From Minisyncoccota bacterium (GTDB lineage: Bacteria; Patescibacteriota; Minisyncoccia; Moranbacterales; GCA-2747515), in NCBI GenBank assembly GCA_937936355.1, contig CALDDM010000003.1, forward strand, positions 1-48,536: a DNA stretch of 48,536 nucleotides, given 5' to 3'. Positions 1 to 48,536 of the stretch are shown here, in pieces (the stretch's first letter is position 1; every line of letters starts with the position of its first letter). Both the position numbers and the translations under genes were made by a program. Below the pieces are notes generated by a model. It was not told the origin of the DNA and made no database searches. It saw only the letters and a list, made by a program, of their open reading frames with translations.

Positions 1-1
1 T

Positions 2-115
2 CAGAGAGAATTAAAGAATGTGGAGAAAGAAATTAATCAGAGACCGCGGAAAAGACTTGGCTACGCTACACCACAAGAAATATTCTATGAAAAAGAAACG
101 ATTCCAATTAGATGA
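2..115 (+). mobile_element. C-terminal end of an IS30-family-like transposase, truncated by the window edge
   Basis: Frame 2 reads QRELKNVEKEINQRPRKRLGYATPQEIFYEKETIPIR*. The 'N-RPRK-LGY-TP-E-F' motif is typical of the IS30 transposase C-terminus. Not in the ORF track because it is short and edge-truncated. Confidence 0.8.
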
Positions 116-163
116 TGTTGCAATTGAAAAGAGAAAACAAGTTCTATTATCTGTAGCTACTGA

Positions 164-194
164 ATTCCTCACTTCATCCCACAACGCCAGCTAG
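164..194. repeat. Recurrent intergenic motif copy R1 (consensus ATTCCTSACTTCATCCCACAACGCCAGCTGA)
   Basis: attcctcacttcatcccacaacgccagctag; followed by hairpin gagcactcgttagggtgctttt. Confidence 0.85.
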
Positions 195-250
195 AAAATA
201 AGAGCACTCGTTAGGGTGCTTTTGTTTTTCTAGCTGTGAACAAAGAGAAT

Positions 251-298
251 TCGAAGTTTATGTTGGGAACATAGTGAGCAGTGAATCCCTCATCCTCA
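251..298. repeat. Second repeat family, copy A
   Basis: tcgaagtttatgttgggaacatagtgagcagtgaatccctcatcctc is clearly alignable with the copy at 3608-3660. Confidence 0.65.
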
Positions 299-417
299 GA
301 AGGTAAAAAATAGCTCTACAAGAGTCACTGTTATTTCCTGAGACCCATCACTTTATATTGCTAATGATTTTTTGATTGATTCACATCACTGTAACTCTCA
401 ACTCGGAAAAAATTAAA

Positions 418-444
418 GTCCCGAGGCAAAATTGCTTCGGGACA
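418..444 (-). terminator. Hairpin terminator downstream of the minus-strand ORF 467-811
   Basis: gtcccgaggcaaaattgcttcgggac is a near-perfect stem; the minus strand continues into a T-rich run. Confidence 0.7.
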
Positions 445-466
445 AGTTCAGGGCTATCTAAGTGAC

Positions 467-811
467 TTATTTCTTGGTCATTAGATGTTGAAACTTCATC
501 CAACCACTTCTTTTATCTGTTCTGTAGTAAAAATGGATTTTATCTCCAGGAGGTTTTTCTAGTTCAGCGCCATCATATATTATCTTAGAAATGTATCCAT
601 CGATAATCCAAGATTCACGCGATCCATCCTCGGTACTTACTTTGTTTACTACAACACAAACTCTTAATAGTTTTTCGGAGTTGGTTGTGAAATCAAGAAC
701 ACGACTTCTTCCTCCTGGTAGTTTATCAAATAGCGCATTAGACAGATCGAACTTAGAAGGGCCGTCACAAATACTGTGTGTATCAAAAGTGAACATGTAA
801 TTTAACTCCAA
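467..811 (-). CDS. Hypothetical protein, cassette unit 1
   Basis: 114-aa ORF, minus strand, own terminator; no family recognised. Confidence 0.65.
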   Translation of the reverse strand: MELNYMFTFDTHSICDGPSKFDLSNALFDKLPGGRSRVLDFTTNSEKLLRVCVVVNKVSTEDGSRESWIIDGYISKIIYDGAELEKPPGDKIHFYYRTDKRSGWMKFQHLMTKK

Positions 812-946
812 AAGAGTAGATCTCTAAATAGGATGAGATCCAAATCCTCTTACTCCCAGAGGGAAGTGACCCGATCATACGAAGGGGAATTGTATACATA
901 TTACCATTTATTATTATTTATGTCAATATTAGATGGAATGGTTGCT

Positions 947-977
947 ATTCCTCACTTCATCCCACAACGCCAACTGA
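947..977. repeat. Recurrent intergenic motif copy R2
   Basis: attcctcacttcatcccacaacgccaactga. Confidence 0.85.
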
Positions 978-982
978 TGATT

Positions 983-1022
983 TTGAATACAAAAAAACAC
1001 CAGGGGACTGATGTGTTTTTGT
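983..1022. terminator. Repeat-associated terminator hairpin
   Basis: tacaaaaaaacaccaggggactgatgtgtttttgt (AAAAACAC/GTGTTTTT stem). The same hairpin and loop recur near 2263, 2979 and 6677. Confidence 0.75.
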
Positions 1023-1086
1023 CCTTGCTGATAGTAGAGATTACCATCAGCACTATCTAGGCTATATTTTTTAGGCCGAAGTTGGG

Positions 1087-1557
1087 TTAATTGACTTCCT
1101 GAATGCCTCCACAAAAAGCTTTCAGGTTGTGAATCTTTTTTCTTATATCTTCACAAATTGAATTTGCATCCCGTGTATTGGGATACAAAAAATATCCCTC
1201 AATGCAATCTTCCTCATCTCGCTCTCGCAAAATCATATTGTGAGTTGGCTTTTGTAGGTGTGACAACACCCTAGAATATTCCAGATGAGATAGCAGCATT
1301 TCATCTTTTGAGCGTCCTGTAGCTTGCTTCGTGAGAAGGGGTTCGACAATATATTCATACTTATCGTCATTTACACCAAAGGTTATCCAGAGACCCATGA
1401 CTTTGGTGTTAATATGAAGATCGTATACTTCACCACTTTCAAATCCCAAAGACGACTCTCTCCTAGTTGAGGGCATGAGATTGATATCACCGTAGTTATC
1501 TTCTAGCCACTGACAGACTTGCAATCGAGTATTTTTTAAAGAACTTTTTTTTGACAC
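1087..1557 (-). CDS. Hypothetical protein, cassette unit 2
   Basis: 156-aa ORF, minus strand; no family recognised. Confidence 0.65.
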   Translation of the reverse strand: MSKKSSLKNTRLQVCQWLEDNYGDINLMPSTRRESSLGFESGEVYDLHINTKVMGLWITFGVNDDKYEYIVEPLLTKQATGRSKDEMLLSHLEYSRVLSHLQKPTHNMILRERDEEDCIEGYFLYPNTRDANSICEDIRKKIHNLKAFCGGIQEVN

Positions 1558-1639
1558 GTCTTTTCCTTCTGTTTTGATTTGCGTATTAGGATACCATTGA
1601 TCTCAATTACTTGCAAGGATATATTGTTTTTTGCATTTT

Positions 1640-1670
1640 ATTCCTCACTCCATCCCACAACGCCAGCCGA
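1640..1670. repeat. Recurrent intergenic motif copy R3
   Basis: attcctcactccatcccacaacgccagccga, followed by hairpin aaccgacgcatcctatgtgtcggctt. Confidence 0.85.
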
Positions 1671-1788
1671 TGATTTCGAGTAGTTAAAAACCGACGCATC
1701 CTATGTGTCGGCTTTCATGTTTTGAGTTAAGATCCTCCCTAGGTCTATAAGATTCAATCTTGAATTTACTACACCTGTGTACAGGTAT

Positions 1789-2121
1789 TTATTTTGTGTT
1801 ATTCCGAGAAATTCTCTTTTTGAGTTCAGGAGCAATGTCTCGAACCATGCTGTCGGAATCAAGAGGTTCTACATAAAGGACTTCTTTGTAGTGGTGTTTC
1901 CTTCTTGTCTTCCCACTAAAGTGAACTGTAATGGTGAGATAGATGTCATCATTAATTTCCTCAAAAATAAGGTCAAAACTTTTTATGTACTTGGCACACT
2001 TTCCAACCTCGCTTTTAATTTTCGAACAACCATTCAGAACATCTTCGTAAAGCACACCTACTTTCCATGTTCCGAAAACTGAAATGTCTTCTACTGATAT
2101 ATTAATCATACGCGCCTCCAC
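1789..2121 (-). CDS. Hypothetical protein, cassette unit 3
   Basis: 110-aa ORF, minus strand. Confidence 0.6.
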   Translation of the reverse strand: MEARMINISVEDISVFGTWKVGVLYEDVLNGCSKIKSEVGKCAKYIKSFDLIFEEINDDIYLTITVHFSGKTRRKHHYKEVLYVEPLDSDSMVRDIAPELKKRISRNNTK

Positions 2122-2202
2122 AGCAGCGAAAAATTTAAAGTGACAATAACATATTTAATTAGTTTATGCAAGTAATTTAACAATTTTTTAATCAAACATA
2201 AA

Positions 2203-2233
2203 ATTCCTCACTTCATCCAACAACGCCAACTGA
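2203..2233. repeat. Recurrent intergenic motif copy R4
   Basis: attcctcacttcatccaacaacgccaactga. Confidence 0.85.
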
Positions 2234-2262
2234 TTAGCTTCTCAAGACTTTAGATACAAAAA

Positions 2263-2294
2263 AACACCGGGGGACTGATGTGTCTGTTTTTATT
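2263..2294. terminator. Repeat-associated terminator hairpin, copy 2
   Basis: aaaaaaacaccgggggactgatgtgtctgttttt. Confidence 0.65.
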
Positions 2295-2368
2295 AGCAAA
2301 ATATAAATGTGCGAAATTTTGTGTCCAAGGGTGATGTGATAGAGTAATCATCCATAGAACATTAAAAA

Positions 2369-2393
2369 ATGCCTGATACATGTATCAGGCATT
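2369..2393. terminator. Palindromic terminator of unit 4
   Basis: tgcctgatacatgtatcaggca perfect palindrome between A- and T-rich flanks. Confidence 0.75.
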
Positions 2394-2411
2394 CATTATC
2401 TCGAGTTTAAG

Positions 2412-2816
2412 TCACTCTAGACATTCAAGGCCTCTGCTTCCACTGATAAGCTTATCCCATTCTGTCGTTTTATTTTTTTCTAGCGATACGCCGTTTGGGT
2501 ATAAATTGATTTGTATTCCTGCATGCTCAAGGACTATCTTATTTCCTCGGTGAGAGTATCCGCTGCGCAGAGCGATTTTTGCTTTTATACCATTTGGAAT
2601 ATTAATCACTTCTTCTGTTTGTCGAATAACAAAATAACCTGACTCACTTTGTGTGACTTGCACGTTCTGAATGATTTCACTTGCTAGTCTGCAAATTTGA
2701 AGGAATTTTTTTTCATGCTCCTTTTTTTCTGCAGTGGTTTTAGCTTCATCATCTGGATCTTTTGAGCAGCCAATTGCTATGGATGCTGTAATAAGTACTA
2801 CAATTATTTTATTCAT
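2412..2816 (-). CDS. Predicted small lipoprotein, cassette unit 4
   Basis: MNKIIVVLITASIAIGCSKDP: signal peptide with a lipobox-like IGC. Confidence 0.7.
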   Translation of the reverse strand: MNKIIVVLITASIAIGCSKDPDDEAKTTAEKKEHEKKFLQICRLASEIIQNVQVTQSESGYFVIRQTEEVINIPNGIKAKIALRSGYSHRGNKIVLEHAGIQINLYPNGVSLEKNKTTEWDKLISGSRGLECLE

Positions 2817-2925
2817 TGATATCTCCAGTTTTGCTGCGATAGTAGATCACAGCATTGAGGGAAATATATTTGCTTTCCGCACATTTGTCAATAAGCCATC
2901 TTTTTTGCGTCTTAAATTTTCTAAA

Positions 2926-2956
2926 TTTCCTGACTTTATCGCACAATCCTAGCTGA
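2926..2956. repeat. Recurrent intergenic motif copy R5 (diverged)
   Basis: tttcctgactttatcgcacaatcctagctga. Confidence 0.75.
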
Positions 2957-2978
2957 TTAGATACTCAAGATGTTAGAT

Positions 2979-3013
2979 ACAAAAAAACACCAGAGGACTG
3001 ATGTGTTTTTGTT
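2979..3013. terminator. Repeat-associated terminator hairpin, copy 3
   Basis: tacaaaaaaacaccagaggactgatgtgtttttgt. Confidence 0.75.
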
Positions 3014-3080
3014 GGAGACTAGGAGATGTATTTCTCCTAGCCTGTGGAGCCGCTAGTCACTTGCCATTTTGCAGCGTTGT

Positions 3081-3440
3081 TTAAGCTGCTAAACTCTTTA
3101 AGTAAATACTGACATCTCGTATCGAATCGCTACCGTCGAACCAATATGTCGCTGATAATGGTATGTGGTGGCACGGCTGAATTAATATATTTGGAGATTT
3201 TAATCCGGGATTTACTCCGCTATATTGCGAAAGTATTTCATTGTGGTAACTCCTTGCCCAATTAGCTAGGGCATTGATGTTTTCAATGCTATAGTCACTA
3301 CCGGTTATAAAAAAATTCCAGCCCTCAGGAAATGAATGGTTACCTTCGGAGATATATGCCTTTGTTAGGTTCCCATCGCGATACCTCGCGAGACTTGCGA
3401 TAATTTTATCTAGCTCACTTTTTAATTGATCATTCTTCAT
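3081..3440 (-). CDS. Hypothetical protein, cassette unit 5
   Basis: 119-aa ORF, minus strand. Confidence 0.6.
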   Translation of the reverse strand: MKNDQLKSELDKIIASLARYRDGNLTKAYISEGNHSFPEGWNFFITGSDYSIENINALANWARSYHNEILSQYSGVNPGLKSPNILIQPCHHIPLSATYWFDGSDSIRDVSIYLKSLAA

Positions 3441-3607
3441 GTTGTCACCCTAGAGAAAAAAGCCGAAATGGCATAAAAAGAATATCATGTGAGATATGGA
3501 CAGTCAATGCTGTTAACTTTTTCAAGTTCGCCAATTTTCTCTATTCTTGTTCTTTATGCGTAAATATTTTCATTTCGCTCCACGCGATGTCGATAACTGA
3601 AAAATTG

Positions 3608-3660
3608 CTTGAAGTTAAGGCTGGAAATGCAGCGAGCAGTGAGTCCCTCATCCCTCGGTG
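3608..3660. repeat. Second repeat family, copy B
   Basis: cttgaagttaaggctggaaatgcagcgagcagtgagtccctcatccctcggtg; aligns with 251-298. Confidence 0.65.
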
Positions 3661-3770
3661 GCATATCTTCACATACTCAATAAAATAAAAATCACCTCGT
3701 ATGAGGTGTGTTTTGGAATTTGATTAGGGGAAAGTTTTTCTCCCCCTAACCGTTTTAGCTCATTTGATAA

Positions 3771-4148
3771 TCAGCTCACCCTCTCGATAAGCTCTTCTGC
3801 AGTATTTGAAAATTCTCGTTTATGTACTTTTGGTTTTTCTTGATAGACATCTAATTCAAATGCTCCAAGGAATCTTATGAGAAAAGTGGATGTTTCCTCA
3901 TCGAGTCCTAGTGATCGAAGTGGTTTTTTGATGCTATTTATCTCGCAGATAAGTTCTCCCGTAGTGTCGTTCATAAAATCTCTGTGTGGAATTTCTGTGC
4001 AGAGTTTTTTTATTGCGTCTCTGATCTTTATGTCGACGCCCGGCGGGACTCCAAATCCATCAGCTTTTGCGAAAGCTTGCATGAATTCAGTGGAAAAAAA
4101 TTCCTCCGCCTTCATGCTTCGAGCGAGAACGTGCATCGGTTGACTCAT
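3771..4148 (-). CDS. Hypothetical protein, cassette unit 6
   Basis: 125-aa ORF, minus strand; flanked upstream and downstream by hairpins. Confidence 0.6.
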   Translation of the reverse strand: MSQPMHVLARSMKAEEFFSTEFMQAFAKADGFGVPPGVDIKIRDAIKKLCTEIPHRDFMNDTTGELICEINSIKKPLRSLGLDEETSTFLIRFLGAFELDVYQEKPKVHKREFSNTAEELIERVS

Positions 4149-4271
4149 TTAGGGTGCTCCAGTTGAAAGAGGTAATTACTATACTATGGAATGTGCAATT
4201 ATGCAATTTTTTAGAAAGTGCACTGTTATTTACATCACACTCATTGTTTAAATCACAATATTTTGTATTAA

Positions 4272-4296
4272 AAAGCCCGATATGAATATCGGGCAC
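4272..4296. terminator. Hairpin terminator of unit 7
   Basis: agcccgatatgaatatcgggc. Confidence 0.7.
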
Positions 4297-4319
4297 TCTC
4301 TGCAGTTGAGAGAGATTTT

Positions 4320-4982
4320 TTACTTTTGATTTTGCTTTACATGAAAAGCAATAGGACTGGAAATGTCTAGAAGATATGCGTCGTGGGTTGGTCGCTGTGT
4401 ATGCATGTAGACGACATACAGTGAAACGCGAAATAGGTAGACCGACTCATTGCTAAGCTTGGGATTTATTCCATTGCGTATTATTCCTGTTGCGGTTTCC
4501 TGGCCTTTAAGCTCAGATATTTTTTTCCATCCGACGAGATTATATTTCCCGTGACTCATCAGCTCTAGTGTTGCCACAAGTACTGGATTGATGGGATTCG
4601 TGGGATCGCCACCATAATTACTGAGATCATTAACATCCATTTTAAGCTCAAATTTGGCAATGTCATCATTGGTGATATCATAAATGCCTGCAAAATTTTC
4701 TCGAGACTTTACATTTTCTGTATGCGTGAGTGATGTGCTCCTGATGTGTCCTCTGTACGCAACATCAGTTATGATGCTTGAGCACACCTCAACTTCGGCA
4801 TGACTCACATCAGACTGATCATCAAGAAATCCAACAGGGAAGCCGCCGCTCATGCCACACATATCGATAATGCCCGCATTCACGTCGATCTCGGTCTCAG
4901 ATGGATCTTTTGTGAGGTTCCCATTCATGAGGCCACCCAAGAATACAACAAATATACCAAGTGCTATGAGGTTTTTATTCAC
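4320..4982 (-). CDS. Hypothetical exported protein, cassette unit 7
   Basis: 220 aa; N-terminal hydrophobic signal-like segment MNKNLIALGIFVVFLGGLMNG. Confidence 0.65.
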   Translation of the reverse strand: MNKNLIALGIFVVFLGGLMNGNLTKDPSETEIDVNAGIIDMCGMSGGFPVGFLDDQSDVSHAEVEVCSSIITDVAYRGHIRSTSLTHTENVKSRENFAGIYDITNDDIAKFELKMDVNDLSNYGGDPTNPINPVLVATLELMSHGKYNLVGWKKISELKGQETATGIIRNGINPKLSNESVYLFRVSLYVVYMHTQRPTHDAYLLDISSPIAFHVKQNQK

Positions 4983-5079
4983 TTTTTGTGCTCCTTTAAA
5001 TAACAGTTTTAACCTAGTTATTTATAACATATTAATTATAAAATGTCAATTTATATCATGAAACCTCAGGCATTAAAAA

Positions 5080-5110
5080 GTACCTGACTTCATCCCACAA
5101 GGCCAGCTGA
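5080..5110. repeat. Recurrent intergenic motif copy R6
   Basis: gtacctgacttcatcccacaaggccagctga, followed by hairpin atccatttggat and a T run. Confidence 0.8.
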
Positions 5111-5218
5111 GAAAATAAAATATCCATTTGGATGCATTTTTTAACTGTATACTACTTGCATAGAAATATTCTCACCAAAACTAATGTATAATTAGCGATA
5201 TAAAGAAGCTTATATTGT

Positions 5219-5950
5219 ATGCAGAAAAGTCTTTACCGTATTTTCAATGACTCTACGTCTCGGTCATTTGTGATTGTGAATAATTTTTTTGCATTCTTGA
5301 CTATCCTCACAGTTGTCAGCCTTACACTTGAGACGGTTGACTCTCTTGCTCACTACAGAGACTTCTTTCTTTTTGTTGAATATGCTGCCGTATGCTTTTT
5401 TGTTCTTGAGTATCTTGCTCGCATACTTTCAACTACAAAACCACTTAAGTATATCTTTAGTTTTTACGGTGTTATCGACCTGATTTCTTTTCTTCCAACG
5501 ATCCTTGGCTTTGCGAATCTTACATTTTTGAAGGGTGTTCGCTTTTTGCGCATTCTTAGACTTCTCCGATTGGTGCGATTTCTTAGATCGTCGTATATTC
5601 GTATTTTGGATGCAGAGGATGCTAATGACACAAGGCTTGAAGCACATACGCGATCGTTTAGAGTTAAGATTGAGATCTATATCATCGTTTCACTTTTGGT
5701 TGTGCTTCTAGGTGCAAGTGTCATGTGGTTAGCGGAGGGGGGTAGAGAGGCTTTCATGCACATACCGCAAGCTATGATTTGGAGTGTGAAAATTCTTTTG
5801 GGTGGTATACCAACGACGACACCGGAAACGCTTGTGGGTGAGTTTGTTGCGATAGGTTTGCGATTCATGGGATTGATTTCTTTTGGTCTTCTTTTGAGTG
5901 TGATTAACAGTGCTTTGCAATCTGTATTGTTTGGTAGATCTGATAAATAG
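5219..5950 (+). CDS. Voltage-gated-like ion transport protein (6-TM channel fold)
   Basis: 243 aa; S4-like FLRILRLLRLVRFLRSS, C-terminal pore helix plus TM. No canonical TVGYG motif. Confidence 0.8.
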   Translation: MQKSLYRIFNDSTSRSFVIVNNFFAFLTILTVVSLTLETVDSLAHYRDFFLFVEYAAVCFFVLEYLARILSTTKPLKYIFSFYGVIDLISFLPTILGFANLTFLKGVRFLRILRLLRLVRFLRSSYIRILDAEDANDTRLEAHTRSFRVKIEIYIIVSLLVVLLGASVMWLAEGGREAFMHIPQAMIWSVKILLGGIPTTTPETLVGEFVAIGLRFMGLISFGLLLSVINSALQSVLFGRSDK

Positions 5951-5956
5951 CAAATG

Positions 5957-5980
5957 AAAAACCGATCATGATCGGTTTTT
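5957..5980. terminator. Rho-independent terminator after the channel gene
   Basis: aaaaaccgatcatgatcggttttt. Confidence 0.85.
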
Positions 5981-5989
5981 CATAATCGG

Positions 5990-6220
5990 TTACGTGCTCA
6001 TGTCTATTTCGCCATTAGGCAGTTCTTTGTATGTTCCAAATGCTTCACACGATATGCATTGTCGCTGACTGCGGACTATGCCATCTCTGAACCTGGCTTT
6101 GCGGAATACTGATGTGAGTCGAAATGCGTACTTTTTTTTGCAGTGTGGACAATCCACTTGATCGAGGGTATGTTTTCGAATGAAGCGAGTGATGCTTTGG
6201 ATAGAGCTCTTTGCGTTCAA
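5990..6220 (-). CDS. Small zinc-ribbon-like protein
   Basis: 76 aa with CPHC...QCISC cysteine pairs. Confidence 0.6.
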   Translation of the reverse strand: MNAKSSIQSITRFIRKHTLDQVDCPHCKKKYAFRLTSVFRKARFRDGIVRSQRQCISCEAFGTYKELPNGEIDMST

Positions 6221-6327
6221 TTTTGACTCCTAGTTGAGTTAGTATTCGATTTTTACTATATAGTAAAATGACAGTCTTGTCAACTATTTTGAACTTTGTA
6301 TATGATATTCTGTCAAATTTTCTCGTC

Positions 6328-6636
6328 TTACTCCGCATTATTATTTGGTTGTTGCGCGAAGTCAAAGCTTATATCATTATGATCGCTGATCTGTGGGCTT
6401 GGTTTTTCTGTTTTTTCGTACCTTAAGTATAGAGGTTGCGCACTTAGACTTCTTGGTAGATAAAGTATCATTTGCATACTAGGATTGATGTTTTTTTCGA
6501 TTATGAATTTACTCTCAGCAATGAGAATGCCTTGACCGTTTCTTTTGATAAATATACGAACTTGTCCTGCGTTTGTGAAGTTGTTTGAGACATCTCCTTT
6601 GGAGAAGTACCTTGCAACAGTGTCTTTGCTCTGCGT
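6328..6636 (-). pseudogene. N-terminally truncated ORF remnant (no start codon near its 5' end)
   Basis: Open minus frame TQSKDTVARYFSKGDVSNNFTNAGQVRIFIKRNGQGILIAESKFIIEKNINPSMQMILYLPRSLSAQPLYLRYEKTEKPSPQISDHNDISFDFAQQPNNNAE*. An in-frame stop lies directly upstream and the first ATG is internal. Not in the ORF track. Confidence 0.5.
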
Positions 6637-6676
6637 TAATTAAGAGAAGGTAAGACGAAGATAATTAGCGTTCTAC

Positions 6677-6712
6677 ACAAAAAAACACCAGGTCATCTGA
6701 TGTGTTTTTGTG
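6677..6712. terminator. Terminator hairpin, fourth copy of the cassette-associated type
   Basis: acaaaaaaacaccaggtcatctgatgtgtttttgtg. Confidence 0.7.
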
Positions 6713-6768
6713 GTGATCGGAATGCATATGCACATTCCGATCAGTGGATGATGTTTCTAGATGCTCAT

Positions 6769-6927
6769 TTAATTGTCGATGTTTGTGAAAGTAAATGTGC
6801 CTATCTCAATAACCTGAGACCATGTTGGCATGGTTTCTGGAGATGTTATCCAGATCAGTGCCGTAACGCAAAACGCTACAAGCGTGATTCTTCCCAGGAA
6901 ATAGAAATGTTCTGTATCATCATGCAT
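6769..6927 (-). CDS. Small (52 aa) single-TM protein
   Basis: MHDDTEHFYFLGRITLVAFCVTALIWITSPETMPTWSQVIEIGTFTFTNIDN*; GGAG-like SD upstream of the ATG; below the track's length cutoff. Confidence 0.45.
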   Translation of the reverse strand: MHDDTEHFYFLGRITLVAFCVTALIWITSPETMPTWSQVIEIGTFTFTNIDN

Positions 6928-6995
6928 TGCCTTTGTCTCCTCTGTGACATCTCCACATTATACTGATGAGGGAGGGCTGTCAAATTTTGTGATAC

Positions 6996-8657
6996 TTACT
7001 CTTTGCAGAGTGCTATATTGATTTTTTTTGACTCTAGCTTGATCGCCTTGTCGAAGTGGGATTCTGTGCGATCAAGAAAGTGATTTGATCGGAGGTCTTG
7101 GCTGATTGCGTGGGAAGAGTAGTATTTTTGTGATGGCTGTGAGGGGATGATGCTTGCACTAGTTAGTACTTTGCTTGATCCGGATGTGATAGGTACTATG
7201 CTTAGTTCTACTTTGCCACTATTCATGTATAAGTTTCGTGATAGTAGGCGCTCTACGATGAGTGCATTTCTATGTCCACCAACAATGCCTCTTTTATTTT
7301 CTGGGTCTATTCGTACGATGAAATCGTTTTTGTTGGATGTGGTGTTCTTTAGGTAGACGTCATAAAGACCATCTCCAAAATTACCGTGCAGAACAAGGTC
7401 AAAGTAATTATTTGTATTGATATTGTCTCTTTCGCGTAGCTTTAAGATGCCATAATCCCAGCGATCTTTGGATGATTCGTAGACTGGTCTTTGTCCTCGC
7501 TTGTTTACCACAAATCCATCGCTATTTTCTGATGGAAGTGCATTTTTTGTGTAGAATCCTATGCCATTGAAGTTTAATTGTTCACTCAGTGCGACGTAAT
7601 TATCGATATCTGCCTTGGATGGCGTGCGCCCTTTTCCGTTTTGAAAGTCGTTCATGGTGTGTAGTTGTGCAAGGTGATATGCAGGAATACCAAAAGACTT
7701 CATGATCTCTCGCCGCTGTGTGAGTTTTTTCTCATATGCGGTGTAGCTAGAACTTGCTTTTTCATAGAGATCATAAAACATAAAATCTGGATAACTGCCC
7801 TGTGATGCAAGCCAGCTCATTCGTTCTTTAAGTGGGGTGCTGTTAATGAATACTGAGTGCCCAAGATGCATGCCAACTTCGCAGTTGGGATTAACAGATT
7901 TGGCATATGTGTGAATAAGGTCAAAGATCTTACTGAGCCTTGTTGCAAAGACGGTGTCGTACTGGTCGTTTGGTGGACGTACGCCAAGGTCGTGTGGGAT
8001 TCCTTGCGGTGAAGACCAAAAGTGTCCACCGCCTTGACTCTTGTGGTAGATGCCAGCCTCCTCAAAGGCGATGATTTTGCATGTATCAGGAAAGTATTTT
8101 TGATATGCGTATACTTCTTTTTTGATGCGATCACGAAATGCATGACGGACTTCTTTGTCCTCTAGGATCTCTTGTGCGGTTGCCGTTTTCATCTCACCAT
8201 CGACATTGATATTGTTTGCGTATACGCGTATTTGGAGCCACATATCTGCTCCAGCATTTTGCGCTTTTGAGAAGATTTTTCGATTGAGGAGGTTTTCGTC
8301 ACTCCCTAGCTTTGATGAGATTTCTCCTACGGAAGAATATAAGATGCCTGTAATATTGTTGCGCGATAGATTGCTGATAATGTTTTTTATATACTTATCA
8401 GAGTAAGGCTCAAGATTATAACTTGAGAACATCATAAATTTCTCGCCACTACGGTCTGTAGTATCTGTAGATTTTCCTCTTTCTGTAGTTGTTGGTGTCG
8501 AACATGATTTGGTGCTGTATGATTCTGCAGAGGCATCGCTCGCTGATGACACCATGAGGCTTGGAAAGGTGCGAGACAGTAGGAATCCAAATAAGCCAAT
8601 TGTGAATAGTAGGATCAAGAAAATAATTGCGTGATGTCGTTTACTGTTATTGGCCAT
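6996..8657 (-). CDS. Membrane-anchored/exported hypothetical protein with a possible glycosidase-like barrel
   Basis: The track ORF starts at 8726, but MANNSKRHHAIIFLILLFTIGLFGFLL at 8657 is the more plausible start. It has a single N-terminal TM then a ~500-aa extracellular region. Confidence 0.65.
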   Translation of the reverse strand: MANNSKRHHAIIFLILLFTIGLFGFLLSRTFPSLMVSSASDASAESYSTKSCSTPTTTERGKSTDTTDRSGEKFMMFSSYNLEPYSDKYIKNIISNLSRNNITGILYSSVGEISSKLGSDENLLNRKIFSKAQNAGADMWLQIRVYANNINVDGEMKTATAQEILEDKEVRHAFRDRIKKEVYAYQKYFPDTCKIIAFEEAGIYHKSQGGGHFWSSPQGIPHDLGVRPPNDQYDTVFATRLSKIFDLIHTYAKSVNPNCEVGMHLGHSVFINSTPLKERMSWLASQGSYPDFMFYDLYEKASSSYTAYEKKLTQRREIMKSFGIPAYHLAQLHTMNDFQNGKGRTPSKADIDNYVALSEQLNFNGIGFYTKNALPSENSDGFVVNKRGQRPVYESSKDRWDYGILKLRERDNINTNNYFDLVLHGNFGDGLYDVYLKNTTSNKNDFIVRIDPENKRGIVGGHRNALIVERLLSRNLYMNSGKVELSIVPITSGSSKVLTSASIIPSQPSQKYYSSHAISQDLRSNHFLDRTESHFDKAIKLESKKINIALCKE

Positions 8658-8861
8658 AAGCGAAAAAGTAATATTGAAGCAAGAAATCGAAGGAAGGGTG
8701 GATATCATTTTATATCGCATTACCATTATAGCTTATTTTGGTGTGGTGGTTGTCTTTGATTTTATACCCCTAGCTTTATATTCTTCATTTTTTTGTTTTT
8801 TCTTACTTGGTATTCTTTTGTGTATTTCATGTGTCATCTCTTTTGTTTTTGATGCGAAGAA

Positions 8862-8898
8862 AAACCGACACAGGACATTTGTCCGCGGTCGGTTTCAA
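8862..8898 (-). terminator. Two-tier hairpin terminator
   Basis: aaaccgacacaggacatttgtccgcggtcggttt. Confidence 0.7.
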
Positions 8899-8916
8899 TC
8901 TGGAATTAATAGATTT

Positions 8917-9262
8917 TTATCTCATCTTCGTGATCGATTGAATGTACGATTCCCACGGTAGGTTGTGGGGGTTTAGTGTTCCATTGCCGTGATCTTCGGC
9001 TATGAGTAGTGACTCAGTTTTCATTTGCATATCGAGTAATACGAGTGATCTATCACTTCTTATGATGAGGTCGGGTCGGATCAGCGCTGATTCTGCGCCT
9101 GACTCTTTGGGGGGCTGACTCTTCCCATCGCGGCTCTTTTACAGAAACGTTTGAGAATTCTATGCCTTCCTCTCTACACAGATTCTGTAATTTCTCAATG
9201 TCTATTCTTTTTTGGTTTTTCACGATTGTATCCTCCATTTGTTTGAGAACATTATAGTACAA
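8917..9262 (-). pseudogene. Hypothetical gene interrupted by a frameshift at a C6 homopolymer
   Basis: The ORF at 9053-9262 continues in another frame after CCCCCC (about 9118-9123) as PKESGAESALIRPDLIIRSDRSLVLLDMQMKTESLLIAEDHGNGTLNPHNLPWESYIQSITKMR*, ending before a terminator. Confidence 0.55.
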
Positions 9263-9286
9263 AATTAAAATAATGTCAATATTTTT

Positions 9287-10105
9287 GTGTCGCCATATAT
9301 ACTATTTCTGCTGGCGGAGATTTTTTTGTTGGTTTATTCTTTATGCTTGACATTTCGTTTAAAACCTTTACTATGCAGGAAATACATTGAGACGGTCTCA
9401 GAGGAGGTTCATGTGAGTTTATTTAAAAATGATAATGTGCTTCCAACTGAGGTGCAATTTATTGGTATTATTTGTAGTCTGGGAGTAGGGTATGAGAATC
9501 ATGGGAAAATCCTCTACGCCCTTTATCTTGCAATTAAGGTGCATGATGGTCAAAAGAGATATACGACCGGTGAAAATTATATTTGTCATCCTATTCGTGT
9601 GGTGACAAAAGTTATTGAGATCCTGCAGTTTATTCGCTTTGATGTAAGCCCTGATCTCTTAACGCGGATTATCATCTTGGCACTTCTCCATGATGTCGTA
9701 GAAGATAATAAGCGCTATCGTCGCAGGAATTTTGCGCACTATATTGAGCGTGAGCTTGATATTGAAGATTTAGCGCGTGATCTCATGGCAATTACTCATT
9801 TGAAAACAGAGGACTATGGTGATTACCTTGAGCGGTTTCGCGATGCGCGGTGGTATATGTGGCTTATTAAGTTCGTTGACTTTGTTGATAATTATCAAGA
9901 TATTCATCTCGATAAAGACCACCTAAGACTTGCAAAAAGAATAGCAAAATGTAGGGATGATATCTTGCCTTTCCTAGAGCATGCCACGATCTATAATCGC
10001 ATGCCGTCTAGACTGGCATATGTTGTCGATGAAGTGCATATGAAGCTCCTTTCGAGCGTTTCTGATGCAGAAACGCTCCTCGATGCTTTTCCGCAGGATA
10101 AATGA
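9287..10105 (+). CDS. Membrane-anchored HD-domain protein (RelA/SpoT HD-like fold)
   Basis: N-terminal TM; 'KRYTTGENYICHPIRV...ALLHDVVEDN' HD hydrolase signature; GTG start. Confidence 0.75.
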   Translation: MSPYILFLLAEIFLLVYSLCLTFRLKPLLCRKYIETVSEEVHVSLFKNDNVLPTEVQFIGIICSLGVGYENHGKILYALYLAIKVHDGQKRYTTGENYICHPIRVVTKVIEILQFIRFDVSPDLLTRIIILALLHDVVEDNKRYRRRNFAHYIERELDIEDLARDLMAITHLKTEDYGDYLERFRDARWYMWLIKFVDFVDNYQDIHLDKDHLRLAKRIAKCRDDILPFLEHATIYNRMPSRLAYVVDEVHMKLLSSVSDAETLLDAFPQDK

Positions 10106-10133
10106 GGCCACCATCTCTATAGATGGTGGCCTC
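10104..10133 (+). terminator. Rho-independent terminator
   Basis: aggccaccatctctatagatggtggcct. Confidence 0.8.
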
Positions 10134-10261
10134 TTCTGTTGTGTGGCAGTGTCTGTAGTTTTGTGTTTTAGTAAAATGGGTGATGGTTGTAGAATGCTGC
10201 AAAATTGCGTGGGACTTCTTGGATCTGCTATAGTACCTTTATAAACTACTCAAATTTTTTT

Positions 10262-10492
10262 ATGTATACACTCTATTATATGCCTGCATGTCCATATTGT
10301 CAGAAAGTTCTTGCATTTGCCCAGGAGAATGATATTGAGCTCACGCTCAAAGATATTCATGAGGGTGATCATCAGGCAGATCTCGTTGCACGTGGGGGCA
10401 AGAAAACTGTCCCGTACCTTGTGGATGATACTACAGGCCAAGAGATGTATGAGTCGATGGACATTATTAATTACTTGAAGTCGCAGATGTAA
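10262..10492 (+). CDS. Glutaredoxin family protein
   Basis: MYTLYYMPACPYCQKVLAFAQ...KKTVPYLVDDTTGQEMYESMDIINYL: CPYC active site. Confidence 0.9.
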   Translation: MYTLYYMPACPYCQKVLAFAQENDIELTLKDIHEGDHQADLVARGGKKTVPYLVDDTTGQEMYESMDIINYLKSQM

Positions 10493-11206
10493 ATGGAGCA
10501 ATGTGCTGATCAAGATGGAGTAATGCTTAGCTCTGACAATGCTGTTGAGGGGATCTTTGGTTTGTGGAAGCCTCTTGGTATGAGCTCGCAGCGCGCTGTG
10601 CAGAAGGTGAAGTTTTGGGCACGAGATCGTACGGGTGACAAGAAAATTCGGGTTGGTCATGGTGGGACGCTTGATCCTCTTGCGCAAGGCGTCCTTGTTA
10701 TAGCGGTGGGACGGACATTTACGCGTCAGATAGATGCATATGTTTGTGCGGCCAAGGAGTATGTTGCAGATGTGACATTTGGCATAACGAGTGAAACAGG
10801 TGATGCCGAGGGTCCGCTTGTCGAGCACGAAGACACTCAAGAGCCAGACCTCATTGCCGTAGAAGCTGTCGTTAATAGCTTTATCGGCGATATAGATCAA
10901 GTGCCGCCTGCTTATAGTGCGATCAAGATTGATGGGCAAGAGGCGTATAAGCGCGTGCGTCGGGGCGAGGATGTGGTCATGCGTTCTCGCACTGTGCACA
11001 TCGATGAGATAGAGGTTGTTTCCTATGTGTATCCTGTACTGCGCTTGCGTGTTGTGTGTGGTAAAGGGACATATATGCGGTCCTTGGTCCGAGATATTGG
11101 TGATTCTTTGGGTGTTGGTGCATATATGAGTGCGCTTACGCGTACGCGTGTTGGACGTATTGAGAAGGGGGTCTGTCGCCGTATCGATGACTTTCTTTTG
11201 GGTTAG
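10493..11206 (+). CDS. truB: tRNA pseudouridine(55) synthase
   Basis: GIFGLWKPLGMSS...KIRVGHGGTLDPLAQGVLVIAVG...PPAYSAIKIDGQEAYKRVRRG. Confidence 0.93.
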   Translation: MEQCADQDGVMLSSDNAVEGIFGLWKPLGMSSQRAVQKVKFWARDRTGDKKIRVGHGGTLDPLAQGVLVIAVGRTFTRQIDAYVCAAKEYVADVTFGITSETGDAEGPLVEHEDTQEPDLIAVEAVVNSFIGDIDQVPPAYSAIKIDGQEAYKRVRRGEDVVMRSRTVHIDEIEVVSYVYPVLRLRVVCGKGTYMRSLVRDIGDSLGVGAYMSALTRTRVGRIEKGVCRRIDDFLLG

Positions 11207-11246
11207 TGTTGAAGCTAAAAAAAGTGGAGAGAGGGGGTGTAGAGGG

Positions 11247-12386
11247 ATGTACACTATGAATATTGCTATACATACTAAAGAGCTTGAGAATCCTCGCGTC
11301 GACGGTACGCGTTCTTATCTGTGTCACGTGCTTCATACGTGGGTATCGGCAACTTTGCAGTATGACCTCTTTCTTTATCATGGCCACAGGGCTTTTGCTA
11401 AAGCATATGATATGGATAGTGTTTTGTCCGATGCTCGTGTTGTGGATTGCAGAGTTGGTCATGTGCCACTGTGGACGCAGTCGCGCTTTGCATTTGCACT
11501 TAAGCGCGATCGACCTGATGTACTATGGATGCCAGTGCATAATCTTCCTCGGGTACGACCACGGGATATGAAAACTGTTGTTACGATTCACGATCTTGCG
11601 TTTAAGGTTTTCCCTGAAATGTTTCCTGCTGGCGATCGGCGCAAGCATGATGTCCAGACTGCATATGTGTGTGCGCACGCAGATCGTATTATTGCTGTTT
11701 CCGAGGCAACAAAAAATGATATTTTGCAGTATTTTCCACATACCGATCCTCACAAAATTTCTGTTGTGCATCATGGCGTTGATCAGGCAGCATGGGCAGA
11801 TCATCGTGCTGATGATGGGAGCATGTGGGAGTCTGTGTCGCAGCAATATGGTATCGTAAAACCTTATATTATCTTTGTCGGCGGCTTGCAGCCCCGCAAG
11901 AACCTTGTGCGCCTTTTGCGCGCTTTTGAGCTTGTGCGGGAGAAGGGTTATGACTTGCAACTTGTGATTGTAGGTGGTGATGCATGGCTTTCAGATGGTA
12001 TTCATCGTGCGTACGCGCGGAGTCCGCATGCAGAGCATGTTGTTATGACTGGTACGATCTCGGGTGATGTTGTTGTGCTTCTTTTGCGTGGTGCTGCTAT
12101 GAGCGCATATGTTCCTCTGTATGAGGGCTTTGGCATGCCAATCTTGGAAGCCTTTGCAGCGCAGACGCCTGTCTTAACAGGGCGACATTCTTCACTGCAA
12201 GAGGTTGCTGGTCGTGCTGCGCATTTTTGTGATGTTGAAGACGTTGGTGACATAGCGCATGGGATCATGCGAATTGTGGATGATCTTTCGTATGCGCGAG
12301 CTTTGCGGGAGAAAGGCACTTCTCGGTTGGCTAACTTTACATGGCGTCAGTGTGCTGACAAAACGCTTGCTATCTGTGCTGGGTAG
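11247..12386 (+). CDS. Glycosyltransferase family 4-type
   Basis: VTIHDLAFKVFPEMF...RIIAVSEATKNDI...YIIFVGGLQPRKNLVRLLRAF...PLYEGFGMPILEAFA. ATG at 11247 is preferred over the track start inside truB. Confidence 0.9.
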   Translation: MYTMNIAIHTKELENPRVDGTRSYLCHVLHTWVSATLQYDLFLYHGHRAFAKAYDMDSVLSDARVVDCRVGHVPLWTQSRFAFALKRDRPDVLWMPVHNLPRVRPRDMKTVVTIHDLAFKVFPEMFPAGDRRKHDVQTAYVCAHADRIIAVSEATKNDILQYFPHTDPHKISVVHHGVDQAAWADHRADDGSMWESVSQQYGIVKPYIIFVGGLQPRKNLVRLLRAFELVREKGYDLQLVIVGGDAWLSDGIHRAYARSPHAEHVVMTGTISGDVVVLLLRGAAMSAYVPLYEGFGMPILEAFAAQTPVLTGRHSSLQEVAGRAAHFCDVEDVGDIAHGIMRIVDDLSYARALREKGTSRLANFTWRQCADKTLAICAG

Positions 12387-12794
12387 TTAGTTGTTATGTG
12401 TAAAGAGTATCGCAATACCGATGCACATGGCAAAGAGTGTGCATTGAGCCAACAGTGGAAATCCTTGCGTTGCTATAAGTATAAGCACGATCCCTCCTAA
12501 GCTGAGTAGCCCCTTTAGGATTAATGAGTAGAGTGTTGCTGTATTTGTGTTGTTTTTTTCTTCCCCTTCTTTGTATTGTTTTATAGCTTCTTTTTGATCT
12601 TCTCTTTGAATGTCTTTTTTGTAGAGGATGCTACTGACGAGTGTAATTGTTATCGCTGCAAAAAGGATTTTTTGCAGAGAGAAGACACCTGGAATTAAGA
12701 GTTCGACACCAAGCGCTGCAAGTGTGAAAAAGGCGCCGATGATCGTAATGTCCGGAAGGATGCTGTGGAAAATTTTTGTCCAAGGGTATTGCAT
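12387..12794 (-). CDS. Small multi-TM membrane protein
   Basis: 135 aa with several hydrophobic segments. Confidence 0.65.
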   Translation of the reverse strand: MQYPWTKIFHSILPDITIIGAFFTLAALGVELLIPGVFSLQKILFAAITITLVSSILYKKDIQREDQKEAIKQYKEGEEKNNTNTATLYSLILKGLLSLGGIVLILIATQGFPLLAQCTLFAMCIGIAILFTHNN

Positions 12795-12827
12795 GTCTTT
12801 ATAGGTGTTTGTGGTTTTACTGTGGTC

Positions 12828-13799
12828 TTACTTCGGTCTTATCTTGGAGAGGATTAAACTGATTTGGCTCTGAATGTTGCTCGGTTTTGGTGATTGTGCG
12901 ATGCGTGCGGTAATGTTTGAGATTACTGATGGATTTATATCTTCAATGGTAAAGATGTAGTCTTTTCCTGTATGGTGCGCAATGTTCCCAATGTCTGTTT
13001 TGCAGCTATATTTTTTGCTCATAAATTTTTTTCTGAGGATGCATGTTTGTGCAGTTGTTCTGTCGCTTAAGGCAACGCTGATTGTTTGGTTGGGCGCTTG
13101 TGCATTGGCGACGTCTTCCTGCGTTATTTCTGTGAGCGCCTCACCATTTTTTTGGTAGTATTTTGACCTTTTTTCTGATTCATTTTCTTGTGTGGAGAAG
13201 ATTGTGCCATTTGGATGTACATCGCGCATTGTAAAGATTTTTCCTTTCTTGTATGTACTACGCTCACGAGATGTAGATACTTGAGTGGTATCAAAGTTGT
13301 AGCCAGATGCGAGAAGTGTTTCAGGCCTGTCGATTGGTCGGAGTGTTTGGTCTTCGATCATGAAGTACTCACTCTCTGATCGTACAATGGTGCCAGAGCG
13401 GAATGGTTTGGTATCTGTCTCTTGTGTGTTTGATTTTTTTCGCGGACTTAGTGTGTTTTGCTGCCAGGATCTGTAGGTTTTATGTATGTATACTGGACGA
13501 CCTTCGAGGTTTTTTGTATTGCTATTGGACGTAGTGATGGTCAGTGTGATGGTGTCTCCACTGCGCTGCGAGCTTGCGCTAAATGTTGTCTGTGGGGTCG
13601 TTGTGCTAGATGCTACGAGACTTGGTGTGCTCAGGTCAAACAGAGGGTCTGTGTTGCGCACATTGTGCGAAAAAACCAGCGTCGGCAAAAGAAGTGACGT
13701 GATAAATTTTATGAATAATAATACTGCGCATATATAGAGTGCTATGCGCGTCATCTTTGTCGCAGTGGATATATTTTTTGTTGAGATGTTTTGCATCAT
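12828..13799 (-). CDS. Membrane-anchored hypothetical protein
   Basis: 323 aa; N-terminal TM then a Ser/Thr-rich extracytoplasmic region. Confidence 0.7.
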   Translation of the reverse strand: MMQNISTKNISTATKMTRIALYICAVLLFIKFITSLLLPTLVFSHNVRNTDPLFDLSTPSLVASSTTTPQTTFSASSQRSGDTITLTITTSNSNTKNLEGRPVYIHKTYRSWQQNTLSPRKKSNTQETDTKPFRSGTIVRSESEYFMIEDQTLRPIDRPETLLASGYNFDTTQVSTSRERSTYKKGKIFTMRDVHPNGTIFSTQENESEKRSKYYQKNGEALTEITQEDVANAQAPNQTISVALSDRTTAQTCILRKKFMSKKYSCKTDIGNIAHHTGKDYIFTIEDINPSVISNITARIAQSPKPSNIQSQISLILSKIRPK

Positions 13800-13804
13800 G
13801 TGCT

Positions 13805-15718
13805 TTATCGTAACTGGTAGATTGTGTTTGTGATGGACACAGTCTCTGGCTCTGGACTCATGAACGGCATGTTTTTATTTCCAGTGTAGGGTAATCGGGA
13901 TGTTGAGAATGTAACTGTACCACGCTGCTGAGCATCTGTCTCTTGGAGGATTGTTGTGTAATCTGGTGGTGTGATCTGGCTATCGCGAGGTATGTCATTT
14001 GCATATGGCACGAGGAGGTAGATTTTTTTGAATTGTGTTAGGTCAAGTTTCGCGTAATCGTCTGGGTTGTAGAAGTATACAGCGCTTTTTTTGTGCATAT
14101 TTCTCAGTGCGGCGTCAATCATTGACCAGTTGTCACCTGTGACATGTGGTGGGAGGAGGATGAGGTCCTCAGGTTCAAACTGTGTCGCAAATGTTTCAAC
14201 TTGTGCGGAAAGACCTCTATTTTCTGCGTATGCTATAAGTCCTTTACTTGCCCATAGTCCGTGTAAGCAGATACAGCCAACAAAGGTCCATGCAAATATA
14301 TTTTTTGCGGTAAGGTTCTTTTCCCATTTTGTCAGGAGTGTGCAGTAAATACCTAGGACAGGAAGAATGATCCATGTAAAACGCCGTAGCATCCATGGGT
14401 GATCAGATGAAATCTGTGGATCAATAAAGTAGAGAAAAAGTGGTCCCGCGAGGATCAGGGGGAATGCGAGACTTGTGATAGTGTGCCCGCTTCTTCTCTT
14501 GTTGGTTTTTGAGTGGGAAATTATGCTGATTGCTGCGATACATCCTCCGACACAGAGAGTGAGGAGTCCATATGATGTATAGATTGGTAATAATACGTCA
14601 AGCAATTTTTGGATGGCTGTTTGCGTTGCTATATTTTGTACGCTTTCTGCTGTTGGCGCGTTACTTTCTGATGCGAAAAATAGTGCTAGAAAAGGTGTGA
14701 AAAAAGCTCCAAGTACGGTTTTGTAGAAAGCTGTGCTCATGACGAGTGCGAGGCATAGTGTTGCAATGAATATGCTGAGTGGGAGTACGATTCGTGTTGG
14801 TCGATTTTGATTTACAAATGTTGCGAGTGATTTTTGTAGCGGCTTATGAAGAGCGATGATGATGCTGAGGCTTGCAAGTATCCAAATGCCTTCGATTCGC
14901 GTGAAAAAAAGCAAAGTACTCCCTAGCCCAGCGATGATGATCAGCAGTTCTTTTGTTCTGTGTTCTTGACTCTTGGTTGTTATAAGCACGCTTACTGCAT
15001 AAAAGATGCATGCAAAAAGTGCTCCTGCAAGATTTTCACTGAGGGTGGTGCGTGCAAACCACAGTGGTGTAAATGCTGTTAGGATAATGGCGAGAATTAC
15101 AAATCCATGGTGTGTTTGGTTGAAGAATCTGATTGTGCCAAAACATATCCCGGTCAGAAAGAGGAAGAGACACAGGCCATTTGCGATGTTTATCCCTGTT
15201 ATGCCTATGAGTGCGAGAAGTCCACTGATGTAGCTAATGTATGGCACGGGGAATTGTGTTACAAGTGTGCCAAAATTGCTGTAGTGAAATCCTGGGAAAT
15301 TGAGTGCTTTCCCTGGGCCGTAGATGTCAAAAAATGGCTGAGAGATACTTGCCTGATCACCGCGCGTTGCATATAGTCCATGGTCTCGCACAAGAGAAAA
15401 TGCAGCGTCACTGATCGAGCCTTGATCGCGCCCTGTGTAGATCGTTGGTTCGGAGGTGATCACGACAAATATACTTGCTGCCAGCGTAATGAGAAGCATG
15501 ATCCACTTTTGTTTTGTGACTGTCTCTTGTTGCTTTTTTTGTGGTAGCGCATTTTTTTGCCTCAGTGTGTACCATAGACTGATTACAGTAAGGAGCCATA
15601 TACTCCCTATGGTTGTTATGTGAAAAATGCCAAGAAGCGCACACAAAAAACTGATCCATCCATAGAGGAGGAATGAGATCATGACGTGCATTAGCAAAGT
15701 ATCTGGAAGCGATCGCAT
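13805..15718 (-). CDS. Polytopic membrane protein, GT-C glycosyltransferase-like
   Basis: 637 aa, many TM helices; YTGRDQGSISDAAFSLVRDHGLYAT loop resembles GT-C extracytoplasmic loops. Confidence 0.65.
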   Translation of the reverse strand: MRSLPDTLLMHVMISFLLYGWISFLCALLGIFHITTIGSIWLLTVISLWYTLRQKNALPQKKQQETVTKQKWIMLLITLAASIFVVITSEPTIYTGRDQGSISDAAFSLVRDHGLYATRGDQASISQPFFDIYGPGKALNFPGFHYSNFGTLVTQFPVPYISYISGLLALIGITGINIANGLCLFLFLTGICFGTIRFFNQTHHGFVILAIILTAFTPLWFARTTLSENLAGALFACIFYAVSVLITTKSQEHRTKELLIIIAGLGSTLLFFTRIEGIWILASLSIIIALHKPLQKSLATFVNQNRPTRIVLPLSIFIATLCLALVMSTAFYKTVLGAFFTPFLALFFASESNAPTAESVQNIATQTAIQKLLDVLLPIYTSYGLLTLCVGGCIAAISIISHSKTNKRRSGHTITSLAFPLILAGPLFLYFIDPQISSDHPWMLRRFTWIILPVLGIYCTLLTKWEKNLTAKNIFAWTFVGCICLHGLWASKGLIAYAENRGLSAQVETFATQFEPEDLILLPPHVTGDNWSMIDAALRNMHKKSAVYFYNPDDYAKLDLTQFKKIYLLVPYANDIPRDSQITPPDYTTILQETDAQQRGTVTFSTSRLPYTGNKNMPFMSPEPETVSITNTIYQLR

Positions 15719-15839
15719 GTGCTTATTATAGCCTAGAATCCTTCTGAAATGAAAGCTTGTGCTGGAGAGTGTCCCTACACGTATTCCTGCTTTTTAATGC
15801 GTATGGATGTGTTAAAATATAGATACGTGAAAAAAAATT

Positions 15840-18308
15840 GTGCGCAAATATAAAAACTTTTTACAATGGTATTACGGTAAGGGTATTCGTGATTACGGCA
15901 CTGCAGTGCGTAATGTCATGTCTTTTTTGCCACGGTTTTTTTCTTTTGGGTTACTTGGTCGTACGCTTTTTGCTCCATGGCATCGTGATATCTCGTTGCG
16001 ATCTTGGGCAGGTGTTCAGCCGCTGAAATCTCTCCAGCGCTTAATTTGGAATCTTTTCTCGCGTTTTGTTGGTCTCTTTATACGTCTTGGTACGCTTGCG
16101 CTTGGTGCCGTGTGCTTGTGTGCGTTTCTGATTTTTGCCGTGATACTCTTTGTCGTATATTTTGCATGGCCAGGTGTTGCGATCGTGAGTATGGTTTTCT
16201 TTTTTGCAGGGCACTGGATCATCGGTGGTGTTTTGGCGGTGATGCTGGGTGTATGTGGTGGTTGGGCATATCTCAATTACCGACAATTTTTTCACCGGCC
16301 GTATGCGAAGATGGATATTTTGATGCTTGCACAGCAACCGTGGTTTCATCGTGTGTGGGAACGCTTCGGTATCGCGGCAGACGATGTTGCGCCTGAGGTG
16401 CTGTCTTCTCTGGATGCGTTTGAGTCTTTTTTGCGCACACATGAAATGTCTCTGGAGGAGGCGCAGGACGTAATTGCTTGGGAGATGGAATATCAGCGCT
16501 CGCGGGAAGAAGTGGCTCGACCATTTAGCCAGAAAGCGCTTGATCGTATACATTCTCTTGGACGCTGGTGGCATTACGGCTACACACCCACACTTAATCG
16601 TTTCTCACATGACCTTTCTCGTAATGACTATTCGTCCTATGGCCGCGAAAAACTTCATGGGCATCAAAGGGAAATGTCTGCAATTGAATCAGCATTACAA
16701 AAGCCGGGAGAAAATAATGTTTTACTTGTCGGTGAGCCAGGTGTCGGTCGGACATTTCTTGTGCACTTGCTTGCGCAGCGTGTGCGTAACGGTATCTATC
16801 GTGGCACGGTCTTGGGGGAGCAGCGTATTCTGGAGGCTGATCTATCGCAAGCGATTGCCAAAGCGAAGGATCGGGGTCGTGATCCTGAATTTGTGGCACA
16901 AGGTTATCTTCATGAGGCTGCGCATGCAGGTAACGTTACTCTTTTTCTCAAAAATTTTGAACAATACTTTGATCGACACACTTCTCATAGCAGAGACTTT
17001 TCCTATGCTGCAATGCTTGATGAGTATGCGCCACTCCCACACTTTCGGATGATTGCGACGACATCGGAAGAGGCTTTTCAATCTGTTCTTCGAGTACATG
17101 ATGGTATGCTTGCTCATTTTTCTGTGATCCACGTTGACGAGATGAATGAGGAGCATGCGATACAGACACTCTTTACGCATTTTTATGATCGGTCACGTAC
17201 GGTTTTTACGTACCAGGCTTTGCGAGAGATTGTGCGTGACAGTGCTCGTTATACCAATACCGGACCGTTGCCGTCGCGTGCACTCGCACTTGCCGAGGAA
17301 GTTAAGACGTATTGGCGTGGTGCTGGTGGTGCCGGCTGGGTTACTCCGGATGTTGTTTTGTCATATATTACACACAAGACTGGTATTCCACTTGGTCATG
17401 TAACTGGCAAGGAAGAGCAGCAAAAGCTCCTCACCCTCGAAGAGAATCTTGCGCAACGAGTCATAGCGCAGCCGGAAGCAGCGCGAGCTCTTGCTGAGGC
17501 GCTACGGAGAATGCGTAGCGGGATTGCTCGTCCGCATCGTCCTGCGGGCAGCTTTCTTTTCCTTGGTCCTACAGGTGTGGGGAAGACGGAGATGGCGAAA
17601 ACTGTTGCAGCTGAGTATTTTGGTGGTGAGGATAAGGTGGCTCGTATTGATATGTCCGAATATCAAGGCAGTGGCGCACTTACGAAACTTCTTGGCTCAC
17701 GCTCTACGGGTGAGAAGGGTTCGTTGAGTGAGATCGTTGCAACGCAGCCTTATAGTGTTTTGTTGCTTGATGAAATTGAAAAGGCAGATGCTTCTGTGCT
17801 TGATATTTTCTTGCAGATTCTTGATGAGGGCTTTGCACATAATGGTTTTGGTCGCAAACTTCACTTTACCTCTATGGTAATTATTGCAACGTCTAATGCT
17901 GGATCTCGCGCGATTGCGCATATGGTAGCGCAGGGTGACGTGAAAAACTTACAGGAACAAGTCCTTGCGCGCGTGGTGGAGTCCGGTATATACCGACAAG
18001 AGTTTCTCAACAGGTTTGATGATGTCGTCGTCTTTACGCCGCTTGATGTTCAAGCTATGCAAAAAGTGACAAAGCTCATGCTTGCAAAATTTGCTGCGCG
18101 TATTGCGCAAGAGCAAAATGTCGTCCTTACGTTTGCAGATGATGTCTCAGCGAAGATCGTAGAGAAGGGTTACGAGCCCAAAAACGGCGCTCGGTCGATC
18201 TTGCGATATATCGATAAGACCCTTGCAGATGTTCTTGCAAAGAAGCTTATCTCTGGCAATGTTTTGCGTGGTGATGCGGTGCACTTCAGTGCATCGGATC
18301 TATTGTAG
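15840..18308 (+). CDS. Membrane-anchored Clp/Hsp100-type AAA+ ATPase
   Basis: N-terminal TM helices; D1 P-loop GEPGVGRT; D2 GPTGVGKTEMAKT and VLLLDEIEKAD; RQEFLNRFDDVVVF. Confidence 0.9.
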   Translation: MRKYKNFLQWYYGKGIRDYGTAVRNVMSFLPRFFSFGLLGRTLFAPWHRDISLRSWAGVQPLKSLQRLIWNLFSRFVGLFIRLGTLALGAVCLCAFLIFAVILFVVYFAWPGVAIVSMVFFFAGHWIIGGVLAVMLGVCGGWAYLNYRQFFHRPYAKMDILMLAQQPWFHRVWERFGIAADDVAPEVLSSLDAFESFLRTHEMSLEEAQDVIAWEMEYQRSREEVARPFSQKALDRIHSLGRWWHYGYTPTLNRFSHDLSRNDYSSYGREKLHGHQREMSAIESALQKPGENNVLLVGEPGVGRTFLVHLLAQRVRNGIYRGTVLGEQRILEADLSQAIAKAKDRGRDPEFVAQGYLHEAAHAGNVTLFLKNFEQYFDRHTSHSRDFSYAAMLDEYAPLPHFRMIATTSEEAFQSVLRVHDGMLAHFSVIHVDEMNEEHAIQTLFTHFYDRSRTVFTYQALREIVRDSARYTNTGPLPSRALALAEEVKTYWRGAGGAGWVTPDVVLSYITHKTGIPLGHVTGKEEQQKLLTLEENLAQRVIAQPEAARALAEALRRMRSGIARPHRPAGSFLFLGPTGVGKTEMAKTVAAEYFGGEDKVARIDMSEYQGSGALTKLLGSRSTGEKGSLSEIVATQPYSVLLLDEIEKADASVLDIFLQILDEGFAHNGFGRKLHFTSMVIIATSNAGSRAIAHMVAQGDVKNLQEQVLARVVESGIYRQEFLNRFDDVVVFTPLDVQAMQKVTKLMLAKFAARIAQEQNVVLTFADDVSAKIVEKGYEPKNGARSILRYIDKTLADVLAKKLISGNVLRGDAVHFSASDLL

Positions 18309-18481
18309 AAAGAAATACTTACAATTTCTCCTTTTGTTTTGAATGAGCACTCTTCAGGGAGTGTGTGATAGTGTCCTTGCTTAGGTGCCATTTTTAAGTT
18401 GGGATAGGTGTATGTCAAATTTATTTACACAGGAGTAAGCTTGTGTTACTGTGGGATACACATCCAATTTTGGGGACAAGC

Positions 18482-18712
18482 ATGTCGACAAAAAAAGAGT
18501 CTGTTGTACTTACGAGAGAAAATGCTGGCTCATTTCTGTGGTGGGTAGATTCAGCCTTGCCTATTGTTGCAGGCCTCACATTTCTTTCTGTTGGAGCACA
18601 TTACGATAGTGTGAAGTATGGATTGCTAAGCGCCGTAATTGTGTATGTCTGCATAAAATCCATCGTGTTTTTTTGTGCATACTGGAGAATGAAGTGGAGA
18701 AGAATGTTCTAG
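18482..18712 (+). CDS. Small membrane protein
   Basis: Two hydrophobic segments; located between the Clp gene and the CIRCE element. Confidence 0.5.
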   Translation: MSTKKESVVLTRENAGSFLWWVDSALPIVAGLTFLSVGAHYDSVKYGLLSAVIVYVCIKSIVFFCAYWRMKWRRMF

Positions 18713-18847
18713 AACCAAAATGAGTGCTAAATATCTGACCGTCACTTGGAAACTGCAAGGAGGCGGTTTTCATTTTGATTTGTATGCGTACTTACCTTGT
18801 GTTTGCCTTGCGCCTGAGTCAAAGACTTTTGCGTCTTCATTGGTGAA

Positions 18848-18874
18848 TTAGCACTCTACTTGACAGAGTGCTAA
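18848..18874. promoter_or_regulatory. CIRCE operator (HrcA-binding inverted repeat)
   Basis: TTAGCACTC-N9-GAGTGCTAA, exact match to the consensus, directly upstream of hrcA. Confidence 0.97.
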
Positions 18875-18926
18875 TTGTTGTTTAGACTGTTTATATGGAA
18901 TGAGGTAATTCTCTGTTTCCACAAAT

Positions 18927-19679
18927 ATGAAACTTAATGAACGACAATTAAAGATTCTTGCAGCAGTTGTGCAAGAGTATACACAGACTGGCTTACCAGT
19001 AGGTTCTAGCGTACTGACGAAAAAATATAATTTCGATGTTTCATCCGCAACGCTTCGTGCTGATATGGTGAGTTTGGAGAAGGAAAATATGCTCCATCAA
19101 CCACATACATCAGCGGGTCGGATGCCAACGGATGCTGGATACAAGTACTTTGTAGAAAACATCATGGCAGAAAGGGAGCTCTCCAAAGAGCAGCAAGTTG
19201 CGCTTCAGAAAGAGCTTTTGCAGCTGCGCGCACAAAATGTGCGTTTGATGCGTACGACTGCTAAGCTCATTTCAACTGTAAGTGGCTATGCTGCAGTGAT
19301 CGTTAATGCAAAGACGGGGGAGACATCAGAATTTGGTCTGACAAACTTACTGAAAGATGTTGATAAAGAGAATATAGATGACCTCTGTAAAGTGGCTGAG
19401 ACCTTGGACTACATCGATGAGCAATGTGACGATCTGATGAAAGATTTAAATGATGGTCAGACGCATATTTACATCGGTCAAGATAATCCAATTACGCAGA
19501 CCAAGAATTATTCAATGGTTGTGAGTAAGTATGAATCTGGAGGAGACGAGGGGATTGTTGCGCTGATTGGTCCCAAAAACATGAAATATGATAAAAATAA
19601 GTCTCTTATTGATTATGTGAAGAAGCTCCTGGGTGGAGCTGGTAAAGTTGGTGTCTTTGTAACTGTCGTAGGGATTTAG
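18927..19679 (+). CDS. hrcA: Heat-inducible transcription repressor HrcA (short form)
   Basis: LNERQLKILAAVVQEYTQTGLPVGSSVL...SSATLRADMVSLEKENMLHQPHTSAGRMPTDAGYKYFV, preceded by CIRCE. Confidence 0.93.
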   Translation: MKLNERQLKILAAVVQEYTQTGLPVGSSVLTKKYNFDVSSATLRADMVSLEKENMLHQPHTSAGRMPTDAGYKYFVENIMAERELSKEQQVALQKELLQLRAQNVRLMRTTAKLISTVSGYAAVIVNAKTGETSEFGLTNLLKDVDKENIDDLCKVAETLDYIDEQCDDLMKDLNDGQTHIYIGQDNPITQTKNYSMVVSKYESGGDEGIVALIGPKNMKYDKNKSLIDYVKKLLGGAGKVGVFVTVVGI

Positions 19680-19722
19680 GACATTGAATAATATTGAATA
19701 TAGAAATTTGAATTAGAACATT

Positions 19723-20661
19723 ATGGCAGAAAAAAAGAAAAAAATGGACGATGGTATTGTTAAAAATTGTAAACGAGATGTTTTTGCAGTGACACAGAAA
19801 GCTGTGGTTTACGATCCTGTTGGTAAAAAATTTCTTATTGTAAAGGATTCGCCAATTGATGGTGGAGATGCAATTGAGGTTCTTGGAGATTGGCAGTTTG
19901 CAGGTGGGCATATTGATTATGCTGATGAAAGTGTGGCAGAGGCTATCAAAAGAGAGATTGTTGAAGAGCTTGGAGATAATTTTGAATTTGATTTGGGAGG
20001 AGTATTTCACACAGCGAGGGCTGACTATGGTAAGAATAGGCGCATTATGAATAGTTGGCTTGTGACCTATGTTGAAGGTGATATATCGCTTAGTGACGAG
20101 CAGTTAGAATATAAGTGGGTAACTAGTGAGGAGATACAAAATAGTGATGTTTATTTTGAGTGGCTGAAGGACATTGTCTTATCTGCTGATCAATATATTG
20201 AGCGATCAGAATCCCATGAGAAGATGTTGCGGACGCTCGCGGAGTTTGATAACTACAAGAAGCGATCGTCTGAACAGCAAAAAGACTTTGCAAAATACGC
20301 AAGCGAAAAAGTGATTATGGAAATGCTTCCTGTTTTGGATAACTTCCATGCCGCGACAGGCTTTGTGCCAGAGGATCAAAAAGATTCACCATGGCTGACA
20401 GGTATCATGTATATCCAGCAACAGATGGAAAAAGTCTTCGAAGACGCAGGTGTGCGACCAATCGAAGTGGCTGTGGGCGATGCATTTGATGCCCAGAAGA
20501 TGGAGGCTATCAAGGCAGAGAATCCTCAGGGATCTGATGATGCTTCTGGCGAGGTTGAAAATGAGCAACAAGAGGAGCAACAGAAAGTTTCGAAGGTAGT
20601 ACAAAAGGGTTATATGATCGCTGATCGCGTGATGCGTGTGGCGCGTGTCGAGCTAGGCTAG
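19723..20661 (+). CDS. grpE: Nudix hydrolase domain fused to GrpE nucleotide-exchange factor
   Basis: N-terminal GGHIDYADESVAEAIKREIVEELGD Nudix-box-like segment; C-terminal LRTLAEFDNYKKRSSEQQKDF...MLPVLDNFHAA...KVVQKGYMIADRVMRVARVELG GrpE signature; no intervening stop. Confidence 0.88.
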   Translation: MAEKKKKMDDGIVKNCKRDVFAVTQKAVVYDPVGKKFLIVKDSPIDGGDAIEVLGDWQFAGGHIDYADESVAEAIKREIVEELGDNFEFDLGGVFHTARADYGKNRRIMNSWLVTYVEGDISLSDEQLEYKWVTSEEIQNSDVYFEWLKDIVLSADQYIERSESHEKMLRTLAEFDNYKKRSSEQQKDFAKYASEKVIMEMLPVLDNFHAATGFVPEDQKDSPWLTGIMYIQQQMEKVFEDAGVRPIEVAVGDAFDAQKMEAIKAENPQGSDDASGEVENEQQEEQQKVSKVVQKGYMIADRVMRVARVELG

Positions 20662-20749
20662 TGATAGTGGGTCTTATCTATTTTTGTCTGTGTGGAGTAT
20701 AGAACGCAGTGGCCAATGTGTTGTATATTCCATCAGATAACAATGTAAC

Positions 20750-21178
20750 ATGAGACCTATGAGTCAAAACATCGTACGGTGGAATCCGCTCCACGAAGTC
20801 GATCGTTTCTTTGACGATGACTTTATGGGAGTGATGCATTCTACTCTTGCGCCTGCGATTGATGTTTATCAAGATAAAGATAATGTCATTGTAGAAGCGC
20901 AGATGCCTGGTATTGATCCTGAAAAGGTTGATATAGACATCGAAAATGACGTCCTTACTATTTCTGCGGATGTGCAGAGTAATCAGGAAGTTCAAAAAGA
21001 AAATTTCTATCGCAAAGAAATTCGCAGTGGTTCGTTTGCGCGACGTATCATCTTGCCGATGAGTGTCAAAGCTGACAAAGCTTCTGCGGACTATGAAAAA
21101 GGCATGCTGACAATCACACTTCCAAAGATTGAGGAAGTAAAACCAAAAAAGGTTGCAGTGCGCGTCAAAGGAAAGTAG
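20750..21178 (+). CDS. Hsp20 / small heat-shock protein
   Basis: PAIDVYQDKDNVIVEAQMPGIDPEKVDIDIENDVLTISA...GSFARRIILP alpha-crystallin domain. Confidence 0.93.
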   Translation: MRPMSQNIVRWNPLHEVDRFFDDDFMGVMHSTLAPAIDVYQDKDNVIVEAQMPGIDPEKVDIDIENDVLTISADVQSNQEVQKENFYRKEIRSGSFARRIILPMSVKADKASADYEKGMLTITLPKIEEVKPKKVAVRVKGK

Positions 21179-21283
21179 TGGAGATAGTATCTCCTTGTCC
21201 TTGCTGAGGTAGCTCGGCAAGGATCTAGGGGAGGATATTCCCATACATTTATCAATAACATTATTTCAATTAGAATCAATTTT

Positions 21284-23227
21284 ATGAGTAAAATTCTCGG
21301 TATCGATCTCGGTACAACAAACAGTGCGATGGCAGTCATCGAAGGTGGCAAGCCGGAAATCCTCGAAAACAAAGAGGGTAATCGTACAACGCCATCTATG
21401 GTGGCGGTCAATAAATCTGGTGAGCGACTTGTTGGACTTCTTGCGAAGCGTCAAGCAATGACGAATCCAGAGAATACTCTCTTTAGTGTAAAGCGTTTTA
21501 TCGGACGGCAGTTTGATGATAAGGAGGTGCAAGAAGACATCAAGCTTTCGCCATACAAGGTGGTCAAGGGAGATGGTGGTAGTATCAAGGTTACAATGGG
21601 TGACAAAGACTACACGCCACAAGAGGTTGCTGCGATGATCCTCGGTAAAATGAAAGCTGATGCAGAAGAAAAGATCGGAAGTAAGATCGAAGAAGCTGTG
21701 ATTACTGTGCCTGCGTACTTTGATGATTCACAACGCAAAGCAACCAAAGAGGCTGGTGAGATCGCAGGGCTGAAAGTTCGTCGTGTGATCAATGAACCAA
21801 CTGCTGCTGCACTTGCATATGGTTTTAACACGAACAAGGATGAAAAGATTGCTGTCTACGACCTTGGTGGTGGAACATTTGATGTTTCAATCCTTGAGGT
21901 AAGTGATGACACAATCGAGGTAAAGGCAACTAATGGTGACACACACCTTGGTGGTGATGATTTTGATCAGGCGATTATCGCGCACATCTTGGAAGAGTTC
22001 AAGAAGCAAGAGGGTGTTGATCTTTCAAAGGACAACAGTGCTTTGCAGCGTGTGAAGGAATCAGCGGAGAAGGCAAAGATTGAGCTTTCTACTGCAGATC
22101 AGACAGAGATTAATCAGCCATTTATCACGCAAGGTGATGCTGGTCCTGTGCATCTCGTGATGACAATCACACGATCAAAGATGGAAGAAATTATCCACGA
22201 CCTGGTAAAGAAGACACTTGGTCCAGTAGAGGCTGCTCTCAAAGATGCTGGTATCGCCAAGGGAGATATCAATGAGGTTGTCCTTGTTGGTGGTATGACA
22301 CGTATGCCAGTGATCCAAAAGACTGTGGAAGAATTCTTTGGCAAGAAGCCAAATGTTACTGTGAACCCAGATGAGGTGGTTGCGCTTGGTGCAGCTGTGC
22401 AAGGTGGTGTGTTCCAGGGTGACGTGAAAGACGTACTCCTGCTTGATGTGACACCACTGACACTTGGTATCGAGACAATGGGTGGTGTACGGACACCGCT
22501 GATCGACAAGAACACGACAATCCCTGCAAATAAGTCACAAGTGTTTTCTACTGCTGCAGACAATCAGCCCTCAGTAGATATTCATGTGTGTCAGGGAGAG
22601 CGTGAGATGGCTGCGGATAACAAGTCACTGGGACGCTTTATCCTTGATGGTATCCCACCAGCACCACGTGGCGTGCCGCAGATCGAAGTGCATTTTGACA
22701 TCGATGCGAATGGTATCTTGAGCGTCAAAGCGATTGACAAGGGTACTGGCAAAGAGCAAAGCATCAAGATCGAAGGTACATCTGGTCTGAGTGAAGAGGA
22801 GATCGAACGCATGAAAAAAGATGCAGAAGCACATGCAGAGGAGGACAAGAAGAAAAAAGAAGAGGTTGAAGTTCGCAACACTGCAGAAACAATGATCTTT
22901 ACAACCAAGAAGGCAATGGAAGAGGCTGGTGATAAAGTCTCAGATGATGAGAAGAAGCCTGTTGAGGAAAAGATGAAAGAGCTTGAAGAAATCCTGAAGG
23001 ATGACAAAGCTGACATCGAAAAGATCAAGGAGGCTTCTGAGGCGCTGAGCAAAGAAGCACAAAAAATTGGCGAGAAACTCTACGCTGCAAACGCGGCTGA
23101 CGCGGAAGCGAAAGCTGATGGTGACTCAGACAAGGCTGATGGCGATGCCAAAGAAGCAGAAGTCGAGGATGACAAAGCTGACGCAAAGTCTGACGACAAA
23201 ACTGAAGACAAGAAAGAGGATAAGTAA
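21284..23227 (+). CDS. dnaK: Molecular chaperone DnaK
   Basis: [19 protein letters not shown]...[15 protein letters not shown]...[11 protein letters not shown]. Confidence 0.98.
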
Positions 23228-23239
23228 ATCTTCTCAATC

Positions 23240-23270
23240 AAGCCGAGGGTGTAGAGCCCTCGGTTTTTAG
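23240..23270 (+). terminator. Rho-independent terminator of dnaK
   Basis: agccgagggtgtagagccctcggttttta. Confidence 0.85.
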
Positions 23271-23296
23271 TCACTTGATATGTATTTAATGATTGT

Positions 23297-24502
23297 ATGA
23301 GTCAAATAAGAAATTCAAAAATTCTCGATGAGGGATATAGGGTCGATGATTTGCTAAACTTTGAACATGACACAAGGAATTTTAGTGAATATTTGAGTAC
23401 AATTGAGAATTCATCTCTGGTGGGTTTAGTTGGATCTTATGGTTCAGGTAAGAGTACTATGATGCATCAGCTTGAGAAGTTAGACTCGAAAAACTGGATT
23501 ATTTTTGATGCTTGGTCGCTGCCAAATAGGAAAGATATGTGGGAGGGATTTGTGCTAAGTGTAGCAAGGTCTATTTCAGATAGAGAGTTTGAAAATGTGA
23601 GGCAAAAAATTGATGCTGAGTCTGGTCAGGATTTGAAGAGCTTACTTTCATTGGTTGCGCATTCACTGAATGTCTATCTTCCAGGCTCAAGTACTGTACT
23701 AGAAAAGGCCGGTGCACTTTTTAGATCGTCTCCAATACGAAGAGTATATGAATTTGAAGATTTACTTTTTGATCTTCTGAGCAAAAATGATTCGGATTTA
23801 TATATTGTCCTTGAGGATGTTGATCGAGCTGGAAAAGAAGGAGCTATTTTCCTTGAAACACTGAAGCAATTTGTACAGTCTAGGTTAAGTAAGCTCGTCA
23901 GCCATAGAATATTATTTATCGTCCCTATGCCTGCTGACATATTAAATACGGAGGGAGATATAAAAAATTCTTATGACAAATCTCTCGATTATAAGCATAA
24001 CTTTCATCCGGAACCTGTTTTTCTAGACTTTCTAAAAGCTGTTTTTGATTTGGATGATGTGGGGTACTCTCAGTTAAACGATCTTTTGCAATTTTATCGT
24101 AAATCAGGATGCTCAATAAGGGATATCAAGTCTTTCTTGAGAGGTTCTTTGAATATTTTTTATCAAAAAGAAAGAATTCATAACTTTACTCCTGATATAA
24201 GAATGGTAATAATGATAGAGCTTCATAGACAAATGAAACTTGGGTATTCTAATAAAGAATTTGGAATGAAACACTACAATTTTAAGTCTTTAAACGATCC
24301 TCAGAGATATTTTGGTGCATTTTGTTTTTCGCTTTTGAACGATAAGGAAGTGCCAAGTAAATTTATTGAAGATGGAATGCCTGATAGAATTAGAATGCCT
24401 GAAATAGTTATTTCTGATAAGACTAAATCTCATCTCCCAGAAAATTTTAAGGATCCCTTTGTGAAAGAGGGTGTGATGAAGATATCAGCAAGCTACATTT
24501 AA
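23297..24502 (+). CDS. KAP-family-like P-loop NTPase
   Basis: SSLVGLVGSYGSGKSTMMHQLEK Walker A; LYIVLEDVDRAGKEG Walker B-like; 401 aa; no TM segments obvious. Confidence 0.75.
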   Translation: MSQIRNSKILDEGYRVDDLLNFEHDTRNFSEYLSTIENSSLVGLVGSYGSGKSTMMHQLEKLDSKNWIIFDAWSLPNRKDMWEGFVLSVARSISDREFENVRQKIDAESGQDLKSLLSLVAHSLNVYLPGSSTVLEKAGALFRSSPIRRVYEFEDLLFDLLSKNDSDLYIVLEDVDRAGKEGAIFLETLKQFVQSRLSKLVSHRILFIVPMPADILNTEGDIKNSYDKSLDYKHNFHPEPVFLDFLKAVFDLDDVGYSQLNDLLQFYRKSGCSIRDIKSFLRGSLNIFYQKERIHNFTPDIRMVIMIELHRQMKLGYSNKEFGMKHYNFKSLNDPQRYFGAFCFSLLNDKEVPSKFIEDGMPDRIRMPEIVISDKTKSHLPENFKDPFVKEGVMKISASYI

Positions 24503-24507
24503 GCATT

Positions 24508-25131
24508 ATGAAAGCCTTATTAAATCACTTTGAATCTTTTTGGCGGGGGTTTTGTGCGATCTTTGGGGCGCGGTATGCGGATGCGCCTTTTGAGCGGATC
24601 GTTGTGATTACTGGGATCAAAAGTTCTCGGCGGTATATGAAACCTTTTATCACAATGCTTGAGAAGAATTTTCCTCAGGCTGAGGTGGTGCTTGTGCAGC
24701 GGTATTATCTCCACACACAGGAGAATCTTGTCGCTTCTCTCATTGATGACGCAGTGCGTGAGCTTGCACAGGAGAAGAAGACGATTGTCTTTGGGCACTC
24801 GTTTGGCGGAATCGTTGCGCGTGGTGCGATCAGTCGTTTGCAGCGGTCAGATCACATCATCCTCTTGGTGACACTTGGCTCACCGCATGGTATGCAGGAC
24901 TTTGGCGTAGCTGATGCTATGGTAGCGCATAATGTGCCCGAGGCGTGTGCAGTGCCGGTACTTACTTTTGGCGGGCGGGCAGATGTCGTCGTGCCTGACG
25001 AATTTTCTCGGTTTCGCGGGGAAGTGGGACATGTCTCACTATCGTGCATTCATAGTGCATTTGTGCGCACCTCGCGTACGCGTAAGGAAGTTGTGAGCGC
25101 AGTCATGCAACGCCTTATGCGTGTTGTGTGA
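24508..25131 (+). CDS. Alpha/beta-hydrolase (lipase-like)
   Basis: TIVFGHSFGGIVARGAISRL nucleophile elbow; LGSPHGM. Confidence 0.8.
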   Translation: MKALLNHFESFWRGFCAIFGARYADAPFERIVVITGIKSSRRYMKPFITMLEKNFPQAEVVLVQRYYLHTQENLVASLIDDAVRELAQEKKTIVFGHSFGGIVARGAISRLQRSDHIILLVTLGSPHGMQDFGVADAMVAHNVPEACAVPVLTFGGRADVVVPDEFSRFRGEVGHVSLSCIHSAFVRTSRTRKEVVSAVMQRLMRVV

Positions 25132-25155
25132 TATTAAATGGCTATGGGAAAAAGT

Positions 25156-25186
25156 TGAGGCACCTTTCATTGGAAAGGCGCCTTGT
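25156..25186. terminator. Bidirectional hairpin terminator between convergent genes
   Basis: aggcacctttcattggaaaggcgcct. Confidence 0.75.
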
Positions 25187-25197
25187 GTGGATGTGTC

Positions 25198-25626
25198 CTA
25201 GTGGATCGTGGGATTTTGTGGATCATCTGTCGGCACTACTCCGTCTTTTTGTAGTGTCTCGATATCGATTGAGTCGTAGTATACCTGTCTTTTCTCGGCT
25301 GATTCTATCTCGAACTCTGGCATGTCACCGCAATCGATTAACCCAAGGGCAATGTCTTCGAGGGTATTATATTGTTTTTGCGAATAATACACCTCTTCTA
25401 CGTCAATGTGTAATGTGAGATTAGCGCTGATCCATCTTTCGTCGACAAGCGCAATGGGCCACCAGGTATCTATGGATAAATTACCTGAGTGTTTGTCCCT
25501 CTTTACGGTGCCATGACAGAGAAGGTCTAAATCTTTAATATAAATATTTGCAATGTAGTGCTCTCCCGTGGCTCGTAGTGTGAAAGGAACTAGTCTAAAT
25601 GCTACGCATGTATTTTTTGTGCTCAT
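25198..25626 (-). CDS. Hypothetical protein, tandem family member 1
   Basis: Shares the ANIYIKDLDLLCHGTVKRDKHSGNLSID pattern with the next ORF. Confidence 0.65.
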   Translation of the reverse strand: MSTKNTCVAFRLVPFTLRATGEHYIANIYIKDLDLLCHGTVKRDKHSGNLSIDTWWPIALVDERWISANLTLHIDVEEVYYSQKQYNTLEDIALGLIDCGDMPEFEIESAEKRQVYYDSIDIETLQKDGVVPTDDPQNPTIH

Positions 25627-25711
25627 TTTCCTTCTCCTGCATGCGTTATTTATAGCAAAGTACCTGAAATTTGCAAATCGGAGCGTGATGTAAAGTTTTC
25701 TATAAATGTGA

Positions 25712-25735
25712 AGAGCGCGTCGTTGACGCGCTCTG
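25712..25735 (-). terminator. Hairpin terminator
   Basis: agagcgcgtcgttgacgcgctct. Confidence 0.75.
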
Positions 25736-25749
25736 TGAGTGAGACTTTT

Positions 25750-26148
25750 TTAGTGTAGGATTGTTTCTTTTTTGCTGAGATCGACCTCACCTTCGTATTC
25801 TATGAAGGGATCGTCATTGGGGTTGTAGGTTATAGAACAGCCATTTTCTTTCTCCTCTTGCAGGAGTAGTGCATATACTTTTTCGTAGAGTTCAGAATTC
25901 ACTTCGATTGTGTCGACCACCACTTCTCGATTGCCGATGAAGTGATTACGATGCTCTGATTCGATGCGGCATGGACGAAAGATGGGGTCGATCGTGACTG
26001 CACCCGACTCTTTGTCGGTTGAAATAATGCCTTCGCAAATAATGTTACGTGCTTCGCATATTAAATTTGCATGATACACACTTATTGTAGTATTGCTTGA
26101 TTTGGCCTCATCTCCCGAGACGATGATCCACGTGTCTGATTGTGACAT
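25750..26148 (-). CDS. Hypothetical protein, tandem family member 2
   Basis: ANLICEARNIICEGIISTDKESGAVTID. Confidence 0.65.
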   Translation of the reverse strand: MSQSDTWIIVSGDEAKSSNTTISVYHANLICEARNIICEGIISTDKESGAVTIDPIFRPCRIESEHRNHFIGNREVVVDTIEVNSELYEKVYALLLQEEKENGCSITYNPNDDPFIEYEGEVDLSKKETILH

Positions 26149-26192
26149 TTATAGTACTCTCGTTTGTGAGAATGTTAAAAAATTCTCGTTGT

Positions 26193-26570
26193 CTAGTGTG
26201 GTAGGTTTTTGTTGTCTGTCGTATCTGTGCGATTGTGCCATATTTGGTTATCAGCTTCAGATTCTCTTTCAACCAATTTAGCATTTACACCTTCGTAGAA
26301 CGCACTGTATTGCGTTGTTTTTGTAGCAGTCTTATTGAAGATGTAGTGATTTATACCTTCCTCACAAATTCTTTCTTCAGAATGGTGTGTGAAAACCATG
26401 TGACGATGATTTTCTGCATCAAACTCTATCAGAATTGCCTTGCAGATGATGCCTTTTGCAGGGCACAGCATTGACGTTGCTAAGGCTTCTGTTTTCGCTT
26501 CATTTTTGAGCGTAATTTCTTGAATATCAAAAATTAGCCAATCATGCATTTCTTTGTTCTCTGTGTTCAT
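26193..26570 (-). CDS. Hypothetical protein, tandem family member 3
   Basis: TSMLCPAKGIICKAILIEFDAENHRHMVF; ends in -PH, as the others end in -IH/-LH. Confidence 0.65.
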   Translation of the reverse strand: MNTENKEMHDWLIFDIQEITLKNEAKTEALATSMLCPAKGIICKAILIEFDAENHRHMVFTHHSEERICEEGINHYIFNKTATKTTQYSAFYEGVNAKLVERESEADNQIWHNRTDTTDNKNLPH

Positions 26571-26664
26571 GCAGAACCCCTTTGTGGATATGTTAAGTTA
26601 CTTCAGTGTTATTTGTATATCATGAATGACTCATTTTTTCAAGTAATGATGATATAATGATTGT

Positions 26665-27213
26665 ATGAAATATTTTTGGAGGGCTTTTTTTGCGTGTGCT
26701 GTCTTGCTTGTTATTTTTTTCTTGCAGCGCCAGTTTTCTGGTAGTGACTTTGTGCAAGATATTGCAATGCGTGGTGGGTATTTTGGTGTTTTTGCTTTTG
26801 CTTTTCTCAATAGCTTCAATGTTATCGTGCCGATTGTTGCGCCGACGCTTGTGCCAACGTGGGTAGTGGCTGGGTTGGACTTTCTCCCCGTCATCATCGT
26901 TATGACTGCTGCTGTGAGTGTTGTGGATATCGGCTTCTATCTACTTGGACGGTTTTCGCATGGATACCTCGTCCAGAAGATGGAGAGCCACAACGCATAT
27001 AAGCGGCTTAAGCGGTTACAGGAGAAGCACTTTCTCTTACCACTACTTATTTGTGGTTTATGGATTATTTTTGCGCCGCTCCCAAATGAGTTTGTGACGA
27101 TCCCGATTGGGTTTTTAGGGTACCGCTTTCTCAGTGTCGGAAGTATTATCATTGTTGGAAATTTTGTTTTTAATCTCCTTGTTGGTGGGCAAGCGCTCCA
27201 TATTTTAAGTTAG
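26665..27213 (+). CDS. VTT/DedA-like membrane protein
   Basis: 182 aa, multi-TM; PTWVVAGLDFLPVIIVMTAAVSVVDIGFYLLGRFSHGYL. Confidence 0.65.
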   Translation: MKYFWRAFFACAVLLVIFFLQRQFSGSDFVQDIAMRGGYFGVFAFAFLNSFNVIVPIVAPTLVPTWVVAGLDFLPVIIVMTAAVSVVDIGFYLLGRFSHGYLVQKMESHNAYKRLKRLQEKHFLLPLLICGLWIIFAPLPNEFVTIPIGFLGYRFLSVGSIIIVGNFVFNLLVGGQALHILS

Positions 27214-27293
27214 AGTATCTATTTATTTTTTTCAGTCTGTATTCTTTTTGTTAAGATGTAGATAGATCATATGAAATTATAAAATCTTTGCAT

Positions 27294-27809
27294 ATGCATA
27301 AAAAAAAGATCGAACATCTTGTTTGTGGGCTCGTTATTCTACTTATTTTTGTTGTTGTCTTTCTTGTTATGCGATCCAAGAAAGACGTACAATTACCAAC
27401 TCCTGGCGCGAGTGAGGGGGAGATCTGGCAAGAAGACTCCAAGACCATGGATCAATTACATCTCGATGCTATTCCACCGACTCCACCACCTTCTTTTTTG
27501 CCGCAGAGTGAGTCCGCAGATGATAGTCACCAAACAGTCCAGGGTGTTGTTCTTGATTTGTATGATCAGCGCCCCGTTGACGGTAATGTGGGTGTTCGCG
27601 TAGAGCTCTCTGACGGCTCTGTTGTGAATGTTGATACAGAAACATCGGGATTTGGTGCACCTGTGGTTCGTGGGGAGGCTGATACTGTTTCTGCTGGAGA
27701 CCGTGTCGAGATCTATGGGGAGACTGTTAGCAGCCCGCCTTTTGGTGATATGCCCCGCGTGATCAATATTTTTGGTGATGGTCTTTATCTTAAGAAAATT
27801 AGTGAGTAG
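27294..27809 (+). CDS. Membrane-anchored hypothetical protein
   Basis: Single N-terminal TM; C-terminal small beta-rich domain VQGVVLDLYDQ...VSAGDRVEIYGE. Confidence 0.6.
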   Translation: MHKKKIEHLVCGLVILLIFVVVFLVMRSKKDVQLPTPGASEGEIWQEDSKTMDQLHLDAIPPTPPPSFLPQSESADDSHQTVQGVVLDLYDQRPVDGNVGVRVELSDGSVVNVDTETSGFGAPVVRGEADTVSAGDRVEIYGETVSSPPFGDMPRVINIFGDGLYLKKISE

Positions 27810-27817
27810 TTCGTGCA

Positions 27818-29596
27818 ATGAATCAGAGCATCGAAAAAATTCAATTAGAACCTGCTGCATTTCTTTTTCGTCGTATGTGGTGGTATGCAGAGAGTCGGAA
27901 GTTGATTCTTCTTGCTACTGCGCTCTTGAGTGGAGCTGTTATGGTGCGATTGCTCAATCCACTGGTAATGGCACATTTTCTCAATGTGATGCAGCGTGAG
28001 GGTGTGAATGATGGGAATATAGCGTACCTCGTTTTAGTTTTGAGTGCTTTTTTTCTTATCAGCCTCGTATCCTCAGTGCTCCATGTACCTGGTCGTGTGA
28101 TCGAGCGTAAAAATGCGTTTCATATTGAAAAGAATTTTCGCGAGTATTTTCTTGAAAATATTTTACGCTTGAAATTGCAATGGCATAGTGATCGTGATAG
28201 TGGCGATACGATTGATAAAGTTAACAAAGCAACAGATGCATTGCATGACTTTTCTTCGAGGACATTTACCGTTGTTGAGATTGTGGTGAAGATCGTTGGC
28301 GCGAGTTTTGTGCTTTATTTCTTTCATCCCCTTATTGCAGCTGGTGTTGTAGTGATGCTCATTGTTGTCTTTTTTGTTTTGTATCGATTTGATTTGCGGT
28401 TGATTCCACAGTACAAGAAGCTCAATGAGTATGAGAATAGAATCTCCACGCGTATTTTTGACGGCCTATCCAATGTTTCGAGTGTGATTATTTTACGCAT
28501 ACAAAAGAGTATTTTTGGCGAAATCAGCAAAAGCATTGCTGCGCCGTATGATCTTTCTGTGAGGAATTTTAAACTCAATGAATATAAATGGACAACGGGT
28601 GGTCTCTTGCAAAGCCTCGTAACGATTGTGCCTGTTGCTTTTTATCTTATTTATCGTCATGGTAATAATCTAGTCATTGAGGTTGGGACAGTAACTGCTC
28701 TTATGTTGTATTTGCGGGATTTTTCAAATGTCTTTTTTTCCTTTAGTTATCACTACGAAAAAATTACCAGAGATAAGGCTAATATTCAAAATGCTGAAGA
28801 AATTGAGGAAAGTTTTACCGATATCTCAAACGATGTTCGTCAGATTAGAACATTACGAACCTTTGCCGCACATGATGTGCATTTCTCCTATCAGGCAGAA
28901 GGTGGTGATGATGCATCTGTCAAACATCTTGATGTAGATCATTTTTCTTTTAACGCTGGGGAGAAGATTGCTCTCATTGGCGCATCTGGCTCAGGTAAGA
29001 CGACATTTCTCAAAATCCTCCATGGTCTTTATGATACGGCGCATGGTGATATAGAGATTAACGGTCGACGTGTTTCGGAATCATTTGGTCAGATAGATTT
29101 TGGGACGATGCTTGTGCCGCAAGAGCCAGAACTCTTTAGCGCGAGTGTTCGTGAGAATATTACACTTGGAACGAGTTGTAGTAAAAAGGTTCTCGCGCAG
29201 ATCATGGAAATGGCGCGTTGCAATGACTTTGTAGGAGATTTGCCCTCTGGTCTTGAGTCAAAGGTTCATGAGAAAGGTGTTAATCTCTCTGGTGGTCAGA
29301 AACAGAGGCTAGCACTTGCTCGAGCTCTCTTGTTTGCGCGTGGTAAAAACGTTATTCTGCTTGATGAGTCAACGAGTAGCGTTGATCCCAAGAATGAGCT
29401 GCAGATTTATAAGAGTATTTTTGGGCAGCATAAGCAAAAGACGATCATTGCATCAATCCATAAACTGAATTTACTGAAGTGTTTCAATCGTATTATTATT
29501 TTTGAGAAAGGGCAGATTGTCGCTGATGGTACTTTTGATACACTCCTAAAAACGAATAAAAAATTTGCCAAATCGTGGAAGGAATTTAATGATTAA
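27818..29596 (+). CDS. ABC transporter, fused permease/ATP-binding protein
   Basis: IALIGASGSGKTTFLKILHGLYD, LSGGQKQRLALARALL, ILLDESTSSVD. Confidence 0.93.
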   Translation: MNQSIEKIQLEPAAFLFRRMWWYAESRKLILLATALLSGAVMVRLLNPLVMAHFLNVMQREGVNDGNIAYLVLVLSAFFLISLVSSVLHVPGRVIERKNAFHIEKNFREYFLENILRLKLQWHSDRDSGDTIDKVNKATDALHDFSSRTFTVVEIVVKIVGASFVLYFFHPLIAAGVVVMLIVVFFVLYRFDLRLIPQYKKLNEYENRISTRIFDGLSNVSSVIILRIQKSIFGEISKSIAAPYDLSVRNFKLNEYKWTTGGLLQSLVTIVPVAFYLIYRHGNNLVIEVGTVTALMLYLRDFSNVFFSFSYHYEKITRDKANIQNAEEIEESFTDISNDVRQIRTLRTFAAHDVHFSYQAEGGDDASVKHLDVDHFSFNAGEKIALIGASGSGKTTFLKILHGLYDTAHGDIEINGRRVSESFGQIDFGTMLVPQEPELFSASVRENITLGTSCSKKVLAQIMEMARCNDFVGDLPSGLESKVHEKGVNLSGGQKQRLALARALLFARGKNVILLDESTSSVDPKNELQIYKSIFGQHKQKTIIASIHKLNLLKCFNRIIIFEKGQIVADGTFDTLLKTNKKFAKSWKEFND

Positions 29597-29607
29597 TACA
29601 AGGTAAG

Positions 29608-29913
29608 ATGGCACAAGAAAAAAAGATAGATAAAGAGCGTTCACAGAGACAAGAGATCAAAATTGCAGACAATATCACTGGTGCGGAGTATGCAAATCTC
29701 ATGCAGGTTATGCATACGCGTGAAGAGTTTCGGCTTGTGTTTGCGCATCTCTTTGATCCGACTGGTAAGGTTGTGTGCAAAGTTACAACGACTCCAGCTC
29801 ATTTCAAGCGGATGGTTCTTGCGATGCAAGAGAATCTGGACCTTTACGAGAAATCAAATGGAAAAATTATGGATGTGGAAAGTGATAGCGCCAAAAAAAT
29901 TGGTTTTGAGTAA
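29608..29913 (+). CDS. Hypothetical protein
   Basis: 101 aa; co-directional and adjacent to the ABC transporter gene. Confidence 0.65.
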   Translation: MAQEKKIDKERSQRQEIKIADNITGAEYANLMQVMHTREEFRLVFAHLFDPTGKVVCKVTTTPAHFKRMVLAMQENLDLYEKSNGKIMDVESDSAKKIGFE

Positions 29914-29921
29914 GCTTACTA

Positions 29922-32138
29922 TTACTCTCTACTTGGGCTCGGTGTATCTTCCTCACTATTTTTGTTGCTAGAACTTTTGCGATGATCTTGCTCGATGATC
30001 TTGAATGACGAGATCATCTCCTTTGTTTCATTATGATTGGTTAGAGATATTAAAAATTCCTCGCGTGTTTTTAGTTGGTCTTCCGTGAATTCATTATGTT
30101 GGATTTCTTTGGAATTCTTTTCACCGTAGCTTGTTGCGATCTCGAAATAGCCATCAGGCGCAGGAATTAGGAGGGAGTATTTTGTCCCCAGGAATACGTA
30201 TGACTGGGTGTTGCCAAGCCTGAATGTGGGTGCGCTTGCTACGTGCTTATCGAGTCGTTCTTGTGTTTCAAAGAGTCTTTTTTTATTGTTTTTGCCACCT
30301 TTTTCGAAGTCTTTTACTTGCTTAGGTGTGTTGAAATAAAATCTTTTGATTGACGTTTCTGGTATTTCAAACCAGATATGCATCGACATCGCATCGCGCA
30401 TCGATGTGTTTTTGAGGCCGAAGATTGTTTCGCTTCCTGATGGTCTGTACGAATACACTTGGAGTGCGTCTGCGTTGTATGTGACGCTGTAACCACTGTA
30501 AGGATCTTTCCACGTAAGGTATTTTTCTGGCGTAAAATCGATGTTTGGTACTTTTTTGTATAAGAGTTCTGAAAAGGTCTTTTCGTGCCATTTTTTTTGA
30601 GGGGTATTTATCTGCTTGCAGGTGTAACAGGTGAAGTTCTGAGAGTCATGCACAAGATCTCGATGCCAGATGAGCCATTCTCGTGTGATGTTTCTGTTTT
30701 CCTGTGTCAGATGTGCGCCGGGTTCTTGTATGCGCATGTCTGATAGCGCGAGGTCGTGATCTCTTTTGCTTTGCGCAATGATCTTCTGTGCGTTTCGTTC
30801 AAATGTTGGAATTGCGTCGAAGCTGAGCATTTGAAGCTCATTGAGATCAATCCGACTTTCAGGTCTTTGGGTGAGCTCTAGATTTGTTTGCAGAATAAAG
30901 CGCTCAAGTGGGTAGACCGTCGCAATAGCGTAAAGCCAGAGTGCAGCAAAGCTGAGTGTACGAAAGATTTGGTGATGTGTGGACTTTGCCACTAGAAGAT
31001 AGAGAAACCAGCAAAAAGCACCAATGCAGAAGAGCGTGGTATATAGTGCGAAGAATTTTTCATAGCTGAGGCCGTAGCTTACAACATAAAGGTACACGCG
31101 CTGTGCTGCTGAGAAGAGAAGGAGGAGTGATGCCACTGTAAATGCTCCAAGTGTGTATTGTACCCACTTGGCTACTTTGCCAAAAATGCCAATGTAGAGG
31201 ACTGCATTGAGGACGGTTAATATAAATAGTTGCCAAAATCCTGACTTTACAAGTGTTTCTGTGATCTTGAAATCTATAGGCAATGTTCCGATGAAGATAT
31301 TTTTTGCTTGTATTGTAATGAATATGACGTAGAGTCCGATGATGCCGATGAGGATTGTTCCCAGGAGTGGGCTGTATGCTTTGAGGGAGGATTTTTCACT
31401 CTCTGTACGTAGGGGCTTGTAGGTTGTGCTCCAATATATTGTGTAGCCAAGAAAAAGGAATGTGAGAAAGATCCCGGTTATCACTTTGGTGAGACCCGCT
31501 AGGCTTAATTGTGATACAAACCACGTGATGGTTTTTTCAAAAATGAGTGCGAATTCTTTGTCTGCAGAAGAGAGAAGTGGGATGATGACGGTAATTGCAA
31601 GAGCGACGAAAATGATGCTGCCAATGATTACTTGATGCAGAGCTGATTTTGCTTTGTCTTGCGATTGTACCGATGTGTTACGTGCTTTGCTGATTTCCTT
31701 TTTGGTGTTGCTGATTTTGTGAATCGCTGTGAAAGCATTTCCCAAAAGGCGCGCAACTGCAAGGAAGCATTCTGGAATGAAGAATTTACTCCAGATAGAA
31801 GGCCTGAGACTTATGTGCGTACCATGCGTTGTGAAGACGAGGTATAAGACTGGAATGAGTACGATGTTGATGATCTTGATAAATGGATTGGTATAAAGCC
31901 CAAGACTTAACATGATTAATGTCAATGGAATAATCCATATGAGACTTCTGCGTGAAAAGTGCTTCCATGTTGTATAGATATAAAACGCAATCATCAGCAG
32001 GCCAAATGCCATCGCCCCTATGCCAAGGGCATTATATCCGTATGTCCAGAAGTTCCACAGGAAAAGTGGGAAGTATACCCCAAGGATGATGGAGAATATA
32101 ATTTTGCAAGTGTGAGAGTTCGTATATTTTCTGCGCAT
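29922..32138 (-). CDS. Polytopic membrane protein, DUF4153/DUF4173-like
   Basis: 738 aa; N-terminal multi-TM region, soluble C-terminal half. Confidence 0.65.
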   Translation of the reverse strand: MRRKYTNSHTCKIIFSIILGVYFPLFLWNFWTYGYNALGIGAMAFGLLMIAFYIYTTWKHFSRRSLIWIIPLTLIMLSLGLYTNPFIKIINIVLIPVLYLVFTTHGTHISLRPSIWSKFFIPECFLAVARLLGNAFTAIHKISNTKKEISKARNTSVQSQDKAKSALHQVIIGSIIFVALAITVIIPLLSSADKEFALIFEKTITWFVSQLSLAGLTKVITGIFLTFLFLGYTIYWSTTYKPLRTESEKSSLKAYSPLLGTILIGIIGLYVIFITIQAKNIFIGTLPIDFKITETLVKSGFWQLFILTVLNAVLYIGIFGKVAKWVQYTLGAFTVASLLLLFSAAQRVYLYVVSYGLSYEKFFALYTTLFCIGAFCWFLYLLVAKSTHHQIFRTLSFAALWLYAIATVYPLERFILQTNLELTQRPESRIDLNELQMLSFDAIPTFERNAQKIIAQSKRDHDLALSDMRIQEPGAHLTQENRNITREWLIWHRDLVHDSQNFTCYTCKQINTPQKKWHEKTFSELLYKKVPNIDFTPEKYLTWKDPYSGYSVTYNADALQVYSYRPSGSETIFGLKNTSMRDAMSMHIWFEIPETSIKRFYFNTPKQVKDFEKGGKNNKKRLFETQERLDKHVASAPTFRLGNTQSYVFLGTKYSLLIPAPDGYFEIATSYGEKNSKEIQHNEFTEDQLKTREEFLISLTNHNETKEMISSFKIIEQDHRKSSSNKNSEEDTPSPSRE

Positions 32139-32340
32139 AAGTGTTTATATGAAGTGGTTAAACATGATGCAATGAACTTGTGGGGCAAGCGTAGCGCATT
32201 CATGATCACAATGCAATACTTGCCATAGCTTGGTATCTGTTGCTTAAATATGTCACGATATTTGTATTTGTTAGTTGCTTTTTTTTGTGAATTTTTCTAC
32301 AATGCTCAATGTATAAACGGCTTTTTGATAAATATTTTAC

Positions 32341-32997
32341 ATGCTTGCTATGAAATGTCTGAAGAGATACCTCCTGCTCCCTGTTGGCGTTGTTGTCCTT
32401 GCTGGTTGTGGTAGCGATGCGGTGACAACTGATCCGGTTGTGGAGACTATTAATAATGAACCTACCCAGAATCTCGTTATAGAGCAGGAGGCTGTTTCAG
32501 CTGCAGAAAATCGTGATGGTGGCTCTGCGCTACCACCAGAAGATACAGATCCACAAGAATTGCCTCAGGCTGAAGTAGGTGAACGGGATTCTGCAACTGC
32601 ACAACAAGCTGATGTGCAACAAATAGATGTGCAAGAGCAAGAAAAAGATAGGGAGCAAGGTATTGAGCCGCTTGGACTTGAGCCTGTTAATTTGCCGCCA
32701 CCGCCTTCACCTCTTACCCCGGAAACTAATCCCGAGCCGCGTGTTATCAGTGAGCAAGAGCAGATCGAGATTGATCAGAAAACGCGAGCCGCTAAGGAAT
32801 GTACAGATCGTGGAGGTCTTTATAATTTCTCCCATGGCGAGTGTTTTACTGATGCTACCGATGAGAAAGCTAAGTCAAATCCGTCTGATAAGCTAGAGAT
32901 TTTGCCAAGCGATGATGATGAAACTGCTACTCGCAAAGAGTGTATTAACGCTGGTAATGTTTATAATGCTGAGCAAGGTGTTTGCATTGAAGATTAG
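32341..32997 (+). CDS. Predicted lipoprotein with duplicated Cys motif
   Basis: LLLPVGVVVLAGCGSD lipobox; AKECTDRGGLYNFSHGECF and RKECINAGNVYNAEQGVCI repeats. Confidence 0.75.
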   Translation: MLAMKCLKRYLLLPVGVVVLAGCGSDAVTTDPVVETINNEPTQNLVIEQEAVSAAENRDGGSALPPEDTDPQELPQAEVGERDSATAQQADVQQIDVQEQEKDREQGIEPLGLEPVNLPPPPSPLTPETNPEPRVISEQEQIEIDQKTRAAKECTDRGGLYNFSHGECFTDATDEKAKSNPSDKLEILPSDDDETATRKECINAGNVYNAEQGVCIED

Positions 32998-33009
32998 TCT
33001 GTAGGAAAG

Positions 33010-33031
33010 ACAGCGAAGCGCTGTTTTTTTG
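33010..33031 (+). terminator. Rho-independent terminator
   Basis: acagcgaagcgctgttttttt. Confidence 0.75.
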
Positions 33032-33203
33032 TGGATAATTTTCTTGACTTGTGTGGACAAAAACTTTATCATTTCTTGGTTGTTCTTTGGCGTATTTTGT
33101 ACTTTTTTGACATTTTTTGTTGCTTTTGTAAGATCATTTGTAATGCAACGTAACATAACCAATAACTCAAACTTAACAATAACAGTGGACCATAGAGCTC
33201 CTC

Positions 33204-33410
33204 ATGATAAGAAAATACTCAATAATCGATATGGAAGTCAGTGCGGTGGCAGAACTTATAGAATGTGGTAGTTTCCCCGTAGAACACACTTTGCGGCATG
33301 GCTATATGATTAGCGTGGAATCACGCGACCACGGAATCGTCCGTGTAGAAGAGGTGGATCGTTTTGTGGAAGTGATTGAACCCGAGATAGAAGTTGATTA
33401 CTCCGCGTGA
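33204..33410 (+). CDS. Small acidic hypothetical protein
   Basis: 68 aa, followed by hairpin ccgtataccccagtaggggtatgcgg. Confidence 0.5.
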   Translation: MIRKYSIIDMEVSAVAELIECGSFPVEHTLRHGYMISVESRDHGIVRVEEVDRFVEVIEPEIEVDYSA

Positions 33411-33706
33411 GAATGGCCGTATACCCCAGTAGGGGTATGCGGTTCTTTGTTTTCACTGACTCTCTGGATGGCGTTGACGCTTTGTCTGGTTCGTTTGTAA
33501 TATTTTGTGCGCGAGTTTCTGAAGCGCGAGGTTTATTCCACAGTATACGCTCTTGATGGAATGATGTCGTATCATTGACAAAATAAGTGGTTTGACTTAT
33601 ACTTTCCTTACGTAATAGAAACCAACAGAATGTAGGCTCGAAGCCCATCGGCATATGAGTCTCAGTATGTTGGGATTTTGTTTTAATTAGCATAGAATTT
33701 TGTGGA

Positions 33707-34126
33707 ATGCCTACGATCAATCAATTGAAGCGTAAGTCGCGTAAGTCGAAATCGTCTAAGACATCGTCACCTGCGATGACATATGTTTTTAACACGCTTA
33801 AGAATAAGCCTGTTGCTTCACAGGGTCCATTTAAGCGTGGTGTTTGTGTGAAAGTATCAACTGTTACACCAAAGAAACCGAATTCAGCTCTTCGTAAGGT
33901 TGCTCGTGTAAAACTTACTAATGGTATGGAGGTAAGTGCATATATTGGTGGCGAGGGACATAATCTTCAGGAGCATTCTATTGTTATGATTCGTGGTGGT
34001 CGTGTTAAAGACCTTCCAGGTGTACGTTATCATGTCGTCCGTGGCGTACTTGACTGTGCTGGTGTCGATGGTCGTAATCGTGGACGTAGTAAGTACGGAA
34101 CCAAAAAACCAAAAGCCGCTAAATAA
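33707..34126 (+). CDS. rpsL: 30S ribosomal protein S12
   Basis: [15 protein letters not shown]...[69 protein letters not shown]. Confidence 0.98.
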
Positions 34127-34166
34127 GCAGCTCGATTTTATATTCTAACCTCTAAATTACCAAGAA

Positions 34167-34634
34167 ATGCCTAGAAGAAAACGAACATTTAAGAAGTCAT
34201 GGCGACCGGATCCTGTTTACAATAATATGCTTGTAGGAAGATTTATTGGTCAGATCATGCTTGATGGAAAGCGTTCTATTGCTGAGAAGATTGTTTATGA
34301 CGCATTTGATGTGATCCATGAAAAGACTAAAAAAGGAGGACTCAATGTTTTTGAGCAGGCGCTTAAAAATGTTTCTCCACTTGTAGCTCTTAAATCACGA
34401 CGTATTGGTGGTGCAAATTACCAGGTTCCTGTCCCCGTTGTGGGAGACCGTCGTCAAACACTTGCGATGCGGTGGATCCGAGAGGCTTGCCGTAAACAGA
34501 AAGGGCGTTCAATGGCTGAGCGATTGGCTAATGAGCTGCTTGCTGCTGCAGAAAAAGAAGGTATGGCGATGAAAAAACGAGAAGAGACGCACAAGCAAGC
34601 TGAAGCAAACAAGGCATTTGCTCACTTTGCTTAA
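34167..34634 (+). CDS. rpsG: 30S ribosomal protein S7
   Basis: MPRRKRTFKKSWRPDPVYNNMLVGRFIGQIMLDGKRSIAEKIVYDAFD. Confidence 0.97.
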   Translation: MPRRKRTFKKSWRPDPVYNNMLVGRFIGQIMLDGKRSIAEKIVYDAFDVIHEKTKKGGLNVFEQALKNVSPLVALKSRRIGGANYQVPVPVVGDRRQTLAMRWIREACRKQKGRSMAERLANELLAAAEKEGMAMKKREETHKQAEANKAFAHFA

Positions 34635-34859
34635 AAAACCATTTATTTGGCGAACATCTTTGTTGCGCATAAAAAATACTCAGTTATCGTGTTACAATAC
34701 GATTCACTCATATTCTTCATGTACATCTCGATTTTTGCTCGAATATATGAATTTTATTGCTCTAGTTCAGGTATTATAAAATAAATAAAATAGACACTAG
34801 GTTTTGTTTTTGTCCTCCCACTGCGCGAGGTAAAATCTACATTCTACAATCAAAAAAGT

Positions 34860-36953
34860 ATGGCACGTAAAACATCTCTTGATATGGTTCGTAATCTAGG
34901 TATCATTGCACACATTGATGCTGGAAAGACGACAACGACAGAGCGTATTCTCTACTACACAGGCATGAGCCATAAGATTGGTGAGGTGCATGATGGAGAT
35001 GCAACGATGGACTGGATGGAGCAAGAGCAGGAGCGTGGTATTACAATCACATCTGCTGCAACGACCTGTTACTGGAAAGAGCATCAGTTTAATATTATCG
35101 ATACACCAGGTCACGTAGACTTTACTGTTGAGGTGGAACGATCTATGCGTGTGCTCGATGGTGCAGTTGTTTGCTTTGATGGAAAAGAGGGTGTAGAGCC
35201 ACAGTCAGAGACTGTATGGCGTCAGGCTGATAAGTACAAAGTTCCACGTGTTTGCTTTATCAACAAGATTGATAAAGATGGTGCTGACTTTGAGTATTCG
35301 TTTGGTACGATCAAAACTCGATTGACACCTAATGCTATTCCGATGCAACTACCTGTAGGTGCTCGTGGTGATTTTGAGGGCGTGATTGATCTTTTGACCA
35401 TGCAAAAGGTGACATTTGAAGGTAAGATGGGTGAGAATGTTGTCTATAGTGATGATATACCAGCTGATTTGAAAGATAAGGCTGCCCAGTGGCGAAATAA
35501 CCTTGTTGAAAAGGCTGTGGAGCAAGATGATGCACTTATGGAGAAATACCTTGCGGGAGAAGAGATTGCGCTTGATGAGCTTAAGTCTGCAATTCGCAAG
35601 GGAACAATTGAGAACGATATTATCCCGGTTTTCACAGGAACCGCACTTCAAAATAAGGGTGTTCAGCTTGTTTTGGATGCTGTTGTTGATTTTTTGCCAG
35701 CACCGAATGAGATTCCTGCAATCATCGGCACCGACCCAGATGATTCTGAGAAGGAAATTCCACGCGAGGCCGATGATTCAGCACCTTTTAGTGCTCTTGC
35801 ATTTAAAATTGCAACAGATCCTTTTGTGGGGCAGCTCATCTTCTTTCGCATTTATTCTGGAACACTCAAGTCTGGATCATACGTTTATAACACTTCCTCT
35901 GAGTCTAAGGAGCGTGTAGGACGTATTCTTCGTATGCATTCTAACGACCGTGAGGAGGTTGAGGAAATGTATGCTGGTGAGATTGGTGCTTTGGTGGGTA
36001 TGAAGAATACGCGTACAGGAGACACGCTTACTGATCCTGACCATAAAGTTATTCTGGAATCAATTGAGTTTCCGGAGCCTGTTATCTCCATTGCAGTTGA
36101 GCCAAAGACCAAGGCTGACCAAGAAAAGATGGCGATTGCTCTTGGAAAGCTTTCTGGTGAGGATCCATCGCTTAAAGTCCACACAGATGAAGAGACTGGT
36201 CAGACAATTATCGCTGGTATGGGTGAGCTTCATCTGGATATCATTGTTGATCGTATGAAGAGAGAGTTCCAGGTAGAGGCGACAATTGGTCAGCCGCAGG
36301 TATCGTATCGTGAGACTATTACACAGGATGCTGAAGGTGAGGGTAAGTTTGTCAAGCAATCAGGTGGACGTGGGCAATATGGTCATTGTAATGTGCGTGT
36401 TGAATCACAAGAACCAGGGAGTGGTTTCGAATTTGTCGATGAGATTAAGGGTGGATCAATACCGCAGGAGTACATCAAGCCTGCTGCGAAGGGTATGGAA
36501 GAATCACTTAAAAATGGTATCGTTGCTGGTTATCCAATGGTAGATGTCAAGGTTACGCTTTATGATGGGTCATATCATGATGTGGACTCTTCAGAGGCAG
36601 CATTCAAAATTGCAGGCTCAATGGCGATCAAGGATGCGGTCACAAAGGCGAAGCCTGTTATATTGGAGCCGATTATGAAGGTTACTGTCACAACGCCGGA
36701 AGAGTCTATGGGAGATGTTGTTGGAGATGTAAACTCTAAACGTGGCATAATCAAAGAGATGACCGACCAAGGTGAGGGTACAGCGAAAGTCAAGCTTATT
36801 GATGCAGAAGTACCACTTGCTTCGATGTTTGGTTACGCGACACAGCTTCGATCTATGACACAGGGGCGTGCAAGTTATGTTATGGAGTTTTTGCACTATG
36901 CGGAAGCACCAAAGAATGTTGCTGATGAGATTACAGGCGCATCTGCTGAGTAA
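34860..36953 (+). CDS. fusA: Elongation factor G
   Basis: [25 protein letters not shown]...[23 protein letters not shown]. Confidence 0.98.
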
Positions 36954-36968
36954 CTTTGCACCTTATAC

Positions 36969-36998
36969 AAAACCCCTTCTCACGGAAGGGGTTTTTGT
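36969..36998 (+). terminator. Rho-independent terminator of the str operon
   Basis: aaccccttctcacggaaggggtttttgttt. Confidence 0.9.
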
Positions 36999-37163
36999 TT
37001 TGCCTCATTTTTTTGACTGTGGACAAGTTAGGGAAAATATTTTGCAATATGAAATAAAATGTATTACGATGAAGTTATGATATAAGTGAAGACATTTACT
37101 GAGGTTTTGTGTAAATGGGTAAATGTCTAGATTTCCTATCATGTAATATATAACAAAAAAACT

Positions 37164-37727
37164 ATGTCAAAGGTCATGTGGATCGTGATTGCCATGATTC
37201 TGTGGGTTTTTGTTTGCGCATGGTGGTTTTGCAACATTAAAGGTCAATGTAGTGAAAAACCATTAGCAAAAGCAGATGTCCAAAAGAATGTACCGGCAAA
37301 AGTCGTGAGGGAGCCAGCTCCAATCCCGGAGCCTGTGCCAGAGCCAGCTCCAGAACTAGCTCCAATCCCGGAGCCTGTGCCAGAGCCAGCTCCAGAACCA
37401 GCTCCAATCCCGGAGCCTGTGCCAGAGCCAAAGCCTGCATTTATATGTACAGATTATCTGAAGGGCACACTCAAGCTTGGGCAAGCTTCAAATACCTCGG
37501 TTGATGCTACGAAAGTTGAGGAGTTTCTGAATCAGTATGAAGGTGCTTCCCTTGCTGTGGACGGTGTTTACGGAGCTGCAGATGAGCAAGCTGTCCGTTC
37601 ATTCCAGCAAAAATACTCTCAGAGTGTTCTCGAGCCGCTTGGCTTAGCTGGTCCAACAGGTCATGTTTTGGGTTATACTCGCGCACAAATCAACAAGCTG
37701 TATTGTCAATACAAAGAGGCAGAGTAA
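37164..37727 (+). CDS. Membrane-anchored PG-binding-domain-like protein with a Pro/Glu-rich linker
   Basis: N-terminal TM; PEPVPEPAPE repeats; LKLGQASNTSVDATKVEEFLNQYEGASLAVDGVYGAADEQAVRSFQQKY. Confidence 0.8.
   Translation: MSKVMWIVIAMILWVFVCAWWFCNIKGQCSEKPLAKADVQKNVPAKVVREPAPIPEPVPEPAPELAPIPEPVPEPAPEPAPIPEPVPEPKPAFICTDYLKGTLKLGQASNTSVDATKVEEFLNQYEGASLAVDGVYGAADEQAVRSFQQKYSQSVLEPLGLAGPTGHVLGYTRAQINKLYCQYKEAE
37317..37431 (+). repeat. 42-bp in-frame tandem repeat (about 2.7 copies)
   Basis: gctccaatcccggagcctgtgccagagcca... recurs at 37317, 37359 and 37401. Confidence 0.9.
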
Positions 37728-37756
37728 ATCTACGTATAAAATTTTAAAGAAAAAAT

Positions 37757-38161
37757 ATGGAACTATTTACAGAGATATTGGCTTGTGCTCCATTGCCATT
37801 ATTTATCATGCTTGCAATTGCAGCTTTTCTTGGGTGGCTCTTGCGGCATTTGATGGGTGGAGGAAGTGATGGAAACGGTGCCGCAGGAGGTGTGATTCCC
37901 CTGAGTGTTGATCCCAATGACCTGAAAGTTGTCGAAGGAATCGGACCAAAGATTGAAGAGTTGTTGCATGCCGCTGGTATTGGCACATGGTCAGATCTTG
38001 CTGCTACCAATGTTGATCGGTTACAAAGTATTCTGACAGAAGCAGGACCGCGCTTCAAAATGCATGATCCAAAAACATGGCCTGAGCAGGCTGCGTATGC
38101 CCGTGATGGTCAGTGGGATCAACTCAAAGAGTATCAAGATTTCCTTATCGGTGGAAAATAG
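37757..38161 (+). CDS. TM-anchored helix-hairpin-helix domain protein
   Basis: LKVVEGIGPKIEELLHAAGIGTWSDLAATNVDRLQSIL. Confidence 0.75.
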   Translation: MELFTEILACAPLPLFIMLAIAAFLGWLLRHLMGGGSDGNGAAGGVIPLSVDPNDLKVVEGIGPKIEELLHAAGIGTWSDLAATNVDRLQSILTEAGPRFKMHDPKTWPEQAAYARDGQWDQLKEYQDFLIGGK

Positions 38162-38189
38162 ATTTCCATTGATCTGGTAAGGATCATTT

Positions 38190-38220
38190 AAAGACCCTGC
38201 TTGTTAGGGTCTTTATTTTT
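38190..38220 (+). terminator. Rho-independent terminator
   Basis: aaagaccctgcttgttagggtctttattttt. Confidence 0.88.
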
Positions 38221-38294
38221 TGGGATATTTTGTATCGACTTTGTGCAGTCTGTATGTTATAGTATGGTGTATTAAATAGAGTGAATTCAAGAAA

Positions 38295-38900
38295 ATGAAT
38301 AATCATCCAAGGAAGGAACGTACGTTTGTGATTATTAAGCCAGATGGCATTCAGCGTAGTCTTACGGGAGAAATTATCTCTCGTTTTGAGCGTGTGGGTC
38401 TAAAGACGGTTGGCATGAAAATGATTATGGCAACAGAGGACCAATGTTGGAAGCACTATAACAAGGATGATGAGTGGTTTCAGTCAAAGGGTGAGAATGC
38501 GGTTGCTAATCGAGAAAAGCTTGGCTTGCCGGTTGAGAAAGAAGCGATTGAGTATGGTCGTGACATTATCGGTGTTGTCGTGAAGTATATGGTGGCGAGT
38601 CCAGTCATTGTCATGGCACTTGAGGGGAATGAGGCGTGTACAGTCGTTAAAAAACTCGTTGGTGGCACAGAGCCTGCAACTGCCGATATCGGCACAATTC
38701 GTGGAGATTTTACCATTGATTCTTATCAGATTACGGATGTTGATGGTCGAGCTGTTCGTAATCTTGTCCATTGTAGCGATAATCCTGAAGAGGCAGACTA
38801 TGAAATTGGATTGTGGTTCGACAAGTCTGAGTTGATTGATTATCGACTTGTACAAGAAGCAATGCTCTATGATGTAAATCTTGATGGTATCATGGAGTAG
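38295..38900 (+). CDS. ndk: Nucleoside-diphosphate kinase (extended form)
   Basis: RTFVIIKPDGIQRSLTGEIISRFERVGLKTVGMKM...GTIRGDF...RNLVHCSDNPEEADYEIGLWF. Confidence 0.92.
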   Translation: MNNHPRKERTFVIIKPDGIQRSLTGEIISRFERVGLKTVGMKMIMATEDQCWKHYNKDDEWFQSKGENAVANREKLGLPVEKEAIEYGRDIIGVVVKYMVASPVIVMALEGNEACTVVKKLVGGTEPATADIGTIRGDFTIDSYQITDVDGRAVRNLVHCSDNPEEADYEIGLWFDKSELIDYRLVQEAMLYDVNLDGIME

Positions 38901-38921
38901 TTATCCGAGTATCACTATGTG

Positions 38922-38947
38922 AGCCGCCTCATACGGGCGGCTTTGTA
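38922..38947 (+). terminator. Hairpin terminator
   Basis: agccgcctcatacgggcggctttg. Confidence 0.75.
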
Positions 38948-39034
38948 TTTGGGTTGATGTGTTTGGGGTATACTAAGTAGTAGGGTATTGGAGGAGAATT
39001 GTAAGTCATTTGTGATATTCGCTTAAGGGAATGT

Positions 39035-39577
39035 GTGCGTATGAGGAATTTGTTTGCCAACAAATCATGGAAGAGTATTTTATGGGGCGCTGTTAGCGTG
39101 GTTGTTTTTGCTGTTGCGAGTGGCGAATTCTCTGAGTATATGCCGTGGTCTAGTGATGTGCAGGATATTAAACCTGTAGAAGGTGATTCACAGGCAGGTA
39201 GGGCTCGCGTCGATTATGTTGTTGATGGTGATACTGTCGTGCTGGAAGGTGGTGTCAAGATTCGTTTATTGGGTATTGATACGCCTGAGCGTGGTGAGCC
39301 GTACTATGATGTTGCAACTGATCGACTCAAAGAGTTAGTGGCTGGTAAGGATGTTATCTTGAAACGCGATGTGTCAGAGACGGATCGATATGGTCGCGGG
39401 TTGCGACATATCTACGTTGGGGATACGTGGGTGAATGAGATCATGATTTCTGAGGGCTTGGCACGAATGGTGACGTATCCTCCAGATGTTGCACATAAAA
39501 CACATTTTCGAGCACTCCAGCGAGAGGCCCTTGAAAATAAACGGGGATTGTGGCAGAATATAGGCAATAAAGAATAA
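39035..39577 (+). CDS. Staphylococcal-nuclease-like (SNase) protein, membrane-anchored
   Basis: DYVVDGDTVVLEGGVKIRLLGIDTPERGEPY...SETDRYGRGLRHIYV. Confidence 0.9.
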   Translation: MRMRNLFANKSWKSILWGAVSVVVFAVASGEFSEYMPWSSDVQDIKPVEGDSQAGRARVDYVVDGDTVVLEGGVKIRLLGIDTPERGEPYYDVATDRLKELVAGKDVILKRDVSETDRYGRGLRHIYVGDTWVNEIMISEGLARMVTYPPDVAHKTHFRALQREALENKRGLWQNIGNKE

Positions 39578-39587
39578 ATACTTTCTT

Positions 39588-40409
39588 ATGAAAATTGAGG
39601 CCGTTGATTACGCTGCTTTTCGCAATAGTGCGTGGGAGCTTTTTAAACAGAATGCTCTTTTGCTTTGTGGTGCTTTTGTCTTGTGGCAGATCTTTACAAT
39701 CATTATTGATGCTGTTAAGAATGCTCTTTTGGGCACACTTATACAGCCTGATTCCCTGCAGACATCGTCAGCCCCTTCTTCATTTGCAGAGATGGTCAGT
39801 AGCCTGGATCCTCAATTTTTTGGCATCTTCGCTTTGGCTTTGATTTCCTTGATTGCGACTGTTCTCTTTAACTCCCTCTTTCATTTCGGATTTGCATATC
39901 TCGTTAGTGAGTATGTAAAGACTAAGGCAGCTAGTGTAGCTAATCTTTTTCATGGATTTAAGGATGTAAGACATTGGTTGTATTTTCTTGGTGTAACGTT
40001 GTTTATGACAATTGCTATCTATGGAATTCTCTTCCTTGGCGCTCTGGGTGCTGTGTTAGCATTTGGATTGTTGGGGGAGGTGTCGGCTGGCTTAGGCCTC
40101 GCTGTTGCGTGTTTGGTTGCGGCTGTATTTTTGTACATTGTTATTTATCTTTCTATTAATTGGGTTTTTGCTACTCTTGCTGCCATTATTGACAAGAAGC
40201 CTCCTATGGACGCCTTGCGATACAGTAAATATCTTGTGCAGAACAATAGAAGGGAAGTTTTACGTATTTTAATGCAATGTTTTGGATGGATCATTGTTGG
40301 TTTGCTTTGCTTTGGTGTTGGTCTGATCGTGGCAGTGCCTTTTGTGATGATTCTCATGACGAAGTATTATATCGCGTTTCGGGATCATGATGTAGCAACT
40401 ATGCAGTAG
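39588..40409 (+). CDS. Multi-TM membrane protein
   Basis: 273 aa; multiple hydrophobic helices. Confidence 0.7.
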   Translation: MKIEAVDYAAFRNSAWELFKQNALLLCGAFVLWQIFTIIIDAVKNALLGTLIQPDSLQTSSAPSSFAEMVSSLDPQFFGIFALALISLIATVLFNSLFHFGFAYLVSEYVKTKAASVANLFHGFKDVRHWLYFLGVTLFMTIAIYGILFLGALGAVLAFGLLGEVSAGLGLAVACLVAAVFLYIVIYLSINWVFATLAAIIDKKPPMDALRYSKYLVQNNRREVLRILMQCFGWIIVGLLCFGVGLIVAVPFVMILMTKYYIAFRDHDVATMQ

Positions 40410-40441
40410 ATAAGATAAAGAATATAAGCTTTAGGGGGCGT

Positions 40442-41506
40442 ATGAATACTCAGAAGGATTCACTTCATTTGAAGCGGCGTGTAAATCGAAAAAACAAGGA
40501 TCAGGCTCTTGCTGAGATTGCAGGAGAGGATTTTTCTCGTCGTACCATTTCTTTTTATCGGTATGTTTCTTTGTCAGGCCCACAAGCAATGCGGGATTTG
40601 CTTTTTGACTCTTTGGATGAGATGGGTTGTAAGGGTCGGATTTATGTTGCATCTGAAGGTATAAATGCACAAATGAATGTACCGCTTCCTGCATGGGGCA
40701 CCTTTGATGACTTTATACAGAGCATACCAGAATTTTCTGGTGTTCCTTATAAGATTGCACGCGAAGAAGCGAGCGTCCCTTCATTTTGGAAACTTACCAT
40801 TAAAGTCAAGAAAAAGATCGTGGCTGACGGTATAGATGATCCAACATTTGATCCCTCTAATACAGGGAAGTATATGGATGCAGAGGAGGTTAATCGTGCA
40901 ATCGATAATCCAGATGTTCTTGTTGTTGATATGCGTAATCAGTATGAAGCAGAGGTTGGTCATTTTCCTGGGGCGCATATTATGCAAGTTGATACATTTC
41001 AGGAGCAGTTAGCGAGTGTAGAGAAAGAGCTTGGAGAGCATAAGAGCCGTGAGGTTCTTATGTATTGCACGGGTGGCATACGGTGTGAAAAGGCGAGTGC
41101 GTGGTTTAAACATAAGGGCTTTGGTGATGTTGCGCATATCAAAGGAGGGATTATTGACTATGATCGTCAAGTAAAGGAGCGTGGTCTTGAGAACAAATTT
41201 ATGGGCAAGAACTTTGTCTTTGACGAGAGGTTGGGTGAACGTATTAGTGAAGATGTTATTTCGACGTGCCATATTTGTGAAAAAAAGCCTTCTGATACGC
41301 ACTACAACTGTGCAAATCTTTCTTGTCATGTTCTGTTTATCTCGTGTGATACCTGCAGATTGCGGTGTGGTGATTATTGCTCCCGGCAATGTTGTGCTTT
41401 TGACAAAATCCCTAGCAGGCTTAAGAAGCCGATGATAAGGATGTATAACAAAGTGCGTCGTACGTATAAACCGACTTTTCATAAGACGAAGTTTCGTCCA
41501 CAGTGA
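40442..41506 (+). CDS. trhO: tRNA uridine(34) hydroxylase, rhodanese-type
   Basis: LVVDMRNQYEAEVGHFPGAHIMQVDTFQEQ...VLMYCTGGIRCEKASAWFKHKGF; C-terminal Cys-rich region. Confidence 0.9.
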   Translation: MNTQKDSLHLKRRVNRKNKDQALAEIAGEDFSRRTISFYRYVSLSGPQAMRDLLFDSLDEMGCKGRIYVASEGINAQMNVPLPAWGTFDDFIQSIPEFSGVPYKIAREEASVPSFWKLTIKVKKKIVADGIDDPTFDPSNTGKYMDAEEVNRAIDNPDVLVVDMRNQYEAEVGHFPGAHIMQVDTFQEQLASVEKELGEHKSREVLMYCTGGIRCEKASAWFKHKGFGDVAHIKGGIIDYDRQVKERGLENKFMGKNFVFDERLGERISEDVISTCHICEKKPSDTHYNCANLSCHVLFISCDTCRLRCGDYCSRQCCAFDKIPSRLKKPMIRMYNKVRRTYKPTFHKTKFRPQ

Positions 41507-41605
41507 TAACATAGAGTGCTCGGAAGACGATTCGATGCAGGCACTGGAGGATCGTTACATTTTTCTTTGCGTGATAAAATAGTGAGATAAAAAATAAAAA
41601 CTACA

Positions 41606-42781
41606 ATGGAAATTTCTGGTCACTTTCGAATGCGGGATCATAAGGTTGGCTTTGTGACATCGCTTGGGTTTCTTTTTGGTATTTCCGTTGCTTTGGTTGC
41701 CTATATAGGATCATCGTATTTTCGTGAAGCGACGGGCGTTGAGAATGTGGGTTTATTTTATGTTGTTATCTTTTCGCTTTTGTTGGTGTGTCTGCTTAAT
41801 TTGCATAGGATCTTTCTCTGGTTTGGGCGTTCACGGACCTTGCTCTTTCTCCTTTGTGCGCAGATTGTTATTTTGAGTGCATTAGCTGCGCTGCCTGTTG
41901 GACCATGGGGGGCCTTTTTTCTCATACTATACTATGCGCTCTATGGTGTGATTTGGGTTGTCTGGGACTCCGTACTAGAAGCGTACTCTTCAGATGAGCA
42001 AACTGGCCGTATTCGAGGCATGTTTTTGAGTGTGTGGGGTTTTGGTGCGATTATTGGCCCGCTTTTGTCCCTATCGCTTCTCGAGCGCTATGGGTATGGA
42101 TTGATCTTTTCACTTGTTCTTGGTCTTTATGCTGTTATGCTTGTCATTGCCTTGATCACTCTTCGTGAAATTAAAGGTGCAATTGATCATCATGTCTTTG
42201 CCCTGCGCGATACGGTGCATCGACTTTGGTCGAATCAGGCTTTGCGACGTGTGTATTGGGTTGCTATAAGCTTGAGCTTTTCTGCTGCAACGCTTGTTGT
42301 TTTTATTCCTTTAAAATTACGGGACCTTGGTTTTGAGTGGTCTGAGATGGGATTGATGTTTACGATTATGCTTTTACCTTTTGTTTTGCTTGAATATCCT
42401 GCTGGTGTTTTGGCTGATAGGAAATATGGAGAGAAAGAGATTATGTTTATCGGCTTTGTGATTTTGATTGTGGCGATCTTTTTCATGGCTATCTCGCAAT
42501 CTCGGTCTTTTGTCGTGTGGACTGCGATTTTGACGCTGTCGCGCGTGGGGTATGCACTGATTGAGTCTATGCGTGACATCTATTTCTATAAGCAAATTGA
42601 TGGAAGTGATGTTGCTCTTATTAATCTCTTTCGTACTGCACGACCTGTTGCATATATCCTTTCGATGATTACAGCAACAATTTTTGGTATTTTGTTTGGT
42701 CAAGGCGCAATCTTTTTTGTTCTTACAGTTGTTATATTGATAGGTCTTTATCCTGTTGTGCGCCTCGTCGACACGAAGTAG
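41606..42781 (+). CDS. MFS transporter
   Basis: About 12 hydrophobic segments; GRIRGMFLSVWGFGAIIGPLLSLSLLERYG. Confidence 0.8.
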   Translation: MEISGHFRMRDHKVGFVTSLGFLFGISVALVAYIGSSYFREATGVENVGLFYVVIFSLLLVCLLNLHRIFLWFGRSRTLLFLLCAQIVILSALAALPVGPWGAFFLILYYALYGVIWVVWDSVLEAYSSDEQTGRIRGMFLSVWGFGAIIGPLLSLSLLERYGYGLIFSLVLGLYAVMLVIALITLREIKGAIDHHVFALRDTVHRLWSNQALRRVYWVAISLSFSAATLVVFIPLKLRDLGFEWSEMGLMFTIMLLPFVLLEYPAGVLADRKYGEKEIMFIGFVILIVAIFFMAISQSRSFVVWTAILTLSRVGYALIESMRDIYFYKQIDGSDVALINLFRTARPVAYILSMITATIFGILFGQGAIFFVLTVVILIGLYPVVRLVDTK

Positions 42782-42926
42782 GGGAGTCGTAGAGAGAGTA
42801 TTGAAGTTATATTTGATACTTCTGTAGCGTTGTTTTTCTCGAATGCGATTGTGGGGTGGATTTGCTTAGGATCACTTTGGGGGTGGACACACTTTTCGTC
42901 TTGGCGTAAATTGCCTGCATGCTATA

Positions 42927-43646
42927 ATGCTTTTTATGGAATACCGTGTTAAAACTGATCATTTTGAAGGTCCTCTGGATCTTCTTCTGTCACTGATCGA
43001 GGAGCAGAAATTAGATATCACACAAGTTGCGCTTGCGCATGTTACTGACGCATATCTTGACTATATAAAGAGTCAGCAAACAATTTCTCTCGCTAGTATG
43101 ACTGATTTTTTGTCTGTAGCCGCAAAGCTTGTCTTGATTAAGTCACGGGCTTTGTTACCACTTTTGCAGTTTGATGATGAGGAGGAGCAAGATATTGCCG
43201 AGCTTGAGAGGCAGCTATCTGCACTTGCAGCACTCAAGGAGCACATACCTGACTTCTCATTGGCTATGTCTGATGCTCAATCACTTTATGCACGTAAAAG
43301 TATGTGGGGTACGCAGGTTCAGTTTATACCCGCAGATAATATCACTGCGCAGGCAATGAGAGAGGCTTTTGAGAAGTCACTTTACTCGATACCGCAACTT
43401 GATTCAATTGAAGAGAAAATTATTGCAGATGTGATGTCATTGGAGCAGAAGATTTCACATATTCAGCTTATCATAAAGGAGAAGGCTGAGATTGCATTTT
43501 CGGAGATTGGTACAGGTAGTCGTCATGATGTTGTTGTGTCATTCCTCGCGTTACTTGAGCTTGTTAAGCAAAAAATAGTAGTCGCTGATCAGGATGGTAT
43601 CTTTCATGATATTTTTGTTAAGTCGGAAAGTGAGAAATCTATATGA
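42927..43646 (+). CDS. scpA: Segregation and condensation protein A
   Basis: YRVKTDHFEGPLDLLLSLIEEQKLDITQVALAHVTDAYL. Confidence 0.95.
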   Translation: MLFMEYRVKTDHFEGPLDLLLSLIEEQKLDITQVALAHVTDAYLDYIKSQQTISLASMTDFLSVAAKLVLIKSRALLPLLQFDDEEEQDIAELERQLSALAALKEHIPDFSLAMSDAQSLYARKSMWGTQVQFIPADNITAQAMREAFEKSLYSIPQLDSIEEKIIADVMSLEQKISHIQLIIKEKAEIAFSEIGTGSRHDVVVSFLALLELVKQKIVVADQDGIFHDIFVKSESEKSI

Positions 43647-44311
43647 ATAATAAAACTGATATGCCAGAATCTGAAAATGGTACGCATTCTCACTCTGACG
43701 TAACGCCAGAAGATAAGAAGCGTCACGGAGCAACGTTGGAAGCAATTCTTTTTGTGCATGGTAGTCCTATCTCCTATTCGCGTATCGCTGAGGTCTTAGG
43801 TGTTTCGCGTAATCACGCCGTAGAAATTGTTGAGTACTTAGCCGATGATTATAATACTCGTGAGTCTGGTCTGCAGGTAATCGTTCATGATCAAACTGTG
43901 CAAATGGTAACACACAAGGCACATGCGCATGTGATCGAGGGTTTTATAAAAAAACAGTTGGAGGGAAATTTGTCACAAGCAGCATTAGAAGTCTTGGCTG
44001 TTGTCGCGTATCGCGGTCCTTTGTCGAAGCCTGATATAGAGGCTATTCGTGGGGTCAATTGTTCGTTTACACTGCGAAATCTTTCTTTGCGCGGCTTGAT
44101 AGAACGTGCGCCTCACCCCACTGATTCTCGAACGCAACTTTATCGTGTTACGATGGACTTTGTGCGTCATGTTGGCGTTGAAAGCCTGCAAGATCTACCG
44201 CATTTTGATCAGCTTATAAGTGATCGTCGCATTGATGCTGTCTTGTATGGTGAGCAGTTAGAGGATGCACCAAAAGCTCCCCCTTCACCAACACAAGGTA
44301 CTCAAGATTAA
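43643..44311 (+). CDS. scpB: Segregation and condensation protein B
   Basis: LEAILFVHGSPISYSRIAEVLGV...LSQAALEVLAVVAYRGPLSKPDIEAIRGVN; 4-nt overlap with scpA. Confidence 0.95.
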   Translation: MNNKTDMPESENGTHSHSDVTPEDKKRHGATLEAILFVHGSPISYSRIAEVLGVSRNHAVEIVEYLADDYNTRESGLQVIVHDQTVQMVTHKAHAHVIEGFIKKQLEGNLSQAALEVLAVVAYRGPLSKPDIEAIRGVNCSFTLRNLSLRGLIERAPHPTDSRTQLYRVTMDFVRHVGVESLQDLPHFDQLISDRRIDAVLYGEQLEDAPKAPPSPTQGTQD

Positions 44312-45366
44312 TGTCAGTAGTTGTAAAAAAAATCTTACAGTATGTCTCTGCACATCGAGAGCTTTTGATTGTTATTCCGCTAGCAATTATTTTTTTTGGT
44401 ATTCTATCCATCAGTGTGATGATGTTTGGATCGCTTAAATCCAGTCATGCTCAGCGCACTGTGCAGGCCGTGCGAGATCTTGTTGAGCGCGTTGCCCCGG
44501 TAATTCCAGGCATACCTTTGAGCGCTCCACACATGGATGTCCCACAGAAAAAAGTGGATATTGTAGAGCTGCAAGTGAGTGCTCGCAGTAGCGCTGTGAT
44601 CGATGTGCATTCTGGTGAAATGATTTATGAGAAAAATGCTTTTGAAAAAAGGTCTATTGCCTCTACCACAAAGCTTTTGACTGCCATGGTTGTTGTTGAT
44701 AGTGTGCCAGATATCGATGAATATGTGACGATTACCCAGCCCATGCTTAATGTTGTCGGTGTTCGGGTGGGTTGTGAAAGTTCCTACTCGTGCTCTGGTG
44801 TGCAGCTTGTCGTTGGCGAGCAATTGCGTATTCGCGATCTTTTGAAGGCAATGCTGATTGGTAGTGCAAATGATGCAGCTCAAGCATTAGCACTTCATGT
44901 TGCATCATCGGAAGATGCTTTTGCTCGACGCATGAATGCACAGATGCAAAAGCTACGCTTGACTGGGAGTAATTTTTGCAGGCCGTCAGGTCTTGAGGTT
45001 GATGATGCCTCCCGCATAAATTCATGTTTTTCAACTGCTCGCGATGTTGGTCAGGTTGCCGCGATTATCGCTCGCGAGGCTCGGTATAAGCCGATTATGG
45101 AGATACTTGGCGCTTCTCGCGCTGACTTTCAATCAAGAGATGGTACAATAAAGCATGTTACCCAAACAACAAATGATCTCCTTAAGCAGAAGGTGGTAAT
45201 TGCAGGCAAGACAGGCTTTACGCTTCGCGCTGGCAGCTCCTTTGTTGGTATTGCAGATCATTTGTTGCCTGGGGACCGTTTTGTGACTGTTGTCTTGGAT
45301 TCATCTGATCGTTTTGCGGATACATCAAAAATAATACATTGGGTGCGGAAATCTTTTATTTGGTAG
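44311..45366 (+). CDS. D-alanyl-D-alanine carboxypeptidase (serine-type, S11-like)
   Basis: SARSSAVIDVHSGEMIYEKNAFEKRSIASTTKLLTAMV; SxxK = STTK; AGKTGFT KTG box. Confidence 0.9.
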   Translation: MSVVVKKILQYVSAHRELLIVIPLAIIFFGILSISVMMFGSLKSSHAQRTVQAVRDLVERVAPVIPGIPLSAPHMDVPQKKVDIVELQVSARSSAVIDVHSGEMIYEKNAFEKRSIASTTKLLTAMVVVDSVPDIDEYVTITQPMLNVVGVRVGCESSYSCSGVQLVVGEQLRIRDLLKAMLIGSANDAAQALALHVASSEDAFARRMNAQMQKLRLTGSNFCRPSGLEVDDASRINSCFSTARDVGQVAAIIAREARYKPIMEILGASRADFQSRDGTIKHVTQTTNDLLKQKVVIAGKTGFTLRAGSSFVGIADHLLPGDRFVTVVLDSSDRFADTSKIIHWVRKSFIW

Positions 45367-45392
45367 AGATGTTGTGTATTTAACTTTCCTTT

Positions 45393-46493
45393 ATGGTTGA
45401 ACTATCGAACTTTTATACAGTGCCTTATATTATTGACATCATTAAGGTGATGACAACAGGCGTTTTGGCGTTTATCATTGCTTTTGCATTCACACCTTTT
45501 TGGACTAATTTTCTCTATAGAAATAAAATTGGCATCAAAATTAAGAAGACGGGTGTGCAGGGGGATAAGTTGACATATGTTTCGCGTTTTCATGCGAATA
45601 AGGGTGGAACGCCGACGATGGGTGGTGTGATCGTGTGGTTTAGTGTCATTATTCTCATCTTTGCTTCGCAATTTGTTTTACCTGAGCTTGCGAAGCTCTA
45701 TGACTCTCACTTTCTTGCGCGTCTTGATTTTTTGTCACGTAAAGAGACCTACCTTCCACTTTTTGCTCTTGCTGCCGCAGGTACACTTGGTTTGTTTGAT
45801 GATATTATGAGTGTGCGTGGTTGGGGAAGTAATAAGGGTGGTGGAATGCGCTTTGCACTGCGTTTTGGATGGTTGTTTGTTATTGCGGGACTGGGATCGT
45901 GGTGGTTTTATGATAAGTTGGGATGGGATCTTTTCCATGTGCCAGGTGTTGGAGATTTTTCAATTGGCCTGTGGTATATTCCACTCTTTATCTTTGTTAT
46001 TATTTTTACAGCGTTTTCTTCCAATGAAACTGATGGTCTCGACGGATTAAATGGTGGCGTTCTTTTGATTGCATTTGCCTCCTTTGCTATGGTTGCGTTT
46101 TTCCAGAATAAGGTTGATCTCGCAGCTTTTTGCGCGGCACTTTCTGGGGCGCTCCTTGCCTTCTTGTGGTTTAACATTCATCCAGCCCGGTTTTTTATGG
46201 GGGATACAGGGGCGGTTGGCTTGGGTGCTACGCTTGGTGTTGTTGCGCTTTTGACTAACTCTATTGTGCCACTTTTTGTGATTGTGTTTATCTACTCACT
46301 GGAGTCGGGTAGCGCTTTTATCCAGCTTTTTTCTAAGCGTTTTTTTGGTCGCAAGGTTTTTTTAGCTGCACCGATTCACCATCATTTTCAGGCGCTTGGC
46401 TGGCCTGAACCAAAGATCGTTATGCGCGCGTGGATTTTTACTGCACTTACAGCTGGTATCGGCACTCTTATCGCTATTATTGGTCAGGGGTAG
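45393..46493 (+). CDS. mraY: Phospho-N-acetylmuramoyl-pentapeptide transferase
   Basis: GGTPTMGGVIVW...NETDGLDGLNGG...HPARFFMGDTGAVGLG...APIHHHFQALGWPEPKIVMRAW. Confidence 0.95.
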   Translation: MVELSNFYTVPYIIDIIKVMTTGVLAFIIAFAFTPFWTNFLYRNKIGIKIKKTGVQGDKLTYVSRFHANKGGTPTMGGVIVWFSVIILIFASQFVLPELAKLYDSHFLARLDFLSRKETYLPLFALAAAGTLGLFDDIMSVRGWGSNKGGGMRFALRFGWLFVIAGLGSWWFYDKLGWDLFHVPGVGDFSIGLWYIPLFIFVIIFTAFSSNETDGLDGLNGGVLLIAFASFAMVAFFQNKVDLAAFCAALSGALLAFLWFNIHPARFFMGDTGAVGLGATLGVVALLTNSIVPLFVIVFIYSLESGSAFIQLFSKRFFGRKVFLAAPIHHHFQALGWPEPKIVMRAWIFTALTAGIGTLIAIIGQG

Positions 46494-46528
46494 AAGGCTT
46501 TTGTATTTAATCATATTAGACTCTGTGT

Positions 46529-47566
46529 ATGTTGCAAGATATTAGAAAAATTGACTTGACTGATAAACGCGTTATCATGCGTGCAGACTTTAACATTACA
46601 CTCGATGATCAGGGCGACGTTAAGGATCGACACAAGGTAGAGGCTGCACGTGCTACGGTAGATTATGTGCTATCCCATCCTGGAGTGACGCTTGCGATCA
46701 TGTCGCATATGGGACGGCCCACAGGTCCAGATGATAAGTCATTTTCTCTCGCCCATCTTCGCGATGATGTTAGTGCCATCTTGGACCGACCTGTTCGTAT
46801 TGCTTGTGATTGTATTGGTGTCTGTGTGAGCGGTGGCATTGAAGACCTGCCAGATGGTGAAATTCTTCTGTTGGAGAATTTGCGTTATCATGATGGTGAG
46901 AAGGGTAATGATGATTATTTTGCGCAGCAGCTTGCAGCTCCATTCGATATTTATATCAATGAGGCCTTTAGCGTTTGTCACCGTGGACATGCGTCTGTGG
47001 ATGCTATAACGAGACATATTCCTAGTTATGCTGGTATATGGCTTCAGGGTGAGGTAGAAACTTTGACGAAGGTGCGTGATGCTGTAGATCAACCAGCGGT
47101 TGCAATTATAGGTGGCGCAAAGATAGAAACAAAGATTCCGTTGATTAGTGCACTTGAGCAAACATATAGTGCTGTGCTTGTAGGTGGTCGCACAGCTGTC
47201 GAAGCAATGGATGAGAGTCTGGTTTTCAGTGAGAAGGTGATGTTGCCGACAGACTTTGCTGGCGCTGAAAAATTTGATATTGGATCAGAGACGGTGAAGG
47301 ATTTCGTTCATCGTATAGCACAGGCAAAGACTGTGATCTGGAATGGGCCGATGGGGAAATTTGAGGAGAGGCCCTATGATAAGGGAACGGTAGCAATTGC
47401 ACGCGCGATTGCTGATAATCCTGATGCGTTTAGTGTTGTTGGTGGCGGTGAGAGTGTTCAGGCACTTAGGCAAACTGGTTTACAAAACCACGTGAGCTTT
47501 GTTTCGACAGGTGGTGGTGCAATGCTTGCTTTTCTTGCAAATGAGAATATGCCAGGATTGGGATAA
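46529..47566 (+). CDS. pgk: Phosphoglycerate kinase
   Basis: KRVIMRADFNITLDDQG...MSHMGRPTGPD...LLLENLRYHDGEKGND...VIWNGPMGKFE...HVSFVSTGGGAMLAFL. Confidence 0.94.
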   Translation: MLQDIRKIDLTDKRVIMRADFNITLDDQGDVKDRHKVEAARATVDYVLSHPGVTLAIMSHMGRPTGPDDKSFSLAHLRDDVSAILDRPVRIACDCIGVCVSGGIEDLPDGEILLLENLRYHDGEKGNDDYFAQQLAAPFDIYINEAFSVCHRGHASVDAITRHIPSYAGIWLQGEVETLTKVRDAVDQPAVAIIGGAKIETKIPLISALEQTYSAVLVGGRTAVEAMDESLVFSEKVMLPTDFAGAEKFDIGSETVKDFVHRIAQAKTVIWNGPMGKFEERPYDKGTVAIARAIADNPDAFSVVGGGESVQALRQTGLQNHVSFVSTGGGAMLAFLANENMPGLG

Positions 47567-47583
47567 GGGGTCGATGGGTCTCA

Positions 47584-47603
47584 AGAAGACGTATGTCTTC
47601 TGT
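47584..47603 (+). terminator. Hairpin after pgk
   Basis: agaagacgtatgtcttct. Confidence 0.5.
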
Positions 47604-47620
47604 TGGTAGGTGTAAGTTGG

Positions 47621-48536
47621 ATGTCATATAAAACAAAAAAAATGCCAAAAAAAACAAAAACAAAACCCCTCAATAGTCTCCTTGTAACATTCTCCCTCCT
47701 CTCTATCATCGCAGGACTTTTTTTTGCAGTCCAAAAAAACGCTTGGCCCCCAACGCTCTCCCTGTCTGATGCAACGCTCTACAATGATATTCTCGTCAGA
47801 GCAAAGGGATCTACCGGAAATGAGATTATTGAACTCAGAATCAATGGAGAGGTCGTCAAAACAATAAAACTCACTAAGCAAAAGAGAAACTATGCGTTCC
47901 GTCCACAACAGGAAATGTCTCTTGATACTGTAGAGGTTTTCTTTACAAATGATCTTTACGATCCGATAAATAAAATCGACTACAATGCCCACATTGACTT
48001 CATCAAGGTCAATGGCAAAAAATACGAAACAGAACATCCAACAACACGCTCAAAAGGGTCGTGGGTGCGCAGTACCCGCTGCACACAAGAGATTAGTCCG
48101 CAATCAGAAACACTTCACTGCAATGGCTACATGCGCTACAACGTCCCCAAAGACACAATCATCGGACAGCAAAGATCAGACATCACTATCACAGACATCA
48201 CTGTTGTGCCAACAGAGTCAGAAGCAAAAATGACATTCACAGCATCAGAAAAAGTCCAAGCATTTGTCCTCTATGGCACGCAAGATCTTTCAAATCGTGG
48301 ACCACACGAAAAGTCTTTCACATACGATAAACATGTCCAAACACTTAGAAACTTAGCACCAAACACCACCTACAAATACCGCATTCGTGTCAACAACAAA
48401 GAAGGTGTCTTTGCGATCCATAACGGCACTTTTACAACAGAAGGAGAACCAGGACAGCCACCCGTCTGTGGTAATGGAAAGCTTGAGGCAAACGAGCAAT
48501 GTGATGATGGCAATGAAGCGGCAAATGATGGTTGCT
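47621..48536 (+). CDS. Exported multidomain surface protein (carbohydrate-binding-module-like + Fn3-like + Myxococcus-type Cys-rich repeat), truncated by the window edge
   Basis: Open to the window end: MSYKTKKMPKKTKTKPLNSLLVTFSLLSIIAGLFFAVQ... ILVRAKGSTGNEIIELRINGEVV...VFFTNDLYDPINKIDYNAHIDFIKVNGKKYETE...LRNLAPNTTYKYRIRVNNKEG...VCGNGKLEANEQCDDGNEAANDGC. Not in the supplied ORF track. Confidence 0.85.
   Translation, partial: MSYKTKKMPKKTKTKPLNSLLVTFSLLSIIAGLFFAVQKNAWPPTLSLSDATLYNDILVRAKGSTGNEIIELRINGEVVKTIKLTKQKRNYAFRPQQEMSLDTVEVFFTNDLYDPINKIDYNAHIDFIKVNGKKYETEHPTTRSKGSWVRSTRCTQEISPQSETLHCNGYMRYNVPKDTIIGQQRSDITITDITVVPTESEAKMTFTASEKVQAFVLYGTQDLSNRGPHEKSFTYDKHVQTLRNLAPNTTYKYRIRVNNKEGVFAIHNGTFTTEGEPGQPPVCGNGKLEANEQCDDGNEAANDGC

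Follow-up and report, generated by a model that had tools for sequence, protein, structure and literature searches.

A Nudix domain in place of the N-terminal tail of GrpE in a patescibacterial heat-shock operon

What is a nucleotide-hydrolase fold doing at the front of a DnaK co-chaperone? The question is raised by one open reading frame in the stretch of DNA analysed here (the window, 48,536 nucleotides from a Minisyncoccota bacterium), for which an earlier reading of the letters – the original prediction – had proposed a fusion of a Nudix-like domain to GrpE in a single 312-residue protein, lying within a heat-shock locus between hrcA and hsp20–dnaK. Gene coordinates and domain searches bear out both the fusion and its position, and the features that matter for the discussion are as follows.

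18848–18874, + strand: CIRCE operator, TTAGCACTC-N9-GAGTGCTAA, zero mismatches; putative HrcA binding site of the operon
18927–19679, + strand: hrcA, heat-shock repressor (TIGR00331, above cut-off)
19723–20661, + strand: Nudix-GrpE fusion protein, 312 residues (open reading frame and Pfam)
19786–20142, + strand: Nudix fold, residues 22–140 (PF00293 at residues 27–139, AlphaFold model, Foldseek)
19903–19974, + strand: Nudix box, residues 61–84, GGHIDYADESVAEAIKREIVEELG, with one additional residue before the first Glu
20158–20361, + strand: predicted single continuous helix, residues 146–213 (AlphaFold, pLDDT about 90–98 over the span)
20200–20652, + strand: GrpE domain, residues 160–310 (PF01025, alignments)
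20750–21178, + strand: hsp20, small heat-shock protein (domain search)
21284–23227, + strand: dnaK (Hsp70), the partner of GrpE (domain search)

The gene order is hrcA, Nudix-grpE, hsp20, dnaK and the CIRCE element ahead of it is conserved in relatives, and on these grounds we infer that the fusion belongs to a classical HrcA-controlled heat-shock operon. The operator is the sole match within the window, where 0.01 would be expected by chance; it contains a TTGACA-like −35 element and, as is the rule for the HrcA/CIRCE regulon, lies upstream of an operon that includes hrcA itself, a position kept in nearly all related loci. The locus thus shares its gene order and its perfect CIRCE with the class I operon hrcA–grpE–dnaK, from which it differs in that its grpE carries a fused module and hsp20 sits between grpE and dnaK. 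In some genomes of family f10 (loci L156, L159 and L158) a second CIRCE is found about 0.4–0.7 kb downstream of the fused grpE, which suggests a separate operator for dnaK in these genomes. The window also encodes a ClpB/ClpC-like double AAA ATPase (15840–18308, + strand) immediately ahead of the hrcA operon; its N-terminal region is strongly hydrophobic and apparently membrane-anchored.

The frame of the fusion opens with ATG and is free of stops and frameshifts, and both Pfam domains score above their curated cut-offs: NUDIX with an E-value of 3.8e-11 (43.6 bits against a gathering threshold of 21.1) and GrpE with one of 7.9e-34 (117.2 bits against 25.8). Similarity to unfused GrpE restarts at about residue 163–165 (around position 20209), close to residue 165, where GrpE had been thought to begin. 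The higher AT content ascribed to the Nudix half is likewise real, its GC fraction being 0.382, compared with 0.468 in the GrpE half, 0.418 in hrcA and 0.423 over the window. This protein is the only GrpE found in its genome, which is about 90% complete and gives a single match to the family. Its residue G227, which takes the position of E. coli G122 by the 1dkg alignment coordinates, is invariant across 52 fusion proteins; loss of G122 in E. coli GrpE abolishes DnaK binding (PMC12915176).

The window's genome is a fragmentary draft of 37 contigs, and one might accordingly suspect an assembly chimera or an annotation artefact. Such an origin is extremely improbable: the frame is uninterrupted, and the same architecture and junction recur in 56 genomes and in other families. 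The original prediction had named a chimeric assembly, a missed frameshift between the domains and the lack of the same fusion in close relatives as what would undo it, and none of the three survives these observations.

How widespread, then, is the fusion? A GrpE search over 131 genomes of the order gave a match in 120; all long GrpE reading frames were retrieved and their N-termini read, the unfused ones being judged partly by open-frame length alone. The 114 intact GrpEs of the order comprise 56 Nudix-GrpE fusions, three nucleotidyltransferase-GrpE fusions and 55 unfused proteins, and full-length matches to the fusion are present in most sister genera. Every GrpE is Nudix-fused in the window's own family f1 (13/13), in f9 (8/8) and in f11 (8/8); in f7 there are 14 Nudix fusions and one nucleotidyltransferase fusion among 29, and the Nudix fusion is found in four of nine proteins in f4, eight of 25 in f10 and one of 18 in f6. 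Because half of the order does without it, the fusion is not essential. Outside the order, 384 genomes drawn evenly from the class contained fusions only in family f52, and 380 drawn from the phylum added two more, in f154 and f172. A limited check beyond the phylum, covering 300 genomes from one other phylum and 64 from another, yielded no full-length fusion at E 1e-40; its single match was L285, a 241-residue frame covering profile positions 91–293. The labels carried by the related loci are Candidatus Moraniibacteriota, Paceibacterota and Parcubacteria.

As to how the two domains meet, an AlphaFold model built from 52 natural sequences (mean pLDDT 88.8) predicts that the helix of residues 146–213 runs unbroken from the C-terminus of the Nudix domain through the GrpE stalk. 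With phmmer, residues 161–245 align to residues 55–140 of E. coli GrpE (1dkg), which puts residue 146 near E. coli residue 40 and residues 169–181 near 63–75; in the E. coli protein, L63–R75 is the contact with the DnaK substrate domain, and a disordered N-tail of 33 residues precedes the coiled coil (PMC12915176). Given the continuous helix and this residue mapping, the part replaced is, according to the model, the disordered N-terminal tail, with both the length of the stalk and its DnaK-contacting segment retained – and not, as originally proposed, most of the coiled-coil arm. In other respects the protein resembles known GrpEs (PF01025; E. coli 1dkg, G. kaustophilus 4ani, M. tuberculosis 8gb3): stalk, four-helix and β-wing regions are common to both, as are the G122-equivalent glycine, the DnaK-contacting stalk segment and a dnaK in the same operon, and Foldseek matches the remainder of the fusion to a GrpE–DnaK model. 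It differs from them in that the place of the disordered tail is taken by a folded Nudix domain, from which the stalk helix runs on without a break.

In E. coli, the tail motif 17IIM19 binds the substrate-binding domain of DnaK, competing for the substrate site (PMC12915176). Unfused relatives have tails of roughly 25–80 mostly charged residues, and the fused proteins have a short leader followed directly by the Nudix domain, so any pseudo-substrate function of the tail would have gone with it. A strong IIM-like motif was expected in the unfused tails, yet the pattern occurs in only seven of 25 unfused relatives, as well as in one of 58 fused proteins, where it lies inside a Nudix strand. Judged by these counts, an IIM-like tail looks like a variable rather than a strictly defining feature of GrpE, and because so few unfused relatives carry the motif, it may be that the tail, before its loss, was never a strong pseudo-substrate.

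A comparison of relatives suggests that what occupies this position has changed repeatedly. In a tree of fused and standalone Nudix domains from the same genomes, the fused ones are divided among at least four distinct groups (types A, B, C and D; the f52 proteins were typed separately, outside this tree). On the GrpE tree – which has few columns, so that the counts are approximate – the module types lie scattered: at least 26 changes are required when every state is distinguished, and at least 14 when only fused and unfused are. Close relatives share 82–89% identity in hrcA, 71–81% in GrpE and, where seen, 95–96% in DnaK, and between these flanks they carry Nudix domains of different clades that are 25–33% identical, or none. 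Thus, two genomes of one genus (G064 and G065) are 86% identical in hrcA, 81% in GrpE and 96% in DnaK, compared with 26% in their modules (types A and B); another such pair (G005 and G011) shows 82% in hrcA, 74% in GrpE and 25% in the module (C and A); and a third (G080, fused, and G090, unfused) shows 89% in hrcA and 77% in GrpE. The junction is identical, identity resuming at L-(D/E)-(S/G)-W-K-R-C-x-A-D-F, which corresponds to residues 165–175 of the window protein. Between G107 and G105 the module has a dN of 0.44 and a dS of 1.98 (a rough value, being near saturation), against 0.08 and 0.80 for hrcA and 0.04 and 0.75 for dnaK, and the rise in dS, which goes beyond what relaxed selection alone would give, suggests that a more distantly related copy has taken over the position.

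Simple fast drift of one ancestral Nudix was considered and rejected, given the distinct clades, the low dN/dS between closest relatives and the elevated dS. Pure exchange would predict a cleanly bimodal distribution of identities, but same-type modules instead vary continuously, from about 31 to 97%, and because of this continuity fast evolution or drift may contribute to module divergence beside exchange. On balance, the module appears to have been exchanged in place, with the junction fixed immediately ahead of the stalk segment that touches DnaK – a recurrent N-terminal exchange, where the original prediction had seen a hint of domain insertion.

The position is not reserved for a single Nudix domain. 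In three proteins from three families of the order (L022, L123 and L143), a nucleotidyltransferase-fold domain stands in its place before GrpE, joined to it by one helix (residues 142–220) in a model whose GrpE part has low confidence. This alternative module is similar in fold to ANT(2'')-Ia, the MenT1 toxin and CCA-adding enzymes, and it is found only fused to GrpE, the 131 genomes of the order containing no standalone homologue. Another genome (G068) encodes a tandem Nudix-Nudix-GrpE of 445 residues (L152, 153–1487, − strand), whose two Nudix domains come from different clades (B and C).

Other Nudix arrangements were seen in passing. The window's own genome contains a leucyl-tRNA synthetase in a 953-residue frame with an inserted Nudix domain (L237, at G000:C8:35000-41000), the box of which is intact (WLPGGTVEDGESLEQALEREVVEETG) and which lies apparently within the editing region; Nudix matches in similar frames of 950–990 residues occur in G099, G121, G098 and G112, and a literature search found no paper on a Nudix domain in leucyl-tRNA synthetase. 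Two genomes (G067 and G080) give about 20 Nudix matches each in roughly 1 Mb, against seven for the genome of the window; a count of about 20 is unusually high where genomes are reduced.

One rival idea is that the Nudix domain is a regulator, in which binding or hydrolysis of a nucleotide signal would alter the action of GrpE on DnaK (its exchange rate or substrate release), so that metabolite state tunes the chaperone; the original prediction had raised such a coupling of nucleotide metabolism to DnaK exchange as a possibility. In the model, the rigid helical connection leads straight into the stalk segment that touches DnaK; in E. coli GrpE it is the stalk that senses temperature and contacts the substrate domain (PMC12915176); and all the modules seen so far, Nudix and nucleotidyltransferase alike, are nucleotide-acting folds. 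However, very different clades have been exchanged while GrpE hardly changes, which fits finely tuned allostery poorly, and a tandem of Nudix domains is tolerated; we regard a regulatory role as possible, if rather unlikely.

GrpE first came to light as a host factor of phage lambda, and this history gives some colour to the view that module variety is itself selected through conflict, for example with phages that need the host's DnaK and GrpE. Rapid exchange between conserved flanks and the resemblance of the nucleotidyltransferase module to ANT and the MenT1 toxin would both fit. Set against them are the Nudix boxes, which resemble those of housekeeping hydrolases, and a lack of positive selection between close relatives, which together make conflict a very unlikely driver.

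Whether the Nudix domain is likely to be catalytic can be judged from its box. In the window protein, this departs from the strict GX5EX7REUXEEXGU: there is an extra residue between the Gly and the first Glu (GX6E), just as the original prediction had noted, and the final G is followed by D where a hydrophobic residue is expected. The core REIVEE (R77, E78, E81 and E82) is kept. By hand count, the strict canonical box is present in 42 of the 56 fused proteins of the order and R-E-x-x-E-E is exact in 53, with a Glu-to-Asp change in two. Extensions of one or two residues between Gly and R-E recur in the window's family (L003, L004, L006, L007, L008, L010 and L012). One member of that family, L005 (in G003), has lost the catalytic residues and reads SKIEKS instead, so catalysis cannot be required everywhere. 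Between closest relatives, the dN/dS of the Nudix part is 0.06–0.14, below that of GrpE in most pairs, which indicates purifying selection. Most fused Nudix domains are thus probably active enzymes, a view that we hold less surely for the window protein itself.

The off-consensus box of the window protein and the lost box of L005 might instead favour a Nudix domain whose part is mainly structural, capping the tip of the stalk or acting as a spacer there and contributing stability, solubility or dimer clamping, with any enzyme activity incidental; after all, any small domain with a terminal helix could plug onto the stalk. We consider this improbable in light of the retention of R-E-x-x-E-E and the strict box across the order and of the low Nudix dN/dS, and since the swaps bring in other intact Nudix domains, not arbitrary ones.

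What the enzyme would act on is a more tentative matter. Foldseek likens the Nudix part to MutT, RppH and NudI-like enzymes (E = 1.5e-10 for a MutT-type Nudix), but its best structural matches are only about 17–25% identical, so a substrate cannot be read from them; a family-model search for a substrate listed mostly GrpE, with weak and mixed Nudix matches (NAD diphosphatase, MutT and NudI). With hydrolases of the MutT, RppH, NudI and Ap4A-hydrolase kind (PF00293; 3grn, 3ees, 6dt3, 3i7u) the domain shares its fold, box and core residues, and it differs from them in its fusion to a co-chaperone and its one extra box residue. Possible substrates include damaged nucleotides and dinucleotide alarmones, among which Ap4A is an attractive candidate because it reportedly cross-links to DnaK and increases upon heat shock (PMC10148737). 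In a more specific version, the tethered Nudix domain would work right at DnaK, clearing Ap4A-type alarmones or some other nucleotide that binds the chaperone; GrpE would then have two tasks, exchanging ADP for ATP and disposing of an inhibitory dinucleotide. The Nudix-bearing leucyl-tRNA synthetase bears on this version, as it belongs to the class of enzymes that make such alarmones. The proposal is decidedly a long shot; if true, it would link alarmone level to chaperone restart.

The reading that we favour, with a probability of roughly 60%, is that of a bifunctional protein induced by heat shock: a functional exchange factor to which a swappable Nudix hydrolase is tethered. The cell's only GrpE would act as nucleotide-exchange factor for the neighbouring DnaK; a folded Nudix hydrolase, in place of the disordered tail, would be held rigidly at the stalk tip by the continuous helix; and the HrcA/CIRCE operon would produce this bifunctional protein on heat or protein-folding stress. 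Nucleotide hydrolysis – most likely house-cleaning or alarmone-clearing – would thereby be co-produced with DnaK and tethered beside it, presumably to some benefit. The Nudix domain would be a plug-in that is gained and that gives way to Nudix domains of other subfamilies or, now and then, to a nucleotidyltransferase, always at one fixed junction.

Both domains are well known. The unusual points are that a central co-chaperone appears to have exchanged a catalytic module repeatedly and that it has lost a tail to which a role in substrate release is ascribed. Neither Nudix domains nor fusions are mentioned in a 2025 review of GrpE-like factors (PMC12987570), and no report of a GrpE-Nudix fusion was found in the mainly open-access literature searched; such proteins are probably present in sequence databases without having drawn comment.

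Textbooks present GrpE as a co-chaperone with a single purpose; here, one of its ends behaves as a docking port for nucleotide-acting enzymes. This port coincides with the position of the N-terminal tail, and it was not until 2026 that the tail's long-disputed part in substrate release gained direct support (PMC12915176). Nature here supplies close relatives among GrpEs, some with the tail and some without, that differ by a single module and so allow the role of the tail to be tested directly, and the family offers a clear further example of in-place domain exchange in the reduced genomes of Patescibacteria.
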